The notes under the pieces: model-generated
The model's database searches: none
Seen by the model: only the letters and a program-made list of their open reading frames with translations
Told to the model about the DNA's origin: nothing
Source: an uncultured Prevotellaceae bacterium
Lineage (GTDB): Bacteria > Bacteroidota > Bacteroidia > Bacteroidales > Bacteroidaceae
Direction: 5' to 3'
Assembly (NCBI GenBank): GCA_900317635.1
Contig: ONHN01000001.1
Coordinates: forward strand, 62,001-126,000
Length of the DNA: 64,000 bases
Translations under genes and position numbers: made by a program
Shown: in pieces, positions 1 through 64,000 of the stretch
Layout of the letters: each line of letters begins with the position of its first letter
How positions within the stretch are numbered: position 1 is the stretch's first letter

Positions 1-8746: not shown

Positions 8747-10503
8747 AACGCTTCACCCTGCTCTTCCTCCTACTTCTTGCCACCCTCCCTGCTTCGGCTC
8801 GCAAGATTGTTATCCATGCTGCTGACTATGGCATCATGCCCCATGCCACGGACCTCACCGCCCGCGTAGGTCAGCTGTTTTCATCGCTTGAGAGGCGTTT
8901 GAAGCCCGAAGACCATTGCGTGGTGAAGTTTAAGAAAGGGCGCTATGAGTTTCATAGCGAAGCAGCTGCCGTGCGCGAGTACTACATCTCAAACCACGAG
9001 CAGGAACTACCGAAACACGTTGTCTTCGACTTGCAACACCTTCGTGGCGTGACCCTCGACGGCGACGGTGCCGACTTTGTGTTTTACGGCACCGTTGTTC
9101 CCTTCGCTTTGGGCTACAGCACCAACTGCACCCTGCGCCGTTTCTCTATCGACTTTGCCCAGCCGCGCATGCTTCCGCTGGAAATCATCGAAAGTTCTGA
9201 CCGTGGCATACGCTTTAGCATCCCCACGTGGGTTGAAGCAAGCGTTTCCCCCGACGGCTACTTCCAGACGCATGGTGAGGGCTGGACCTATCGTCCTTCA
9301 GCGGGTATGGCTTTCGAAAAAGCTACGCACCACTTGGCCTATGGTGCTGGCGAATTTGGCGTCAACACGAAAGGATGCCGAAAGGAAGCCGACGACACGT
9401 GGTTTGCGCCCAACTGGAAAAACGCGGCGCTGAAGCCTGGCCACGTGGTGGCGGCACGCGATTGGAACCGACCCACACCCGCTATATATATAAATGAATG
9501 CGCGCGCACGCGCGTAGAAGATGTGCGCGTGCACTATGCTTTCGGTATGGGCTTGCTGGCGCAACGCTCTGAAGACATCACTTTGCGCGGTTTCTCAGTG
9601 TGCCTGCGCGACGGCGACAAGACCGACCGCTACTATACCACCCACGCCGATGCCACCCACTTCTCGCAGTGCAAGGGGCGCATTGAAAGCACGGGCGGAT
9701 TGTATGAAGGCATGATGGACGATGCCATCAACGTCCACGGCGTGTATCTGCGCGTTGACAGCCTCATCGATAGCCACACCCTCCTCGCCACCTTTGCCCA
9801 CGACCAAGCATGGGGCTTTGCCTGGGGCGATGCGGGCGACTCGGTGCAGTTCGTGCGCAGTAAGACGATGGAGGAGTTTGGTAAAAATACGATAGCCAGC
9901 ATTCGTCCTGCTGACCGCACAACGTGTGTAGGGGCTAAACAATACGTCATCAAGCTCTCTGCTCCCCTACCCGAGGAACTGACTGCTGGCGGCAACTTCG
10001 GCATAGAGGACCTCACCTGGACACCCGAAGTGCGCTTCGCCCACAACGTGGTGCGCAATAATCGCGCCCGCGGTGCCCTCTTCAGTTCGCCGCGCCGCAC
10101 GGTGTGTGAGGACAACCTCTTCGACCACGTCAGTGGAACGGCCATCCTGCTTTGTGGCGACTGTAACGGATGGTACGAAAGCGGTTCGTGCCACGACCTC
10201 GTCATCCGCCGCAACCGCATACGCAACTGCCTGACAAACTACTTCCAGTTCACCAACGCCCTCATCTCCATCTACCCGGAAATACCTGACCTCGACGCGC
10301 AGCAACAGTTCTTCCACAGCGGCATCGTCATCGAAGACAACACCTTCGAAGCCTTCGACCGCCCACTGCTCTATGCCAAAAGCGTCAACGGCCTCACATG
10401 GCGTCGCAACCGCGTCGTCGAAAACAACGAATACGCCCCCTTCCACTGGAACAAAGAGCGCTTCCTGCTGGAAAAGACGAAGAACGTTGACTTGAAAGAA
10501 TAA
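8743..10503 (+). CDS. GH110 alpha-1,3-galactosidase-type enzyme
   Basis: The 586-residue protein has a signal peptide (MKRFTLLFLLLLATLPASA) and a right-handed beta-helix body. Family signatures are HADATHFSQCKGRIE, MDDAINVHGVYLRV (Asp326 and Asp327 in the DDAINVHG motif) and repeated short strands such as DNLFDHVSGTAILL. GH110 enzymes from Bacteroides (GlaA and GlaB) remove terminal alpha-1,3-linked galactose, as in the blood group B antigen and linear alpha-Gal. The B-type versus A-type specificity cannot be read from sequence here. It acts in the periplasm or outside the cell. It overlaps the DUF4831 gene, and a fucose-type permease lies about 0.9 kb downstream on the other strand. Confidence 0.87.
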   Translation: MKRFTLLFLLLLATLPASARKIVIHAADYGIMPHATDLTARVGQLFSSLERRLKPEDHCVVKFKKGRYEFHSEAAAVREYYISNHEQELPKHVVFDLQHLRGVTLDGDGADFVFYGTVVPFALGYSTNCTLRRFSIDFAQPRMLPLEIIESSDRGIRFSIPTWVEASVSPDGYFQTHGEGWTYRPSAGMAFEKATHHLAYGAGEFGVNTKGCRKEADDTWFAPNWKNAALKPGHVVAARDWNRPTPAIYINECARTRVEDVRVHYAFGMGLLAQRSEDITLRGFSVCLRDGDKTDRYYTTHADATHFSQCKGRIESTGGLYEGMMDDAINVHGVYLRVDSLIDSHTLLATFAHDQAWGFAWGDAGDSVQFVRSKTMEEFGKNTIASIRPADRTTCVGAKQYVIKLSAPLPEELTAGGNFGIEDLTWTPEVRFAHNVVRNNRARGALFSSPRRTVCEDNLFDHVSGTAILLCGDCNGWYESGSCHDLVIRRNRIRNCLTNYFQFTNALISIYPEIPDLDAQQQFFHSGIVIEDNTFEAFDRPLLYAKSVNGLTWRRNRVVENNEYAPFHWNKERFLLEKTKNVDLKE

Positions 10504-10577
10504 AAAACGTATATAGCTAACGCATACCCCCCCCCTTACCTCCCACGTCCTACAAACCTATAAACCTCCTCGCCCGT

Positions 10578-10733
10578 ATGTCCTGCCTTCGCCTCTTACT
10601 TGCCATTATCTTTCCGCCGTTAGCCGTTATCGACCAAGGGTGCGGCTCGTTCTGCATCACCTTCATCCTTACGCTCTGCGGTTGGGTGCCAGGGGTGTTG
10701 GCCGTCCTCATCATTCTGAACAATAAGGTATAA
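10578..10733 (+). CDS. Pmp3/UPF0057 (YqaE) family small membrane protein
   Basis: This 51-residue reading frame begins MSCLRLLLAIIFPPLAVID and continues to GWVPGVLAVLIILNN. It shows the two-helix hairpin and the FPPLAV and GWVPG motifs of the Pmp3/YqaE family. These proteolipids are linked to membrane potential and stress in other organisms. It lies 74 bases after the GH110 stop. The short length fits the family, which is usually about 50-60 residues. Confidence 0.85.
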   Translation: MSCLRLLLAIIFPPLAVIDQGCGSFCITFILTLCGWVPGVLAVLIILNNKV

Positions 10734-10799
10734 GCCCTACACTAAGGTCGAGCTCCAACGATGGAACTCGATCTTTTTATTTGTTGCTGTCCGCTAAAA

Positions 10800-10990
10800 G
10801 TTGCCGTAGGCAACTCACTATGCTTAACCCCCGTCGCATGAAATGCGTCGTGGGGTATTAGACGCGAAAGTTTATGCGTCTCCGTAGGAGTCGCACACCA
10901 GCCTTAACTTGTTGTTTGACTTTTCCCCACGACGCTCTTCGCTTACGCTTCGAGCGACGGGGGTAAGCATAATATGTCGCCTACGGCGAC
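10800..10990. repeat. Long imperfect inverted repeat (about 55-base arms)
   Basis: The left arm (10800-10854) and the reverse complement of the right arm (10924-10990) align along their length. Shared blocks are GCCGTAGGC, TATGCTTA, CCCCCGTCGC and GCGTCGTGGGG, with a few mismatches and a short insertion in the right arm. The loop of about 70 bases contains a small second hairpin (GACGCGAAAG...ATGCGTC). There is no reading frame and no U-tract, so it looks like a hairpin-type element (REP- or MITE-like) rather than a simple terminator. Confidence 0.7.
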
Positions 10991-11074
10991 AGAAAGCCCC
11001 TCACAAATAAATTACAAATCTTTCATCATTTTTTTCGTTGGGCGTTCCCTTTTTCGGGCTATCGTGCACTTTGG

Positions 11075-11335
11075 GTGCAAGGTGAACACAAAAAGAGCAT
11101 CGTAAAGACCGCCTGGCGACAAGTACTAACAGAAGCCAATCGCGTTGAAGATAAATACCTCTTCACGCTGCAAAAAGCTATTTCAACCAATCATCTTAAA
11201 GAAATGCACGACTGCCGCTTGCATCTTGTCGTGCCGAAAGAAAATATATCTTCTTTTCCGAAGCAATACCATGACGAACTTCTCAGCCTGCACAACTTTA
11301 TAGGAATGGTTAAAGAAAAGCAGCAAGAGGAGTAG
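11075..11335 (+). pseudogene. C-terminal remnant of an EcoRII-type restriction endonuclease
   Basis: An 86-codon frame carries KTAWRQVLTEANRVEDKYLF, TLQKAISTNHLKEM and LHLVVPKENISSFPKQYHDE. From memory these resemble the end of the C-terminal catalytic domain of EcoRII-like type II endonucleases. There is no convincing start: the GTG at 11075 has no ribosome site, and the frame simply continues upstream from unrelated sequence. No methyltransferase gene is near. It is probably the 3' scar of a lost restriction-modification system. The assignment is from recall only. Confidence 0.5.
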
Positions 11336-11350
11336 TTGCTCTCTCCCACC

Positions 11351-12646
11351 TTATCCCCTATAAGCCCGCAGGCCGTAGAGCGTAACGAAGGCGAAGCACA
11401 ACAGGGGGAGGCAGAAGCTGACGTTGACGGCGGGATGGCCCCACACGTTTTGCAAGTCTATCACCATGCCTTGCAACGGCGGCATCAAAGCACCGCCCAC
11501 AATGGCCATGACGAGGAAAGCGGCCCCTAGTGTGGTGTCGCGAGTCTCCACCTGCTCCAGCGCAATGCCGTAGATGGTGGGGAACATCAAGCTCATAAAT
11601 GCGCTGATGCCTACCAAACAGTACAATCCGCCCATTCCAACGACAACAATAGCACCCGTCGTGCAAACCATAGCGCCTATGCCAAAGAGCATGAGCATCA
11701 GGCGTGGGTTGACATACTTCATCAAGAAAGCACAAAGAAACCTTCCGCACAAGGCCAGCGTCATGGCCAGTATGTTCCAGTTTTGCGCCGTCGCCTTGTT
11801 GATGCCCAGGTTGTCGGCATACTGAATGATGAACGTCCACACCATAATTTGTGCTGCCACGTAGAACATTTCGGCCACCACGCCCTCGCGATACACCTTG
11901 TTGCGCCACAAGCGGTTGAGCGTTCCGCGCGCATTCAGCTTGCCGGCATTCTGTATCGTATCGGGCATCTTCGTCAAGGCTATCACCACGAACATCATCA
12001 AGACCACGAGCCCCAGCATGACGTAAGGGTCGCGGATGACGGCCAGGTCGTGCACGCGGATAGCAGCTTTCTCAGCCTCAGGAAGCGAAGAGAAGAAGAG
12101 CTGCCCGGCGGCATCGCGCTTCGTGTCGCTGATGAGTTGCGGCAGGACGATGAGCGAGGCCACGCCCATGCCCGATAGCGAACCGAGCGAGTTGAAGGCT
12201 TGGGAGAAGTTCAGGCGCCGCGTACTCGTTTCGCGCGAACCCATAGAAAGTATGTAGGGATTGGCCGTTGTCTCAAGAAAGGCTAAACCGAACGTTAGGA
12301 TATAGAGCGAAACACAAAAGTAAGAAAACTCCTGATAGGCCGCCGCTGGAATGAAGAGGAACGCGCCCGTGGCGTAGAGGCCTAAACCCAACAGGATACC
12401 ACTCTTGTAACTATAGCGGCGAATGAAGAGCGCAGCGGGAATAGCCATCGTGGCATAACCGCCGTAGAAGGCGAATTGCACCATCGAAGCCTTCGCCACG
12501 GAAATCTCCATGACCGTCTGAAACACGGCCACCATCGGGTTCGTTATGTCGTTGGCAAAGCCCCAAAGCGCAAACAAACTCGTTACCAACACAAAGGGAA
12601 AGAGGTACTTCTTTTCTATCAACCTACTCGGTTTCTTCTCGTCCAT
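11351..12646 (-). CDS. fucP: Sugar MFS permease, FucP-like (fucose or related sugar/H+ symporter)
   Basis: The 431-residue protein has about twelve hydrophobic segments. It matches the FHS family to which E. coli FucP belongs: a start with FVLVTSLFALWGFANDITNP, then FYGGYATMAIPAALFIRRYSY and the family motif GLAFLETTANPYILSMG. The acidic residue in LETTANP is the position implicated in proton coupling in FucP. Substrate could be fucose, glucose or galactose. With a GH29 fucosidase and a GH110 galactosidase in the same window, fucose or galactose are reasonable. It faces away from the nrdD leader. Confidence 0.75.
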   Translation of the reverse strand: MDEKKPSRLIEKKYLFPFVLVTSLFALWGFANDITNPMVAVFQTVMEISVAKASMVQFAFYGGYATMAIPAALFIRRYSYKSGILLGLGLYATGAFLFIPAAAYQEFSYFCVSLYILTFGLAFLETTANPYILSMGSRETSTRRLNFSQAFNSLGSLSGMGVASLIVLPQLISDTKRDAAGQLFFSSLPEAEKAAIRVHDLAVIRDPYVMLGLVVLMMFVVIALTKMPDTIQNAGKLNARGTLNRLWRNKVYREGVVAEMFYVAAQIMVWTFIIQYADNLGINKATAQNWNILAMTLALCGRFLCAFLMKYVNPRLMLMLFGIGAMVCTTGAIVVVGMGGLYCLVGISAFMSLMFPTIYGIALEQVETRDTTLGAAFLVMAIVGGALMPPLQGMVIDLQNVWGHPAVNVSFCLPLLCFAFVTLYGLRAYRG

Positions 12647-12676
12647 ACTGATGAGGGGAATATAGCATTATTGGCG

Positions 12677-12684
12677 CAAAAATA
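12677..12684 (-). promoter_or_regulatory. Candidate -7 promoter element for the permease
   Basis: On the minus strand TATTTTTG fits TAnnTTTG. It lies about 30 bases upstream of the permease start. No matching -33 box is seen at 19-20 bases. Confidence 0.4.
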
Positions 12685-12740
12685 CATCAAATTCTGCACA
12701 ACGCGAGGGGTTAGATTGAAATAATGCGGTATGACATATA

Positions 12741-12838
12741 ATGTATGGTGCGCAGAGCGTATGGTGCGCAGAGCGTATGGTACGCAGGCTTCTCGCCCGC
12801 GTACCATAAAGCGGGCGAGGCGCACGCACTCCCAGGTC
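12741..12838. repeat. REP-like palindromic element with a duplicated 16-mer
   Basis: A 16-base unit GTATGGTGCGCAGAGC is present twice in tandem, followed by a third diverged copy (GTATGGTACGCAGGC). A palindromic segment follows with GGCTTCTCGCCCGCGTACC and GCGGGCGAGGCGC, ending in CTCCCAGG. Related palindromes with CAGGCG, TCTCGCC or CTGGG cores are at 18181, 43405 and 61585. From 12839 to 13033 I see nothing coding, only AT-rich sequence with poly-A and poly-T runs before the nrdD promoter. Confidence 0.55.
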
Positions 12839-13033
12839 TCACGGACAACCCTTTCGTTGAAATGGACAACTTTCGCACCTATCGGCAACAACTAATGCGC
12901 CCATTTTCAGCACAAAAGCGTTTTGTTTTGGAAAACTTTGACTTGCAAGAAACAAGAAAAGTTGTCCAAAAAGGGAAACTTCGGGGCTGCAAAAAGTTTT
13001 TTTGTTGCCTAACAAAAAGTTTTTCGGTTTTTA

Positions 13034-13065
13034 TTTGGAATTATATAGAAGCCGCATTAACTTTG
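13034..13065 (+). promoter_or_regulatory. Bacteroidetes-type promoter of nrdD
   Basis: TTTG at 13034-13037 and TAACTTTG at 13058-13065 are separated by 20 bases, close to the sigma-ABfr consensus TTTG-N19-TAnnTTTG. Transcription would start near 13072, leaving a leader of about 450 bases before nrdD. I see no match to a known riboswitch in the leader. Confidence 0.65.
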
Positions 13066-13183
13066 CACCGCAAACAGGAAAACCAACACACGTTCCTTCA
13101 GCAAAAGCCCCCAGTGCTTAAGGCATCAGAGCCGCAGCTTACAGCGTTCTAACTCCTTGTTTTACAAAACATTTTTCCTTTAG

Positions 13184-13438
13184 ACCGCCAACAACCTCAA
13201 GCCTCGCGGCCCTTGTGCAACCAACATCGCTGACAAGGCCACAAAGCCTGCACCCGCAACCTCGTCAGCCATAGGGAATTTTAGCCTCTTGGTGGAGAAA
13301 GAGGCAAACGCCAACAAGGCCAAAAATTATCTTTTTGTGAAACCACGCAGCTACGTGCGTGCTACGTTTAAGACAATTCCGGCCAACGCCCAAAACGCGA
13401 AAGTTTCAGAAATCAAAACCTGCCTGCAAGCACACTGA
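13184..13438 (+). other. 84-codon open frame without a start codon in the nrdD leader
   Basis: Between the TAG at 13181 and the TGA at 13436 an open frame of 84 codons uses the same GC-rich third positions as nearby genes (many GCC, AAC, AAG). It encodes a plausible peptide containing NFSLLVEKEANANKAKNYLF and KPRSYVRATFKTIPANAQNA. It has no ATG; the only alternatives are a TTG-GTG pair near 13294. It could be a gene remnant, a leader peptide with an unusual start, or chance. The stretch between it and the nrdD ATG (13439-13518) holds no other feature I can name. Confidence 0.35.
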
Positions 13439-13518
13439 AAGCAACAACAAAACTCAACAAACCTCACATAAAACAACCTCGCGGGCGAGTCCCGCACAGT
13501 CCCTCACCACCCCACGAT

Positions 13519-15615
13519 ATGTGCACCGACAACTTTCTAATCACCAAGCGCGACGGCACCGCCGAAAAGTTCTCTGCCGAGAAGATTAAGAGTGCCATCC
13601 TCAAAGCCTTCCAAGCCGTAGGTAGCCCCCTCGATGCCGAAGGAATGCAGAAAATCCTCGACCACCTGCGCTTCTGCAACGGCATGAGCGTTGAAGACGT
13701 TCAAAACCAAGTAGAGGTAGCCCTTATGGCCGAGCGCCACTTCAAGGTGGCCAAGAGCTTCATGCTCTACCGCAAGCAGCACAGCGAAGACCGCGAGACA
13801 GCCGAGAAACTGCGCTTCTTGCTCAACTACGTAGATGCCGAAAACCCTGCCACGGGCTCAAAATACGACGCTAACGCCAACGTAGAAAACAAAAACATCG
13901 CTACGCTCATTGGCGAACTGCCCAAACAGGGCTTCATCCGCCTCAACCGCCGCCTCATCACCGACCGCATTAAGAACATGTACGGTCGCGAAACGGCAGA
14001 GCGCTATATCTACCTACTCAACAACCACTACATTTACAAGAACGACGAGACCAGCCTTGCCAACTACTGCGCCAGCATCACGATGTATCCCTGGCTCATT
14101 GGTGGCACGAAGAGCATCGGCGGCAACTCCACGGCTCCCACCAACCTGAAGAGTTTCTGCGGCGGCTTCGTCAACATGGTGTTCATCGTCAGCTCCATGC
14201 TCAGCGGCGCGTGTGCCACGCCCGAATTCCTTATGTACATGAGCTACTTCCTGCAAAAGGAATACGGCGACGACTTCTACGAACGTGCCGACGAGGTTAT
14301 CGACCTGAGCCTGAAGCACCGCACCATCGACAAAGTCATTACCGACTGCTTCGAACAAATCGTCTACAGCATCAACCAGCCCACGGGAGCGCGCAACTTC
14401 CAAAGCGTGTTCTGGAACATCAGCTACTACGACCAATACTACTTCCAGAGCATCTTTGGCAACTTTTTCTTCCCCGACGGCAAACAGCCCTGCTGGCCCG
14501 CCGTGAGCTGGTTGCAGAAACGCTTCATGCGCTGGTTCAACCAGGAACGCCTCAAGACGGTGCTCACCTTCCCCGTTGAGACGATGGCCCTGCTGACGAA
14601 GGACGGCGACGTGATGGACACCGAATACGCCAACTTCACCGCCCAAATGTATGCTGAAGGCCACAGCTTCTTCACCTACATGAGCGACAACGCCGACAGC
14701 CTTGCCTCCTGCTGCCGCCTGCGCAACGAGATACAGGACAACGGTTTCAGCTACACCCTCGGAGCTGGCGGCGTGAGCACGGGTTCGAAGAGCGTGCTCA
14801 CCATCAACCTCAACCGCTGCGTGCAGCAAGCCACGCGCGAAGGCATTGCCTACACCGAATACCTCGCACCCATCATCGAGCTGGTCCACAAAGTGCAACT
14901 GGCCTATAACGCCAACCTCGCCGCCCTGCAAGCCAAAGGCATGCTACCCCTCTTCGATGCTGGCTACATCAACATCGGACGTCAGTACCTCACCATCGGC
15001 GTCAACGGCATGGTTGAAGCCGCCGAGAGCCTCGGCATCACCATTTCCGACAACGAAGAGTACGAACGCTTCGTAGGCGAAATCCTTGGTCTCATAGAAA
15101 AATATAACAAGCAGTTCCGCACAAAAGACGTCATGTTCAACTGCGAGATGATACCCGCCGAAAACGTAGGTGTGAAACACGCCCGTTGGGACAAGGAGGA
15201 CGGCTACTACGTGCCGCGCGACTGCTACAACAGCTACTTCTACATCGTTGAAGACACCAGCTGCGACCCCATCCACAAGTTCCGTCTGCACGGACGTCGC
15301 TACATCGAGCACCTCACGGGCGGTTCGGCCCTGCACATGAACCTCGACGAGCATCTCTCGCAGGAGCAGTATCGCCACCTCTTGCGCATTGCCGCCAAGG
15401 AGGGTTGCAACTACTTCACCTTCAACATCCCCAACACGCTCTGCAACGACTGCGGCCACATCGACAAGCGCTATATGAAGGAATGTCCGAAGTGCGGCAG
15501 CAAGAACGTCGATTACCTCACCCGCATCATCGGATACCTCAAGCGCGTATCAAACTTCAGCCTCGACCGCCAGAAAGAAGCGGCCAAGCGCTACTACGCC
15601 CATGCAGAGGTATAA
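13519..15615 (+). CDS. nrdD: Anaerobic ribonucleoside-triphosphate reductase, large subunit
   Basis: NrdD makes deoxynucleotides without oxygen using a glycyl radical. The 698-residue protein has an N-terminal ATP-cone (ITKRDGTAEKFSAEKIKSAI, residues about 7-95) and the barrel of class III reductases, with NLNRCVQQATREG and related segments. A zinc-binding CNDCGH...CPKCGS lies near residues 640-660. The glycyl radical motif RIIGYL has Gly672 as the radical residue. Length and order are normal. No gene for the radical-generating partner NrdG follows, although it commonly does in Bacteroidales. A GTG-rich upstream leader and a terminator at 15645 frame a single-gene transcript. Confidence 0.95.
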   Translation: MCTDNFLITKRDGTAEKFSAEKIKSAILKAFQAVGSPLDAEGMQKILDHLRFCNGMSVEDVQNQVEVALMAERHFKVAKSFMLYRKQHSEDRETAEKLRFLLNYVDAENPATGSKYDANANVENKNIATLIGELPKQGFIRLNRRLITDRIKNMYGRETAERYIYLLNNHYIYKNDETSLANYCASITMYPWLIGGTKSIGGNSTAPTNLKSFCGGFVNMVFIVSSMLSGACATPEFLMYMSYFLQKEYGDDFYERADEVIDLSLKHRTIDKVITDCFEQIVYSINQPTGARNFQSVFWNISYYDQYYFQSIFGNFFFPDGKQPCWPAVSWLQKRFMRWFNQERLKTVLTFPVETMALLTKDGDVMDTEYANFTAQMYAEGHSFFTYMSDNADSLASCCRLRNEIQDNGFSYTLGAGGVSTGSKSVLTINLNRCVQQATREGIAYTEYLAPIIELVHKVQLAYNANLAALQAKGMLPLFDAGYINIGRQYLTIGVNGMVEAAESLGITISDNEEYERFVGEILGLIEKYNKQFRTKDVMFNCEMIPAENVGVKHARWDKEDGYYVPRDCYNSYFYIVEDTSCDPIHKFRLHGRRYIEHLTGGSALHMNLDEHLSQEQYRHLLRIAAKEGCNYFTFNIPNTLCNDCGHIDKRYMKECPKCGSKNVDYLTRIIGYLKRVSNFSLDRQKEAAKRYYAHAEV

Positions 15616-15644
15616 CCCCACACACTTTCTACCTTCATTTCTTA

Positions 15645-15686
15645 GCCCCGAGGCCACTGCAAAGCGCAAGGCCTTGGGGCTTTTCT
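15645..15686 (+). terminator. Intrinsic terminator of nrdD
   Basis: GCCCCGAGGCC at 15645-15655 pairs with GGCCTTGGGGC at 15670-15680 and is followed by TTTTCT. It lies 30 bases after the nrdD stop. Confidence 0.8.
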
Positions 15687-15748
15687 GTGCGCCTTGCAGC
15701 ATAAGCTGAGATGCCTTGCCGGGCGATGGTCGGGGGCCGAGGAGGAAA

Positions 15749-15832
15749 TTCCATGCGGGGGTGGAACGCATTCCACCGCCGCATGGACTCCGCTCCATCC
15801 CCGCGTGGAATTGTTTCCATCCCCGCATGGAA
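15749..15832. repeat. Cluster of four 18-base palindromic units
   Basis: Four copies of an 18-mer close to TTCCATCCCCGCATGGAA occur at 15749, 15771, 15793 and 15815. Each unit is itself imperfectly palindromic, and orientations alternate. Spacing is about 22 bases. The cluster sits between convergent transcription units (nrdD and the men gene), a usual place for REP-type elements. No protein is encoded here. Confidence 0.7.
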
Positions 15833-15912
15833 CGCAGTGCACAGCCGCACTACGAACGCGCGGCGGCTTATGAAAAACTCGCAGAACCCTCATCGCAAGA
15901 AAACGAAAAGCC

Positions 15913-15963
15913 TGAAAAAACGCTCAGCGCCTCTTGGCCGTCGGCCAGAAGCGCTGAGGCGTT
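15913..15963 (-). terminator. Intrinsic terminator of the menC-menE gene
   Basis: A long stem (AACGCCTCAGCGC with its partner GCGCTGAGCGTT around a GGCC/GGCC core) is followed on the minus strand by TTTTTT. It begins 50 bases beyond the stop of the fusion gene at 16014. Confidence 0.8.
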
Positions 15964-16013
15964 CTGCATAAGTGGGGGATAGATAGAAAAGGGAAAGTTC
16001 GTAAGTTCTCCTC

Positions 16014-18107
16014 TTAGGGTTTCTGTTGCTTCTGCCCCACTTCACGCGCAAGCTGCTGGAGGGCGGCGCGGTCGGGCTTGCCCGTGGCGGTTTGCGGCAA
16101 GGATGCCACGGCGTAATAGCGGCGAGGCACGGCGTAGCGCGCGAGGCGTTGCCGGCAAAGGGCCTCGAGCGCGGGGCCATCGGCTGGCGAGCCGACGTAG
16201 AGCATCGTCAACGCTTCGCCCAGCCTACGGTCGGGCACAGCGGTGAGGTTGAAGGGGACACTCATGACGCGACCCAACACAGCTTCTATTTCCTCGATGT
16301 GCAGCTTAACGCCGCCGCTCACCACGACGTTGTCCACGCGCCCTAAGACGCGGAAACTTCCATCGGGCTGGAGCTCGCCCACGTCGTTGGTGACGATGAG
16401 GGGTTGAGGCAGCCGGGGCGATTGAATGCAAAGACATTGGCGCTCGTCCAACGTCACGCGCACCCCGCGTAAGGGTCGGTAGCAATCTTCGGCCTCGGGT
16501 CCGTTGAGGCGTCGAAGGGCTACGTGCGAGAGGGTCTCGGTCATGCCGTAGGTGCTGAAGACAGCGCCAGTATGCCGCTTGAGGGCTTGAACCAACGACT
16601 CGTTGACAGCTCCGCCACCAATGATGAGCCAACGCACACCGAACAGCAAGCGGCGTTCGCGCACGTGCTGCAGGGTTTCGAAGACTTGCATGGGGGTGAG
16701 AGCGGCAAACTCAGGAGCACAACGCAAGCCTTGCAAGGGGCGCGAGGAGGGAGCTACCAGCACGGGGCGCAACCGTCCGACGAAGCAGCGAACGGCCATC
16801 ATCATGCCTGCAACGTACTTCATAGGCAAACAGATAAGCGCCGAGGCTTGCTGCGGAATGCGCAACGTCGATAGCGTCATCTCCGCACTGCGACACATCG
16901 CGCTTTTATCGGTTTCCATCTTCTTTGGCACACCCGTCGAGCCGCTTGTTTGCAGCGTCATGGTGGGCTTCGTGGGATCGGTCCACGCTTGCTGGAAGGC
17001 GAAGAACTCCTGCCGGTGCGCCCGCTCTTTCTCATCGTAGAGCCAGAGCCGTCCGCGCTCAATGCGGGTAGCAGGTCCGTAGTTTTGCACGAAGAGTTGG
17101 CCCGTGCCTAAGCCTTGCGCCATCGGTTCGCCGCCCAAGCAAGCTTGCAGGCGTGCAATGGCGTTTAGGCCCACGTTGCTCTCGAGCGCACTCGTCATCC
17201 ACCACTTCACGCCCTCGGCGCGCGCAGCCTCTGTCCAGTCCTTGCTGCCTTTTACACCGCCGTGGAGCGAGGGTTTCAGTACGATGTATTGTGGACGCAC
17301 CGCCTGCAAAAGCTGTTGCATAGCGGCGGGATGGTTGATGCCGATGAGTTCCTCGTCGAGGACGATGGGCACAGGCGACAAGCGGCACAACTCGGCCAGC
17401 GCGTCAAGCTGACCGGCACGAATGGGCTGCTCGATGCTGTGAAGCTGAAAAGCAGCGAGTTGCTGCAATTTACGCAGTGCCTCGTCGGGCGCAAAAGCGC
17501 CGTTGGCATCAACGCGTATCTCAAGCTCTTTAGGCGTGAAGCGGCGGCGCAGTCGGCGCAGGAGGTCCAACTCATCGTCCCACGCTATAGCCCCTATCTT
17601 TATCTTGATGCAGCGAAAGCCGTCGGCCACCTTCTGCTCCATGCGCCGCAGCATCTCCTCGTGCGATCCCATCCAAACGAGGCCGTTGATGGGTATGCCT
17701 TCAAGGCCGCGCGCAAAGGGTGATGAAGGAAAGAGGTTGAAGCTATTGGCCGTTGTGAAGCTGGCGTGCAACGACTCGAGGGCCGTTTCAAGGCCGAAGC
17801 GTATGGAGGGGAAGGCGCTGATGTCGGCGGGGAAGCGTTTGGTTTGTTCGATGAAGTTGCAAATGCGGCGCAGACGCGCGACGTAATCGGCCGAGAAGTC
17901 GCAACTCAGGTCGGGCAACGGAGCGCACTCGCCTACGCCATAGGCCGTGCGGCCTTCGTGCTCGGCATAGGCCACGACGTACCAAACGGGGCGCACGGTA
18001 TAGACACCGCGTGACGTACCCGCAGGTTCCTTAAAGCGCAACGTGCGCGCCACAACGCGAAAGCGAAGATGTGAGAAAGGGTATATGGATTGAAGAAGAA
18101 ATTGCAT
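16014..18107 (-). CDS. menC-menE: Fused o-succinylbenzoate synthase and o-succinylbenzoate-CoA ligase (MenC-MenE)
   Basis: Translation from the ATG at 18107 (MQFLLQSIYPFSHLRFRVV) gives 697 residues. Residues about 1-345 are an enolase-superfamily MenC domain with GVGECAPLP, the catalytic KIKIG, DANGAF, EQP and the VLDEE and VLKPS segments. Residues about 370-690 are a short MenE-type AMP-forming ligase with TLQTSGSTGVPKKMETDKSA, STYGMTETLSHVA, VLGRVDNVVVSGGVKL and a C-terminal ATGKPDRAALQ lysine. Both catalyse consecutive steps of menaquinone synthesis. The domains are normally separate proteins, so one polypeptide carrying both is notable. No other men gene lies nearby. An in-frame extension to 18188 lacks a ribosome site. 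Confidence 0.88.
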   Translation of the reverse strand: MQFLLQSIYPFSHLRFRVVARTLRFKEPAGTSRGVYTVRPVWYVVAYAEHEGRTAYGVGECAPLPDLSCDFSADYVARLRRICNFIEQTKRFPADISAFPSIRFGLETALESLHASFTTANSFNLFPSSPFARGLEGIPINGLVWMGSHEEMLRRMEQKVADGFRCIKIKIGAIAWDDELDLLRRLRRRFTPKELEIRVDANGAFAPDEALRKLQQLAAFQLHSIEQPIRAGQLDALAELCRLSPVPIVLDEELIGINHPAAMQQLLQAVRPQYIVLKPSLHGGVKGSKDWTEAARAEGVKWWMTSALESNVGLNAIARLQACLGGEPMAQGLGTGQLFVQNYGPATRIERGRLWLYDEKERAHRQEFFAFQQAWTDPTKPTMTLQTSGSTGVPKKMETDKSAMCRSAEMTLSTLRIPQQASALICLPMKYVAGMMMAVRCFVGRLRPVLVAPSSRPLQGLRCAPEFAALTPMQVFETLQHVRERRLLFGVRWLIIGGGAVNESLVQALKRHTGAVFSTYGMTETLSHVALRRLNGPEAEDCYRPLRGVRVTLDERQCLCIQSPRLPQPLIVTNDVGELQPDGSFRVLGRVDNVVVSGGVKLHIEEIEAVLGRVMSVPFNLTAVPDRRLGEALTMLYVGSPADGPALEALCRQRLARYAVPRRYYAVASLPQTATGKPDRAALQQLAREVGQKQQKP

Positions 18108-18180
18108 AGGACGGATGTTTACAAATCGTAAAGCAAGAAGTGAGGGGCTGGCTAACGCCGTCGATGGGGGCAGGCGGGAC

Positions 18181-18265
18181 GACAGCATACCCAGTTATTT
18201 TGTAGGCGGGGTCACCCGCGCTCCCAGGGGGCCGCGTCGTTCCGTATGCTGTCATATTATGACAG
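18181..18265. repeat. Palindromic repeat cluster upstream of the men gene
   Basis: GACAGCATAC at 18181-18190 is inverted at 18244-18253 (GTATGCTGTC). Between them is a REP-like palindrome (GGCGGGGTCACCCGC followed by CTCCCAG). The second arm runs into a further palindrome, GCTGTCATATTATGACAGC at 18248-18266. The cluster lies between the men gene start and the beta-helix gene stop, so an operator role for the last palindrome is possible but unproven. Confidence 0.5.
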
Positions 18266-18298
18266 CCCTTCATACCTAAAGCGTGCGGGGTGGGCGCA

Positions 18299-19789
18299 TC
18301 ACTCGCCTTTCGTGGGGCCGACGGTGCGGGCGGGCAGCGCGTCGTTGTCGGTGAACCATTGCGTCGTTCCGCCAGCGTAGTTGACGTGCGCCTGGTCGAG
18401 GCCCGTGTCGCCAGCGTGGTGTATCTCGCACGCCCGAAGCGTGACGTTGCAGCGATTGCCAAACAGCGTGCCTTGGTTTTGCGCGAAGCGGCAGTTGTCG
18501 AAGACTACACCCGTTGACGCATCGTCGATGCTGACGAGGTCGAACTGACGGCAGCGAACGAAGTCGCAGTTTTGGAAGCTGACGTTCTGCACGTGGACAA
18601 GTTCCATGATGCCGTAGGAGCAATCGCGAATGACGGTGCGCTCCAGTTGCAGGTTGCTCACCAAAGATGCCTCAACGCCGTAGGTGCCACAGCCGTAGAG
18701 GTCGCAGTTGGCGATGGTGATGTTCTCGCTGTCCTCGGCATAGACGACACCGCCTTGGCAATAGCCCTCGTCGGTATGTCCCAGCGTGAGGTTCTCGAGG
18801 CGGATATTGGTGCAGCCGTAGAAGCTAAGGACGTTGGCGTAGCGCGGCGAAACGATGATGTGACTGTCGCGACCGCCGCGAAGCGTGAGGTTGTGCATAT
18901 TGATGAGGTCGAGCTGCCGCCCGTCGAACTGGCTGCAGCTGACGATGAGTTGCTTCGACTGGGAACGCTCGTCGTAGTAGTCGTTGCGCCAGAGGCGGCC
19001 CTGTTGCGTGAAGAATGCCTCATCGTTGAGCAAGTTGGTAAGATAGAGCGTAGTGCCGTCGGCAATGCGAAGGGTGCGGTTGCTGCCAAGGGCTTCGAGG
19101 AACTCGCGCTCGTTGCTGACGGTAAGGAACAGTTCGTCAGCTTCAACACTGTTTGTTTCGTGATGCACAGCGCCTTCGTCCTCTACGGGTTCTTCAACAT
19201 CGGGCAGGCCGAAGCCTACGTCGATAGCAAAGTTGATGAGTTGCTGGTTGGTTTTCTCGATGAGCGTCTTGCGCTGTATGCTTCGCAGCTTGTTGGCCAT
19301 GCCCTGCAGGAGTTCGGGGTGCAACCCATAAAGGTAGTGCTGGTTCATCAGCCAGTTTGAGATGAGCGTCATGGGGTCGCCCTCTTCGTCCACGGCGGTT
19401 TGCTGCGCCGTGCAGTTGACGATGTTGTCGGGCGTGAGCACCATGGTTTCGCAGATAGCGTTATCGCTGTCGTAGAAGGCCAGGAAGTTCATGCCACCCT
19501 GCCTTATATATTGTACACGCGAGCCCCACGAGCAGCCCATCGGCGGTTCGCTCTCGCCCTTGACGAGAGTATATTCGGCTTGCTTCTTGGCCACTTTCTT
19601 AAGCGTGAGCTGTGCCGTATTGCCCGCAATGTCGGCACCGTTGAGAACCACGCTTCCAGCCTTCTTGTCGATGCTTGCCACATAGAGGGTCTCGCCATTC
19701 CAAAACTTATTGCCTTGCAAAATGGTTTGCGCTATAGCCACGGATACGCAGGTTAGGCTCATCAGAAGGAGAATTGCTACTTTTTTCAT
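18299..19789 (-). CDS. Secreted right-handed parallel beta-helix protein
   Basis: From the ATG at 19789 (MKKVAILLLMSLTCVSVAIA then Q) the protein has about 496 residues. The signal peptide is followed by an N-terminal domain of about 220 residues with LISNWLMNQHYLYGLHPELL, then a run of short parallel strands: LDLINMHNLTLRGG, NIRLENLTLGHTDEG, NITIANCDLYGCGTYG, NVSFQNCDFVRCRQ and similar. These are typical of beta-helix repeats found in polysaccharide-active enzymes. No catalytic motif of a defined lyase family is visible, so the activity is unknown. It has its own promoter at 19819. Confidence 0.75.
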   Translation of the reverse strand: MKKVAILLLMSLTCVSVAIAQTILQGNKFWNGETLYVASIDKKAGSVVLNGADIAGNTAQLTLKKVAKKQAEYTLVKGESEPPMGCSWGSRVQYIRQGGMNFLAFYDSDNAICETMVLTPDNIVNCTAQQTAVDEEGDPMTLISNWLMNQHYLYGLHPELLQGMANKLRSIQRKTLIEKTNQQLINFAIDVGFGLPDVEEPVEDEGAVHHETNSVEADELFLTVSNEREFLEALGSNRTLRIADGTTLYLTNLLNDEAFFTQQGRLWRNDYYDERSQSKQLIVSCSQFDGRQLDLINMHNLTLRGGRDSHIIVSPRYANVLSFYGCTNIRLENLTLGHTDEGYCQGGVVYAEDSENITIANCDLYGCGTYGVEASLVSNLQLERTVIRDCSYGIMELVHVQNVSFQNCDFVRCRQFDLVSIDDASTGVVFDNCRFAQNQGTLFGNRCNVTLRACEIHHAGDTGLDQAHVNYAGGTTQWFTDNDALPARTVGPTKGE

Positions 19790-19818
19790 AGTAAACAAAG
19801 CTTTTTAGGGGTTTGATG

Positions 19819-19849
19819 CAAATATACAAATTTTTTCAGGCAAAAGCAA
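19819..19849 (-). promoter_or_regulatory. Candidate promoter of the beta-helix gene
   Basis: On the minus strand TATATTTG (19819-19826) follows TTGC by 19 bases, close to the Bacteroidetes consensus. It lies about 30 bases upstream of the ATG at 19789. Confidence 0.55.
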
Positions 19850-19861
19850 GTATTTTGCCGC

Positions 19862-20268
19862 CTTTTTGAAGAATAGCTCGTCTCGTTGCCGTCGCCATCA
19901 TACGTATGGCTATGCGCCTGATTAACGGCTGGGATAACGAGCATCTGAGTAATCACTTCGGGGGGAGTCTTTTTATATAGATATGGCCTATATGGCAATC
20001 TATTGAATGCTCTTTCCTCTTCTTGCAACTCACATAATTTAACAAACCTACTAAAATATTCATAATCTTGATGGCCTATCTGATACAGTAATATTCGCAT
20101 TGAAGGAGTTATGCAAATGCCGTTTTTGTAGTGTTCCTCTAATGCTTCATAGGAGGAATTCTCTAATCTTCTTAGTGCTCGCTTATAATCTTTATGAATT
20201 GATCAATGATTACGAAGTGGAGTAAACTTAAGAGTAAGTTCGTAGTATCTTGTAAATATAGAATCAGC
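19862..20268 (-). pseudogene. Remnant of the RHS-array immunity-like protein, fused to RHS sequence
   Basis: Read from 20268 the frame gives ADSIFTRYYELTLKF, an internal TGA near 20204, then KDYKRALRRLENSSYEALEE and MRILLYQIGHQDYEYFSRFV. This matches the conserved end of the exported proteins at 22222 and 24196 (DSIF, KRRIRRAH, PPYIVLLYQI). Near 19940 it switches in frame into RHS sequence (QAHSHTYDGDGNETSYSS), which then breaks off. It is thus a chimera of an immunity gene 3' end and an RHS fragment, with a nonsense codon and no start. It is not expected to be functional. Confidence 0.75.
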
Positions 20269-20541
20269 CAATCATTTTGTCTTCTATAGCCTGATTGATA
20301 TCGCTTTCTTTTTTGTTTTCTATAAAAAGCAAAAACTTTTTATCTATCCCATCATCAATATGCCTAACTTTGTCGCCCCTCAAATTATAATAGTCCGATA
20401 GGCCTAACGGGTCTATTCTGTTGATAGGGTCGTTAGAGCTATAGACGTACGGACTCAAGGCATAGTACTTCTCTGCCAGCGGATCGGGCGAGATGAAGCG
20501 CGGGTAGGACATGCGCTGGAAGCGGGCGAGGGAGTCGTAAA
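20264..20541 (-). pseudogene. Orphan RHS tip of cassette 4, toxin domain deleted
   Basis: The segment encodes the conserved RHS end (YPRFISPDPLAEKYYALSPY, NDPINRIDPLGLSDYYNL) and the first 30 or so residues of the JAB-type linker (VRHIDDGIDKKFLLFIENKK). It then stops after AIEDKMIG at 20264. The next 200 bases are an immunity-gene remnant in another frame. Comparison with the copy at 25325-26206 indicates a deletion of the whole JAB domain and most of the immunity gene. It starts directly after the stop of the lipoprotein gene at 20545. Confidence 0.75.
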
Positions 20542-20544
20542 CGA

Positions 20545-20976
20545 TTATTTACTCTTACTAACCTCATTTATTTCTTTAATCTCTTTCACTACATACAATT
20601 GTTGCCAGTATCCCTTTAATACTACTTTATCTTTTTCGTTGGGTGATAGGTAGTAAATCTTTTTGTCAGCATCGGAAGGGGACGATATCAAATCTAAATG
20701 TATTTGGTATGTTTTTCCTTTCTTTATCTTGGTATCATTAGGGATTTGATTTTTGTAAAGTATTGCATACTCAGGGACACGAGGAATATTTTGTGGCTTG
20801 TGATATAATTTGAGTATATAATATGTATTCCGCTCTTTAATAGACCCTATGTTGTAGAGCTCAAAGTTTGTTGCGTCTGCATACTGAGAAGAGGCATCAA
20901 TATAACTCATTCTTATCTTACAAGAAGAAAAGAAGATGATTGATATGAATATTTTTATTATCGTTTTCGCCTTCAT
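20545..20976 (-). CDS. Predicted lipoprotein, candidate immunity protein (paralogue 2)
   Basis: The 143-residue protein has a lipoprotein-type signal (MKAKTIIKIFISIIFFSSC). It is a paralogue of the next gene upstream: both share a strand pattern ending in KIYYLS or KIYYFS, then LYV and EI (here DADKKIYYLSPNEKDKVVLK, there EAHRKIYYFSKGRPKGN). It is AT-rich, starts one base after the upstream stop, and follows the HEITEA-motif toxin gene. Position and size suggest an immunity role in the envelope. No known family is recognised. Confidence 0.6.
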   Translation of the reverse strand: MKAKTIIKIFISIIFFSSCKIRMSYIDASSQYADATNFELYNIGSIKERNTYYILKLYHKPQNIPRVPEYAILYKNQIPNDTKIKKGKTYQIHLDLISSPSDADKKIYYLSPNEKDKVVLKGYWQQLYVVKEIKEINEVSKSK

Positions 20977-20977
20977 T

Positions 20978-21418
20978 TTAATATAGCTGGATTATTTGAG
21001 TTCTTGCCTTAATTTCATTGATGGTATCTGCAACATACAATTCATTAAAGGGGCCATTTACAATGACAACATCTGGATTCCCTTTTGGCCTCCCCTTTGA
21101 AAAATAGTAAATTTTTCTATGAGCTTCACTTCTACATGAAATAAAGGGGTGGTCGATGATTTTGTATGTATGAGCTCTTTTTAATTTAACATTTCCTAAA
21201 TCACGCTTATAAATAAGAATGTAATTATATCTTGGGCGAGAAATTGATAACAAATCATATTTTCCTTTTATAACGAAAAAATCACTATGCTCTTCAATGT
21301 CTTTAATAACATAACGATTGAAATCAAAAAGCCTTGAATCATACCAATAATAATGTTGATTACAATTGTTTAGTGATATTAAGACTATTATACAAAACAA
21401 TACTTTAAAGAATTTCAT
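20978..21418 (-). CDS. Predicted lipoprotein, candidate immunity protein (paralogue 1)
   Basis: The 146-residue protein begins MKFFKVLFCIIVLISLNNC, a lipobox-like signal. Its body (YNYILIYKRDLGNVKLKRAH, FNELYVADTINEI) aligns by eye with its downstream neighbour. It begins 3 bases after the stop of the toxin-bearing gene at 21422, so the two are probably co-transcribed and coupled. Duplication of an immunity gene behind a toxin is common in polymorphic toxin loci. The function is inferred only from position. Confidence 0.6.
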   Translation of the reverse strand: MKFFKVLFCIIVLISLNNCNQHYYWYDSRLFDFNRYVIKDIEEHSDFFVIKGKYDLLSISRPRYNYILIYKRDLGNVKLKRAHTYKIIDHPFISCRSEAHRKIYYFSKGRPKGNPDVVIVNGPFNELYVADTINEIKARTQIIQLY

Positions 21419-21421
21419 AAT

Positions 21422-22240
21422 CTATCTTTTTATGGGTCTTTTAAGGAATGATCGATTATTACTAACGATGAAATAGTCAATGTAATCATCATATAATGCC
21501 CAACTTATAACCGTCTGTTTCGTAGCTTTCCTATGTGCCTGATTATAATCATCATTTGCTTTTTGTTCTTCTTTTAATATTGCTGGTGCTATATCTTCTC
21601 CTTTCTTTATCGCAATCATAGCCCCTTCATACGCTTCAGTTATTTCATGCATTAGGTTTTTACCTGGTTTATTGATGGCCATGTCCAGGTTATAAATAAA
21701 TTCAGGATCGATATATTGAATTGCAACGACCTCTTCTATCTCACCTTCACTATCTTTATAAACTTTATTTCCCATAAAAGCTCCTCCAATAAAATAGGCA
21801 TGCTCATTGATTACTCCTTCTCTTATCCCTTTAACATAAACTTTTACAAGGTGGTTGTTTATTATTTCAATAAGTTTTTTAGCTTCTTTTGATAACGTTG
21901 TATTGGGTAGCAATTTATATCCTATTCTCTCTGCTTCTTCTATCGTAATAGACAGCTGATTCTTAAATTTTTCCTGCAATAAGGCATAAGCTTTTTGAGC
22001 ATCGTCACCTGTTAGAATAAGATCGCGCCCCGTAGGATCAACAATGTTCACAAAGTCGTTCCCTGCATACGCATACGGACTCACACCATAGTACTTCTCC
22101 GCCAGCGGATTGGGCGAAGTGAAGCGTGGGTAGGACATGCGCTGGAAGCGGGCGAGGGAGTCGTAAACGTCCCAAGCGTTCAGCGTCATGGCTTCTTTGC
22201 CGCAGAACTCATTTTTGCAAATTAAAATACTTCTATCCAT
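21422..22240 (-). CDS. RHS tip with HEITEA-motif toxin domain (cassette 3)
   Basis: The first 75 residues are the RHS tip (FCGKEAMTLNAWDVYDSLAR, YPRFTSPNPLAEKYYGVSPY, ending NIVDPTGRD). The remaining 200 residues form an AT-rich C-terminal domain with NLMHEITEAYEGAMI and a later DDYNQAHRKATKQTVI. HE followed by E, plus a later His, recalls metallopeptidase-like RHS effectors whose ends read like HEVTEAYQGA...AHNxA. Catalysis is not proven because a canonical HExxH is absent. It lacks an RHS N-terminus and any export signal, and its first residues overlap the end of the immunity-like gene at 22222, as expected for a silent cassette. Confidence 0.65.
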   Translation of the reverse strand: MDRSILICKNEFCGKEAMTLNAWDVYDSLARFQRMSYPRFTSPNPLAEKYYGVSPYAYAGNDFVNIVDPTGRDLILTGDDAQKAYALLQEKFKNQLSITIEEAERIGYKLLPNTTLSKEAKKLIEIINNHLVKVYVKGIREGVINEHAYFIGGAFMGNKVYKDSEGEIEEVVAIQYIDPEFIYNLDMAINKPGKNLMHEITEAYEGAMIAIKKGEDIAPAILKEEQKANDDYNQAHRKATKQTVISWALYDDYIDYFIVSNNRSFLKRPIKR

Positions 22241-22902
22241 GATTTGGGTAATGTTGTATCTTCATCATGAATTGTTATACCAATATAACGCTTAAAGTAT
22301 TTAAATTCTTCAGGCTTAATTTGGTAGAGAAGTATTAGAAATGGAGGTTTATAGAGGACCGCATTCTTATATTTGTTTCGTATTTTCTCATATTTTGGCG
22401 GCTTAAGTATTCGTTTATGCGCAGATTTGATATATTTACGATATGACCTAAATGGCTCTTCCCCCATTCGCCAAAGGAATATAGAATCTGCTTGTGATTG
22501 GGAAATCTCTGTTAAGGAATCAATAGGATATTGTGACATATATTCCTTTATCATATCTCTATCAATTTCTACAACTTTATCCTCAATTTTTTCAAAATTT
22601 GATCCACAATAATCTTCATGTTGTTTAACATCAAGAAATGCACACACAAAAGAACCATTACCAAAGCCGAAACCAACATCTACATATCTATTACGTGACC
22701 ACCAATATTTTACAGTTAAAGGCATTGTAATATCAAATGCAGGGTTTACTACTCCTGATTTAACTATCGTTTCGTATGTTTCAGTGTCTATGTAATAAAT
22801 TGCATGGAACGAAAATGTTACATATGCGTTGACTTCTGCTTGACTCATTGCTTTAGCGGGTAGCCCCATAAGAATAATTGCAACGATAATTTTTTTTACC
22901 AT
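22222..22902 (-). CDS. Exported immunity-like protein of cassette 2 (one conserved domain)
   Basis: AGGAGG lies 5 bases upstream of the ATG at 22902, giving about 226 residues (MVKKIIVAIILMGLPAKAMS then Q, a Sec signal peptide). The C-terminal third carries the motif SQADSIFLW...YRKYIKSAHKRILKPPK and LYKPPFLILLYQIKPEEFKY, shared with the 375-residue protein at 24196 and the remnant at 20268. The gene begins a few bases after the stop of the JAB toxin gene. It is AT-rich. A role in protecting the producer in the periplasm is inferred from position, export and repeated association. Confidence 0.6.
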   Translation of the reverse strand: MVKKIIVAIILMGLPAKAMSQAEVNAYVTFSFHAIYYIDTETYETIVKSGVVNPAFDITMPLTVKYWWSRNRYVDVGFGFGNGSFVCAFLDVKQHEDYCGSNFEKIEDKVVEIDRDMIKEYMSQYPIDSLTEISQSQADSIFLWRMGEEPFRSYRKYIKSAHKRILKPPKYEKIRNKYKNAVLYKPPFLILLYQIKPEEFKYFKRYIGITIHDEDTTLPKSWIEVF

Positions 22903-22913
22903 CATTACCTCCT

Positions 22914-24146
22914 TCACTTTTCTTCAAACATTTTTTTTATTACATGAACTACTGACGAATATGATTTAGTGCTTACATGCTCTTTCTTGTTCCGGTAATT
23001 ATAGATTACAATAATCATTTCAGTTTCTCTTTCTCGTGTAAAACTAATACTATTGGATGTATTGTTAGGATTAACAACCCTGAATGCCAAAAGGAGATGC
23101 GAACGTTCCATTGACGATTTAAAATCATCAATTGAAGGAATAGATGAATCTGTTTTAAAATCATTATAAAACGGATGCGAATGCACATCATACATGTACG
23201 TATCTCCTAACTTTATTAAATCCTCAATGGCATTTTCTATCGCCTTTTTAGGAACGTTTTCTTCCAATCCTCCGTGAATATCAGAAATGCTTCCTTTTTC
23301 ACCTACGGCAAAATAATATTCCTTCTTATTCTCCTCGGTGCTATCGAACATTTTTTTCAACTTGGTCAAGATTTCGATCCCAGGAATGTAGATATACATC
23401 ATATCCTCTATAGCCTGGTTAACAACTTTCTCTCTTGAACTGTTGGTGAACAACAAATATTTTCTGTCTATCCCATCATCAATATGCCTAACATTCTTAC
23501 CATTCAAATTGTAATAGTCTGAAAGGCCTAACGGGTCTATTCTGTTGACGGGATCGTTAGAGCTATAGACGTACGGACTCACACCATAATACTTCTCCGC
23601 CAGTGGATCGGGCGAGGTGAAGCGCGGGTAGGACATGCGCTGGAAGCGGGCGAGGGAGTCGTAAACGTCCCAGGCGTTCTGCGTCAGAGCTTCTTTGCCG
23701 CAGAACTTGAAGGGCTGAAAGGCAGCGTGCATGCTACGCCATATCTTACCCGTGGGAAGGTATTCAAGGCTCTGAACGGTATCGCGACTCGTAGCATCAA
23801 TCACCAGTCGCACACTGCCAAGCTGGTCCTGAACGTAGGCGTAGGGACGAGCCCAAGCTGATTGCAGCGTGTCGTTCCACAACGAGTAGTAGCCGCCATC
23901 GGTATAGAGCCTGACAAGACGGCCATCGCGAAACACGAGGTCGCCATCGCGAACCTCCGTCGTGGTGTAGTGCGGATTGGACGACTGCGTACTGGCAGTG
24001 GCCATCATGGGCAGCAGCAATTGTGTCTGGCTGGTTTGCGTCTGCGTCAGCATGCGCCGACCGTCGGCCATGTATGCCATGCGGATTCGCCCTGCAAAGA
24101 TAATACTTTCAACGCTGTCGGGCAAGGAGAGCAGGTTATAATGCAC
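22914..24146 (-). CDS. RHS core fragment with C-terminal JAB-type toxin (cassette 2)
   Basis: Residues about 1-210 are RHS/YD sequence (RMAYMADGRRMLTQTQTSQT, WARPYAYVQDQLGSVRLVID, YPRFTSPDPLAEKYYGVSPY, NDPVNRIDPLGLSDYYNL). Residues about 215-410 hold a linker (VRHIDDGIDRKYLLF) and a JAB/MPN-like domain with YMYDVHSHPFYNDF and SSIPSIDDFKSS, matching the JAMM pattern HxHP...SxxD. Toxin-JAB1-type domains of this kind have been predicted in polymorphic toxins. The copy has no RHS N-terminus or signal peptide. Codon content shifts from GC-rich RHS to AT-rich toxin near 23520, a sign of a transferred toxin cassette. Confidence 0.8.
   Translation of the reverse strand: MHYNLLSLPDSVESIIFAGRIRMAYMADGRRMLTQTQTSQTQLLLPMMATASTQSSNPHYTTTEVRDGDLVFRDGRLVRLYTDGGYYSLWNDTLQSAWARPYAYVQDQLGSVRLVIDATSRDTVQSLEYLPTGKIWRSMHAAFQPFKFCGKEALTQNAWDVYDSLARFQRMSYPRFTSPDPLAEKYYGVSPYVYSSNDPVNRIDPLGLSDYYNLNGKNVRHIDDGIDRKYLLFTNSSREKVVNQAIEDMMYIYIPGIEILTKLKKMFDSTEENKKEYYFAVGEKGSISDIHGGLEENVPKKAIENAIEDLIKLGDTYMYDVHSHPFYNDFKTDSSIPSIDDFKSSMERSHLLLAFRVVNPNNTSNSISFTRERETEMIIVIYNYRNKKEHVSTKSYSSVVHVIKKMFEEK
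23463..24144 (-). repeat. RHS core direct repeat, copy B
   Basis: This stretch, from the HYNLLSLPDS codons to the HIDDGID codons, is nearly the same as 25855-26544, with scattered base differences. It is GC-rich compared with the flanking toxin and immunity genes. Shorter parts of the same repeat are at about 20391-20541 and 22076-22210. It is a natural substrate for homologous recombination between cassettes. Confidence 0.8.
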
Positions 24147-24195
24147 GGACGATTGATATGTTCATACTCTGTGAGCATCATCTTCTAATAATTTT

Positions 24196-25323
24196 TTATA
24201 GTGATATGGGTTGCCAAAATTTTGTATCGTCTATAAAGGACTGCAAATATTTCTCTTCTATTTGATATAACAAAACGATATATGGTGGTTTATACATGAT
24301 TGCATTATTCTTTTCTACATTATTATGCGCTCTTCGTATTCTTCTTTTTGCTTTATTATACAATCTGCTCAAATCCTTATTGCGCAATCCTTTCTCACTA
24401 TAGCATATAAAAATTGAATCAGCTAATGACTGTGATATCAGAGAAAAACAATCTTTTTGAAGACAATTTTTAGGTATAATTGTTTCTATTTGAGAAGCTG
24501 ATAAATAATCATGTATGTGCAATGTGTCTATCTTAAACATGCAGATATATTCTTTCTGATGATGCCTCTTAAACTTGTATTGCCATATCACACTCTCCTC
24601 ATCTTGTATCGTTTTTTGAACACCAAAGGGTAATTGTAGCAATAATGGTGCATCTGGCATATTATATTTATTTGTAGCACAATCTCCATGAATATATATA
24701 TGATTGAAATGAGCATCCCTATTTTGCTTCACTGCTCTATTACTCTCAGGCATAATATAGAATAGAGAGGCTATTTTCTTATATTGTGGGGATAAATGAT
24801 TATTGATGTTGTAAAGAAATATACAGAATGGAGCTTTATAATATATCGCATTCCCTATATCGGGAGAAGAGTATGGTATAGAATCAGAAGTCTGAGATAT
24901 AGCCTGCCTATAGAGTTCTTCAAGTACCAGGTTACGTTGTGCCATTCCTTTTACTAACATCAAAAATAATGAATCTGCAAAAGATGAAGATATATCACGA
25001 AAATCATTATTGTAATTACCTAATCTTATAATTTGATCCTCTACCGAATGGTCAGAACTTAGTGTGTCAACTATGAAAATACCAATAAACTCATTAGCAT
25101 CTTTAGCTGTAAAATAAACATCTGATCCATGCATAGACATGTCATAACCATATGCATCAAATGGCAACAGAACTTCGTATGCAGGATGAATTTGTTTTTT
25201 TTCACCATCCGATGACGCGTATCCTGCAGGTTGCTTCATTAATGTATAAAGCCCAGTATTTTGAGCTTTCATGGCTGCAAAAGATAGTAATACTGATACA
25301 ACCATGAATAGTCTCTTTTTCAT
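24196..25323 (-). CDS. Exported immunity-like protein of cassette 1 (two copies of the domain)
   Basis: The 375-residue protein has a Sec signal peptide (MKKRLFMVVSVLLSFAAMKA then Q). The conserved domain occurs twice: near residues 110-190 (SFADSLFL...IYYKAPFCIFLYNINN) and near residues 280-370 (SLADSIFI...KRRIRRAH...IMYKPPYIVLLYQIEEKY). The gene begins one base after the stop of the JAB toxin gene at 25325 and is AT-rich. The neighbour at 22222 has one domain copy behind a related JAB toxin. I recognise no named immunity family. Confidence 0.62.
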   Translation of the reverse strand: MKKRLFMVVSVLLSFAAMKAQNTGLYTLMKQPAGYASSDGEKKQIHPAYEVLLPFDAYGYDMSMHGSDVYFTAKDANEFIGIFIVDTLSSDHSVEDQIIRLGNYNNDFRDISSSFADSLFLMLVKGMAQRNLVLEELYRQAISQTSDSIPYSSPDIGNAIYYKAPFCIFLYNINNHLSPQYKKIASLFYIMPESNRAVKQNRDAHFNHIYIHGDCATNKYNMPDAPLLLQLPFGVQKTIQDEESVIWQYKFKRHHQKEYICMFKIDTLHIHDYLSASQIETIIPKNCLQKDCFSLISQSLADSIFICYSEKGLRNKDLSRLYNKAKRRIRRAHNNVEKNNAIMYKPPYIVLLYQIEEKYLQSFIDDTKFWQPISL

Positions 25324-25324
25324 G

Positions 25325-26206
25325 TTATAAAAGAATACTTGTTATTGCCTCAGAAAACTTTGAAAGAGGTATTGGTTTGCTCATATTAACTTTATTATAC
25401 AGCCTAATGTACAATTCTTTTCTAAATTCATATTGCTGTGGATAGGTATTAAAAATAGGCCTTTCTACTCTCTTGAAAGCAATAAGTATATTTGTTCTAT
25501 CTTCGCTATTATCGATGTCCGTTTTTGAAGGATTATATGTGTACAGATCTGTTTCTAAATGAATGGGATGCGAATGCACATCATACATGTACGTATCTCC
25601 AGCCTTCGTTAAATCTTTTATGGCCCTCGCCATGGTCGCTTTAGAAACGCTTTCTTCCAATCCATCGTAAATATTGGAAATACTCCCTCTTTCTCCTACG
25701 ACAAAAGCATACTCTTTCATATTCTTACTTGTCAGCTTAAACATATCCTTTATCTTCGTCAAGATTTCTATACCAGGAATATAGATAAACAATTTGTCTT
25801 CTATAGCCTGATTGATATCGTTTTCTTTTTTGTTTTCAATAAAAAGCAAAAACTTTTTATCTATCCCATCATCAATATGCCTAACTTTGTCACCCCTCAA
25901 ATTATAATAGTCCGATAGGCCTAACGGGTCTATTCTGTTGATAGGATCGTTAGAGCTATACGCATACGGACTCACACCATAGTACTTCTCTGCCAGCGGA
26001 TCGGGCGAGGTGAAGCGTGGGTAGGCCATGCGCTGGAAGCGGGCGAGGGAGTCGTAAACGTCCCAAGCGTTCTGCGTCAGAGCTTCTTTGCCGCAGAACT
26101 TATTGGGCTGAAAGGCGGCATGAGCGCTGCGCCATATCTTACCCGTGGGTAGGTATTCAAGACTCTGAACGGTATCGCGACTCGTAGCATCAATCACCAG
26201 TCGCAC
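25325..26206 (-). CDS. RHS tip with C-terminal JAB-type toxin (cassette 1)
   Basis: The open frame from 26206 covers the RHS tip (LVIDATSRDTVQSLEYLPTG, YPRFTSPDPLAEKYYGVSPY, NDPINRIDPLGLSDYYNL) and a JAB/MPN-like end. The metal-binding motif is YMYDVHSHPIHLETDLY followed by NPSKTDIDNS, again HxHP...SxxD. It would continue the RHS reading frame of 26246-27011 were it not for a TGA in place of TGG at 26245-26247. Linker segments (KVRHIDDGIDKKFLLF, DINQAIEDK) are the same as in cassette 4. The toxin-domain sequence is clearly diverged from cassette 2, so these are paralogous toxins rather than one duplication. Confidence 0.75.
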   Translation of the reverse strand: MRLVIDATSRDTVQSLEYLPTGKIWRSAHAAFQPNKFCGKEALTQNAWDVYDSLARFQRMAYPRFTSPDPLAEKYYGVSPYAYSSNDPINRIDPLGLSDYYNLRGDKVRHIDDGIDKKFLLFIENKKENDINQAIEDKLFIYIPGIEILTKIKDMFKLTSKNMKEYAFVVGERGSISNIYDGLEESVSKATMARAIKDLTKAGDTYMYDVHSHPIHLETDLYTYNPSKTDIDNSEDRTNILIAFKRVERPIFNTYPQQYEFRKELYIRLYNKVNMSKPIPLSKFSEAITSILL

Positions 26207-26544
26207 ACTGCCAAGCTGGTCCTGAACGTAGGCGTAGGGACGAACTCAAGCTGATTGCAGCGTGTCGTTCCACAATGAGTAGTAGCCGCCCTCGGTATAG
26301 AGCCTAACAAGACGACCATCGCGAAACACGAGGTCGCCATCGCGAACTTCAGTCGTTGTGTAGCGCGGATTGGATGACTGCGTACTGGCTGCAGTGGCCG
26401 TCATGGGCAGCAGCAATTGTGTCTGGCTGGTTTGCGTCTGCGTCAGCATGCGCCGACCATCGGCCATGTAAGCCATGCGTATTCGCCCTGCAAAGATACT
26501 ACTTTCTACGCTGTCGGGCAAGCTGAGCAGATTATAATGCACTG
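25855..26544 (-). repeat. RHS core direct repeat, copy A
   Basis: This is the counterpart of 23463-24144. The two copies keep the same reading frame through WARPYAYVQDQLGSVRLVID in copy B, whereas copy A has VRPYAYV preceded by a stop. The similarity ends at the toxin variable region on one side and near HYNLLS on the other, marking the cassette borders. Confidence 0.8.
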
Positions 26545-27011
26545 AGACGTTGCCCGAAGAATAGCTCGTCTCGTTGCCGTCGGCATCGTACGTATAGCTA
26601 TGCGTCTGATTAACGGATGATTTCTCTGGAGAGCGAACTGGGTTCGTAACCATAGGAGATACACGTTTCTGTAGCGACAGCGTTATCAAACTCTGACTCG
26701 GCGCAGAACGCGCCTTCGCTGTAGGCTATTTGAGGCAGATAATACGCCTGAAGACGACCTGCACCATCGTACCGACGAAGGTCGGGCAGTGCCGTGTGAG
26801 AGACACCGGCTTCGTGATGTATGGTCTGTACGGGGCGCAGGGCCGCATCATAGTACGTGGTCTGAGTAATTGAATTGCTGGCAGAAACGCCTGCGGGGGG
26901 TAGCGCACTCAATGGCCTCAGCGTGCGAACATAGTTCAACTGAGAATATATGCTTGAAGGGACAAGCAAACAAACAAGTAGAGGTAAGATATAGCGAATG
27001 GGACTCATCAT
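26246..27011 (-). pseudogene. RHS N-terminal segment, frameshifted and with a nonsense codon
   Basis: The frame from 27011 encodes a signal peptide (MSPIRYILPLLVCLLVPSSI and SQ) and RHS/YD-like sequence (TTYYDAALRPVQTIHHEAG) but ends at 26610. The RHS continues in another frame (NQTHSYTYDADGNETSYSSG, RLYTEGGYYSLWNDTLQSA) to a TGA at 26246, where cassette 2 has TGG. The N-terminus is only about 130 residues before the shared core, far shorter than the 1,000 or more residues usual for RHS proteins, implying a large internal deletion. It is the only RHS start in the array. Confidence 0.75.
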
Positions 27012-27046
27012 TAAAAATCATCGAAGGTAACGTATGTAGTGCGCTG

Positions 27047-27054
27047 CAAAGATA
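27047..27054 (-). promoter_or_regulatory. Candidate -7 element of the RHS array
   Basis: On the minus strand TATCTTTG fits TAnnTTTG, with TTTT 19 bases upstream in place of TTTG. It lies 36 bases before the RHS start at 27011 and is divergent from the ABC-F promoter. Confidence 0.5.
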
Positions 27055-27118
27055 ATATTTTTCCTAATAAAGTAAAAAGAATTACGCTTCTTTCTCCTTA
27101 TCTTGTCAGCGCAATAAT

Positions 27119-27149
27119 TTTGCTGTGCGCAGGTTTTTCACTACTTTTG
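27119..27149 (+). promoter_or_regulatory. Consensus Bacteroidetes promoter of the ABC-F gene
   Basis: TTTG (27119-27122), 19 bases, then TACTTTTG (27142-27149) exactly fit the TTTG-N19-TAnnTTTG consensus. The ABC-F start at 27182 is 33 bases downstream. Confidence 0.8.
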
Positions 27150-27163
27150 CAGCTTGTAAATAA

Positions 27164-28804
<1,641 letters not shown>

Positions 28805-28812
28805 ATGCAAAC

Positions 28813-28828
28813 TTGGCACAAAGTTTGT
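28813..28828 (+). promoter_or_regulatory. Possible sigma-54-type promoter upstream of grpE
   Basis: TTGGCACAAAGTTTGT resembles the sigma-54 consensus TGGCAC-N5-TTGC, with GG and the -12 G separated by exactly 10 bases; the -12 GC is GT. It lies 50 bases upstream of grpE. An alternative sigma-ABfr promoter is not obvious. Confidence 0.35.
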
Positions 28829-28878
28829 TTATATATCGGTGTGTGACGCATGTCATTCGTCAATAAAACCATACAACT

Positions 28879-29502
28879 ATGTCAAAGAATCATAAGCATA
28901 ACGCGGCGAGCGAAGCTGGCGGGCAGCACGACGGGCCGCAAAAGGTTGAAGTAACCATTGAGGACGGCGGTGCAGGCAAGATAGACATTGCCGAAGACGA
29001 GCCATCGCCCGAGGAAGCCGTCGACGTGACGCCCGAAGGCGTGGAAGAGGTGTCAGCCGAAGAGCAGGCACAGCAAGAGATTGCAGAGTTGAAAGACCGC
29101 AACCTGCGCCTGATGGCCGAGTTTGAGAACTACAAAAAGCGCACCCTGCGCGAGAAGACGGAGCTCATCCTTAACGGCGGCGAGAAAGTCATCACGGCCC
29201 TGCTGCCTATCCTCGACGACCTGGAACGCGCCGAGGCCAACATGAACAAGAGTCAGGACTACGCCTCGCTGCGCGAGGGCTTCGACCTCATCGTCAAGAA
29301 ACTGCACGAGACGCTGGAGCGGCAAGGCCTCAAGCGCATCGACACGGACGGCAAAACTTTCGACACCGACTATCACGAAGCCATCGCCATGGTACCCGTT
29401 GAGGACAAAGCCATGGCGGGTCACGTCATCGACTGCGTAGAAGCAGGCTATCAACTGGGCGACAAAGTTATTCGCCACGCGAAGGTGGCCGTAGGACAAT
29501 AG
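28879..29502 (+). CDS. grpE: Nucleotide exchange factor GrpE
   Basis: GrpE releases ADP from DnaK in the Hsp70 cycle. The 207-residue protein has an acidic, low-complexity N-terminus of about 60 residues and a long coiled coil. The beta-domain core has NLRLMAEFENYKKRTLREK and a C-terminal HEAIAMVPVED...KVIRHAKVAV. It is followed by dnaJ after 23 bases. dnaK is not in the window. Confidence 0.95.
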   Translation: MSKNHKHNAASEAGGQHDGPQKVEVTIEDGGAGKIDIAEDEPSPEEAVDVTPEGVEEVSAEEQAQQEIAELKDRNLRLMAEFENYKKRTLREKTELILNGGEKVITALLPILDDLERAEANMNKSQDYASLREGFDLIVKKLHETLERQGLKRIDTDGKTFDTDYHEAIAMVPVEDKAMAGHVIDCVEAGYQLGDKVIRHAKVAVGQ

Positions 29503-29525
29503 AAAACACCTAAACTCCCTCTTCC

Positions 29526-30677
29526 ATGGAAGAAGACTATTACAAGATACTGGGCGTTGAGCGCACGGCCAGTGCCGACGAAATTAAACGGGCATACAAG
29601 AAAACCGCCATCAAATACCACCCCGACCGCAACCCTGGCAACAAAGAAGCCGAGGAGATGTTTAAGAAAGCGGCCGAGGCCTACGACGTGTTGCGCGACG
29701 AGCAGAAGCGTGCCCGCTACGACCGCTTTGGCAAGGCTGGTGTCGACGGCATGAGCGGCGGCGGCTTCAGTGCCGAGAACATAGACCTCAGCGACATCTT
29801 TGGACGCTTCGCCGACATCTTTGCTGGTGCTGGCATGGGCGGTTTCGGCAGTGGCTTTGGCGGTTTCCACACACAGCAAAGTCGCGGTGCCGACATGCGC
29901 CTCAAGGTGCGACTGACGCAGCAAGAAATCAACAAGGGTGTCACGAAGAAGTTCAAAGTGAAGAAAGACGTGGCATGTCCCGACTGCCACGGCCGAGGCA
30001 CCGAAAACGGCACGCAACCCGAAATGTGCCCCGAGTGCAGGGGAGCAGGTGTCGTTGTTCGCACGCGCCAAAGCATGTTTGGCATGCTGCAAACGCAAGA
30101 AGCATGCCCGCGCTGCCACGGAACGGGCACCATCATCACGCATCCCTGCCCCCACTGCCACGGGGAAGGCATCACGCCTGGCGAGGAAATCATTGAAGTA
30201 AACATCCCCGCTGGCGTGCAAGAGGGTATGGTGGTGAACCTCTCGGGCAAAGGCGGAGCAGCACCACGAGGAGGCGAGCCTGGCGACATTCAAGTCATCA
30301 TTGAAGAAGAGCAACACCCCGAACTCCTGCGCGACGGCCAAGACCTCATCTACAACCTCCTGCTCACCATTCCGCAGGCCACGTTGGGCGACACCGTCGA
30401 CATCCCCACCCTCGACGGCAAGGCCCGCATCAAGATTAAGCCCGGCACCCAACCAGGCACAACGTTGCGCCTGCGCGGTAAGGGCCACCCCGCTGTACGC
30501 GGCTATGGCTACGGCACGGGCGACATCGTGGTGAACATCAGCGTTTACATCCCCCAAGAACTATCGAAAGACGAAGAAAAAGCGTTTGAGGCCATGCGCA
30601 ACAGCGACAATCTGCAAGCCAATCCGAGCATCAAAGAACGCATCTTCGAAACCTTCCGCAGCTACTTCAAACAATAA
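29526..30677 (+). CDS. dnaJ: Co-chaperone DnaJ
   Basis: The 383-residue protein has a J-domain with the HPD motif (YHPDRNPGNKEAEEMF) and a Gly/Phe-rich linker. Four zinc-binding CxxCxGxG-like repeats follow (CPDCHGRG, CPECRGAG, CPRCHGTG, CPHCHGEG). The C-terminal substrate domains end with VYIPQELSKDEEKAFEAMRN. Order and length are those of full DnaJ. It is translated just after grpE and ends 2 bases before a heptanucleotide repeat. Confidence 0.96.
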   Translation: MEEDYYKILGVERTASADEIKRAYKKTAIKYHPDRNPGNKEAEEMFKKAAEAYDVLRDEQKRARYDRFGKAGVDGMSGGGFSAENIDLSDIFGRFADIFAGAGMGGFGSGFGGFHTQQSRGADMRLKVRLTQQEINKGVTKKFKVKKDVACPDCHGRGTENGTQPEMCPECRGAGVVVRTRQSMFGMLQTQEACPRCHGTGTIITHPCPHCHGEGITPGEEIIEVNIPAGVQEGMVVNLSGKGGAAPRGGEPGDIQVIIEEEQHPELLRDGQDLIYNLLLTIPQATLGDTVDIPTLDGKARIKIKPGTQPGTTLRLRGKGHPAVRGYGYGTGDIVVNISVYIPQELSKDEEKAFEAMRNSDNLQANPSIKERIFETFRSYFKQ

Positions 30678-30681
30678 ACTG

Positions 30682-30789
30682 AGAGTGACAAGCGACAAGC
30701 GACAAGTGACGAGTGACAAGCAGGCTACGCCGACGAACAAGCGCGACTGCAACTTGTCACCCGTCACTCGTCACTTGTCACGTGTCACA
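30682..30789. repeat. Heptanucleotide tandem repeat with inverted arm (copy 3)
   Basis: Left arm: five units of the GTGACAA or GCGACAA type. The core (GGCTACGCCGACGAACAAG, then CTGCAACTTG) is followed by a right arm of inverted units (CTTGTCA, CCCGTCA, CTCGTCA and so on). It is the most complete copy and lies immediately between dnaJ and folC. Translation in one frame creates an artificial extension upstream of folC, which should be ignored. Confidence 0.8.
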
Positions 30790-30795
30790 AAAGCC

Positions 30796-32094
30796 ATGTC
30801 CTACGAAGAAGCCATACAATATTTATATACCGCCGCGCCATTGTTTCAGCAACAAGGTGCGGCGGCTTACAAACCAGGTCTGCAAACGACCAAGGCCTTA
30901 GACGCACATTTCGGCCATCCCCACCGCCGCTATGCTACGCTCCATGTAGCAGGCACTAACGGCAAAGGAAGCGTGTGTCACACACTGGCCGCCACGCTGC
31001 AAAGTGCAGGCCTAAAGACGGGACTTTACACCTCCCCCCACCTCACCGACTTCCGCGAGCGTATCCGCATAAACGGACAAATGATACCACGCCAGCGCGT
31101 CGTACGTTTTATTAAAGAAGAGCACGCACTCTTCGAAACGCTCCATCCCTCTTTCTTTGAAATCACCACAGCCTTAGCCTTCCTCTACTTTGCCGAAGAG
31201 AACGTGGACGTGGCCGTTATTGAAACAGGACTTGGCGGGCGCATAGACTGCACCAACATCATTCGACCTGAGGTTTCAATCGTTACGAACATCAGCCTCG
31301 ACCACACCGACTTACTCGGCAAGACGCTTTCGGCCATTGCCACAGAAAAGGCGGGTATATTCAAGGCGGGTGTGCCCGCCGTGGTGGGCGAGGCTACAGA
31401 GGAGACGCGCGCCGTTTTTGAAGCTAAAGCAAAAAACGTGGGTGCACCGCTCTGCTTCGCCGAGGACGAGCCAGAAGTGCTTGCATCAAGCCTCAACGCT
31501 CGAGGAAAACGCCTGTATGAAACCCGCCATTTCGGACAAATAGAAGGGGAACTTACGGCACCGTGTCAAGAAAAGAATGCGAACACCTTGCTCTGCGCCA
31601 TTCGCCAGCTACCCGAAGGCCCGTTGCGCACGGCACTATGCTCAGTCGAGCACTTGCGGCGGGGCTTTGCCCACGTCTGTGACCTAACGGGACTGCAAGG
31701 ACGCTGGCAAACGTTGCAAGAGCGTCCGCGCATCGTTTGTGACACGGGCCACAACGCGGGCGGCTGGCAATACCTTGCACAACAACTGAACGAAGTTCCC
31801 GCGCACCGCCTACATATAATATTAGGTATGGCAGCCGACAAAGACGTACGGGCCGTGCTTTCGCAACTGCCTAAAGGCGCACACTACTACTGGACACAGG
31901 CCTCCGTGCGCCGCGCTATGCTGGCCGACAAGCTTGCGGCCCATGCCGAAAGCACAGGGCTGAGGGGCGGCACACCCTACCCTACCCCCGCCGAGGCACT
32001 ACAAGCCGCTCGCGCACAAGCCGCCGAAGACGATACCATCTTCATCGGCGGTAGCACGTTTGTTGTAGCCGATATACTTGGAACGATGCAATAA
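30796..32094 (+). CDS. folC: Folylpolyglutamate synthase / dihydrofolate synthase
   Basis: The 432-residue protein starts at the ATG at 30796 (MSYEEAIQYLYTAAPLFQQQ), after the repeat. FolC joins glutamate to folates. It has the ATP-binding P-loop HVAGTNGKGSVCHTLAA, the SPHLTDFRERIRING segment, SIVTNISLDHTDLLG and VCDTGHNAGGW. A longer frame upstream is read through the repeat and dnaJ and is rejected. Confidence 0.93.
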   Translation: MSYEEAIQYLYTAAPLFQQQGAAAYKPGLQTTKALDAHFGHPHRRYATLHVAGTNGKGSVCHTLAATLQSAGLKTGLYTSPHLTDFRERIRINGQMIPRQRVVRFIKEEHALFETLHPSFFEITTALAFLYFAEENVDVAVIETGLGGRIDCTNIIRPEVSIVTNISLDHTDLLGKTLSAIATEKAGIFKAGVPAVVGEATEETRAVFEAKAKNVGAPLCFAEDEPEVLASSLNARGKRLYETRHFGQIEGELTAPCQEKNANTLLCAIRQLPEGPLRTALCSVEHLRRGFAHVCDLTGLQGRWQTLQERPRIVCDTGHNAGGWQYLAQQLNEVPAHRLHIILGMAADKDVRAVLSQLPKGAHYYWTQASVRRAMLADKLAAHAESTGLRGGTPYPTPAEALQAARAQAAEDDTIFIGGSTFVVADILGTMQ

Positions 32095-32101
32095 ATCTCC
32101 C

Positions 32102-32356
32102 TCAACGCCCTCGCTTTAACCAATCCCTCAGTCGCTGGTAACCCTCCACGCCAAGAATGGTCAGGCCGCCATATTGGCACGTTTTGGCCAGGCCGAAGAG
32201 CACCGTCCACAACACGCCCTTTGCGGCCGTGCTGATGGGCAACAGCATCTGTGCAAACGACAAGATATAAAAAGGTATGCAACACAGCAGGACGATGACG
32301 CCCGTGCGAAACGAGAGCGTTTGCAGCCAACGCTTGATGTTGCTAAAAAGTTTCAT
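32102..32356 (-). CDS. Conserved small membrane protein
   Basis: The 84-residue protein has two hydrophobic helices: RTGVIVLLCCIPFYILSFAQ, and ISTAAKGVLWTVLFGLAKTC followed by QYGGLTILGVEG. It ends in a basic tail RLRDWLKRGR. I recall similar conserved proteins in Bacteroidales but no assigned function. It is convergent with folC. Confidence 0.6.
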   Translation of the reverse strand: MKLFSNIKRWLQTLSFRTGVIVLLCCIPFYILSFAQMLLPISTAAKGVLWTVLFGLAKTCQYGGLTILGVEGYQRLRDWLKRGR

Positions 32357-32525
32357 ACTTCATCGTTTTCTTTTGGAACACCTATGGCCCACTGTTGCGG
32401 CCCCACGCTTTAAGGGTGCAAAGGTATAACATCTTCTCCATTTATTAGCACCTTGAAGCAAAGAAAAGCAATAGGGCAAAAAAAAGAATACTGCTACATG
32501 TTATGCTTTATTGAAACTATTGCAT

Positions 32526-32533
32526 ACTTTTGC
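32526..32533 (+). promoter_or_regulatory. Candidate promoter of the BspA-like gene
   Basis: TACTTTTG matches TAnnTTTG. TATG lies 19 bases upstream at the -33 position. The gene starts 49 bases downstream. Confidence 0.5.
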
Positions 32534-32581
32534 CTAACAAACCACACGCCACTATCAACCCTTAACACCCAACCATTATCA

Positions 32582-34564
32582 ATGAAACACACCCTTCGCA
32601 AACATTTCAGCTTCCTCTTCACTGCCTGCTTCGCTCTGACAGCGATAAGCCAAACGACGAAGTTTGAGGTAGATGGTATTTACTATCAGACAACCTACAA
32701 CTCTTCGAGCAACGTTGAAGTAGTCGCTAACCCCAAGAGTGCCTACTCGGGCTATCTCACCATTCCCTCCACAGTCAGCCACGACGGTAAGCAGTATGAT
32801 GTTGTTGCTATCGGCAACCGCGCCATGGCTAACTGCACGGAGCTGAAGACGCTGGTTGTCGAAGAGGGTATCACCGCCGTGAACGACAGTGCGCTCTACC
32901 ACTGCACGGGGCTGCAACGCATCACGCTACCCACGACGCTAACGCGAATTGGTTACGTAGCGCTGAACGGCATCGGCGTGAAGAAGCTGCGCCTGCCAGC
33001 CTTTACGTCCTACTGCCTGCTTGAGACGCAAAGTATGGGCGACTGTCCCAACCTGACCGACCTCTACCTCGACGCGCCCAGCAGTAGGATTTTCACCTTC
33101 ACAAATGCCTACAATGCCCATCCTTTTATCGGCGGCAGTGGCGGCTTTGCCTATACGGCGGCAAAAGGCCACCCCGTCACGCTTCACCTCGTAGCCAACG
33201 CAACGGACTACGCAGACGAAATGCCATGGTCTTTGTTCGAAACCGTGAAATACGACAACCAGCCAGGCATCACCATTGTTGACACCGACCCGCTCACCTA
33301 CGAACTCACGTCAAACACCACCGCCTGTGTTGCCGCTTGTAATCCCAATGCCGAAGACGAAGTCTTCATTCCCGAAAGCGTAACGATTGAAGGCAAAAAC
33401 TACATCGTCACAAGCATAAAATCACGTGCATTAGCTAATGCTAAAATCAGTGATGCCGTTATGCCTAATACGCTTACCAATATAGGAGATTCTGCATTCT
33501 ACAATTGCGAGAACTTGCGTGATATCAATATCCCTAACTCCGTCACCGCAATTGGCTCCTACGCTTTTGCAGGCTGTGAAAAGGCAACGTCCCTCACGTT
33601 GGGCAATAGCGTGAAGAGCATTGGCCAGTATGCTTTCTATAACTGCCAGTACGTTGAAACGCTCCACATCCCCGCCTCAGTGATCAAGATTGGCGAAGCT
33701 GCTTTTGCATCCAACTACTACCTTTCAAGCATCACTGTTGACAAGGCCAACCCTGTCTATAGTTCGCCTAATGGCTGCAACGGCATCATCGAGACGGCCA
33801 CGAAGACGCTCATCGCGGCATGCTCCGACACTGAGCTTCCCAACGACCTGCTCCACATCGGCCCACGCGCCTATATGCAACTTTCTCTTGAAGAGCTCCA
33901 ACTCCCTGCCAGCGTACGCACCATTGGCGAATATGCTTTCTACGGAAGTAGCCTTCGTGGAATTGAACTTCCTGGGAACATAGAGCGCATAGGCAAGAGC
34001 GCGTTCGAGACAAGCTACCTCGTTGGCATCGACCTTCCTAACAAGGTGAAATTCATAGGCGAAAGAGCTTTCGCCAAGACGGTGCTTTTGTCCATCGTCT
34101 TCCCCAAGTCACTAACGGAAATCAGTGCTGGAGTGTGTGCCGACTGCTCCTACCTCATTGAAGCTAACATTCCCGCCACGGTGCGTAGCATCGGTGCTGG
34201 AGCTTTCGAGAACGTGCCGTTCCAGCAAGTATATGTCAACATTACCGATCCTTCGCAATGCCAAGCCCACGAAACATCCTTCAGCGGTTTGCCCAACGAC
34301 GCAACCCTCCACGTGCCAAGCGGAACAACCAACCTATACACGAACCTTGTGCCTTGGAGCTACTTTAAGCAAATTGTTGACGACGCACAGCCCTCAACCG
34401 AACCCGCCGACCTCAACGACGACGGCGACATCAACGTAGGCGACGTCACCACCCTCGTCAACGCCATCCTCGGCAAAAGTGGCGAAGGTGCCGACCTCAA
34501 CGACGACGGCAGCATCAACGTGGGCGACGTCACAACGCTCGTTAATATGATATTAGGAAAGTAA
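32582..34564 (+). CDS. BspA-type leucine-rich repeat surface protein with dockerin-like end
   Basis: From the ATG at 32582 (MKHTLRKHFSFLFTACFALT) the product has 660 residues. After the signal peptide come LRR_5-type repeats such as LTNIGDSAFYNCENLRDINI, VTAIGSYAFAGCEKATSLTL and VKSIGQYAFYNCQYVETLHI, the pattern of BspA and Treponema-like surface proteins. The last 60 residues contain two dockerin-type Ca-binding segments (LNDDGDINVGDVTTLVNAIL and LNDDGSINVGDVTTLVNMIL). No cohesin partner is visible in this window. It is probably exported and surface-bound. A terminator follows. Confidence 0.87.
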   Translation: MKHTLRKHFSFLFTACFALTAISQTTKFEVDGIYYQTTYNSSSNVEVVANPKSAYSGYLTIPSTVSHDGKQYDVVAIGNRAMANCTELKTLVVEEGITAVNDSALYHCTGLQRITLPTTLTRIGYVALNGIGVKKLRLPAFTSYCLLETQSMGDCPNLTDLYLDAPSSRIFTFTNAYNAHPFIGGSGGFAYTAAKGHPVTLHLVANATDYADEMPWSLFETVKYDNQPGITIVDTDPLTYELTSNTTACVAACNPNAEDEVFIPESVTIEGKNYIVTSIKSRALANAKISDAVMPNTLTNIGDSAFYNCENLRDINIPNSVTAIGSYAFAGCEKATSLTLGNSVKSIGQYAFYNCQYVETLHIPASVIKIGEAAFASNYYLSSITVDKANPVYSSPNGCNGIIETATKTLIAACSDTELPNDLLHIGPRAYMQLSLEELQLPASVRTIGEYAFYGSSLRGIELPGNIERIGKSAFETSYLVGIDLPNKVKFIGERAFAKTVLLSIVFPKSLTEISAGVCADCSYLIEANIPATVRSIGAGAFENVPFQQVYVNITDPSQCQAHETSFSGLPNDATLHVPSGTTNLYTNLVPWSYFKQIVDDAQPSTEPADLNDDGDINVGDVTTLVNAILGKSGEGADLNDDGSINVGDVTTLVNMILGK

Positions 34565-34583
34565 TAACACTTCTTAAGCAAGA

Positions 34584-34643
34584 GCTAAGCCCTGCGAGAA
34601 GGTGCCTACTATGTGGTACACTCTCGCAGGGCTTAGCTTTTTT
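34584..34643 (+). terminator. Intrinsic terminator of the BspA-like gene
   Basis: A 16-base stem (GCTAAGCCCTGCGAGA with TCTCGCAGGGCTTAGC) at 34584-34599 and 34622-34637 is followed by TTTTTTC. Confidence 0.85.
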
Positions 34644-34734
34644 CTTTGTTTCAACAAGTCTTCTTCCCTCAAAACAACATTTCTGCAAACTTTAGGCCAT
34701 TGTACGAACAAAAATGCGTAACTTCGCAGCGATT

Positions 34735-35202
34735 ATGCAACAACATAAAACAGCCATCTTCCCTGGCACCTTCGACCCCTTCACCGTAGGCCATGCCAAC
34801 ATTCTGAGTCGCGCGCTGCCTATGTTCGACCGCATTATTGTGGGCGTAGGCAAAAACGCGGGCAAGCACCCTTTGCTTTCGCCCGAAGAGCGCGTGGCGC
34901 GCATACGCCAGCTCTATGCCGACGAACCCCGCGTCAGCGTGGAGAGTTACGACAACCTCACCGTCGATTTTGCCCGACAAATGGGGGCACAATACATCCT
35001 GCGCGGCCTGCGCTCCGTGCGCGACTTCGAATACGAGCGCGACGTAGCAGCCATGAACCTCCGACTTGGCGGACTGGAAACCATCATGCTCTTCTGCGAT
35101 GCGCAGTATGCCAGCATCTCCTCCAGCGTCGTGCGCGAACTCATTGCCTACGGCCACGATGTCAGCGAATTTATCCCCTCAACCCCTCACAACCAACGAT
35201 GA
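34735..35202 (+). CDS. coaD: Phosphopantetheine adenylyltransferase
   Basis: CoaD catalyses the penultimate step of coenzyme A synthesis. The ATG at 34735 (MQQHKTAIFPGTFDPFTVGH) is used; the ATG at 34714 lies in the promoter-like leader TAACTTCG and is less likely. The 155-residue protein carries PGTFDPFTVGHANI (HxGH site), ILRGLRSVRDFEYE and the conserved ISSSVVRELIAYG. Its stop overlaps the next gene start by 4 bases. Confidence 0.93.
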   Translation: MQQHKTAIFPGTFDPFTVGHANILSRALPMFDRIIVGVGKNAGKHPLLSPEERVARIRQLYADEPRVSVESYDNLTVDFARQMGAQYILRGLRSVRDFEYERDVAAMNLRLGGLETIMLFCDAQYASISSSVVRELIAYGHDVSEFIPSTPHNQR

Positions 35203-36797
35203 AACAATTCACTCTATACTCCCTCCTCTTGCTTTCGCTCGTCCTCGCGCGCCCCGCCGCCGCACAAGGCTGGGACGAGTTCGACACCGAAAGCCTGCGC
35301 AAGTTGCAAATAGCGCAAATGGCCATCACGAGCCTCTACGTTGACACCGTCAACCAAAAGAAACTGGCCGAAGATGCCATTCGCGGCATGCTGAAAGAGC
35401 TCGACCCACATTCCACCTACAGCAACCCCGAAGAAACGAAGAAACTCACCGAACCTCTCGAAGGCAACTTCGAAGGCATCGGCATACAGTTTAACATGCT
35501 CAGCGACACGCTCGTTGTCATTCAAACCATAACGAAGGGTCCCAGCGAGAAGGTGGGCATCCTCGCTGGCGACCGCATCACAACCGTCGATGGCGAACCC
35601 ATTGCTGGCGTGAAGATGAGTCGCGACACCATCATGAAGAAGCTGCGCGGACCGAAAGACACGAAAGTGAAGCTGGAAGTGGTGCGGCGCGGTGCGAAAA
35701 AGCCGTTGCACTTCACCGTCGTTCGCGACAAGATCCCCCTCAACACGCTCGACGCCGCCTACATTGCCTCGCCTGGCATAGGCTACGTCCACCTCGACCG
35801 CTTCGGAGCCACCACGGGTCAAGAGTTGCACGATGCCATCAAAAAACTGAAGGAGCAAGGTGCGCACGACCTCATCCTCGACTTGCAAATGAACGGCGGG
35901 GGCTACATGGGTGCCGCAGAGACCGTGGCCAGCGAGTTCCTCTCGCAGGGAAAACTCGTAGTCTATACCGAAGGCCGCTCCCAACAGCGCCAAACGCTCT
36001 GCGCCGAAGCGGGTGGACTGATGCTCGAGGGTAAGGTGGCGGTTCTCGTTGACGAATACACGGCCTCGGCTGCCGAGATCGTAGCCGGTGCCATTCAGGA
36101 CCACGACCGCGGCCCCATCATTGGACGCCGCACCTTCGGCAAAGGCCTCGTGCAACGTCCCGTACCCCTACCCGACGGCTCAATGATCCGCCTCACAACG
36201 GCCCACTACTTCACCCCCTCGGGCCGCTGCATACAGAAACCCTACGTCAAAGGGCAGAAAGAGCAGTACGAAGAAGACCTTGAAAACCGCTATAAGCACG
36301 GCGAGCTTGTCAGCATCGACAGCATCCACCTCGACTCCACCAAGGTGTATCGTACCCTCGTTGAAGGTCGCACCGTCTATGGCGGCGGCGGCATCATGCC
36401 CGACATCTTCGTTCCGCTCGACACAACGCGCCTCACGAAGTTCTACACCGCCCTACGCCGCAACAACCTCATCAACGACCACTCCCTGCGCTTCATTGAC
36501 CAACACCGCAAGCAGATAAAGGCTGAGTGGACTGACGTGAACGACTTCATCAGTCGCTACGAAGTGCCCGCCGCACTGACCGACAGTCTCCTGGCCGAGG
36601 CCGAGCGCAAAGGCATTCGTCCAGCCGACGAGGCCGAACTGCAAAAGACGCTCCCCGACCTACGCTTCACGCTTAAGAGCCTCATCATCTACGACATCTG
36701 GGACCGCAACGAATACTTCCTCTTTGTCAACCGCCGTAGCGACATCTACCGCCGTGCGCTAAAAGTCCTCGGCGGCGAACTTCCTCCAAGAGTATAA
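35199..36797 (+). CDS. S41 family carboxyl-terminal processing peptidase
   Basis: The 532-residue protein has a signal peptide (about residues 1-22, ending PAAAQ). A PDZ domain follows (GIGIQFNMLSDTLVVIQTIT, then GILAGDRITTVDGEPIAG) and the S41 core. The catalytic Ser290 is in DEYTASAAEIVAGA and Lys315 in RTFGKGLVQ, with the expected 25-residue spacing. The C-terminus has an extra helical region. It is translationally coupled to coaD and lies 9 bases upstream of the M6 protease gene. It acts in the periplasm; its substrate is unknown. Confidence 0.92.
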   Translation: MKQFTLYSLLLLSLVLARPAAAQGWDEFDTESLRKLQIAQMAITSLYVDTVNQKKLAEDAIRGMLKELDPHSTYSNPEETKKLTEPLEGNFEGIGIQFNMLSDTLVVIQTITKGPSEKVGILAGDRITTVDGEPIAGVKMSRDTIMKKLRGPKDTKVKLEVVRRGAKKPLHFTVVRDKIPLNTLDAAYIASPGIGYVHLDRFGATTGQELHDAIKKLKEQGAHDLILDLQMNGGGYMGAAETVASEFLSQGKLVVYTEGRSQQRQTLCAEAGGLMLEGKVAVLVDEYTASAAEIVAGAIQDHDRGPIIGRRTFGKGLVQRPVPLPDGSMIRLTTAHYFTPSGRCIQKPYVKGQKEQYEEDLENRYKHGELVSIDSIHLDSTKVYRTLVEGRTVYGGGGIMPDIFVPLDTTRLTKFYTALRRNNLINDHSLRFIDQHRKQIKAEWTDVNDFISRYEVPAALTDSLLAEAERKGIRPADEAELQKTLPDLRFTLKSLIIYDIWDRNEYFLFVNRRSDIYRRALKVLGGELPPRV

Positions 36798-36806
36798 GCA
36801 AGCCCT

Positions 36807-39407
36807 ATGAACCGCCGCATTGTCCTTACGCTCATCTTTATTGCAGGGTGCTTGCAGCTCCTTGCCGTTCCGCCCCTGCGCCGTCCCTTGGTGCATAAGC
36901 AACCCGATGGCACACGCCTGACGCTTTTCCGCGAGCATGCCGACGACTTCATCTTCTACACCACGACCGACGGTCTGACGCTGCTGCGCGACGACAGCGG
37001 TACGTTCCGCTATGCCTCGCTCCTCGGCGGCACGCTGAAACCCACGGGGCCTATAGCCCACGACCCTGCGCAGCGCAGTGCGGGCGAGCAACACTATGCT
37101 GAAACGCGCGCCGTAGGGAGCCAAGAGGCCTTCGATGCCCTCTCGGCTGATGCCCAACGTCGCCTACCCCGCCGCGCCTTTACCCCTACGGGCAGCAACG
37201 GACAAGGCATCTACGGGCAGACGGGGCCAGGCGTTGTCAACAGCATCGGCACGCACCGCATACCCGTCCTCATGGTGGAATTTGCCGACAAGACATTCCA
37301 GCCCTCCACGACGCCTGAACTCCTTACGCGCATCTTCAACGAAGAAGACTACACCGACGCGTACGGCAGCGTGGGCAGCGTGGCCGACTATTTTCGTCAA
37401 TCGAGCCACGGCCTCTTCAACCCAACGTTCGATGTCGTAGGGAAAGTGGTCCTCGACAGCAGCTACGTCTATTACGGGCAAGACAGAGGGACAAGCATCG
37501 ACCCCAACATCCTGCAGCTCTACGCCCACGCCCTCACGAAAGCCTTCGCACAGGACATCGACTTCACGCCATACATTGAGGCCGATCGTGGGGGCGTGCC
37601 CCTCATCTGCTTTATCTATGCTGGGCAGAGCGAGGCCAACTCCTTCGAAGCGGGGAGCGAAGACTACATCTGGCCGCAGTTCCGCGCACAAAGTGCCACG
37701 TTCACTGCCAACGACAGCCTGCACACCCCCATCCGCTTCAACTCCTACTTCGTTGGCAACGAAATAGCTTACGACTACACCCAACTCGAAGACAAAACCC
37801 TCGTCACGACGGGCGAACCCCGCATCGACGGGCAAGGCACCTTCATCCACGAGTTCAGCCACGCCCTCGGCCTGCCCGACTTCTACCGCACCAGCGGCAG
37901 CGACAACGTCGTGCGCATGGGCTCGCGCTCCATTATGGACTATGGTATGTACTTCAAAGACGGCTATGCTCCCGTGGGCTATACAGCCTACGAGCGCAAC
38001 GTGATGGGCTGGGAACGCCTGACGGAGCTCACCGAAGCGGGCACTTATACGCTCACGTCGCTGGCCAGCGGCGGCAACGAGAGTTTCGTCGTCTATAACG
38101 ATAAGAACCGAAACGAATACTACATTCTTGAAAACTGTCAGCGCAGTACGTTCTATCCCGTTGGCTTTGGCCACGGCCTCTTCGTTATGCACGTTGATTA
38201 CGACACCACGGCCTGGCGATACAACCGCCCCAACAACGATCCCTCGCACCTGCGCATGACCTTTATCCCTGCCGACGGTGCCCGCACCGACAAGTATAAG
38301 CTACAGGCACAAAAGGAGTTTAAGGGCGACCCCTTCCCAGGTACGTCGAAGGTTGATTCGCTCACCGACCTCTCCTCGCCCCGCGCCGAGGTCTATACTG
38401 GCACGTCGATGCGCAAGCCGCTCTACAACATCACCGAAACGGGCACCACCATCTCCTTCGACTACCTCCTAACGCCGCAGCTCTATGCCGACCGCCGTGC
38501 GGCCATCGCCACCGCCTTGCAAGAGCGCACCGATGTCGTCTTCGGCCTCTCGGCTGCCAACATGGCACAGGCACAAGCGCAGTTCAATGCAGCCGAAAGC
38601 TATACCGACATCTTCAACCTCTACAACTTCATTGACGACAGCCGCCGCCCCCTCACAACGGGCTACTACCGTCTCGTCAATGCCGCCACGGGTAACGCCC
38701 TTGCGGCCACCGCCGAGGGGCTGCCCACCTGCACTACGGCTGAAGCGGCTGCCACGTCGGACCTCGGCACTATAATATATATATTGTATAGCGATGCTAA
38801 CGACGCTACACGTATCTCCGCGCAAGGCCTCAGCCTCGCCGCGCTGTCGGCAGGCACGTCGCCCGCCTTTGGCGAAGCGGCCCTGTTCAGCATCGCCCGT
38901 TGCAGCGGCAGTAAAGCGCAAATCCGTAGCGGCGCACTGCTTTCCGATGCTGGCGGCACGCTCGAAGCCACGGCCTCCACAGCGGCCAGCACCGATGCCC
39001 AACGTTGGTACCTCGTGCCTGCTACGCAAGCCGACATTACTCTCACCAACGCGGGCGACATAACGATGCGCGCGCTCTACCTGCCCTTCTCCATCACGCT
39101 GCCCGAAGGCGTGAAGGCCTATGTGCTGACAACCAATAGCGAAACCGAGCCCTATACCTTCACACCGCTCGCCGCTAACGTGCCCGCCGCCACGCCCCTG
39201 CTGCTTATTGACGAAAACGCCAACGCGTCGCTTTCGCTCTCCATCCCTACCGCAGCGCCCGAAGCGGTCAGCTCTGCCAACCTGCTGCAAGGCACCTTCC
39301 TACCGCAACCCACCGCCAACGCCCTGCGCCTAACGTGGAGCCACGGCCTGCCTGCCTTAATGCCAGCGGTAGGTCTGCCCGCCAACTCCAGCTTCATTGC
39401 ACAATAA
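36807..39407 (+). CDS. M6-like secreted metalloprotease
   Basis: The 866-residue protein has a signal peptide (MNRRIVLTLIFIAGCLQLLA) and a propeptide-like region. The zinc motif HEFSHALGLPDFY has His348, Glu349 and His352, matching HExxHxxGxxD of the M6 and immune-inhibitor-A class. A later SRSIMDYGMYFKDGYAP resembles the Met-turn region. The C-terminal 300 residues look like beta-rich repeats. It follows the S41 protease gene after 9 bases. No Por-type C-terminal sorting motif is obvious. It is probably a secreted protease with extracellular or outer-membrane targets. Confidence 0.85.
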   Translation: MNRRIVLTLIFIAGCLQLLAVPPLRRPLVHKQPDGTRLTLFREHADDFIFYTTTDGLTLLRDDSGTFRYASLLGGTLKPTGPIAHDPAQRSAGEQHYAETRAVGSQEAFDALSADAQRRLPRRAFTPTGSNGQGIYGQTGPGVVNSIGTHRIPVLMVEFADKTFQPSTTPELLTRIFNEEDYTDAYGSVGSVADYFRQSSHGLFNPTFDVVGKVVLDSSYVYYGQDRGTSIDPNILQLYAHALTKAFAQDIDFTPYIEADRGGVPLICFIYAGQSEANSFEAGSEDYIWPQFRAQSATFTANDSLHTPIRFNSYFVGNEIAYDYTQLEDKTLVTTGEPRIDGQGTFIHEFSHALGLPDFYRTSGSDNVVRMGSRSIMDYGMYFKDGYAPVGYTAYERNVMGWERLTELTEAGTYTLTSLASGGNESFVVYNDKNRNEYYILENCQRSTFYPVGFGHGLFVMHVDYDTTAWRYNRPNNDPSHLRMTFIPADGARTDKYKLQAQKEFKGDPFPGTSKVDSLTDLSSPRAEVYTGTSMRKPLYNITETGTTISFDYLLTPQLYADRRAAIATALQERTDVVFGLSAANMAQAQAQFNAAESYTDIFNLYNFIDDSRRPLTTGYYRLVNAATGNALAATAEGLPTCTTAEAAATSDLGTIIYILYSDANDATRISAQGLSLAALSAGTSPAFGEAALFSIARCSGSKAQIRSGALLSDAGGTLEATASTAASTDAQRWYLVPATQADITLTNAGDITMRALYLPFSITLPEGVKAYVLTTNSETEPYTFTPLAANVPAATPLLLIDENANASLSLSIPTAAPEAVSSANLLQGTFLPQPTANALRLTWSHGLPALMPAVGLPANSSFIAQ

Positions 39408-39408
39408 A

Positions 39409-39657
39409 GGGCTGTTCTATAAATTAGGCTTGAATGAGTTTTGAGCTATTATGGAGCAGGTTTCGTATTATGTTCGCAGCCGCGTAGCGAGCTACGTGGC
39501 AAGAAGTTAATGCGAAAGATGCCCATAAGAGCAAAACGTTCGGTGCAAGGTGAATGCAAAGAGAAATATTTCTCTTTGCTGAACCGCAGCCCGAAAGTCT
39601 AATAAGAAAGCACCAAGCCCAATCGAATAGTGAATTTCCTAATTTATAGAACACCAC
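39409..39657. mobile_element. MITE-like element with 16-bp terminal inverted repeats
   Basis: TGTTCTATAAATTAGG at 39413-39428 is exactly inverted at 39638-39653. Flanking TAAA at 39405-39408 and 39658-39661 would be a 4-base target duplication, with the left copy including the stop codon of the M6 gene. The interior has no transposase gene, a 24-base perfect palindrome at 39556-39579 (GCAAAGAGAAAT centre), and a short GTAGC/GCTAC hairpin. It is most likely a non-autonomous element whose transposase lies elsewhere. It supplies the whole interval between the M6 protease and nadE. Confidence 0.75.
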
Positions 39658-39679
39658 TAAAACACCTTTCAACCATACT

Positions 39680-41653
39680 ATGGACGGATACATCAAAGTG
39701 GCGGCTGCCGTGCCCAACGTCTGCGTGGCCGATGCCGCAACCAACACACAGCGCATAGAAAACCTCCTCTTGCAAGCCGAAGCGGCTGGCGCGCAAGTGG
39801 TATGTTTCCCCGAACTTTCCATCACGGGCTACACCTGCCAAGACCTCTTCCAGCAACGCCTCTTGCTGGAAGATGCCGAAACGTCCGTGCTGAAACTCCT
39901 TGAGCTTAGCCGCAGTATGCAGGCTGTCTGCCTCGTCGGACTGCCTGTCAGCAATGGCGGTATGCTCCTCAACAGCGCGGCTGTCATCCAGGGCGGTAAA
40001 ATCTTCGGCCTCGTTCCCAAGACCTACATTCCCAACTACAAAGAGTTTTACGAAGCACGCTGGTTCAGCAGTGCCACGCGCGTGGCTCCCGACACCTCCG
40101 TGCGCCTCTGCGGACAGAACGTCCCGCTAAGTGCCAACCTGCTGTTCCGCACGCCCAACTTCACCTTCGGCATCGAAGTGTGCGAAGACCTCTGGGCCAC
40201 TGTCCCGCCCAGCTCACGCCTCTCGCTCGAAGGAGCCGACATCATCTTCAACCTCAGTGCCAGCAACGAACTCTGCGGCAAACACGACTACCTGCGTTCG
40301 CTCGTCCTCTCGCAAAGTGCGCGCTGCCTCAGCGGCTACGTCTATGCGGGCAGCGGCATGGGCGAAAGTTCGCAAGACACCGTCTATAGCGGTCTGGCCT
40401 TTATTGCCGAAAACGGACAAATGGTCTGCGAAGGCGAACGCTTCTTAATGAAAGAGCAACTCATCGTCTCGGAAATCGACATTGACTACCTGCGAACGCA
40501 ACGCCTCGTCAACACGACCTTTGCCTCCGCGCAGGACATGGCACGGCAACACAGCGATGCCTTCACGACGTGCCGCTTCATCGACATGCCTGAGATTGAA
40601 GTGCCCCTTGAACGCCAAACGCCTGTCCGCCCCGTCGATGCCCTACCCTTCGTTCCACAAGGTCCGCAGCTCGACGAGCGATGCGAAGAAATTCTCTGCA
40701 TCCAGAGCCACGCCCTGGCGCGCCGTCTAAGCCACATCGGCTGCAAAAAGGCAGTCATCGGCATCAGCGGCGGCCTCGACTCCACCCTCGCACTACTTGT
40801 CACCGTCAATGCCTTCGACTGCCTCGGACTCGACCGTCGTGGCATCGTCGGTATCACCATGCCAGGCTTCGGCACCACCGACCGCACCTATCACAACGCC
40901 CTCGACCTAATGAAGCAACTGGGCATCACCATGCGCGAAATCAGCATCCGCGACGCCTGCCTGCAACACTTTCGTGACCTCGGCATGGACCCCACTCAGC
41001 ACGACACGACCTACGAAAACGCACAAGCGCGCGAACGCACACAGATACTCATGGACGCTGCCGGACAAGAGGGGGGCATCGTCATCGGAACGGGCGACCT
41101 CAGCGAGCTGGCTCTGGGCTGGTGCACCTACAACGGCGACCACATGTCCATGTACGGCGTCAACGCCTCCGTGCCGAAAACCCTGGTGCGCCACCTCGTG
41201 CGCTTCGTGGCCACCCACGCCGAAGAGGAGGCTATACGCACCACACTGCTCGACATTGCCGCCACGCCCATCAGTCCCGAACTCCTACCGCCCGACGCCG
41301 AAGGCAACATCAGCCAGCGCACCGAAGACCTCGTGGGTCCCTACGAACTCCACGACTTCTTCCTTTTCCACACCCTGCGCAACGCCTTCCCTCCAGCCAA
41401 AGTCTATCGGCTCGCCCTACGCGCATTCGACGGCCATCGCAGCGATGTTCCGTCGCTCGACGCAAAGACCATACTCCATTGGTTGCAAACGTTCTACCGC
41501 CGTTTCTTCAGTCAGCAATTCAAACGTAGCTGCATGCCCGATGGCCCCAAAGTGGGTAGCGTCTCGCTCAGTCCGCGCGGCGACTGGCGCATGCCCTCCG
41601 ACGCGCAAGCTGCCGCTTGGCTGCGCGAATATGAAAATCTTGCAACGGAATAA
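39680..41653 (+). CDS. nadE: Glutamine-dependent NAD+ synthase
   Basis: The 657-residue protein fuses an N-terminal glutaminase of the nitrilase fold to a C-terminal synthase. The glutaminase shows CFPELSITGYTCQDLF with the catalytic Glu, LVPKTYIPNYKEFYEARWFS with Lys and GIEVCEDLWA with Cys. The synthase shows IGISGGLDSTLALL, a PP-loop, and GTGDLSELALGWCTYNGDHM. It makes NAD+ from nicotinic acid adenine dinucleotide in the cytoplasm. Length and order are normal for the glutamine-using form. Confidence 0.95.
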   Translation: MDGYIKVAAAVPNVCVADAATNTQRIENLLLQAEAAGAQVVCFPELSITGYTCQDLFQQRLLLEDAETSVLKLLELSRSMQAVCLVGLPVSNGGMLLNSAAVIQGGKIFGLVPKTYIPNYKEFYEARWFSSATRVAPDTSVRLCGQNVPLSANLLFRTPNFTFGIEVCEDLWATVPPSSRLSLEGADIIFNLSASNELCGKHDYLRSLVLSQSARCLSGYVYAGSGMGESSQDTVYSGLAFIAENGQMVCEGERFLMKEQLIVSEIDIDYLRTQRLVNTTFASAQDMARQHSDAFTTCRFIDMPEIEVPLERQTPVRPVDALPFVPQGPQLDERCEEILCIQSHALARRLSHIGCKKAVIGISGGLDSTLALLVTVNAFDCLGLDRRGIVGITMPGFGTTDRTYHNALDLMKQLGITMREISIRDACLQHFRDLGMDPTQHDTTYENAQARERTQILMDAAGQEGGIVIGTGDLSELALGWCTYNGDHMSMYGVNASVPKTLVRHLVRFVATHAEEEAIRTTLLDIAATPISPELLPPDAEGNISQRTEDLVGPYELHDFFLFHTLRNAFPPAKVYRLALRAFDGHRSDVPSLDAKTILHWLQTFYRRFFSQQFKRSCMPDGPKVGSVSLSPRGDWRMPSDAQAAAWLREYENLATE

Positions 41654-41668
41654 GCCCCAAGCCTTCAG

Positions 41669-42202
41669 ATGAAACACGTCCTCTTAACCTCCCTTCTACT
41701 CCTCTGCTGCCTCACGACCGCCCGGGCGCAACGCCAACCCACGTTCTTCGCTCGCGTCGTGGCCGAAAAGCCCAACGTCATCTTGGGCGACAGCACGCTT
41801 GTCAGCATCCTCGTCTATTCCGATGCCGAGTTCCAAAGCGTCAGTTGCAAGACCAAAACCCTACGGCTGCGCGGGGCCGATGTCCACCGCCGTAGCGTCG
41901 ACCGCATGCGCGGGACGGGCCGCACTGTCTATGGCGGACGCGTGTGGAACACCATGCTGTGGGCGCAATACATGGTCAGCTCCAGCAAACTGGGCGACAT
42001 CAAGATACCCGAGATGAAGTTCACGGCCACCCTCCGCCTCTACGACCGCCCCGCCGACCCCTTCGACGACTTCTTTGGTCGCCGCCGCACCTATCGCGAC
42101 GTAGAAGTGAAAGCCGTGAGCGAAGAGGCGAAAATCACCTTCGTCGAGAAACCCCGCAAAACAACCCGCGAACTCCTGCAAGGCCACGGCCACGTGTTGT
42201 GA
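41669..42202 (+). CDS. BatD-like exported protein, N-terminal domain only
   Basis: The 177-residue protein has a signal peptide (MKHVLLTSLLLLCCLTTARA then Q). The body starts TFFARVVAEKPNVILGDSTL, followed by AEFQSVSCKTKTLRL, and contains LGDIKIPEMKFTATLRLYDR; this resembles the first domain of BatD. Full BatD proteins are over 500 residues, so this is a short stand-alone version, seen in some Bacteroidales. It starts 15 bases after nadE. No other bat genes are here. Function unknown, possibly envelope stress. Confidence 0.6.
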   Translation: MKHVLLTSLLLLCCLTTARAQRQPTFFARVVAEKPNVILGDSTLVSILVYSDAEFQSVSCKTKTLRLRGADVHRRSVDRMRGTGRTVYGGRVWNTMLWAQYMVSSSKLGDIKIPEMKFTATLRLYDRPADPFDDFFGRRRTYRDVEVKAVSEEAKITFVEKPRKTTRELLQGHGHVL

Positions 42203-42263
42203 CAGAACAACGTCGCTTATAACTTGCGGAACTTACATAAGTGATAAAAACATTTGAAAATAT

Positions 42264-43331
42264 ATGACGCAAGAGCATAAAGACCAACTGCTGAGATTGC
42301 TCCTGCAATATAAGGAACAGCGCATTGCAGAGCAGATAGACTTCGATAAGTTCTATCTGTACTCTATCATCACGCACTCAACGGCCATAGAAGGGTCAAC
42401 GGTTACAGAGGTTGAAGCACAACTACTATTCGACGAGGGTATCACCAGTAGCAAGCGAACAATGGTGGAACAGATGATGAACCTCGACCTAAAGAACGCC
42501 TATAACTACGGCAGAAAGTGGATCATGCAGCATAAACCCATTACTGTCGAATGGCTCGTCACCCTTGCAGGAAAGGTGATGGCACGAACTGGCAGCGAAT
42601 ACCACTCCCTCGGTGGAAACTTCTCTGCTGCAAAAGGTGAGCTGAGAAAGTTGAATGTAACGGCTGGTATGGGTGGCAAGTCGTACATATCGTATCTGAA
42701 AGTCCCCACAAAGTTGGCCGCGTTCTGCGAAGAACTAAACAAACGGCGCCATGAAATAAACGCTTCCGATATTGCCAGCGTGTACAACCTAAGCTTTTGG
42801 GCACACTTCGAATTGGTCAGCATCCACCCATGGTCAGATGGCAACGGGCGCACATGCCGACTGCTAATGAATTTACTGCAATGGGAGTTTGGAGTACTAC
42901 CCTCAAAGGTTCTTATAGAGGATAAGGCTGAATACATCCAAGCCCTCATTGACACAAGGGAACAGAATGACATCAATATATTTCTTGATTGCATGGCTCG
43001 CCTTCACTGCCAGCACCTTGCGACAGACATCGACCATTATATCAAGAGTGTTTCAGACGAAGTGGCCGATAAAAATGCTTTGAGGCAGGAAATGGTCGAT
43101 AAATGGTCGATAAAACCAACGTTGGCTGAGAAAATGGTCGATATTATGCTCTTTATGGCCGATAAAGAAGAAGTCACAACACAAGCTATTGTGGCGCACT
43201 TCAGCTTCACCGCTACAACAGCCAAACGCTATCTGCGCCAACTCACCAAGTTCGGCTATTTGCAAGCTCATGGCGGAAACAAGAACCGAACTTATAGCAA
43301 AACACGAACATTGTCCAGCCTTCGCAACTAA
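42264..43331 (+). CDS. Fic-domain protein (AMPylator type) with inhibitory helix
   Basis: The 355-residue protein has an N-terminal autoinhibitory motif STAIEG (of the S/T-xxx-E-G/N type) near residue 35. The catalytic motif is HPWSDGNGRTCRLLMNLL, with His188 matching HPFxxGNGR. The C-terminal 90 residues resemble a winged helix (TTQAIVAHFSFTATTAKRYL). Fic enzymes transfer AMP to hydroxyl groups of target proteins; the inhibitory helix holds the enzyme off until displaced. No antitoxin gene is adjacent, as expected when the inhibitor is built in. The target is unknown. Cytoplasmic. Confidence 0.87.
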   Translation: MTQEHKDQLLRLLLQYKEQRIAEQIDFDKFYLYSIITHSTAIEGSTVTEVEAQLLFDEGITSSKRTMVEQMMNLDLKNAYNYGRKWIMQHKPITVEWLVTLAGKVMARTGSEYHSLGGNFSAAKGELRKLNVTAGMGGKSYISYLKVPTKLAAFCEELNKRRHEINASDIASVYNLSFWAHFELVSIHPWSDGNGRTCRLLMNLLQWEFGVLPSKVLIEDKAEYIQALIDTREQNDINIFLDCMARLHCQHLATDIDHYIKSVSDEVADKNALRQEMVDKWSIKPTLAEKMVDIMLFMADKEEVTTQAIVAHFSFTATTAKRYLRQLTKFGYLQAHGGNKNRTYSKTRTLSSLRN

Positions 43332-43350
43332 ACGCACCTAAAAACTCCTT

Positions 43351-43398
43351 TCCTACTTTTCTTTACTATTTATCTCTAGGCTGAAAAGAAAAGTGGGA
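43351..43398. terminator. Hairpin between the Fic gene and the S9 peptidase gene
   Basis: TCCTACTTTTCTTT (43351-43364) pairs with AAAGAAAAGTGGGA (43385-43398). It lies 20 bases after the Fic stop. The lack of a T-run makes the terminator role tentative. Confidence 0.4.
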
Positions 43399-43404
43399 TA
43401 ATTA

Positions 43405-43494
43405 ACTGGGAGCGCAAGCGCCTCGCCCGCAAAATAACTGGGTACACAGGCGTCTCGCCTGCAACATAACCGGGTAAGCAGGCGTCTCGCTGTC
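43405..43494. repeat. REP-like palindrome cluster (three units)
   Basis: Three tandem units share an ACTGGG or CCGGGTA start, followed by GCAGGCGTCTCGC-type palindromes (one reads GTACACAGGCGTCTCGCCTG). Relatives are at 12741, 18181 and 61585. They are intergenic between convergent genes. I see no coding potential in 43495-43593. Confidence 0.6.
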
Positions 43495-43593
43495 ACCTTA
43501 TCGGCTGTTCTTTCCTGCTAACGCAGCCATTGGGCGGGCAGAGCGTCCGCGCCCATAGGGGCGTAGTCATACTCGTCATTTGAAACCTCCCCC

Positions 43594-45411
43594 CTACAGG
43601 TGCTTAGCCAAGAACGCCTCAAGCGCGCGATAGAAGTCAAGGCGGTTTTCGATGTTGGCAAAGCCATGACCTTCGTCGTCCTTCACCATATATTCCACTT
43701 GCACGCCGCGTCCTCGCAACGCCTCCACCATCTGGTCGCTCTCGGCTTTGCTGACGCGAGGGTCGTTAGCTCCTTGGGCTATGAAGAGCGGCTTAGTGAT
43801 GCGGTCGGCATGCAACGCTGGCGAAACGGCGGCCATGCGGTCGTGGTCCTGCTCAGGGTCGCCCACTTGTTCGTACATCATCTCGAGCATGGGCCGCCAA
43901 TAGGGCGGAATGGTTTGCATGAACGTGAAGAGGTTCGACACGCCGCAGTAATCCACGCCACAGCAATACAACTCGGGCGTGAAGCAGAGGCCGCAAAGCG
44001 CGGCGTAACCGCCATACGAGCCGCCATAGATAGCGATGCGCGAAGGGTTGGCAATGCCCTGGCTAATAAGATACTGCACGCCGTCGGTCACATCGTCTTG
44101 CATTCGCCCGCCCCACTCCTTATAGCTGGCCTCCAGAAACTGGCGCCCGTAGCCCGTAGAGCCGCGAAAGTTCATCTGCAACACGGAGTAGCCTCGATTG
44201 CAAAGGAATTGTACCTCCGAACTGAACCCCCAATGGTCGCGCGCCCAAGGACCGCCGTGAGGAATAACCACTAACGGCAAATTCTCCCCCCCGCCTTGCG
44301 GACGCGAGAGGTAGGCCTCGATGCTGAGGCCGTCGCGCGTGGTGTAGGTAAAAGGTTCCATGGCGCTGAGTTCGTCTTCGCTGAGCCAGGGAGCCAAGCG
44401 TGCGATGAGGTGCGGACGGTCTTCCTTAATATTATAGAAGTAGTAGCTGCCTCGCGTGCGGTCGCCGCCAACGAAAAAGAGGTAGTTCTCCTCTGCCTTG
44501 TCAACGTCGGCCATACCGAAGCGGCGCCCCCCAAAATGTTGCTCAAGGCGAGCACGCAAGGCGGCTTCGTCGGCATCGAAATAATGGCGCACGGGGTCTT
44601 TATGCCCACTGCAAAACACGCCGAGCAACTTGCCGCGACGCTCGCTGTAGGAAATAGATGCCACGTCGTAACGCTCATGTTCGAAAAGCACTTCCTCCTC
44701 TTTGCACGTGGCAGGGTCCATCAAGACGAGGGCCATTTTGTCGCGGCCACGATTGGTTGCGGCATACACCTTTCGGTTGTCGGCCGTAAAGAGGAGGAAA
44801 TCCACGCGCTCGCGGAAGTTCGTTGTCAGGACGGGGCGAAAAGGTTCGTCCTCCGTGTCGCGATAGAGCAACTGTGTGTTCACGCCGTCAACAATGGCCG
44901 ATGCGGCGCGCAAGCGACCTGCGTGGTCGGTCATCCAGCCTTGTATGTTACCAGGGTTCTCGCAAAGAAGGGTCAGCTCGCCTGTCCGAAGGTCCAGCCG
45001 ATAGGGGTCGAACACCTCGGGGTTGCGCCTATTCAGGGCAATAAGCACGCAGTCTGGCACGTGGTCAAGGCTGTCAATGATTTGCGTGCGTACCCCCTTA
45101 AAGGCAGTGTAAGCCTGCGGCTCGCCACTCTCAGGCGAAACGCCATAGAGCTGATAGTTCTCGTCGCCACCCGTGTCTTTCACGAAGAGCAGGCGGTCGT
45201 TCCCCTTCCAGCAATAGCCCGCCAAACTGCGCTCCGTCTCCGCCGTTAGGCGGCGCGGCGCATCGTTCCCGTCAACACGACGCACGCAAAGGTTCAAGCG
45301 GTCGTGCCACGGCGCAAGGTAAGATATATACTGCCCATCGGGCGAAAGCTGAAAAGCAGACTCGTCACTCGGACGAAAGAAATCTTCTAAAGGTATCATC
45401 GGCTCAGTCAA
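43594..45411 (-). CDS. S9 family peptidase (prolyl oligopeptidase-like)
   Basis: The 605-residue protein has an N-terminal beta-propeller with strand repeats such as FQLSPDGQYISYLAPW and an alpha/beta-hydrolase end. The nucleophile is in YGGSYGGYAALCGLC, the acid in AQGANDPRVSKAESDQM and the base His in KDDEGHGFANIENRLDFY. There is no signal peptide, so the protein is probably cytoplasmic and acts on peptides. Its promoter region faces queH. Confidence 0.9.
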   Translation of the reverse strand: MTEPMIPLEDFFRPSDESAFQLSPDGQYISYLAPWHDRLNLCVRRVDGNDAPRRLTAETERSLAGYCWKGNDRLLFVKDTGGDENYQLYGVSPESGEPQAYTAFKGVRTQIIDSLDHVPDCVLIALNRRNPEVFDPYRLDLRTGELTLLCENPGNIQGWMTDHAGRLRAASAIVDGVNTQLLYRDTEDEPFRPVLTTNFRERVDFLLFTADNRKVYAATNRGRDKMALVLMDPATCKEEEVLFEHERYDVASISYSERRGKLLGVFCSGHKDPVRHYFDADEAALRARLEQHFGGRRFGMADVDKAEENYLFFVGGDRTRGSYYFYNIKEDRPHLIARLAPWLSEDELSAMEPFTYTTRDGLSIEAYLSRPQGGGENLPLVVIPHGGPWARDHWGFSSEVQFLCNRGYSVLQMNFRGSTGYGRQFLEASYKEWGGRMQDDVTDGVQYLISQGIANPSRIAIYGGSYGGYAALCGLCFTPELYCCGVDYCGVSNLFTFMQTIPPYWRPMLEMMYEQVGDPEQDHDRMAAVSPALHADRITKPLFIAQGANDPRVSKAESDQMVEALRGRGVQVEYMVKDDEGHGFANIENRLDFYRALEAFLAKHL

Positions 45412-45421
45412 TCAGTGTTTA

Positions 45422-45453
45422 CGCTAATAACCTTGTTAGCGTATGCAAAGTTA
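45422..45453 (-). promoter_or_regulatory. Promoter region and leader hairpin of the S9 peptidase
   Basis: On the minus strand TAACTTTG at 45446-45453 matches the -7 box. CGCTAA...TTAGCG (45422-45441) is a small inverted repeat in the leader. No -33 match is seen. Confidence 0.5.
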
Positions 45454-45537
45454 TAAAATATTGTGCGAACATGTGCCGCTGCCTTCATCAAACCCGACTC
45501 TGATAAGCAAGAAAAGACCTTTTCGCAAACTATTTGC

Positions 45538-45545
45538 TACCTTTG
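45538..45545 (+). promoter_or_regulatory. Candidate -7 element of queH
   Basis: TACCTTTG fits TAnnTTTG and lies 8 bases upstream of the ATG at 45553. That proximity implies a very short leader, so the gene may be nearly leaderless. No -33 box is seen. Confidence 0.4.
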
Positions 45546-45552
45546 CAGCACG

Positions 45553-46119
45553 ATGAAACAACCTGCGATTATTATTCCCGAGGGCGTGAGCGAGGTGTTG
45601 CTGCACGCTTGTTGCGCACCGTGCTCGTCGGCCATCGTCGAGTGGCTGGTAGGCCACGGCGTGCGCCCTACCCTCTTCTATTTCAATCCGAACATCTTCC
45701 CGCGCGAAGAGTATGAAACGCGCAAGGAGGAGAGCCGTCGCCATGCCGAAAGCCTCGGCCTGCGCTGGATTGACGGCGACTACGACCACGAGGCGTGGCG
45801 CGCCGCCGTTTGCGGCTTGGAGCATGAACCCGAACGCGGACGCCGTTGCGCCGTATGTTTCCGCCACCGGCTCATGGCGGCTGCCGAGGAAGCGAAGCGC
45901 CAAGGCCTGACGTGGTTTGCCACCACGCTGGCCTCCTCGCGCTGGAAAAGCCTTGAGCAAATAGAGGCGGCAGGGCGCGCTGCAGAAGAGGCCGTGCCTG
46001 GCACCCGCTTTTGGGCAAAAAACTGGCGCAAAGGAGGGTTGCAACAACGACGTGCCGAACTCCTGCGCGCCTATAATTTCTACAATCAGACGTATTGCGG
46101 TTGCGAGTTTAGTTTGTAA
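45553..46119 (+). CDS. queH: Epoxyqueuosine reductase QueH
   Basis: QueH reduces epoxyqueuosine to queuosine in tRNA and replaces QueG in many anaerobes. The ATG at 45553 gives 188 residues; a longer frame upstream carries the promoter and is rejected. Cys-rich motifs are HACCAPCSSAI at residue about 18, RRCAVCFRHRL and the C-terminal YCGCEFSL, which would bind metals, plus FYFNPNIFPREEYETRK. No other queuosine genes are in the window. A terminator follows. Confidence 0.88.
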   Translation: MKQPAIIIPEGVSEVLLHACCAPCSSAIVEWLVGHGVRPTLFYFNPNIFPREEYETRKEESRRHAESLGLRWIDGDYDHEAWRAAVCGLEHEPERGRRCAVCFRHRLMAAAEEAKRQGLTWFATTLASSRWKSLEQIEAAGRAAEEAVPGTRFWAKNWRKGGLQQRRAELLRAYNFYNQTYCGCEFSL

Positions 46120-46144
46120 GAGATTTAGTAAACCGCAGAAAGAC

Positions 46145-46200
46145 AAGCCCCACCACGCCCTCTCCTTTTGGAGAGAAGCGCAGTGGGGCTTCTTTTCTTT
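46145..46200. terminator. Terminator between convergent genes
   Basis: AAGCCCCAC (46145-46153) pairs with GTGGGGCTT (46183-46191), with an inner GCCC/GGAG-type stem, and is followed by CTTTTCTTT on the plus strand. It serves queH and perhaps the convergent dehydrogenase gene. Confidence 0.75.
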
Positions 46201-46217
46201 CGGGTTTCAGCGAGAGC

Positions 46218-46991
46218 CTACACGCACGTGTAGCCGCCGTCCACGGGCAGGGCTACGCCGTTAACGTAGCTTGATGCGGGCGAGGCGAGGAAAATCGTGG
46301 CGGTGTCGAGTTCGCCCTCGTTGCCGTAGCGCTCTTCGGGGATAGCACCTTTGGCATAGTTGGCAAACCATTCCGTCTCAAGCGTTTCCTTCGTCAGCGG
46401 GGTCCAGAAGTAGCCCGGGCAAATGGTGTTGACGGTGATGCCGTATTTGCCCCACTCGCCAGCCAAACCGCGCGAGAGGTTCACCACGCCACCCTTGGCT
46501 GCATGGTAGGGCGAACAGGGGGCTATCTTGTTGCCTACGAGGCCGTACATAGAGGCTATGTTGATAATGCGACCGTACTTGGCGGGAATCATGGCGTGCT
46601 TGGCCACGGCGCGGGCCATCTTGAACGTACCGAAGAGGTCAATCTGCATTTCGTTGTCAAACTGCTCGTCGGTAATCTCCTCGGCTGGTGCCACGGCACC
46701 CGTGCCAGCGTTGTTGACGAGAATGTCGATACGTCCGAAGCGCTCCAGCGTTTGCTTCACCACGCTCTCCACCATTTCTGTGCTGGTGATGTCGCAACGA
46801 ATGGGCAGCACCTCTACACCAAACTCCTTGCGCAGTTCGGCGGCCACTTCCTCCAGCTTCTCCATGCGCCGTGCTATGGGCACGATGTTGCAGCCCTGAT
46901 TGGCAAGGGCCTTTGCCATTTGAACACCCAGACCGCCAGAGCAGCCCGTCACGATGGCCACTTGGCCACGAAGGTCGAAATAGTTTTTCAT
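46218..46991 (-). CDS. SDR oxidoreductase, gluconate 5-dehydrogenase-like
   Basis: The 257-residue short-chain dehydrogenase has the NAD(P) motif VTGCSGGLGVQMAKAL, NNAG, the active-site Ser in NIASMYG, and YHAAKGG with the Tyr-Lys pair. The start MKNYFDLRGQVAIVTG and the FANYAKGAIPEERYG segment are like gluconate 5-dehydrogenases and related sugar-acid reductases. Gluconate, keto-uronate or other substrates are possible. There is no neighbouring uronate or gluconate gene to decide. Confidence 0.8.
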   Translation of the reverse strand: MKNYFDLRGQVAIVTGCSGGLGVQMAKALANQGCNIVPIARRMEKLEEVAAELRKEFGVEVLPIRCDITSTEMVESVVKQTLERFGRIDILVNNAGTGAVAPAEEITDEQFDNEMQIDLFGTFKMARAVAKHAMIPAKYGRIINIASMYGLVGNKIAPCSPYHAAKGGVVNLSRGLAGEWGKYGITVNTICPGYFWTPLTKETLETEWFANYAKGAIPEERYGNEGELDTATIFLASPASSYVNGVALPVDGGYTCV

Positions 46992-47034
46992 TTGAAGATA
47001 TTGATATTGGTTTTAGATGAGTTGTTTGCGCCTA

Positions 47035-47064
47035 CAAATATACATTAAAGTGCGCATAACCAAA
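47035..47064 (-). promoter_or_regulatory. Promoter of the SDR gene
   Basis: On the minus strand TTTG (47061-47064), 18 bases, then TATATTTG (47035-47042). The gene starts about 44 bases downstream at 46991. Confidence 0.65.
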
Positions 47065-47105
47065 GCAGGGAGCTGCAAATTTTATCTTTCTTGCTTTCTC
47101 CTTCG

Positions 47106-48191
47106 CTACTTTCCACGCACGAAGAGCAGGGCGAAGGGATGCACGCCCGTCTGTTTGCGCGAGAGCAGTCGGCCCTCGGGCGTAAAGACGTAGAGCCAGC
47201 CAGGGGAGGTGAAATCGCCCACGGCATAGTCGGAAACGACGTAGAGGCGGTCGGCTTCGGGACTGAGGGCGATGGCGGTTGGCTGGGGCGGCATTTCGCT
47301 CAGGGCGAAGTTGGAGCGCAGGGTGCCGTCGGGGGCATAGAGGGCGCAGTCGGTTGTGGTGACGGGATGTTGCCAATCGCTCCAGTCGGTCACGCTGTTG
47401 ATGACGTAAACGCCGCTGGCTGCGGCAGCTACCAACGAACCGCTGCAGAAACGCTTTGCCTCGCCGTCCGCCGCGATGCGCCACACCTCGGGAAGAACGT
47501 CGGCATAGTTGCCATTGCAAACAACGAAGACGTTACCGTCGGCGGCAACAGCCATTTGCCCTGGGTTCAGGCCTACGCCAATCTCTTTCTCAACCTTAAA
47601 GTCGGACATGCTGATGCGGCTGACACGAAGGCCATTGGCATAGTTGTTGCTATAGTTATAACCGTCGGAGATGCTGACGTAGAGGTAATCGCCGCTCACG
47701 GCCAGCCCAGCGGGATTGGGACCAACGGCGAGGCGTTGCTGCTCGCCGCTCTGGGGGTTGATGCGGCAGACGTAGCCGTCGTTGCAAGCCACATAGACGT
47801 AGTGGGCGTCGGCAGCCACACACTGAGGCTGCTCCACGCGAATGGTGTCGACAAGGGCCAGCGAGTTCTTATCGGTCACGAGGAGCATGTTTTCGTCGAA
47901 CACGGCAGTATAGATGCGTTGGCCTAAGACCACAGCGTTCTGAGGGGAAAAGCCGAGGTCGGCACCGTTGACGGCACGAAACACACTGCTGAAGAGCGTG
48001 TCCTGCGACGCGCTGTAGAGGTCGAGGGTGCCAGGAAGCTTCACGCCCTGATTGCCTTGACAAACTACGAGCACGTTGCCCGAAGCGTCGATGTTGCGAA
48101 TGTTGAAACCGCCTTCGTCCGAGTCGGAACAGGCGGCAAAGAGCACAGCGCTAAGCACAGCGGCTGCAAAGGTCTTGAATTGGTTCATCAT
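47106..48191 (-). CDS. YncE-type beta-propeller lipoprotein, BtuG-like
   Basis: The 361-residue protein has a lipoprotein signal (VLSAVLFAACSDSDEGGF). It then has about seven similar blades, with repeats like NAVVLGQRIYTAVFDENMLL, VAADAHYVYVACNDGYVC and LAVSGDYLYVSISDGYNYSN. It starts 48 bases downstream of a BtuB-like receptor gene. In Bacteroides, BtuG is a surface beta-propeller lipoprotein that binds vitamin B12 tightly and docks on BtuB; the arrangement matches. I rely on the fold, lipobox and neighbour, not on an alignment. Confidence 0.62.
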   Translation of the reverse strand: MMNQFKTFAAAVLSAVLFAACSDSDEGGFNIRNIDASGNVLVVCQGNQGVKLPGTLDLYSASQDTLFSSVFRAVNGADLGFSPQNAVVLGQRIYTAVFDENMLLVTDKNSLALVDTIRVEQPQCVAADAHYVYVACNDGYVCRINPQSGEQQRLAVGPNPAGLAVSGDYLYVSISDGYNYSNNYANGLRVSRISMSDFKVEKEIGVGLNPGQMAVAADGNVFVVCNGNYADVLPEVWRIAADGEAKRFCSGSLVAAAASGVYVINSVTDWSDWQHPVTTTDCALYAPDGTLRSNFALSEMPPQPTAIALSPEADRLYVVSDYAVGDFTSPGWLYVFTPEGRLLSRKQTGVHPFALLFVRGK

Positions 48192-48239
48192 AGGTTGATT
48201 TTTTGTAATTATTGATATTTCTTGTTCTATATTAACGAC

Positions 48240-50207
48240 TTATATCTTCAAGCCGAGCGTCAGGCGGAAGGCGCGGCCCGGCATGGGGTAGCGGCCCACG
48301 AGTTCGTAGTTCTGCCCCCCGAGGTTTTCAGCATCGAAGCGCAACGTGATTTCGGTGCGCCGCAGCAGAAACGTTCGGTAGGCGAAAGCACCGCAATCGG
48401 CATAGGGCGCGAGGCGCGTACCAGCGATGTGGGCATCGGTGGTCCAGCGTTGGCTGGCCGAGAGCAGGCGCACACCGATGTTCAGCCAAGGATTTTCCCA
48501 CGTCAGCACTGCCGCGAGCATATGTTCGGGCATATAGGCCAGTTGCATTCCACCGCTTTCCCAGAGGCGTTGCAAGGTGTAGCTGAGCACGGGCAAAAGT
48601 CTATGACGAGGTGCAAGGGGCACACAGGCCTCGGCTGTAAGGTCAAGACCTGCCGTGCGGACGCGCTCGATGTTACGGCAACGCCATACGTAGAGCGTAG
48701 CGGGAATGGCCGCAATCTTATCGCGCACGCTGCCAGCATAGCCGTCGGCGGTGAGCAGGAACTGCCCCTCGCGCCCCCAAGAGGTTTCGAACGTAAGGCC
48801 ACCACCGCCCTGGCGAGCCGTTTCGGGACGCAGGCGGGGCGAACCGTAGTGAAAGTAGTAGTTCTCGGTGAACGTGGGCGGGCGGAGAGCTTCGCGATAG
48901 AGGGCGCGCACATACAGGCGCGTACGCGCCGATGCATAGACCCGATAGCTGACCGACAGCGAGGGGGATAGGCGGAAAAAATTGGCAGCACGCTCTTCGG
49001 GACAATGATTGACATATCCCGAAGCCACGAGGCGCAACAGCAGTTGCAAGCGACGGGGCGCATACCGAAACGACAAAGCGCCTAAGAGCGTATGGCGGCG
49101 TATGTCGTACTGTGGCGGCAGCCCACCGTTCATGGTCTGAAAAGCATAGTCGGCGGAAAGCGCGGCCTGAAAAGCACCTTGCCGAAAGCCAATGCCTCCC
49201 GTGGCATACCACTCGCGTTGCCAATAGTCCTGCCGCTGCTCGCCGCCTGCGTAGCCCGCGTTCACGTCGCGATAGCGTTGCGCATCGAACGTAAACTTTG
49301 CGGCGACAAAACTGTGCCAACGGTGCGAGGGGCGGTCGTTGCGAAAAACAACTTGCCCAAAGGCCGTTTGCTGCGACAGGTGCTCATGGCCATTGGCTGT
49401 GAAGAGCAGGACGGGACCGGGCAGATAGCGATGCGACGTTTGGTAGTAGGCCGTGGCACATAGCGTTTGCCCCGCCTGGAACCGATGTTGCGCGCTGAGG
49501 TGAGCCGCGAGGTCGTTCGACTGCGAATGCTGGCGACGCTCGTCGTGCGACAGCGTGCCGTTTTCAACGCGAAACGGATAGTCGTTGCGCGCGTGGCGAA
49601 AGTCGGCATCAGCATGCAAGGATGTACGGCCGAAGTGCTGCGCAAGGTTCAGCGCACCGCTCAGGGTGCCGAAACTGCCCACATGGAAGCTCATGCGGCG
49701 CAACGTCTGCGTGTCGGTCGAGGTTCGTAGCAATAGCAGCGAAGCGGCCAAACTGCGAACGGGCAGCAGCACCTCCTCGCTACCCGCCACGCTGAAGCTA
49801 AGCTCAGAAAATGCAGAAAGCGGCAGGCGGCCTAAATCGGTTTGGCCCGTCCGAGCATCGCCAAGCGGGAGGTCGTTGAAGCTGACGGCGGTATGGGATG
49901 CGCCAAAGCCGCGCGCGCTGACGGTCTTCAGCCCGCCAGCACCGCCATAGTCGCGCACGCTGACCCCAGCCACGTTGCGCAAAGCGTCGGCAACGGACGT
50001 GGTGCCGCGCCTCTGCAAACTGCGAGCATCGAACGTTTGCACGGGCAAGGAGGCCGAGGCCACCGCGCTGGGCTGCTGGCCTACGACGATGGAAGCCGAA
50101 AGCGTACTGTCGGCAGGAGTCCCCTGTGCAGCGGCGCACACCATGCCGACGGCAACCCCCAGCAGGCTCACCGTGCGCAGCAGAAACGACCTTGATTGTA
50201 CGCTCAT
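48240..50207 (-). CDS. TonB-dependent outer-membrane receptor, BtuB-like
   Basis: The 655-residue protein has a signal peptide and a plug domain (RRGTTSVADALRNVAGVSVR, then ARGFGASHTAVSFNDLPLGD). A 22-strand barrel follows, ending YPMPGRAFRLTLGLKI. The early SIVVGQQPSAV-like segment resembles a Ton box. The size and TonB_dep_Rec features fit the short BtuB-type receptors of Bacteroidales. Substrate is inferred as cobalamin from the following BtuG-like gene. No cobalamin riboswitch (conserved CAGTGGC element) is found upstream. Confidence 0.72.
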   Translation of the reverse strand: MSVQSRSFLLRTVSLLGVAVGMVCAAAQGTPADSTLSASIVVGQQPSAVASASLPVQTFDARSLQRRGTTSVADALRNVAGVSVRDYGGAGGLKTVSARGFGASHTAVSFNDLPLGDARTGQTDLGRLPLSAFSELSFSVAGSEEVLLPVRSLAASLLLLRTSTDTQTLRRMSFHVGSFGTLSGALNLAQHFGRTSLHADADFRHARNDYPFRVENGTLSHDERRQHSQSNDLAAHLSAQHRFQAGQTLCATAYYQTSHRYLPGPVLLFTANGHEHLSQQTAFGQVVFRNDRPSHRWHSFVAAKFTFDAQRYRDVNAGYAGGEQRQDYWQREWYATGGIGFRQGAFQAALSADYAFQTMNGGLPPQYDIRRHTLLGALSFRYAPRRLQLLLRLVASGYVNHCPEERAANFFRLSPSLSVSYRVYASARTRLYVRALYREALRPPTFTENYYFHYGSPRLRPETARQGGGGLTFETSWGREGQFLLTADGYAGSVRDKIAAIPATLYVWRCRNIERVRTAGLDLTAEACVPLAPRHRLLPVLSYTLQRLWESGGMQLAYMPEHMLAAVLTWENPWLNIGVRLLSASQRWTTDAHIAGTRLAPYADCGAFAYRTFLLRRTEITLRFDAENLGGQNYELVGRYPMPGRAFRLTLGLKI

Positions 50208-50361
50208 CGGTGCTGATTGTTTTTTTGTAAGCTTACAGTTTTTCGGGCAAACATGCTCCTATTTCGTAAGCGGCTCCCAGTATTTCCTACTGACTTTCAA
50301 AACATTGCCACCTGCGCTTGAAGTTTTGCTGCAAGCCCTGCAAGTTTTTCGCTGCGCCCTT

Positions 50362-50458
50362 GAAGTTATAAATCTCGGCGGGAAATGTATATTTCTCGGC
50401 GTGTTATGTATATATTCTCGGCGGGAAATGTATATTTGCCGCCGAGATTTATAACTTC
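50362..50458. repeat. Perfect 20-base inverted repeat around three AT-rich units
   Basis: GAAGTTATAAATCTCGGCGG at 50362-50381 is perfectly inverted at 50439-50458. Between the arms a unit like CTCGGCGKGAAATGTATAT recurs about three times. The interval 50208-50784 holds this element and a GC-rich stretch, and I see no credible gene: a frame on each strand through it is repeat translation. Confidence 0.75.
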
Positions 50459-50694
50459 GAGGGCTGACAGAAAAACTTGGAGGCTCCAGCGGAAAACTTC
50501 AGGGCCGCTGACAAGAACTTGGTTGCCGTGGGACGAAGGGCGGGGCGGGGCGGCTGAAACATTCGGTTTGCTGCGCCTTGCGCCTAATAAGCCGCATGGC
50601 GTTTCGGGCGACACGACCCGCACGGGCATCTACCTACCCCGCGTTGGCGGGCGGGCGGCGGCCCGGAGCAAAGACGCAGCTTGTGCAAACAGAA

Positions 50695-50751
50695 ACCGCT
50701 TGGCCGCAGTGCTTACATTTCGGTTGAAACACGAGCACGAGGCCAAGCGGT
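50695..50751 (-). terminator. Possible terminator of the nqr operon
   Basis: An 11-base stem (ACCGCTTGGCC at 50695-50705 with GGCCAAGCGGT at 50741-50751) lies 34 bases after the nqrF stop. A weak TTTCTGTTTG run follows on the minus strand. Confidence 0.55.
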
Positions 50752-50784
50752 GGTTAAGAGCTGGTGCAGCTTTGTCTCGGCCTG

Positions 50785-52041
50785 CTATCCGCCGAAGTCG
50801 TCGTAAAGGATGCTCTCCTTTTCAACGCCCAGGGAGTCGAGCAAGCCAACGACGGCCTTCGACATCGGGCCAGGGCCGCACATGTAGTACTCGATATCTT
50901 CGGGGGCTTCGTGGTCCTTGAGGTACTTCTCGTACATCACCTGGTGGACGAAGCCAGCGGTATAGGCCACACCTTTCTCGTCGGCCACGGGGTCGGGGCG
51001 GTCGAGGGCGAGGTAGAACTTGAAGTTGGGGAATTCCTTCTCAAGTTGCAGGAAGTCGTCGAGGTAGAACACTTCCGAGAGCGAGCGTGCGCCGTAGAAG
51101 TAGGACATCTTGCGGTCGGTGGTGTGCAGCGTCTTGGTCATGTGCATAATTTGCGCGCGCAGGGGAGCCATGCCTGCGCCGCCGCCTACCCAAATCATCT
51201 CTTTCTTCGAGTCGAAGTGGGGGTGGAAGTCGCCATAGGGACCGCTCATAACTACCTTGTCGCCAGGCTTGAGCGAGAAAATGTAGGAGGATGCGATACC
51301 GGGGTTCACGTCCATCATCTTTCCGTCCTTGAAGGGCGGCGTAGCAATACGCACGGTGAGCATGAAGCGGTCGCCCTCGGCGGGATAGTTGGCCATAGAG
51401 TAGGCACGGATGGTCTCCTCCTTGTTGACGCACTTAAGGCCAAAAATACCGAACTTCTGCCAGCTGCCGATGTATTGCTCGCCTATACTGGCTTTATCGA
51501 TGTCGCGGTCGTAGTCGATTTCGAACTTGGGAATACGTATTTGTGCATAGCTGCCAGGGATAAAGTCCATGTGCTCGCCTTCGGGCAGGGCTACGATGAA
51601 CTCCTTGATAAACGAGGCCACGTTGTTGTTTGAAACGACGGTGCATTCGTACTCCTTCACGCCGAGCACGCTTTCGGGCACCTTCACGGTGAGGTCGCCC
51701 TTCACCTTGCACTGACAGCCGAGGCGGTAGTGCTCCTTGATTTGCTTGCGCGTGAACTGTCCCTTTTCGGAATCGAGGATTTCGCCGCCGCCCTCGGGCA
51801 CCTGGCACTTGCACTGTCCGCAGGAGCCTTTACCGCCGCAGGCGGAGGGCAGGTGGACGCCTTGCTCGGCCAGCGTGGCCAGTAGCGTGCCGCCCTGGGG
51901 CACGGAAAATTCTTTGTCGTTAACTTTCACCGTCACGTTACCGCTGGGCATGAGGTAGGTCTTAGCCACAAGCAGGATGACAACGAGGATGAGGATGATG
52001 GCGAGGAAAACGCCAATGCTGTATAGGATGAGTTGTGTCAT
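50785..52041 (-). CDS. nqrF: Na+-translocating NADH:quinone reductase subunit F
   Basis: NqrF takes electrons from NADH. The 418-residue protein has an N-terminal membrane helix (YSIGVFLAIILILVVILLVA) and a 2Fe-2S ferredoxin domain with CGGKGSCGQCKCQV and a later GCQCKV. The FAD-binding part has RAYSMANYP and the NADH-binding part has GGGAGMAPLRAQI. The C-terminus ends YEKYLKD...MCGPGPMSKAV. It is the last gene of the operon. Confidence 0.95.
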   Translation of the reverse strand: MTQLILYSIGVFLAIILILVVILLVAKTYLMPSGNVTVKVNDKEFSVPQGGTLLATLAEQGVHLPSACGGKGSCGQCKCQVPEGGGEILDSEKGQFTRKQIKEHYRLGCQCKVKGDLTVKVPESVLGVKEYECTVVSNNNVASFIKEFIVALPEGEHMDFIPGSYAQIRIPKFEIDYDRDIDKASIGEQYIGSWQKFGIFGLKCVNKEETIRAYSMANYPAEGDRFMLTVRIATPPFKDGKMMDVNPGIASSYIFSLKPGDKVVMSGPYGDFHPHFDSKKEMIWVGGGAGMAPLRAQIMHMTKTLHTTDRKMSYFYGARSLSEVFYLDDFLQLEKEFPNFKFYLALDRPDPVADEKGVAYTAGFVHQVMYEKYLKDHEAPEDIEYYMCGPGPMSKAVVGLLDSLGVEKESILYDDFGG

Positions 52042-52060
52042 TGTTCTTGTCCTCCTTTCT

Positions 52061-52690
52061 TTAGATGTTCAAACCGCTGAAGCACATGAAGGCCATGGCC
52101 ATGAGGCCCACGGTAATGAACGTGATGCCGAGGCCCTGCAAGGGCTTGGGCACGTTGGTGTAGGCCATCTTCTCGCGAATGGCAGCGAGGGCGACGATGG
52201 CCAAGAGCCAACCGATACCGCTGCCCAGGGCGTAGGCTATGGCATCGCCAAAGCCGCCAATGGCTTGCGTGCTCGTGGCGGGATCCATCTGTATGCGCTG
52301 CTGCATGAAGAGCGATGCGCCCATAATGGCGCAGTTCACGGCGATGAGCGGCAGGAAGATACCCAGCGCGGCGTAGAGGCTGGGCGAGAAGCGTTCGACA
52401 ACCATTTCCACCAACTGCACGATACCGGCAATGACGGCAATGAAGAGAATGAACGCCAAGAAAGAGAGGTCAACGCCCTCGACGAGCACGTCGGGCGCCA
52501 GCACGTAGGTCTGCATGGCATAGTTGACGGGCACCGTGACAAGTAGCACGAAGATGACCGCCATGCCCAGACCGAACGAGGTCTTTACGTTCTTCGACAC
52601 GGCAAGGTAGGAACACATGCCGAGGAAGAAGGCGAATATCATGTTGTCCACGAAGATGGAGCGGACGAAAAGGCTAAAGAAATGTTCCAT
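52061..52690 (-). CDS. nqrE: Na+-translocating NADH:quinone reductase subunit E
   Basis: The 209-residue membrane protein has six helices and begins [20 protein letters not shown], then [15 protein letters not shown]. The conserved INCAIMG-like segment appears as [14 protein letters not shown], and its Cys, together with Cys in MCSYLA, is thought to take part in an Fe centre shared with NqrD. It is 19 bases before nqrF and 140 bases after nqrD. Confidence 0.94.
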
Positions 52691-52830
52691 AAATAGAGTA
52701 GCCTCAACCCAAGCCCTCCGCGCGGGGAAGGAGTGTTTGACGCACTTGCGGGGTTTTGCGAGGCGTGTGTATTTTAGTTAGACATACCCTGCGCTGGCCT
52801 CACATGGGGAGGGGGAGCGCGAAGGGGCTT

Positions 52831-53439
52831 TTATTCCTTAACGATGCTTCTGTGCGCCCAAATCACGCAGCCCACGATGATGAGTGCCATGGCGGGCATC
52901 GTCATCATACCGTTGTTGACGTAGCCAGCTTCGTAGCACGCATCGGGGATGATTTGGAAACCGAGCAACGTGCCCGCACCGAGCAACTCGCGCACGGCGC
53001 CCACAACGATGAGGATCCAGGCGTAGCCCAGGCCGCTACCGATACCGTCGAGCAACGAGGCCACAGGGCCGTTGGACATAGCAAACGCTTCGAGGCGTCC
53101 CATGAGGATACAGTTCGTGATGATCAAACCCACATAGACGCTGAGCTGCACGCTCACGTCGTAGGCAAAGGCTTTCAGCACCATGCTGACAATCGTGACG
53201 AGCGCTGCTACGACCACGAGCTGAATGATGATGCGAATGCGGTTGGGGATGGTCTTACGAATGAGGGAAATTATCAGGTTGCTAAAAGCCGTGATGACCG
53301 TCACGGAGAGCCCCATCACGATGGCGGGTTCGAGTTGTGCGGTCACGGCCAGCGCGGAGCAGATACCCAGCACCTGAATAAGTATCGGGTTGTTCACGCT
53401 CAGCGGCTCCGTAAATGCTTGTTTTAGTTTTGCGTCCAT
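52831..53439 (-). CDS. nqrD: Na+-translocating NADH:quinone reductase subunit D
   Basis: The 202-residue membrane protein resembles NqrE. It contains NPILIQVLGICSALAVTAQL and GLIITNCILMGRLEAFAMSN, with Cys residues at the positions equivalent to NqrE. It starts just after nqrC. The 140-base gap to nqrE is longer than in typical nqr operons. Confidence 0.94.
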   Translation of the reverse strand: MDAKLKQAFTEPLSVNNPILIQVLGICSALAVTAQLEPAIVMGLSVTVITAFSNLIISLIRKTIPNRIRIIIQLVVVAALVTIVSMVLKAFAYDVSVQLSVYVGLIITNCILMGRLEAFAMSNGPVASLLDGIGSGLGYAWILIVVGAVRELLGAGTLLGFQIIPDACYEAGYVNNGMMTMPAMALIIVGCVIWAHRSIVKE

Positions 53440-53441
53440 AC

Positions 53442-54143
53442 TTATTTCTTGCTTAAGAATGCTTTGTAGTGTGCTAAGTACTCCAGAATCATGTCGCGCA
53501 CGCCGTTGGAGGTAAGCGTAGCGCCCGTGATGCCGTCAACCTCTTTGCTCTTGTCCTGCACGGCACCGCTCTTGACGACGGTCAGGACCACTGCGCCGTC
53601 GTCGGCATAGGCTTTTTTGCCTGCAAACTCGTCTTGGAACTTCTGTTCCTTGATGAGGGCACCGAGACCAGCCGTTTCGCTCTCGTGAGAGAAGTAGGAG
53701 CCGAAGACTGTTCGGCCGTCCTCGTCGAGGGCCACGAAGCCCCAGATACCGCCCCACAGGCCTTTGCCAGCCATGGGCAGGACGTACTTCTTGGCACCGC
53801 CGACGCTACATATATATATAGGTAGGCAGTCGGGGCCCATGTTCTTGCGCTCAACGGTGAAACCATCCTTGTCCTGCTCCTTGCCCTCTTTAAGGACGTC
53901 GCCTTGGGCGTTGACGATGAGGTCTTGCAGGACTACTTCTTTATACTTATCTTCGACGGCAGCCTTGTCGAGCCCGCGAATGTTGAGGGCGGCAAGTATC
54001 TGCTGTTTCTTATCAATGCGCTCGTTGGCATCGCTGCGATCCTTGAGGGCGGCATAGGCAAAGGCCAACAAGAAAGCGACCACAACCACTACGCCCGTGG
54101 CATAGAGGATGGTGTAGGTATTGCTGTTTGTGTTCAGTTTCAT
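53442..54143 (-). CDS. nqrC: Na+-translocating NADH:quinone reductase subunit C
   Basis: The 233-residue protein has an N-terminal helix (TILYATGVVVVVAFLLAFAY) and a periplasmic FMN-binding domain. The FMN threonine motif is DGITGATLTSNGV, the target of ApbE. The sequence GGIWGFVALDEDGRTVFGSY is typical of the family. Its stop is 2 bases from the start of nqrD. Length is close to the usual 250-260. Confidence 0.94.
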   Translation of the reverse strand: MKLNTNSNTYTILYATGVVVVVAFLLAFAYAALKDRSDANERIDKKQQILAALNIRGLDKAAVEDKYKEVVLQDLIVNAQGDVLKEGKEQDKDGFTVERKNMGPDCLPIYICSVGGAKKYVLPMAGKGLWGGIWGFVALDEDGRTVFGSYFSHESETAGLGALIKEQKFQDEFAGKKAYADDGAVVLTVVKSGAVQDKSKEVDGITGATLTSNGVRDMILEYLAHYKAFLSKK

Positions 54144-54238
54144 AACCTTTCAGTATTATTGGCTAATGGGAGGTCATCGGGCTTCAGACTTTGGCCTTAC
54201 CTTTATCTGCATAGCCCAGTCTTATAACCTCGCATAGC

Positions 54239-55402
54239 TCATTTTGCCATTCGTTTTGCGCGTTTGTTGATGTTGGCCTGCACAACGCACCAGTCGATGA
54301 GGGGTGCAAACATGTTCATAAAGAGAATGGCGAGCATCATGCCCTCGGGATATCCAGGGTTGAGGACGCGGATGGTGATGGCCAAAGCGCCGATGAGGAA
54401 GCCATAGACGTACTTACCACATTCGGTGCGGGCACTGGTGACGGGGTCGGTGGCCATAAAGACGGCACCGAAGCAGAAGCCGCCCAGCGCGAGGTGTTCG
54501 TACCAAGGAATGTTGGCCACGACGTTGTCCATGCCTGCTGCATTGAACAGCCAGGCCACGAGGCCGCCGCCTACGAAGACGCTCAGCATCGTGCGCCACG
54601 AGGCTATGCCCGTGAAGAGCAGAATGGCGGCACCAAGGAGGATGGCATAGACGCTGGTTTCGCCCACGCTGCCCGGCATAAGGCCTACGAGCATGTCGGC
54701 AAAGCTCATGGTGCTCGCTGTGCCAGCACCAGCTTCGCCAAGGGGCGTGGCCATCGTCAACGTGTCGGGCAGGTCGTAGCCAAGGCCAAACCACGTCTCC
54801 TTCGAGAGCCAGACGTTGTCGCCCGACATCTTCGTGGGATAGGCGAAGAAGAGGAAGGCACGCGCTACGAGGGCGGGGTTGAAAATGTTCATACCCGTGC
54901 CGCCAAACACTTCTTTTGCAAAGATGACGCTGAAAGCTACGGCCACAGCCAGCATCCACAGCGGCGTGCCAACGGGCAGCACCATGGGGATGAGCAGGCC
55001 CGTAACGAGGTAACCCTCGTTGATTTCTTCTTTCTTCCACTGCGCCACAGTGAACTCAATGCCGAGACCTACGAGGTAGCTCACGACAATCTTCGGCAGC
55101 ATGACGCAGAAGCCGTAGAGGAACATGGCCCAGCAGCTGGTGGCTTCGAGCTGGCCAGCGGCAAGGGCGTTCTGATAGCCAATGTTGTACATGCCGAACA
55201 ACAGGGCTGGTATCAAGGCAATAACCACGAAGCTCATAATGCGCTTCGAGTCGATAGCATCGTGAATGCTCACGCCGCTCTTCGACGTGTCGGCGGGCAC
55301 GAGGGCAAAAGTCTCAAAACCTTCGAAGACGGAGCGGAAAGCGTGCAACTTGCCACCTTCTTCGAAGTTCGGACGTAGTTTGTCAAATATCTGTTGTAAC
55401 AT
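54239..55402 (-). CDS. nqrB: Na+-translocating NADH:quinone reductase subunit B
   Basis: The 387-residue membrane protein has about ten helices. The expected covalent FMN threonine lies in DTLTMATPLGEAGAG. Other signatures are GGTGMNIFNPALVARAFLFF and FMATDPVTSARTECGKYVYG. The start overlaps the nqrA stop by one base. A 95-base gap separates it from nqrC. Confidence 0.95.
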   Translation of the reverse strand: MLQQIFDKLRPNFEEGGKLHAFRSVFEGFETFALVPADTSKSGVSIHDAIDSKRIMSFVVIALIPALLFGMYNIGYQNALAAGQLEATSCWAMFLYGFCVMLPKIVVSYLVGLGIEFTVAQWKKEEINEGYLVTGLLIPMVLPVGTPLWMLAVAVAFSVIFAKEVFGGTGMNIFNPALVARAFLFFAYPTKMSGDNVWLSKETWFGLGYDLPDTLTMATPLGEAGAGTASTMSFADMLVGLMPGSVGETSVYAILLGAAILLFTGIASWRTMLSVFVGGGLVAWLFNAAGMDNVVANIPWYEHLALGGFCFGAVFMATDPVTSARTECGKYVYGFLIGALAITIRVLNPGYPEGMMLAILFMNMFAPLIDWCVVQANINKRAKRMAK

Positions 55403-56745
55403 TATGCGTTCTCCTTTCTTAAGATGTCAAGTCCTTCGCGCACAATGCGCTGCAACTCGAGTTTGGAACTATCAACGTATTCGGCCACGGCGAAGTCCTC
55501 GGGAGCTACTTCGTAGATGCCGAGTGCTTCCTGGCGGTCGATGTCGCCCGTAATGATGGCCTTCACGAGGTAGCCGGCGAAGATATCCATAGGGAAGACG
55601 CGGTCGTACTCGCCCGACATGATCATGTGGCGCTGGCCGCCCTTAATGCGACAGTCAGGGGCAAACTTCTTGCCAGGCATCAGCCACGAGAAGTAGGAGC
55701 GACTGGTAGAATGCTGCTTCAGGCGCGGCAAAATCCAGCCGAAAGCTTCGTGAACGTCGTCGCCCTCGGGCAAGACGCACACCTCCGTGGCATGAGCGGC
55801 AAGGAAACCGTCGTAGCTGCTGCGAACGCCCACAAGCGGATTGCCGTTGATAACGCGCACATTGCCATCGCTAACTTCGCCCAGCACGTCCTTCAGCGGA
55901 GAGCCTACGCGCGCCGCCACATACTGCGGACTGCCAACGCACGAACCTGCCACGGCCACGCGGCGCATCAAGTCGAGGCAGCCCGTCGTCATCAGCCGCC
56001 CGATGAAAATAACCTCTTCAGCGCCGATGGTCCACACCGTTTCGCCCTTACCTAAGGGAGCGACGTGGTTGATTTGAACGCCAACGTTACCGCTGGGGTT
56101 GGGGCCATCGAAGATGTTCACCTCGGCATCTAACCCTTGAGCAAACTCCTCTTTGCGCTGACTGGGCGTTACGCCTACGCAGACCTTGGCGATGCGCGCA
56201 AGGGCGGCAATGCCAGCGCGAAACTCCTGCTCTTGTCCACTAACAACGAACGAGAAATCAGCCGCTAACGGCATTTTGCTAAATGTGGAAACGAAGATGG
56301 CTCGCGGCGTGCTGTCGGCCTCGGGCACGACATCGTAAGGACGCTGGCGCAGGAAGGCGAAGAGGCCCGCTTCGAGCAGGCGGCTACGCACCTCCGTAGC
56401 CGAGGCCTTCGTCACGTCGAGGCGGCCCCATTCGCGCACTTGCTGCACCTGATCGGGGCGGATGCGCACACTGAGCAACTTGCGGCGGTCGCCGCGTTCT
56501 ACTTTCGCAATGGTGCCACTAACGGGCGCACACAGGTTGATGCGCTCCGACGCTTTGTCCGTCAGCACGGCATCGCCTGCTTTCACGTGGTCGCCCTCCT
56601 TGACGAGCAACCGAGGCACGTAGCCAGGGAAGTCGGGCGGGCACACGGCATATTCGCCGCACTTGCCCACTTCGCGCAACTCCCGTCGCGCCTCGCCCTC
56701 AAGGTGGAGGTCAAGACCTTTCTTAAGTTTATATGTATTTTCCAT
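55402..56745 (-). CDS. nqrA: Na+-translocating NADH:quinone reductase subunit A
   Basis: Translation from the ATG at 56745 (MENTYKLKKGLDLHLEGEAR) gives 447 residues. NqrA binds the quinone-side part of the complex. Characteristic segments are VKEGDHVKAGDAVLTDKASE, RIRPDQVQQVREWGRLD, GAEEVIFIGRLMTTGCLDL and ALGIYEVAPEDFAVAEYVDS. A frame extension to 56772 has no ribosome site. The consensus promoter at 56770-56800 fits this start. Confidence 0.94.
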   Translation of the reverse strand: MENTYKLKKGLDLHLEGEARRELREVGKCGEYAVCPPDFPGYVPRLLVKEGDHVKAGDAVLTDKASERINLCAPVSGTIAKVERGDRRKLLSVRIRPDQVQQVREWGRLDVTKASATEVRSRLLEAGLFAFLRQRPYDVVPEADSTPRAIFVSTFSKMPLAADFSFVVSGQEQEFRAGIAALARIAKVCVGVTPSQRKEEFAQGLDAEVNIFDGPNPSGNVGVQINHVAPLGKGETVWTIGAEEVIFIGRLMTTGCLDLMRRVAVAGSCVGSPQYVAARVGSPLKDVLGEVSDGNVRVINGNPLVGVRSSYDGFLAAHATEVCVLPEGDDVHEAFGWILPRLKQHSTSRSYFSWLMPGKKFAPDCRIKGGQRHMIMSGEYDRVFPMDIFAGYLVKAIITGDIDRQEALGIYEVAPEDFAVAEYVDSSKLELQRIVREGLDILRKENA

Positions 56746-56769
56746 TAAAGGTGTGATTATAATCCAGCG

Positions 56770-56800
56770 CAAATTTACAATTATTTAACGAAAAAGCAAA
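56770..56800 (-). promoter_or_regulatory. Consensus promoter of the nqrABCDEF operon
   Basis: On the minus strand TTTG (56797-56800), exactly 19 bases, then TAAATTTG (56770-56777). Transcription should begin near 56763, leaving a leader of about 18 bases before nqrA. Confidence 0.8.
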
Positions 56801-56847
56801 ACGCCACCGAAGTTTTATAGAAAACTTCCTGCGCACCCCCACAAAAG

Positions 56848-56892
56848 AAACCGCAAAGCGTGCACGCACATTGCAACCACTTTGCGGTTTTT
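56848..56892 (+). terminator. Terminator-like hairpin next to an IS remnant
   Basis: AAACCGCAAAG pairs with CTTTGCGGTTT and is followed by a run of Ts. No plus-strand gene of this window ends here. It may belong to a lost gene or insertion element, since a transposase remnant begins 6 bases later. Confidence 0.6.
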
Positions 56893-56897
56893 GACAC

Positions 56898-57006
56898 AGT
56901 GAGCTGTCAACGCTGAAGGCAGAATTGAGGCGTGAGAAACTGCGTGCAGACTTCTATGAGGAGATGGTTTCCTTTGGCAAGGAATTCTATGGTATTGACT
57001 TAAAAA
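56898..57006 (+). pseudogene. Remnant of an IS3-type transposase ORF A
   Basis: Read from 56898 the frame gives SELSTLKAELRREKLRADFY followed by EEMVSFGKEFYGIDLKN. This resembles the coiled-coil end of IS3-family OrfA proteins of Bacteroidetes (ELKAENExLKxALExERLRxEAYETMI). It has no start, and the frame then runs into unrelated sequence. The remaining stretch up to 57161 has no further gene. Confidence 0.5.
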
Positions 57007-57161
57007 ACTTGCCCGTTTGCTTGTTAGTTCCCCCAAAAATTGCTTATTTCGCACATCCTGCGAACAAAAACGAACGTTTTCGTTAAGCCAGGAGAGCAGA
57101 GCGAAACTTGTTTCAGCTTTGCCTTGGCGAGAAAACGCAAGCCTGGAAGGAACCTTTTAAA

Positions 57162-57225
57162 GTGACGAGTTACGAGTGACAAGTGACGAGTTGCAAAAGC
57201 ACCTGTTCGTCGGCGTAGCCCCACT
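57162..57225. repeat. Heptanucleotide tandem repeat with core (copy 4)
   Basis: Four units (GTGACGA, GTTACGA, GTGACAA, GTGACGA) are followed by the reverse-oriented core (TTGCAAAAGCACCTGTTCGT then CGGCGTAGCC). The repeat ends about 50 bases before the preA start. Long frames upstream of preA are repeat translation. Confidence 0.75.
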
Positions 57226-57277
57226 TGTCTCTCGCCACGTTAAACGTCATATTTCTAACTTCAAAACTTCCAACATT

Positions 57278-58750
57278 ATGCGCCAACAACACGTAGAAAC
57301 CGAAGCCTACCGCTGCCTGCTTTGCTCTGATGCTCCCTGCACAAAAGCCTGTCCTACGGGCGACCCCGCTCGCGCTCTTCGCGCCATTCGTTTCGACAAC
57401 AAGAGTCTGGCGAAACGTTGGATTGCTCAATGCACCGATGCCGACCTCCAGCAAGCCGAAGAGGCCTGCATACATTACGATTATCCCATACGCATTAAGG
57501 AAATAGCTCATCACCTGCCCGATGCGCCCGCACCGTCCGATGCGCTGCCCAGCTTGGCCATCGACTTCTGCGGCATCCCCTGCGAGAACCCCTTCTTCCT
57601 CGCCTCGTCGGCCGTTTGTACCAACTACGAGATGGTGGCTCGCGCCTTCGAAGCTGGTTGGGCAGGCGTGTTCTACAAAACCATCTGCCTGCAAGAAATT
57701 AAGGAAGTTTCGCCGCGCTTTGATGCCGTAGCCCTTGAAGGCACGTCCGACTTCTACGGCTTCCGCAACATGGAGCAACTCAGCGAGAACCCCGTCGATG
57801 TCGATTTCGACATCCTGCATCGCTTGAAGCAGAACTATCCCTCGAAGGTGGTCGTTGCCTCTATTATGGGCCAAACCGAAGAGGAGTGGATAGAGCTGGC
57901 AAAAATGGCCGAAGCGGCAGGCGTTGATGCTGTAGAGCTGAACTTCTCGTGCCCGCAGATGCGCCTCACGGGCATGGGTAGCGACGTGGGTCAGAACCCC
58001 GAACTCGTACTTTTCTACACCGCCTTCGTCAAACGTAGCGTTAGCATTCCCGTCATTCCTAAAATGACGCCCAACATCACGCACATGAACCAGCCCGCCA
58101 CATCGGCCTACTTTGGCGGTGCCGACGCTATCTCGGCCATCAACACCATCAAGTCCGTCACACTGAACAATCGCAGCAGCGTCAACGGCAAGAAGACCAT
58201 TTCGGGCTTGTCGGGCCGTGCCGTAAAGCCCATTGCTCTGCGCTTCATCCGCGAAATGGCCGCCAACCCCGTCACCAACGGTTCGCGCGACCACGCTCGC
58301 GCTATTGAGATTAGCGGCATTGGCGGCATCGAAACGTGGCGCGACGCACTGGAATTCATCCAACTGGGCTGCCGCAACGTGCAGATTTGCACCGCCGTGA
58401 TGCAATACGGCTATCGCATTATCGACGACCTCGTACTGGGCATGCAAACCTACATGGCAGAGCGCGGTATCAGCCACCTTGCCGACCTCGTGGGCGAAGA
58501 GCTACCCAACTTCGTTTCTCCTTCCGACCTCGACCGCACCACGAAGGTCTTCCCCATGATAGACCGCGAGCTGTGCATAGGCTGTGGCCGTTGCTACGTC
58601 TCCTGCCTCGACGGCGGCCACCAGGCCATCAGCTTCGACCCCGCCGAACGCATCCCCCGCATCAACGGCAAAAGCTGCGTAGGCTGCCACCTCTGCCTGC
58701 TCGTTTGTCCCACCTCCGCCATCGGTGCCTCCAAACGCATCAGCAAGTAG
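57278..58750 (+). CDS. preA: Dihydropyrimidine dehydrogenase-type PreA with N-terminal Fe-S segment
   Basis: The 490-residue protein starts at the ATG at 57278 (MRQQHVETEAYRCLLCSDAP). Residues 1-40 contain CLLCSDAPCTKACPTGDP, like the Fe-S binding N-terminus of PreT and GltD. Residues about 90-400 are the FMN-dependent class 1 dihydroorotate-dehydrogenase-like barrel with VELNFSCPQM and VKRSVSIPVIPKMTPN. The C-terminal ferredoxin part has CIGCGRCYVSC and CVGCHLCLLVCP. PreA works with PreT in pyrimidine reduction in E. coli; here the N-terminal segment of PreT seems fused. No preT is near. Confidence 0.85.
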   Translation: MRQQHVETEAYRCLLCSDAPCTKACPTGDPARALRAIRFDNKSLAKRWIAQCTDADLQQAEEACIHYDYPIRIKEIAHHLPDAPAPSDALPSLAIDFCGIPCENPFFLASSAVCTNYEMVARAFEAGWAGVFYKTICLQEIKEVSPRFDAVALEGTSDFYGFRNMEQLSENPVDVDFDILHRLKQNYPSKVVVASIMGQTEEEWIELAKMAEAAGVDAVELNFSCPQMRLTGMGSDVGQNPELVLFYTAFVKRSVSIPVIPKMTPNITHMNQPATSAYFGGADAISAINTIKSVTLNNRSSVNGKKTISGLSGRAVKPIALRFIREMAANPVTNGSRDHARAIEISGIGGIETWRDALEFIQLGCRNVQICTAVMQYGYRIIDDLVLGMQTYMAERGISHLADLVGEELPNFVSPSDLDRTTKVFPMIDRELCIGCGRCYVSCLDGGHQAISFDPAERIPRINGKSCVGCHLCLLVCPTSAIGASKRISK

Positions 58751-58804
58751 CACTACGCACCTCGCGCGCGTATAAAAGATTGTATACGCCCCGCGTATGC
58801 AATG

Positions 58805-58852
58805 CACCGCCCAAGCGATGAAGCCAGAATAAGCTTTATGGCTCGGGCGGTG
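58805..58852 (+). terminator. Hairpin downstream of preA
   Basis: CACCGCCC at 58805-58812 pairs with GGGCGGTG at 58845-58852, with an inner AAGCC/GGCTC stem. It is 55 bases after the preA stop. The U-tract is weak (TATCTATA). Confidence 0.5.
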
Positions 58853-58922
58853 TATCTATAGCACTGCTCCCCACGTGAGCGTGCCGAAGATGAGTCGCGA
58901 AAAGGAAATGGCTTAGGGGCCT

Positions 58923-59141
58923 CTAAAGAGCATCTTTTAATGCTTTGCGCCCCGCATCAGTCATAAGGCCCTTAGCTTCAAGCAGGGCGTTTCGCTCTTT
59001 GTTAAGATCTGTCCAATGGCTCCCTTTACGGCGGGGCGATAAGCGCTGAACCAAACGGCCGTCTGGCAACTTCTTCTTTGTTGAGTCAATCCAGCCAAAG
59101 CACACTATAAATGTAATACCAGTGGGATTACATTTTGGCAT
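58923..59141 (-). pseudogene. Truncated YdeI/OmpD-associated family protein
   Basis: The 72-codon frame encodes FGWIDSTKKKLPDGRLVQRL then SPRRKGSHWTDLNKERNALL, which from memory matches the middle of the YdeI family (RFSPRRKGSHWSELNKER). YdeI proteins are about 190 residues, so the N-terminal third and C-terminal part are missing. It lies near tRNA-Ser and tmRNA, sites often used by integrating elements. The unread stretch 59142-59260 shows nothing identifiable. Confidence 0.6.
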
Positions 59142-59260
59142 TATGACGCATTATGAGGCGGTAAGAAACAGCGTGAATTTAGGAGGGTCTCAATCCCTAA
59201 ATACCTAAAAACAACTCTGACAATCAAAACATCACGTTCGTAAATAGCTCATAACAAGTG

Positions 59261-59295
59261 CAAAAGGAAGTCGCTGTTAGGCTGACTTCCTTTTG
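59261..59295 (-). terminator. Terminator downstream of tRNA-Ser
   Basis: On the minus strand CAAAAGGAAGTC (59284-59295) pairs with GACTTCCTTTTG (59261-59272), a perfect 12-base stem ending in a TTTT run. It begins 9 bases beyond the tRNA 3' end at 59304. Confidence 0.7.
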
Positions 59296-59303
59296 CGCTT
59301 TTG

Positions 59304-59391
59304 CGGAAAGTGAGGGATTCGAACCCCCGGAACGGACGGGCCGTTCAGCGGATTTCGAGTCCGCCCCATTCGACCACTCTGGCAACTTTCC
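59304..59391 (-). tRNA. tRNA-Ser (anticodon CGA)
   Basis: An 88-base cloverleaf with a long variable arm is readable. Acceptor arms GGAAAGT and ACTTTCC pair, and the anticodon loop CTCGAAA gives anticodon CGA at 59355-59357, decoding UCG. The T arm contains GGTTCGAATC. The CCA end is not encoded. It is 30 bases downstream of the tmRNA gene and probably shares its transcript. Confidence 0.95.
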
Positions 59392-59421
59392 GTTTTTATG
59401 TTTGTTCTATGTGTGTGCTTG

Positions 59422-59822
59422 TGGAGCAGGAGGGTTTCGAACCCTCGTCCAAACGGGGAAACCATATGCTTTCTACACGCTTAGCTCCTCTGCATTTTTC
59501 GTGTCGTAGGCCAGAGAGGTGCTACCTGCCTGCGACCTTATCCCCTTTGTGTTTTCGTCGCTGCGCTGGGGCGCGCGGCGCTTATCCCTGATTTTCTGCG
59601 CCACCGTTTCCGTGAGCTTCAGGGCATGAGCTTCGGGGTGACGTCTCGTCGCAGTGCCTTGCACCGCGATTAAGCTTCTAAACTACTGTTCTTCGTTTAG
59701 GCAGCGAGAGCATAGCTGTTGTTGCCAGTTAAATTGTTGGAAGCCGTGATTAAAGTGACCACTCCCAGGCTCACTGCGTGCTTACATACCATTCCGGCCC
59801 GCTGTCAAATCCAGTCTGCCCC
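59422..59822 (-). ncRNA. ssrA: Transfer-messenger RNA (tmRNA)
   Basis: The 401-base RNA begins GGGGCAGACTGGATTTGACA at 59822 and ends with the T arm GGGTTCGAAACCC and CTGCTCC-A at 59422, which pairs with the start. The tag frame at 59726-59697 reads GNNSYALAA and stop, a Bacteroidales-like tag ending in YALAA. The CCA end is not encoded. tmRNA rescues stalled ribosomes with SmpB, whose gene is not here. tRNA-Ser follows. Confidence 0.95.
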
Positions 59823-59889
59823 TGCTTGCCACACCACGAGCTTTTCGCTCGCGGCGTGCCCACAGGTCTGCGGGAATGTTTTGCGGCTG

Positions 59890-59897
59890 CAAAGGTA
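59890..59897 (-). promoter_or_regulatory. Candidate -7 element for tmRNA
   Basis: On the minus strand TACCTTTG fits TAnnTTTG. It lies about 70 bases upstream of the mature tmRNA start, so a short leader would be removed in processing. A hairpin CACGAGC...GCTCG lies in between. Confidence 0.4.
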
Positions 59898-60014
59898 ATG
59901 CAAGTTTTTCGGAAATTGCACCTCGCAAGGCATTTTTTTTTGCACAAAGGGCGTTGTTTTGCAAAAAAAGAGCGAAATTTGAGCGTTCGTAATGCTCATT
60001 ACATTGTTTTCTGT

Positions 60015-61517
60015 ATGCGCAAACTCTTGTTAATACTTGCTTTGCACCCCCTCCTCGCTATAGCACAGAAGGGGCTGCAGCTGGTGCCACAAGTGCTTAG
60101 TTCGCCCGATGGCGAGCCTGCGCCTGTCCACCCTTTACCCACGCAGCGACAGTTGGAATGGCAGCGCACCGAGTTCTATGCTTTTTTCCACTACGGAATG
60201 AACACCTACACGGGGCGCGAATGGGGCAACGGCGACGAAGCCGAAACCTTGTTTGCTCCCACGGCTCCCCCCAAGCCCGAACAATGGCTGCAGACGGTGA
60301 AGGCAGCGGGGATGCGGGGCGGTATTGCCGTGGTGAAGCATCACGACGGGTTCTGCCTATGGCCCACAGAAACGACGGGGCACAGCGTGGTGAATGCGGC
60401 CGAGGGCTACGGGCGTGAAACAAACATTCCGCGCGACTTTGCTGATGCCGCCCGCCGCTTAGGTATGAAGTATGGCTTCTACGTGTCGCCGTGGGATAGA
60501 AACTCGGCGCTGTATGGCACGACGCGCTACGTGAGCGAGGTCTTCTTGCGCCAATGTGCGGAGCTGGCACAATATGGTGACGACCAGTTTGAGATGTGGT
60601 TTGACGGAGCCAATGGCGGCTCTGGCTACTATGGCGGTAAGAACACGACGATTAGTGTTGACCGTGCTACCTACTATGATGTTCCCAACCTTCGCGACAG
60701 CATTCACAAGGTATGTCCGATGTGCGTCTTATGGGGCGAAGGCGGCGAGGCCCGCTGGATTGGCAATGAAGCTGGCTGGGCTGGTGAGACAAATTGGAAC
60801 ACAGAAAATCGTGGCTATGCGCCCGAAAGCAACGGCATGTACGGCACAGAGGGCGGTTGGTGCTGGCTTCCTGGAGAGAGCGATGCAAAGATGACCAACA
60901 GCGGATGGTTCTGGCACGAAGGCGAGCAACCGCTATCAGCAGAACGCCTCTTTCAGATGTATCTTGAAACGGTAGGTCGCGGTGCCACGCTCATTCTTAA
61001 CTGCCCTCCCGACCGCAGTGGGGTTCTGCCAGCGGCCGATGTTCGCGTACTTCAAAACTTAGGAAAGCTCTTGCAAGCACGTTTGACAACTGACCTTGCA
61101 CAAAAAGCACGCATTGATGCCTCTGCCACACGCCCGAAGGGAGCCACACGCTCATACGAGACAGGCATGCTGACCGATGGCCAAATAGAGACGTATTGGG
61201 CTGCGCCCGACGATGCCACGCAAGCCACGCTAACACTGACGTGGGACGAGCCTCAAACGCTGCACTACGTGATGCTGCAAGAGTATCTGCGCCTGGGTCA
61301 GCGCATCCGCAGCTTTAACGTTGAGTATTCCGCAGACGGACAAACATGGCAACCTTGTGCTACGAACATCGAAACGACTACAGTGGGCTATAAGCGCATA
61401 GTGCCGCTGATTGGAACCACGGCCAACTATAACAGAGGGGTGCAAGCACTTGCGCTACGCATCAACATCCTCGACGCACGCGCTTGCCCGACACTCGAAA
61501 CATTGGCAGTATATTAG
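60015..61517 (+). CDS. GH29 alpha-L-fucosidase with C-terminal F5/8-type carbohydrate module
   Basis: From the ATG at 60015 (MRKLLLILALHPLLAIAQKG) the product has 500 residues. A signal peptide is followed by the GH29 barrel with FFHYGMNTYTGREWGNGDEA, VKHHDGFCLWPTETTGH and the nucleophile Asp197 in EMWFDGANGG. The end (about residues 360-500) resembles a discoidin-type domain with SFNVEYSADGQTWQPCATN. GH29 releases alpha-linked L-fucose. A longer frame covering the tmRNA 5' end is rejected. It precedes a GH16 gene in the same direction. Confidence 0.92.
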   Translation: MRKLLLILALHPLLAIAQKGLQLVPQVLSSPDGEPAPVHPLPTQRQLEWQRTEFYAFFHYGMNTYTGREWGNGDEAETLFAPTAPPKPEQWLQTVKAAGMRGGIAVVKHHDGFCLWPTETTGHSVVNAAEGYGRETNIPRDFADAARRLGMKYGFYVSPWDRNSALYGTTRYVSEVFLRQCAELAQYGDDQFEMWFDGANGGSGYYGGKNTTISVDRATYYDVPNLRDSIHKVCPMCVLWGEGGEARWIGNEAGWAGETNWNTENRGYAPESNGMYGTEGGWCWLPGESDAKMTNSGWFWHEGEQPLSAERLFQMYLETVGRGATLILNCPPDRSGVLPAADVRVLQNLGKLLQARLTTDLAQKARIDASATRPKGATRSYETGMLTDGQIETYWAAPDDATQATLTLTWDEPQTLHYVMLQEYLRLGQRIRSFNVEYSADGQTWQPCATNIETTTVGYKRIVPLIGTTANYNRGVQALALRINILDARACPTLETLAVY

Positions 61518-61520
61518 TAT

Positions 61521-61575
61521 GAAGTGACGAGTGACGAGTTACAAGTTGCGAGTTACAAGTTACGAGTATGGATAC
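61521..61575. repeat. Heptanucleotide tandem repeat (copy 5)
   Basis: Seven units of the GTGACGA/GTTACAA/GTTGCGA types are followed by ATGGATACGCCGATAA, which matches part of the conserved core. It lies directly after the GH29 stop and before another palindromic element, giving a composite intergenic region up to 61640. Confidence 0.75.
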
Positions 61576-61584
61576 GCCGATAAT

Positions 61585-61640
61585 GGATGCAGGCGGGATG
61601 CCTGCGTACACAGTTAAGTGGCTCCGCCGACGACAGCACA
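61585..61640. repeat. REP-like palindrome beside heptanucleotide copy 5
   Basis: GGATGCAGGCGGGATGCCTG and CGTACACAG form a palindrome of the same family as 43405. It is followed by TGGCTCCGCCGACGACAGC, part of the heptanucleotide core. The rest of 61641-61734 is a plain leader for the next gene. Confidence 0.5.
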
Positions 61641-61734
61641 ACTCCACTCCCCTTGGGGAAATCGATAGGGAAGTAGATACCAATAGAAGTTAAACACGAG
61701 ACAAGATATAAAAACAATCAAACATTCAAGCACG

Positions 61735-64000
61735 ATGAAGCATACACAATATTATATATGTATATGTGCGTGTGCCCTACTGGGGCTACAGAGTAGGCCG
61801 CTTGCGGCACAATCCCTTACCTTTGAGGATGCAGGCCAGCCCGTTGTCAGCGTTTACGACGGTTGGGAACAATCACCTTTTCGCACGGGGCAGCTAACGG
61901 GCAACACAGCCATTGTAGCCAATCCGTACGTTGATGCCTCAAACCCCTCCGCGAGGGTTGTTGGCATACAGCGTTCGCGCTATGGTTCCAACACGTTTGG
62001 GGTGCGCATTCCCCTACCCTCACCCGTAGCTCTTAGTCCTAAAGCTCGTTATGTTCACGCGCTCATCCACAAACCCGCCCAAGGTCGCGTCATGCTCATC
62101 GGCTTAGGCAAACGCCCCGAACGCTCCGCGCAGAGTGCCGACACGGAACAATGCTGGGTTTTCTCGACAAAAGCTGTCGGCACTGACGCTTGGACTGATG
62201 CCGTATTCCCCGTAAAGGCGGCTGAGGGTGTTGAGCTTCACAGCCTCGTCATCGTGCCCGATTGCGAGTCGCCCCACAACCTGGCCGAGGACTTCATAGC
62301 CTACGTTGATGACATTGAAATCAACGACCAAGCCGCGCCGCGTATTAGCTCAGAGGACTATGCCGTCAACTTTGACCCCGCAGCCACCTATACGCGCAAC
62401 GATCGCGGCATTGAGACCGTTGGCGTGGGAGAGCAGACAATCAGCGTCTCCAACAACTCTTCACAGCCGCGCCTTGTTTACCAAGAGTTAACGAGCCAGC
62501 AGTTGCAGGCAAAAGCCGGCGAGACGTTGCAACCTACCTTCAGATACAAAGGCTCGTGGATGCATGGTTATACCTACCTCGATTTTGGTCAGGACGGACA
62601 GTTCGCTGCCACAGTCAACGAAGATGGCACTCCCGCCGCTGGTTCCGACCTTGTTGCCTACTCCTACTGCAACGGACACAATTCGGCAGGCGCGGAAGTT
62701 TCGGATAGAAACATACTGACCCCTCCCGCCTTCACGCTGCCAGCGGATATGCCTATAGGGCTCTATCGCCTACGTTTTAAGGTGGACTGGAACAGCCTTG
62801 ACCCGGGCGGAAACATCAGCGAGGATAACCACATTATCAACAACGGCGGCGGCATTGTTGACGTGTGCCTAAACGTCCACGGCGAGAGCGTGTTGGTTAA
62901 AGGCTCCAGCCGTAACGGAGCTGTCACGTTGCCTAATGGAACACCTTTGTCCGACTATGAAACACCCTTCGGCAAGTCGCTCATCATACGTTTGCGAGCA
63001 GCCGATGGTTTTGTGCAAAATGGTCTCCGCCTGCGCCATGGCTATAATCTTTCGGGCGATAGCCTTGTCCACGGCACGGCACAATACGTTGACGAATACA
63101 TTCCGCGCTGGCGCGTTGCCAACAACGGATTATTTACTATTCCTGCCGAATACGTAAATGGTAACATTGAGATTGAAGGATACTTCATCGAATCTTCCGC
63201 CGTTGAGCCCGAAACACCCGAAGCCCCCGAAGGCTACAAACTGCTTTGGCACGATGAATTCAACCAGCCCAACGGCACCTCCCCCGACCCCACCCGCTGG
63301 GTCTGTAGTGTGCGACGCGGCTCGGCCTGGAATCGCTTCATCAAAGACGACCCTTCAACGTGTTTCATTGATAATGGACACTTGGTTTGTCGCGCATTTC
63401 GCAACCCAGACACTTCGACAGACAATGTAGAAATGATTTCGGGTGCACGCGAGTCGCGCGGTTTGTTTTCTTTCACCTATGGCCGCGTTGATGTGCGACT
63501 GAAGACGACACCCCACGTAGGCAATTTTCCCGCAGCATGGATGATGCCGCAACCGCCAACCGACAGCTGGCCTAAAGCGGGCGAGATAGACATTTTCGAA
63601 AGCATTGATGCCCAACAACGAGCTTGGCACACCATACACTCCAACTGGACTCATAACCTTGGCTACAAGTGGAACCCACAATCTTCGTTTGAAGAAAACG
63701 TCAGCATTAGCGACTGGCACGTCTATAGCCTCGACTGGACTGAAGATGCTCTGCGCTGGTACGTTGACGGCGAAGAGGTGGGTAGCTACCTAAAGAGCGA
63801 AGACGAAGACGTGCTGAGCCAAGGGCAATGGCCTTTCACCCACGACTTCTACATCATCCTCAACCAGAGCGTAGGCAATGGTACGTGGGCTCGTAACCCC
63901 GACCTCGACTTCACCTACGAAACGCGCTTCGACTACGTCCGCGTGTACCAAAAAGCCGAATCGGGCATCGTGGAACCTGTCAGCATGCAACCCAACGTGC
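61735..64000 (+). CDS. GH16 glycoside hydrolase with N-terminal beta-rich domains (runs off the window)
   Basis: The frame begins at the ATG at 61735 (MKHTQYYICICACALLGLQS), a signal peptide that continues to LAAQ, and is open to the window edge at 64000, giving about 755 residues so far. Residues about 30-480 are beta-rich (RFKVDWNSLDPGGN and similar). From about residue 500 a GH16 domain follows, starting LLWHDEFNQPNGTSPDPTRW, with the catalytic motif EIDIFE (Glu617) and WHTIHSNWTHNLGYKWNP. GH16 enzymes cleave beta-1,3 or beta-1,4 bonds of glucans and galactans, including mucin O-glycans. Upstream is the GH29 fucosidase. Confidence 0.87.
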   Translation, partial: MKHTQYYICICACALLGLQSRPLAAQSLTFEDAGQPVVSVYDGWEQSPFRTGQLTGNTAIVANPYVDASNPSARVVGIQRSRYGSNTFGVRIPLPSPVALSPKARYVHALIHKPAQGRVMLIGLGKRPERSAQSADTEQCWVFSTKAVGTDAWTDAVFPVKAAEGVELHSLVIVPDCESPHNLAEDFIAYVDDIEINDQAAPRISSEDYAVNFDPAATYTRNDRGIETVGVGEQTISVSNNSSQPRLVYQELTSQQLQAKAGETLQPTFRYKGSWMHGYTYLDFGQDGQFAATVNEDGTPAAGSDLVAYSYCNGHNSAGAEVSDRNILTPPAFTLPADMPIGLYRLRFKVDWNSLDPGGNISEDNHIINNGGGIVDVCLNVHGESVLVKGSSRNGAVTLPNGTPLSDYETPFGKSLIIRLRAADGFVQNGLRLRHGYNLSGDSLVHGTAQYVDEYIPRWRVANNGLFTIPAEYVNGNIEIEGYFIESSAVEPETPEAPEGYKLLWHDEFNQPNGTSPDPTRWVCSVRRGSAWNRFIKDDPSTCFIDNGHLVCRAFRNPDTSTDNVEMISGARESRGLFSFTYGRVDVRLKTTPHVGNFPAAWMMPQPPTDSWPKAGEIDIFESIDAQQRAWHTIHSNWTHNLGYKWNPQSSFEENVSISDWHVYSLDWTEDALRWYVDGEEVGSYLKSEDEDVLSQGQWPFTHDFYIILNQSVGNGTWARNPDLDFTYETRFDYVRVYQKAESGIVEPVSMQPNV

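What the first reader, a model, noticed from the sequence alone, without database searches (positions are those of the whole stretch)
19862..27011. Array of RHS C-terminal cassettes with JAB-type and HEITEA-motif toxins
Four cassettes lie head to tail on the minus strand. Each has a piece of RHS core or tip, a different or deleted C-terminal toxin domain, and downstream exported proteins. Two cassettes carry JAB/MPN-like domains with the motif HxHP...SxxD, one has HEITEA, one has lost its toxin. The GC-rich RHS parts are nearly the same between cassettes, while toxin and immunity parts are AT-rich and diverged. This is what recombination-driven toxin swapping would leave.
Basis: partly seen in the sequence, partly recalled or inferred. 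Interest (0 to 1): 0.85.

Follow-up and report, generated by a model that had tools for sequence, protein, structure and literature searches.

The report
Orphan Rhs toxin-immunity cassette array
A bacterium carries a row of spare toxin-and-antidote gene pairs, partly decayed, whose antidotes are all predicted to leave the cytoplasm; this suggests that the toxins attack a rival's cell envelope, and one of them belongs to a toxin family that standard family libraries do not describe.

Summary
In detail: four head-to-tail RHS tips on the minus strand, about 92-95% identical in DNA and 55-57% G+C, each ending at DPxG and followed by 33-34% G+C C-terminal domains; the three full cassettes continue into exported proteins. 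A fifth core scrap and an immunity remnant lie at the 3' end. It is an orphan rhs-CT/immunity array, a known kind. The head gene lacks about 535 residues of core and its frame, so no cassette here is joined to a working leader. The two JAB-like domains carry a JAMM-type motif but do not match Toxin-JAB1. The HEITEA domain is the most interesting part: its relatives, at 14 Bacteroidota loci, matched no Pfam-A model (6 scanned) and no PDB sequence. Ten aligned members share an HExxE...H set, and a confident AlphaFold model looks weakly zincin-like. The next gene is called exported or lipoprotein at 13 of 14 loci. In 57 scorable RHS tips picked from the order, 38 are followed by a soluble exported protein against 19 of 81 background genes. 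I infer that many Bacteroidales RHS toxins act in the envelope. No activity has been shown.

The parts
26610..27011 (-). Head: signal-peptide-like start plus DUF6443 leader of an RHS protein, truncated; the core (about residues 148-682 of the genome's intact Rhs) is missing and the frame is lost at the join
   Evidence: PF20041 E 1.1e-7; blastx to intact C17 Rhs residues 54-147, 40% identity
25919..26619 (-). RHS core/tip 1, ends at DPxG; carries an in-frame stop near 26245
   Evidence: TIGR03696 6.1e-11; maps to C17 Rhs 683-917; ORF breaks
25325..25918 (-). CT1, JAB-like C-terminal domain (E69, HxHP 115-118, PSxxD 130-134)
   Evidence: Prok-JAB E 0.005, below cutoff; motif shared with CT2 and L021
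24196..25323 (-). imm1, exported protein; two stretches resemble imm2; putative immunity
23526..24149 (-). RHS core/tip 2 (orphan)
   Evidence: TIGR03696 1.2e-10; 92.7% identical to core 1 over 627 nt
22914..23525 (-). CT2, JAB-like domain, 49% identical to CT1
22222..22917 (-). imm2, exported protein, putative immunity
22028..22213 (-). RHS core/tip 3 (orphan, short)
   Evidence: 94.6% to core 1 over 147 nt; TIGR03696 30.0 bits, just under the 32.5 cutoff
21422..22027 (-). CT3, HEITEA domain: predicted metallohydrolase toxin, HExxE...H
   Evidence: A8 invariants H127 E128 E131 H165; AF2 pLDDT 87.4
20978..21418 (-). lipoA, lipoprotein by lipobox (NNC), putative immunity
20545..20976 (-). lipoB, lipoprotein by lipobox (SSC), paralogue of lipoA, putative immunity
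20402..20541 (-). RHS core/tip 4 (orphan, shortest)
   Evidence: TIGR03696 3.3e-8; 93% to core 1
20264..20401 (-). CT4, JAB-type domain cut after about 45 residues
   Evidence: 96% to CT1 over 132 nt
20017..20271 (-). Remnant of an imm2-like gene, start lost, with a stop
   Evidence: blastx to imm2 E 1e-8, imm1 1e-4
19868..19931 (-). Fifth RHS core scrap
   Evidence: the repeat finder D5, 92%; C17 Rhs 676-694, E 0.003

Best explanation
This is an array of displaced (orphan) RHS C-terminal toxin/immunity cassettes behind a decayed head gene. Shown: cassette order, near-identical cores of different length, and break points at DPxG. Inferred: recombination in the core puts new tips on a main RHS gene and pushes old ones downstream; when the head was whole, the Sec-exported DUF6443-RHS protein would have presented the current tip to neighbours. 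The toxins are predicted metal-dependent hydrolases (two JAMM-type, one HExxE...H type) that act in the periplasm or envelope of the target. The main reason is that their immunity proteins carry signal peptides or lipoboxes and so would meet the toxin outside the cytoplasm. With the head gene broken, the array probably no longer arms the cell; the intact immunity genes may still protect it, and the tips could serve as a store for recombination.
For: Core identity and break points. Same plan in other genomes: L021 and L022, and closely spaced tips in G171 C61, G248 C54 and G304 C17. CT3 relatives sit behind an in-frame RHS tip at 11 of 14 loci, and an exported or lipoprotein ORF follows at 13 of 14 by script. 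Toxin-JAB1 domains over the family cutoff: the next ORF is exported or lipoprotein in 22 of the 24 that have one, 27 loci examined. General sample: 38 of 57 tips against 19 of 81 background genes, Fisher p 5.7e-7. Domains with a Pfam name on the exported side are Toxin-JAB1, Tae4, M91, MPTase3 and Ntox23; on the other side Ntox17 and Lipase_3. Orphan arrays and their recombination are established (PMC3150448, PMC3967940: abstracts and passages).
Against: No activity or pairing was tested. The export caller is home-made, not SignalP, and flags 26 of 81 ordinary genes, 7 of them with later membrane spans. The 60 tips are high-scoring matches picked by me, not a random draw; four genomes give two each. 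For the 14 CT3-family loci I picked the start codons by eye, and at L158 and L163 the gene is not directly adjacent. The motif-to-export link is not significant (12 of 45 against 0 of 12, p 0.053). A lipase-type domain sits on the non-exported side. Exported immunity could also act by blocking uptake. A MAG contig (85% complete) may misassemble repeats, and the breaks may be assembly errors.
Confidence: 0.75

Rival explanations
1. A plain graveyard: the array is decaying DNA left by past recombination, with no present role for toxins or immunity.
For: Head gene broken twice, CT4 cut, fifth core and immunity remnant are scraps; promoter-like sites no more frequent than chance (26 found, 26.2 expected).
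Against: CT1, CT2, CT3 and all four immunity-type genes are open over their whole length, while the head is not.
Confidence: 0.35
2. The exported proteins are immunity, but the toxins are cytoplasmic nucleases, as proposed for toxin JABs in 2012, and the immunity blocks entry at the cell surface.
For: Zhang et al. proposed nuclease activity for toxin JABs and uptake-blocking for some immunity families with two membrane helices (PMC3482391, passages).
Against: Different toxin types share the pattern, including a Tae4-type cell-wall amidase domain; the best structural matches of CT3 include zinc hydrolases, though weak and not a test against nucleases.
Confidence: 0.15
3. Assembly artefact: a repeat-collapsed or chimeric MAG contig joins pieces of one or several RHS loci.
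For: 62 contigs, 85% complete; repeated cores of over 90% identity are hard to assemble.
Against: Contig C23 is 183 kb; junctions differ in place; the same plan occurs in other assemblies.
Confidence: 0.1

Closest known systems
Orphan rhs-CT/rhsI and cdiA-CT/cdiI arrays (PMC3150448, PMC3967940)
   Same: Fragments of a main gene with the conserved junction motif (DPxGL in Rhs, VENN in CDI), different C-terminal toxins, each followed by a small immunity gene; different lengths of retained core; high core identity (95% over 522 bp in Salmonella)
   Different: RHS with DUF6443 leader; head gene decayed; exported or lipoprotein partners
Tox-JAB-1 / Imm65 (PF15659; Zhang et al. 2012, PMC3482391)
   Same: Bacteroidetes RHS C-terminal JAB domain with a signal-peptide and lipobox immunity; a true PF15659 match is on contig C17 of this genome (E 2.4e-10)
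   Different: The window's CT1/CT2 do not match PF15659; only the stretch around HSHP aligns (hhalign probability 23), and the spacing from the second His to Ser is longer
Zincin-type metallopeptidase toxins (Tox-MPTase1-5 with HExxH, PMC3482391; Peptidase_M91)
   Same: RHS C-terminal domains with a His-Glu motif
   Different: The CT3 family has HExxE plus a later His instead of HExxH, and the six members scanned match no Pfam model
E. coli YbeY (1xm5) and AQ_1354 (1oz9, a YbeY relative by recall)

Membership tests
Orphan rhs-CT/immunity array | Several C-terminal fragments with shared core and DPxG junction, head to tail | tested here: met
Orphan rhs-CT/immunity array | Each fragment followed at once by a small putative immunity gene | tested here: met
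   By position only: three of three full cassettes; cassette 4 has a remnant
Orphan rhs-CT/immunity array | Downstream gene neutralises its toxin | not testable with these tools
   needs a bench test
Orphan rhs-CT/immunity array | Lies behind a main full-length RHS gene (usual, not required) | tested here: not met
   The leader is present but the head gene lacks its core and frame; an intact Rhs is elsewhere, C17
Toxin-JAB1 (PF15659) | Match to the family model over its cutoff | tested here: not met
   CT1/CT2 not listed at E <= 0.01 in G000, where only C17 matches, nor at E <= 1
JAMM/MPN (JAB) domain | Glu ... H[ST]HP ... SxxD set (recalled) | tested here: met
   E69, H115, H117, S131, D134 in all three sequences aligned; the spacing is longer than in Toxin-JAB1
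JAMM/MPN (JAB) domain | JAB fold or model match over cutoff | tested here: inconclusive
   Prok-JAB E 0.005 for CT1 only, below cutoff; AF2 of A2 failed, pLDDT 35.9
Zincin metallopeptidase | HExxH active-site helix | tested here: not met
   HExxE in all 10 aligned
Zincin metallopeptidase | Zincin fold | tested here: inconclusive

The most novel reading that the evidence does not exclude
Bacteroidota RHS systems are largely an envelope-attack arsenal: toxins that hydrolyse periplasmic or cell-wall targets, each with an exported or lipoprotein antidote. The CT3 (HEITEA) family is an undescribed member, a metallohydrolase with an HExxE...H metal set in place of HExxH...E, paired in Bacteroidales, Flavobacteriales and Chitinophagales with a diverging lipoprotein immunity. 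This would overturn the proposal that JAB-type toxins are nucleases.
Probability: 0.4. Interest if true: 0.68.

Novelty: new member of a known kind. Interest (0 to 1): 0.5.

Why it matters
The array is an ordinary example of Rhs toxin swapping. Its parts bear on an open question: what JAB-type polymorphic toxins cut. They were proposed as nucleases in 2012, while Imm65, the partner listed for Tox-JAB-1, was noted as an exceptional lipoprotein (PMC3482391, passages). Here exported partners are common among RHS toxins of this order (38 of 57 in a picked sample), which makes a periplasmic target directly testable. Fifty of 57 sampled C-terminal domains match no Pfam family over its cutoff, so much of this arsenal is uncharted.

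Tried and rejected
AF2 of the JAB domains with two sequences failed (pLDDT 35.9), so no fold claim is made for them. Profile comparison of window JABs with 19 Toxin-JAB1 domains aligned only 23 columns around HSHP (probability 23; the HEITEA profile as a control gave 0.3). CT2 gave a below-cutoff Pfam match to Malt_amylase_C (E 0.0008), taken as chance. PADLOC found nothing at E <= 0.1. The PDB sequence search found nothing for CT3 and one chance row at E 0.98 for the JABs. Viral contigs gave no relatives of imm1, CT2 or CT3; genome contigs gave none for the JAB pair. Relatives of imm1/imm2 were not found in 392 other genomes of the order; a relative of the JAB pair was found in 1 of 392. The weak hits L003 and L004 lie in proteins that look unrelated. 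The comparison of the ABC-F flank in congeners gave no empty site.

Homology of all HEITEA-family immunities is not shown: phmmer found only lipoA-lipoB. An HMM of six named relatives reached L148 (2.2e-11), but lipoB only at 0.0028 and lipoA at 0.21 in a set of 66, where a protein from an unrelated cassette (L144) scored 0.0091, so the link to the window's lipoproteins is weak.

Delivery: T9SS tail domains are present in the genome (3 over cutoff); the T6SS sheath model PF05943 is not found, but the genome is incomplete and that model rang only in E. coli among the controls. Neither settles the route. Foldseek against BFVD had no match at E <= 0.001. In VIA, families not listed are not excluded. 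Papers: the listings, and a motif-word search (10 papers, by title none on this topic) showed no paper on the HEITEA family that I recognised; most subscription papers and preprints are not held. PMC7073777 (TANFOR toxins of Bacteroidetes, passages) is a different leader. The Fisher value for '14 of 14' printed was hard-coded before the script gave 13 of 14, so it is not used.

Full report
What is there. I take its order to be Bacteroidales because genome G171, given as same order, holds the contig whose public title reads 'Bacteroidales bacterium UBA6680'. Between an ABC-F-type gene (27182-28804, +; named by eye) and an exported-protein gene (18299-19798, -), the minus strand carries, in reading order: a leader with DUF6443 (PF20041 E 1.1e-7); RHS tip 1 with C-terminal domain CT1 and imm1; tip 2 with CT2 and imm2; tip 3 with CT3 (HEITEA) and two lipoproteins; tip 4 with a cut CT4; an immunity remnant; and a last core scrap. 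Tips 1, 2 and 4 reach the TIGR03696 cutoff and tip 3 falls just below it (30.0 against 32.5 bits).

Break points. Cores are 91.7-94.6% identical in DNA over 96-627 nt. Mapped on the genome's intact Rhs of 1121 residues (contig C17, 36-52% identity), they begin at about residues 683, 714, 857 and 870 and all end at 917, at the DPxG junction. Beyond it, CT1 and CT4 are 96% identical over 132 nt, CT1 and CT2 74.5% over 353 nt, and CT3 does not align; the immunity genes do not align in DNA. G+C falls from 0.55-0.57 to 0.33-0.34 at the same point. The leader maps to residues 54-147 and core 1 begins near 683, so about 535 residues are missing; the frame is lost at the join and there is one more stop in the tip. 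No cassette here is therefore joined to a working leader. The genome has other RHS matches, among them the intact Rhs on C17 and a tip on C49.

Interpretation of the array. This is the organisation described for orphan cdiA-CT and rhs-CT modules, where tested orphan toxins and immunities were functional (PMC3150448, abstract and passages), and where recombination through 522 bp of 95% identity armed a main rhs gene with an orphan toxin (PMC3967940, abstract and passages). Similar arrays occur elsewhere in the order: 139 of 247 genomes have an RHS tip at E <= 1e-5, and for example contigs G171 C61, G304 C17 and G248 C54 carry tips 1.6-2.0 kb apart. The array is thus not new in kind.

The JAB-like domains. 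CT1 and CT2 are 49% identical. A relative in G267 (74 bits; 1 of 392 other genomes of the order) shares E69, D113, H115, H117, P118, P130, S131 and D134, a JAMM-type set (recalled), and is followed by a gene that the script calls exported (L021). Prok-JAB matches CT1 below its cutoff (E 0.005) and not the other two. They are not Toxin-JAB1 by model, while the C17 Rhs is (E 2.4e-10). Toxin-JAB1 was found in 28 of 295 genomes at E <= 0.01, in 25 over the cutoff. Of 27 loci over the cutoff that were fetched, 24 have a next ORF and 22 of these are called exported or lipoprotein. Zhang et al. paired Tox-JAB-1 with Imm65, called it the only immunity protein in their collection that appears to be a lipoprotein, and proposed nuclease activity for toxin JABs (PMC3482391, passages).

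Export of the partners. Script calls (home-made: basic residue, hydrophobic stretch, lipobox) on the genes after CT3-family domains, with starts picked by eye, gave exported or lipoprotein at 13 of 14 loci; L157 failed for want of a basic residue although it has a hydrophobic start and a Cys. At L158 the gene starts 122 bases on, and at L163 it follows the rest of a broken toxin frame. For a wider sample I fetched 60 tips from the listed matches, mostly one per genome and high-scoring. One toxin frame ran off and two had no next ORF. Of 57, 45 are called exported or lipoprotein, 7 of these with later membrane spans, leaving 38; 12 are not exported. Background genes (window outside the locus and ten congener stretches): 19 of 81 exported without later spans, 7 more with them; Fisher p 5.7e-7. 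On window genes alone the first control was 13 of 39, p 0.0018. Pfam names only 7 of 57 C-terminal domains over cutoff. On the exported side these are Toxin-JAB1, M91, Ntox23, MPTase3 and Tae4; on the other side Ntox17 and Lipase_3. Metal-enzyme motifs occur in 12 of 45 against 0 of 12 (p 0.053), which is suggestive only.

Mechanism. Most likely the toxins act outside the cytoplasm of the target, so that self-protection must also be exported. That the immunity proteins sit in the periplasm or on the outer membrane, that CT3 hydrolyses a peptide bond, and how the RHS protein reaches the target are all inferred. T9SS tail domains occur in this genome and the T6SS sheath model is not found, in an incomplete assembly. 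For this array itself, decay of the head suggests a reservoir or a graveyard that may still give immunity.

Verdict. What seems new is a toxin family, seen across Bacteroidota, without a Pfam-A or PDB sequence match, and numbers for exported partners in this order.

Noticed in passing
L021, L022; contigs G171 C61 (L141), G304 C17 (L142), G248 C54 (L154): Other genomes of the order carry rows of short RHS tip plus C-terminal domain ORFs. In L021 and L022 exported-looking genes follow; of the other three contigs I looked at the next gene of one tip each, in L141 (membrane), L142 (not exported) and, for G248 C54, L105 (membrane).
   Followed up: partly
L140/L155 (G000 C49): A further RHS tip of the same genome carries a Lipase_3 domain (2.2e-6) whose next ORF is short, 190 bases away and not exported.
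   Followed up: no
L144: An RHS tip with a Tae4-type amidase domain (2.6e-16), followed by an exported ORF: a cell-wall enzyme of T6SS type on an RHS protein.
   Followed up: no
L090, L136, L021:4791-5669, L022:1347-2318: A second recurring C-terminal domain type with a motif like [EH]E...[GSA]HA.[FLY][FY], also followed by exported-looking genes; no Pfam match for L090 and L136.
   Followed up: no
L147 (G310): A compact frame of 337 residues runs from a signal-peptide-like start through a short stretch and one RHS tip to a HEITEA-family domain, without RHS repeats.
   Followed up: no
window 25325-25918 and 22914-23525: CT1 and CT2 align in DNA (74.5%) over the first 353 nt and not after that point.
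   Followed up: partly
window 16014-18188: One open frame of 724 aa seems to join an enolase-type (MenC-like) and an acyl-ligase (MenE-like) part; read by eye only.
   Followed up: no
window 32453-34564: Leucine-rich (BspA-like) exported protein that ends in two dockerin-like repeats; read by eye only.
   Followed up: no
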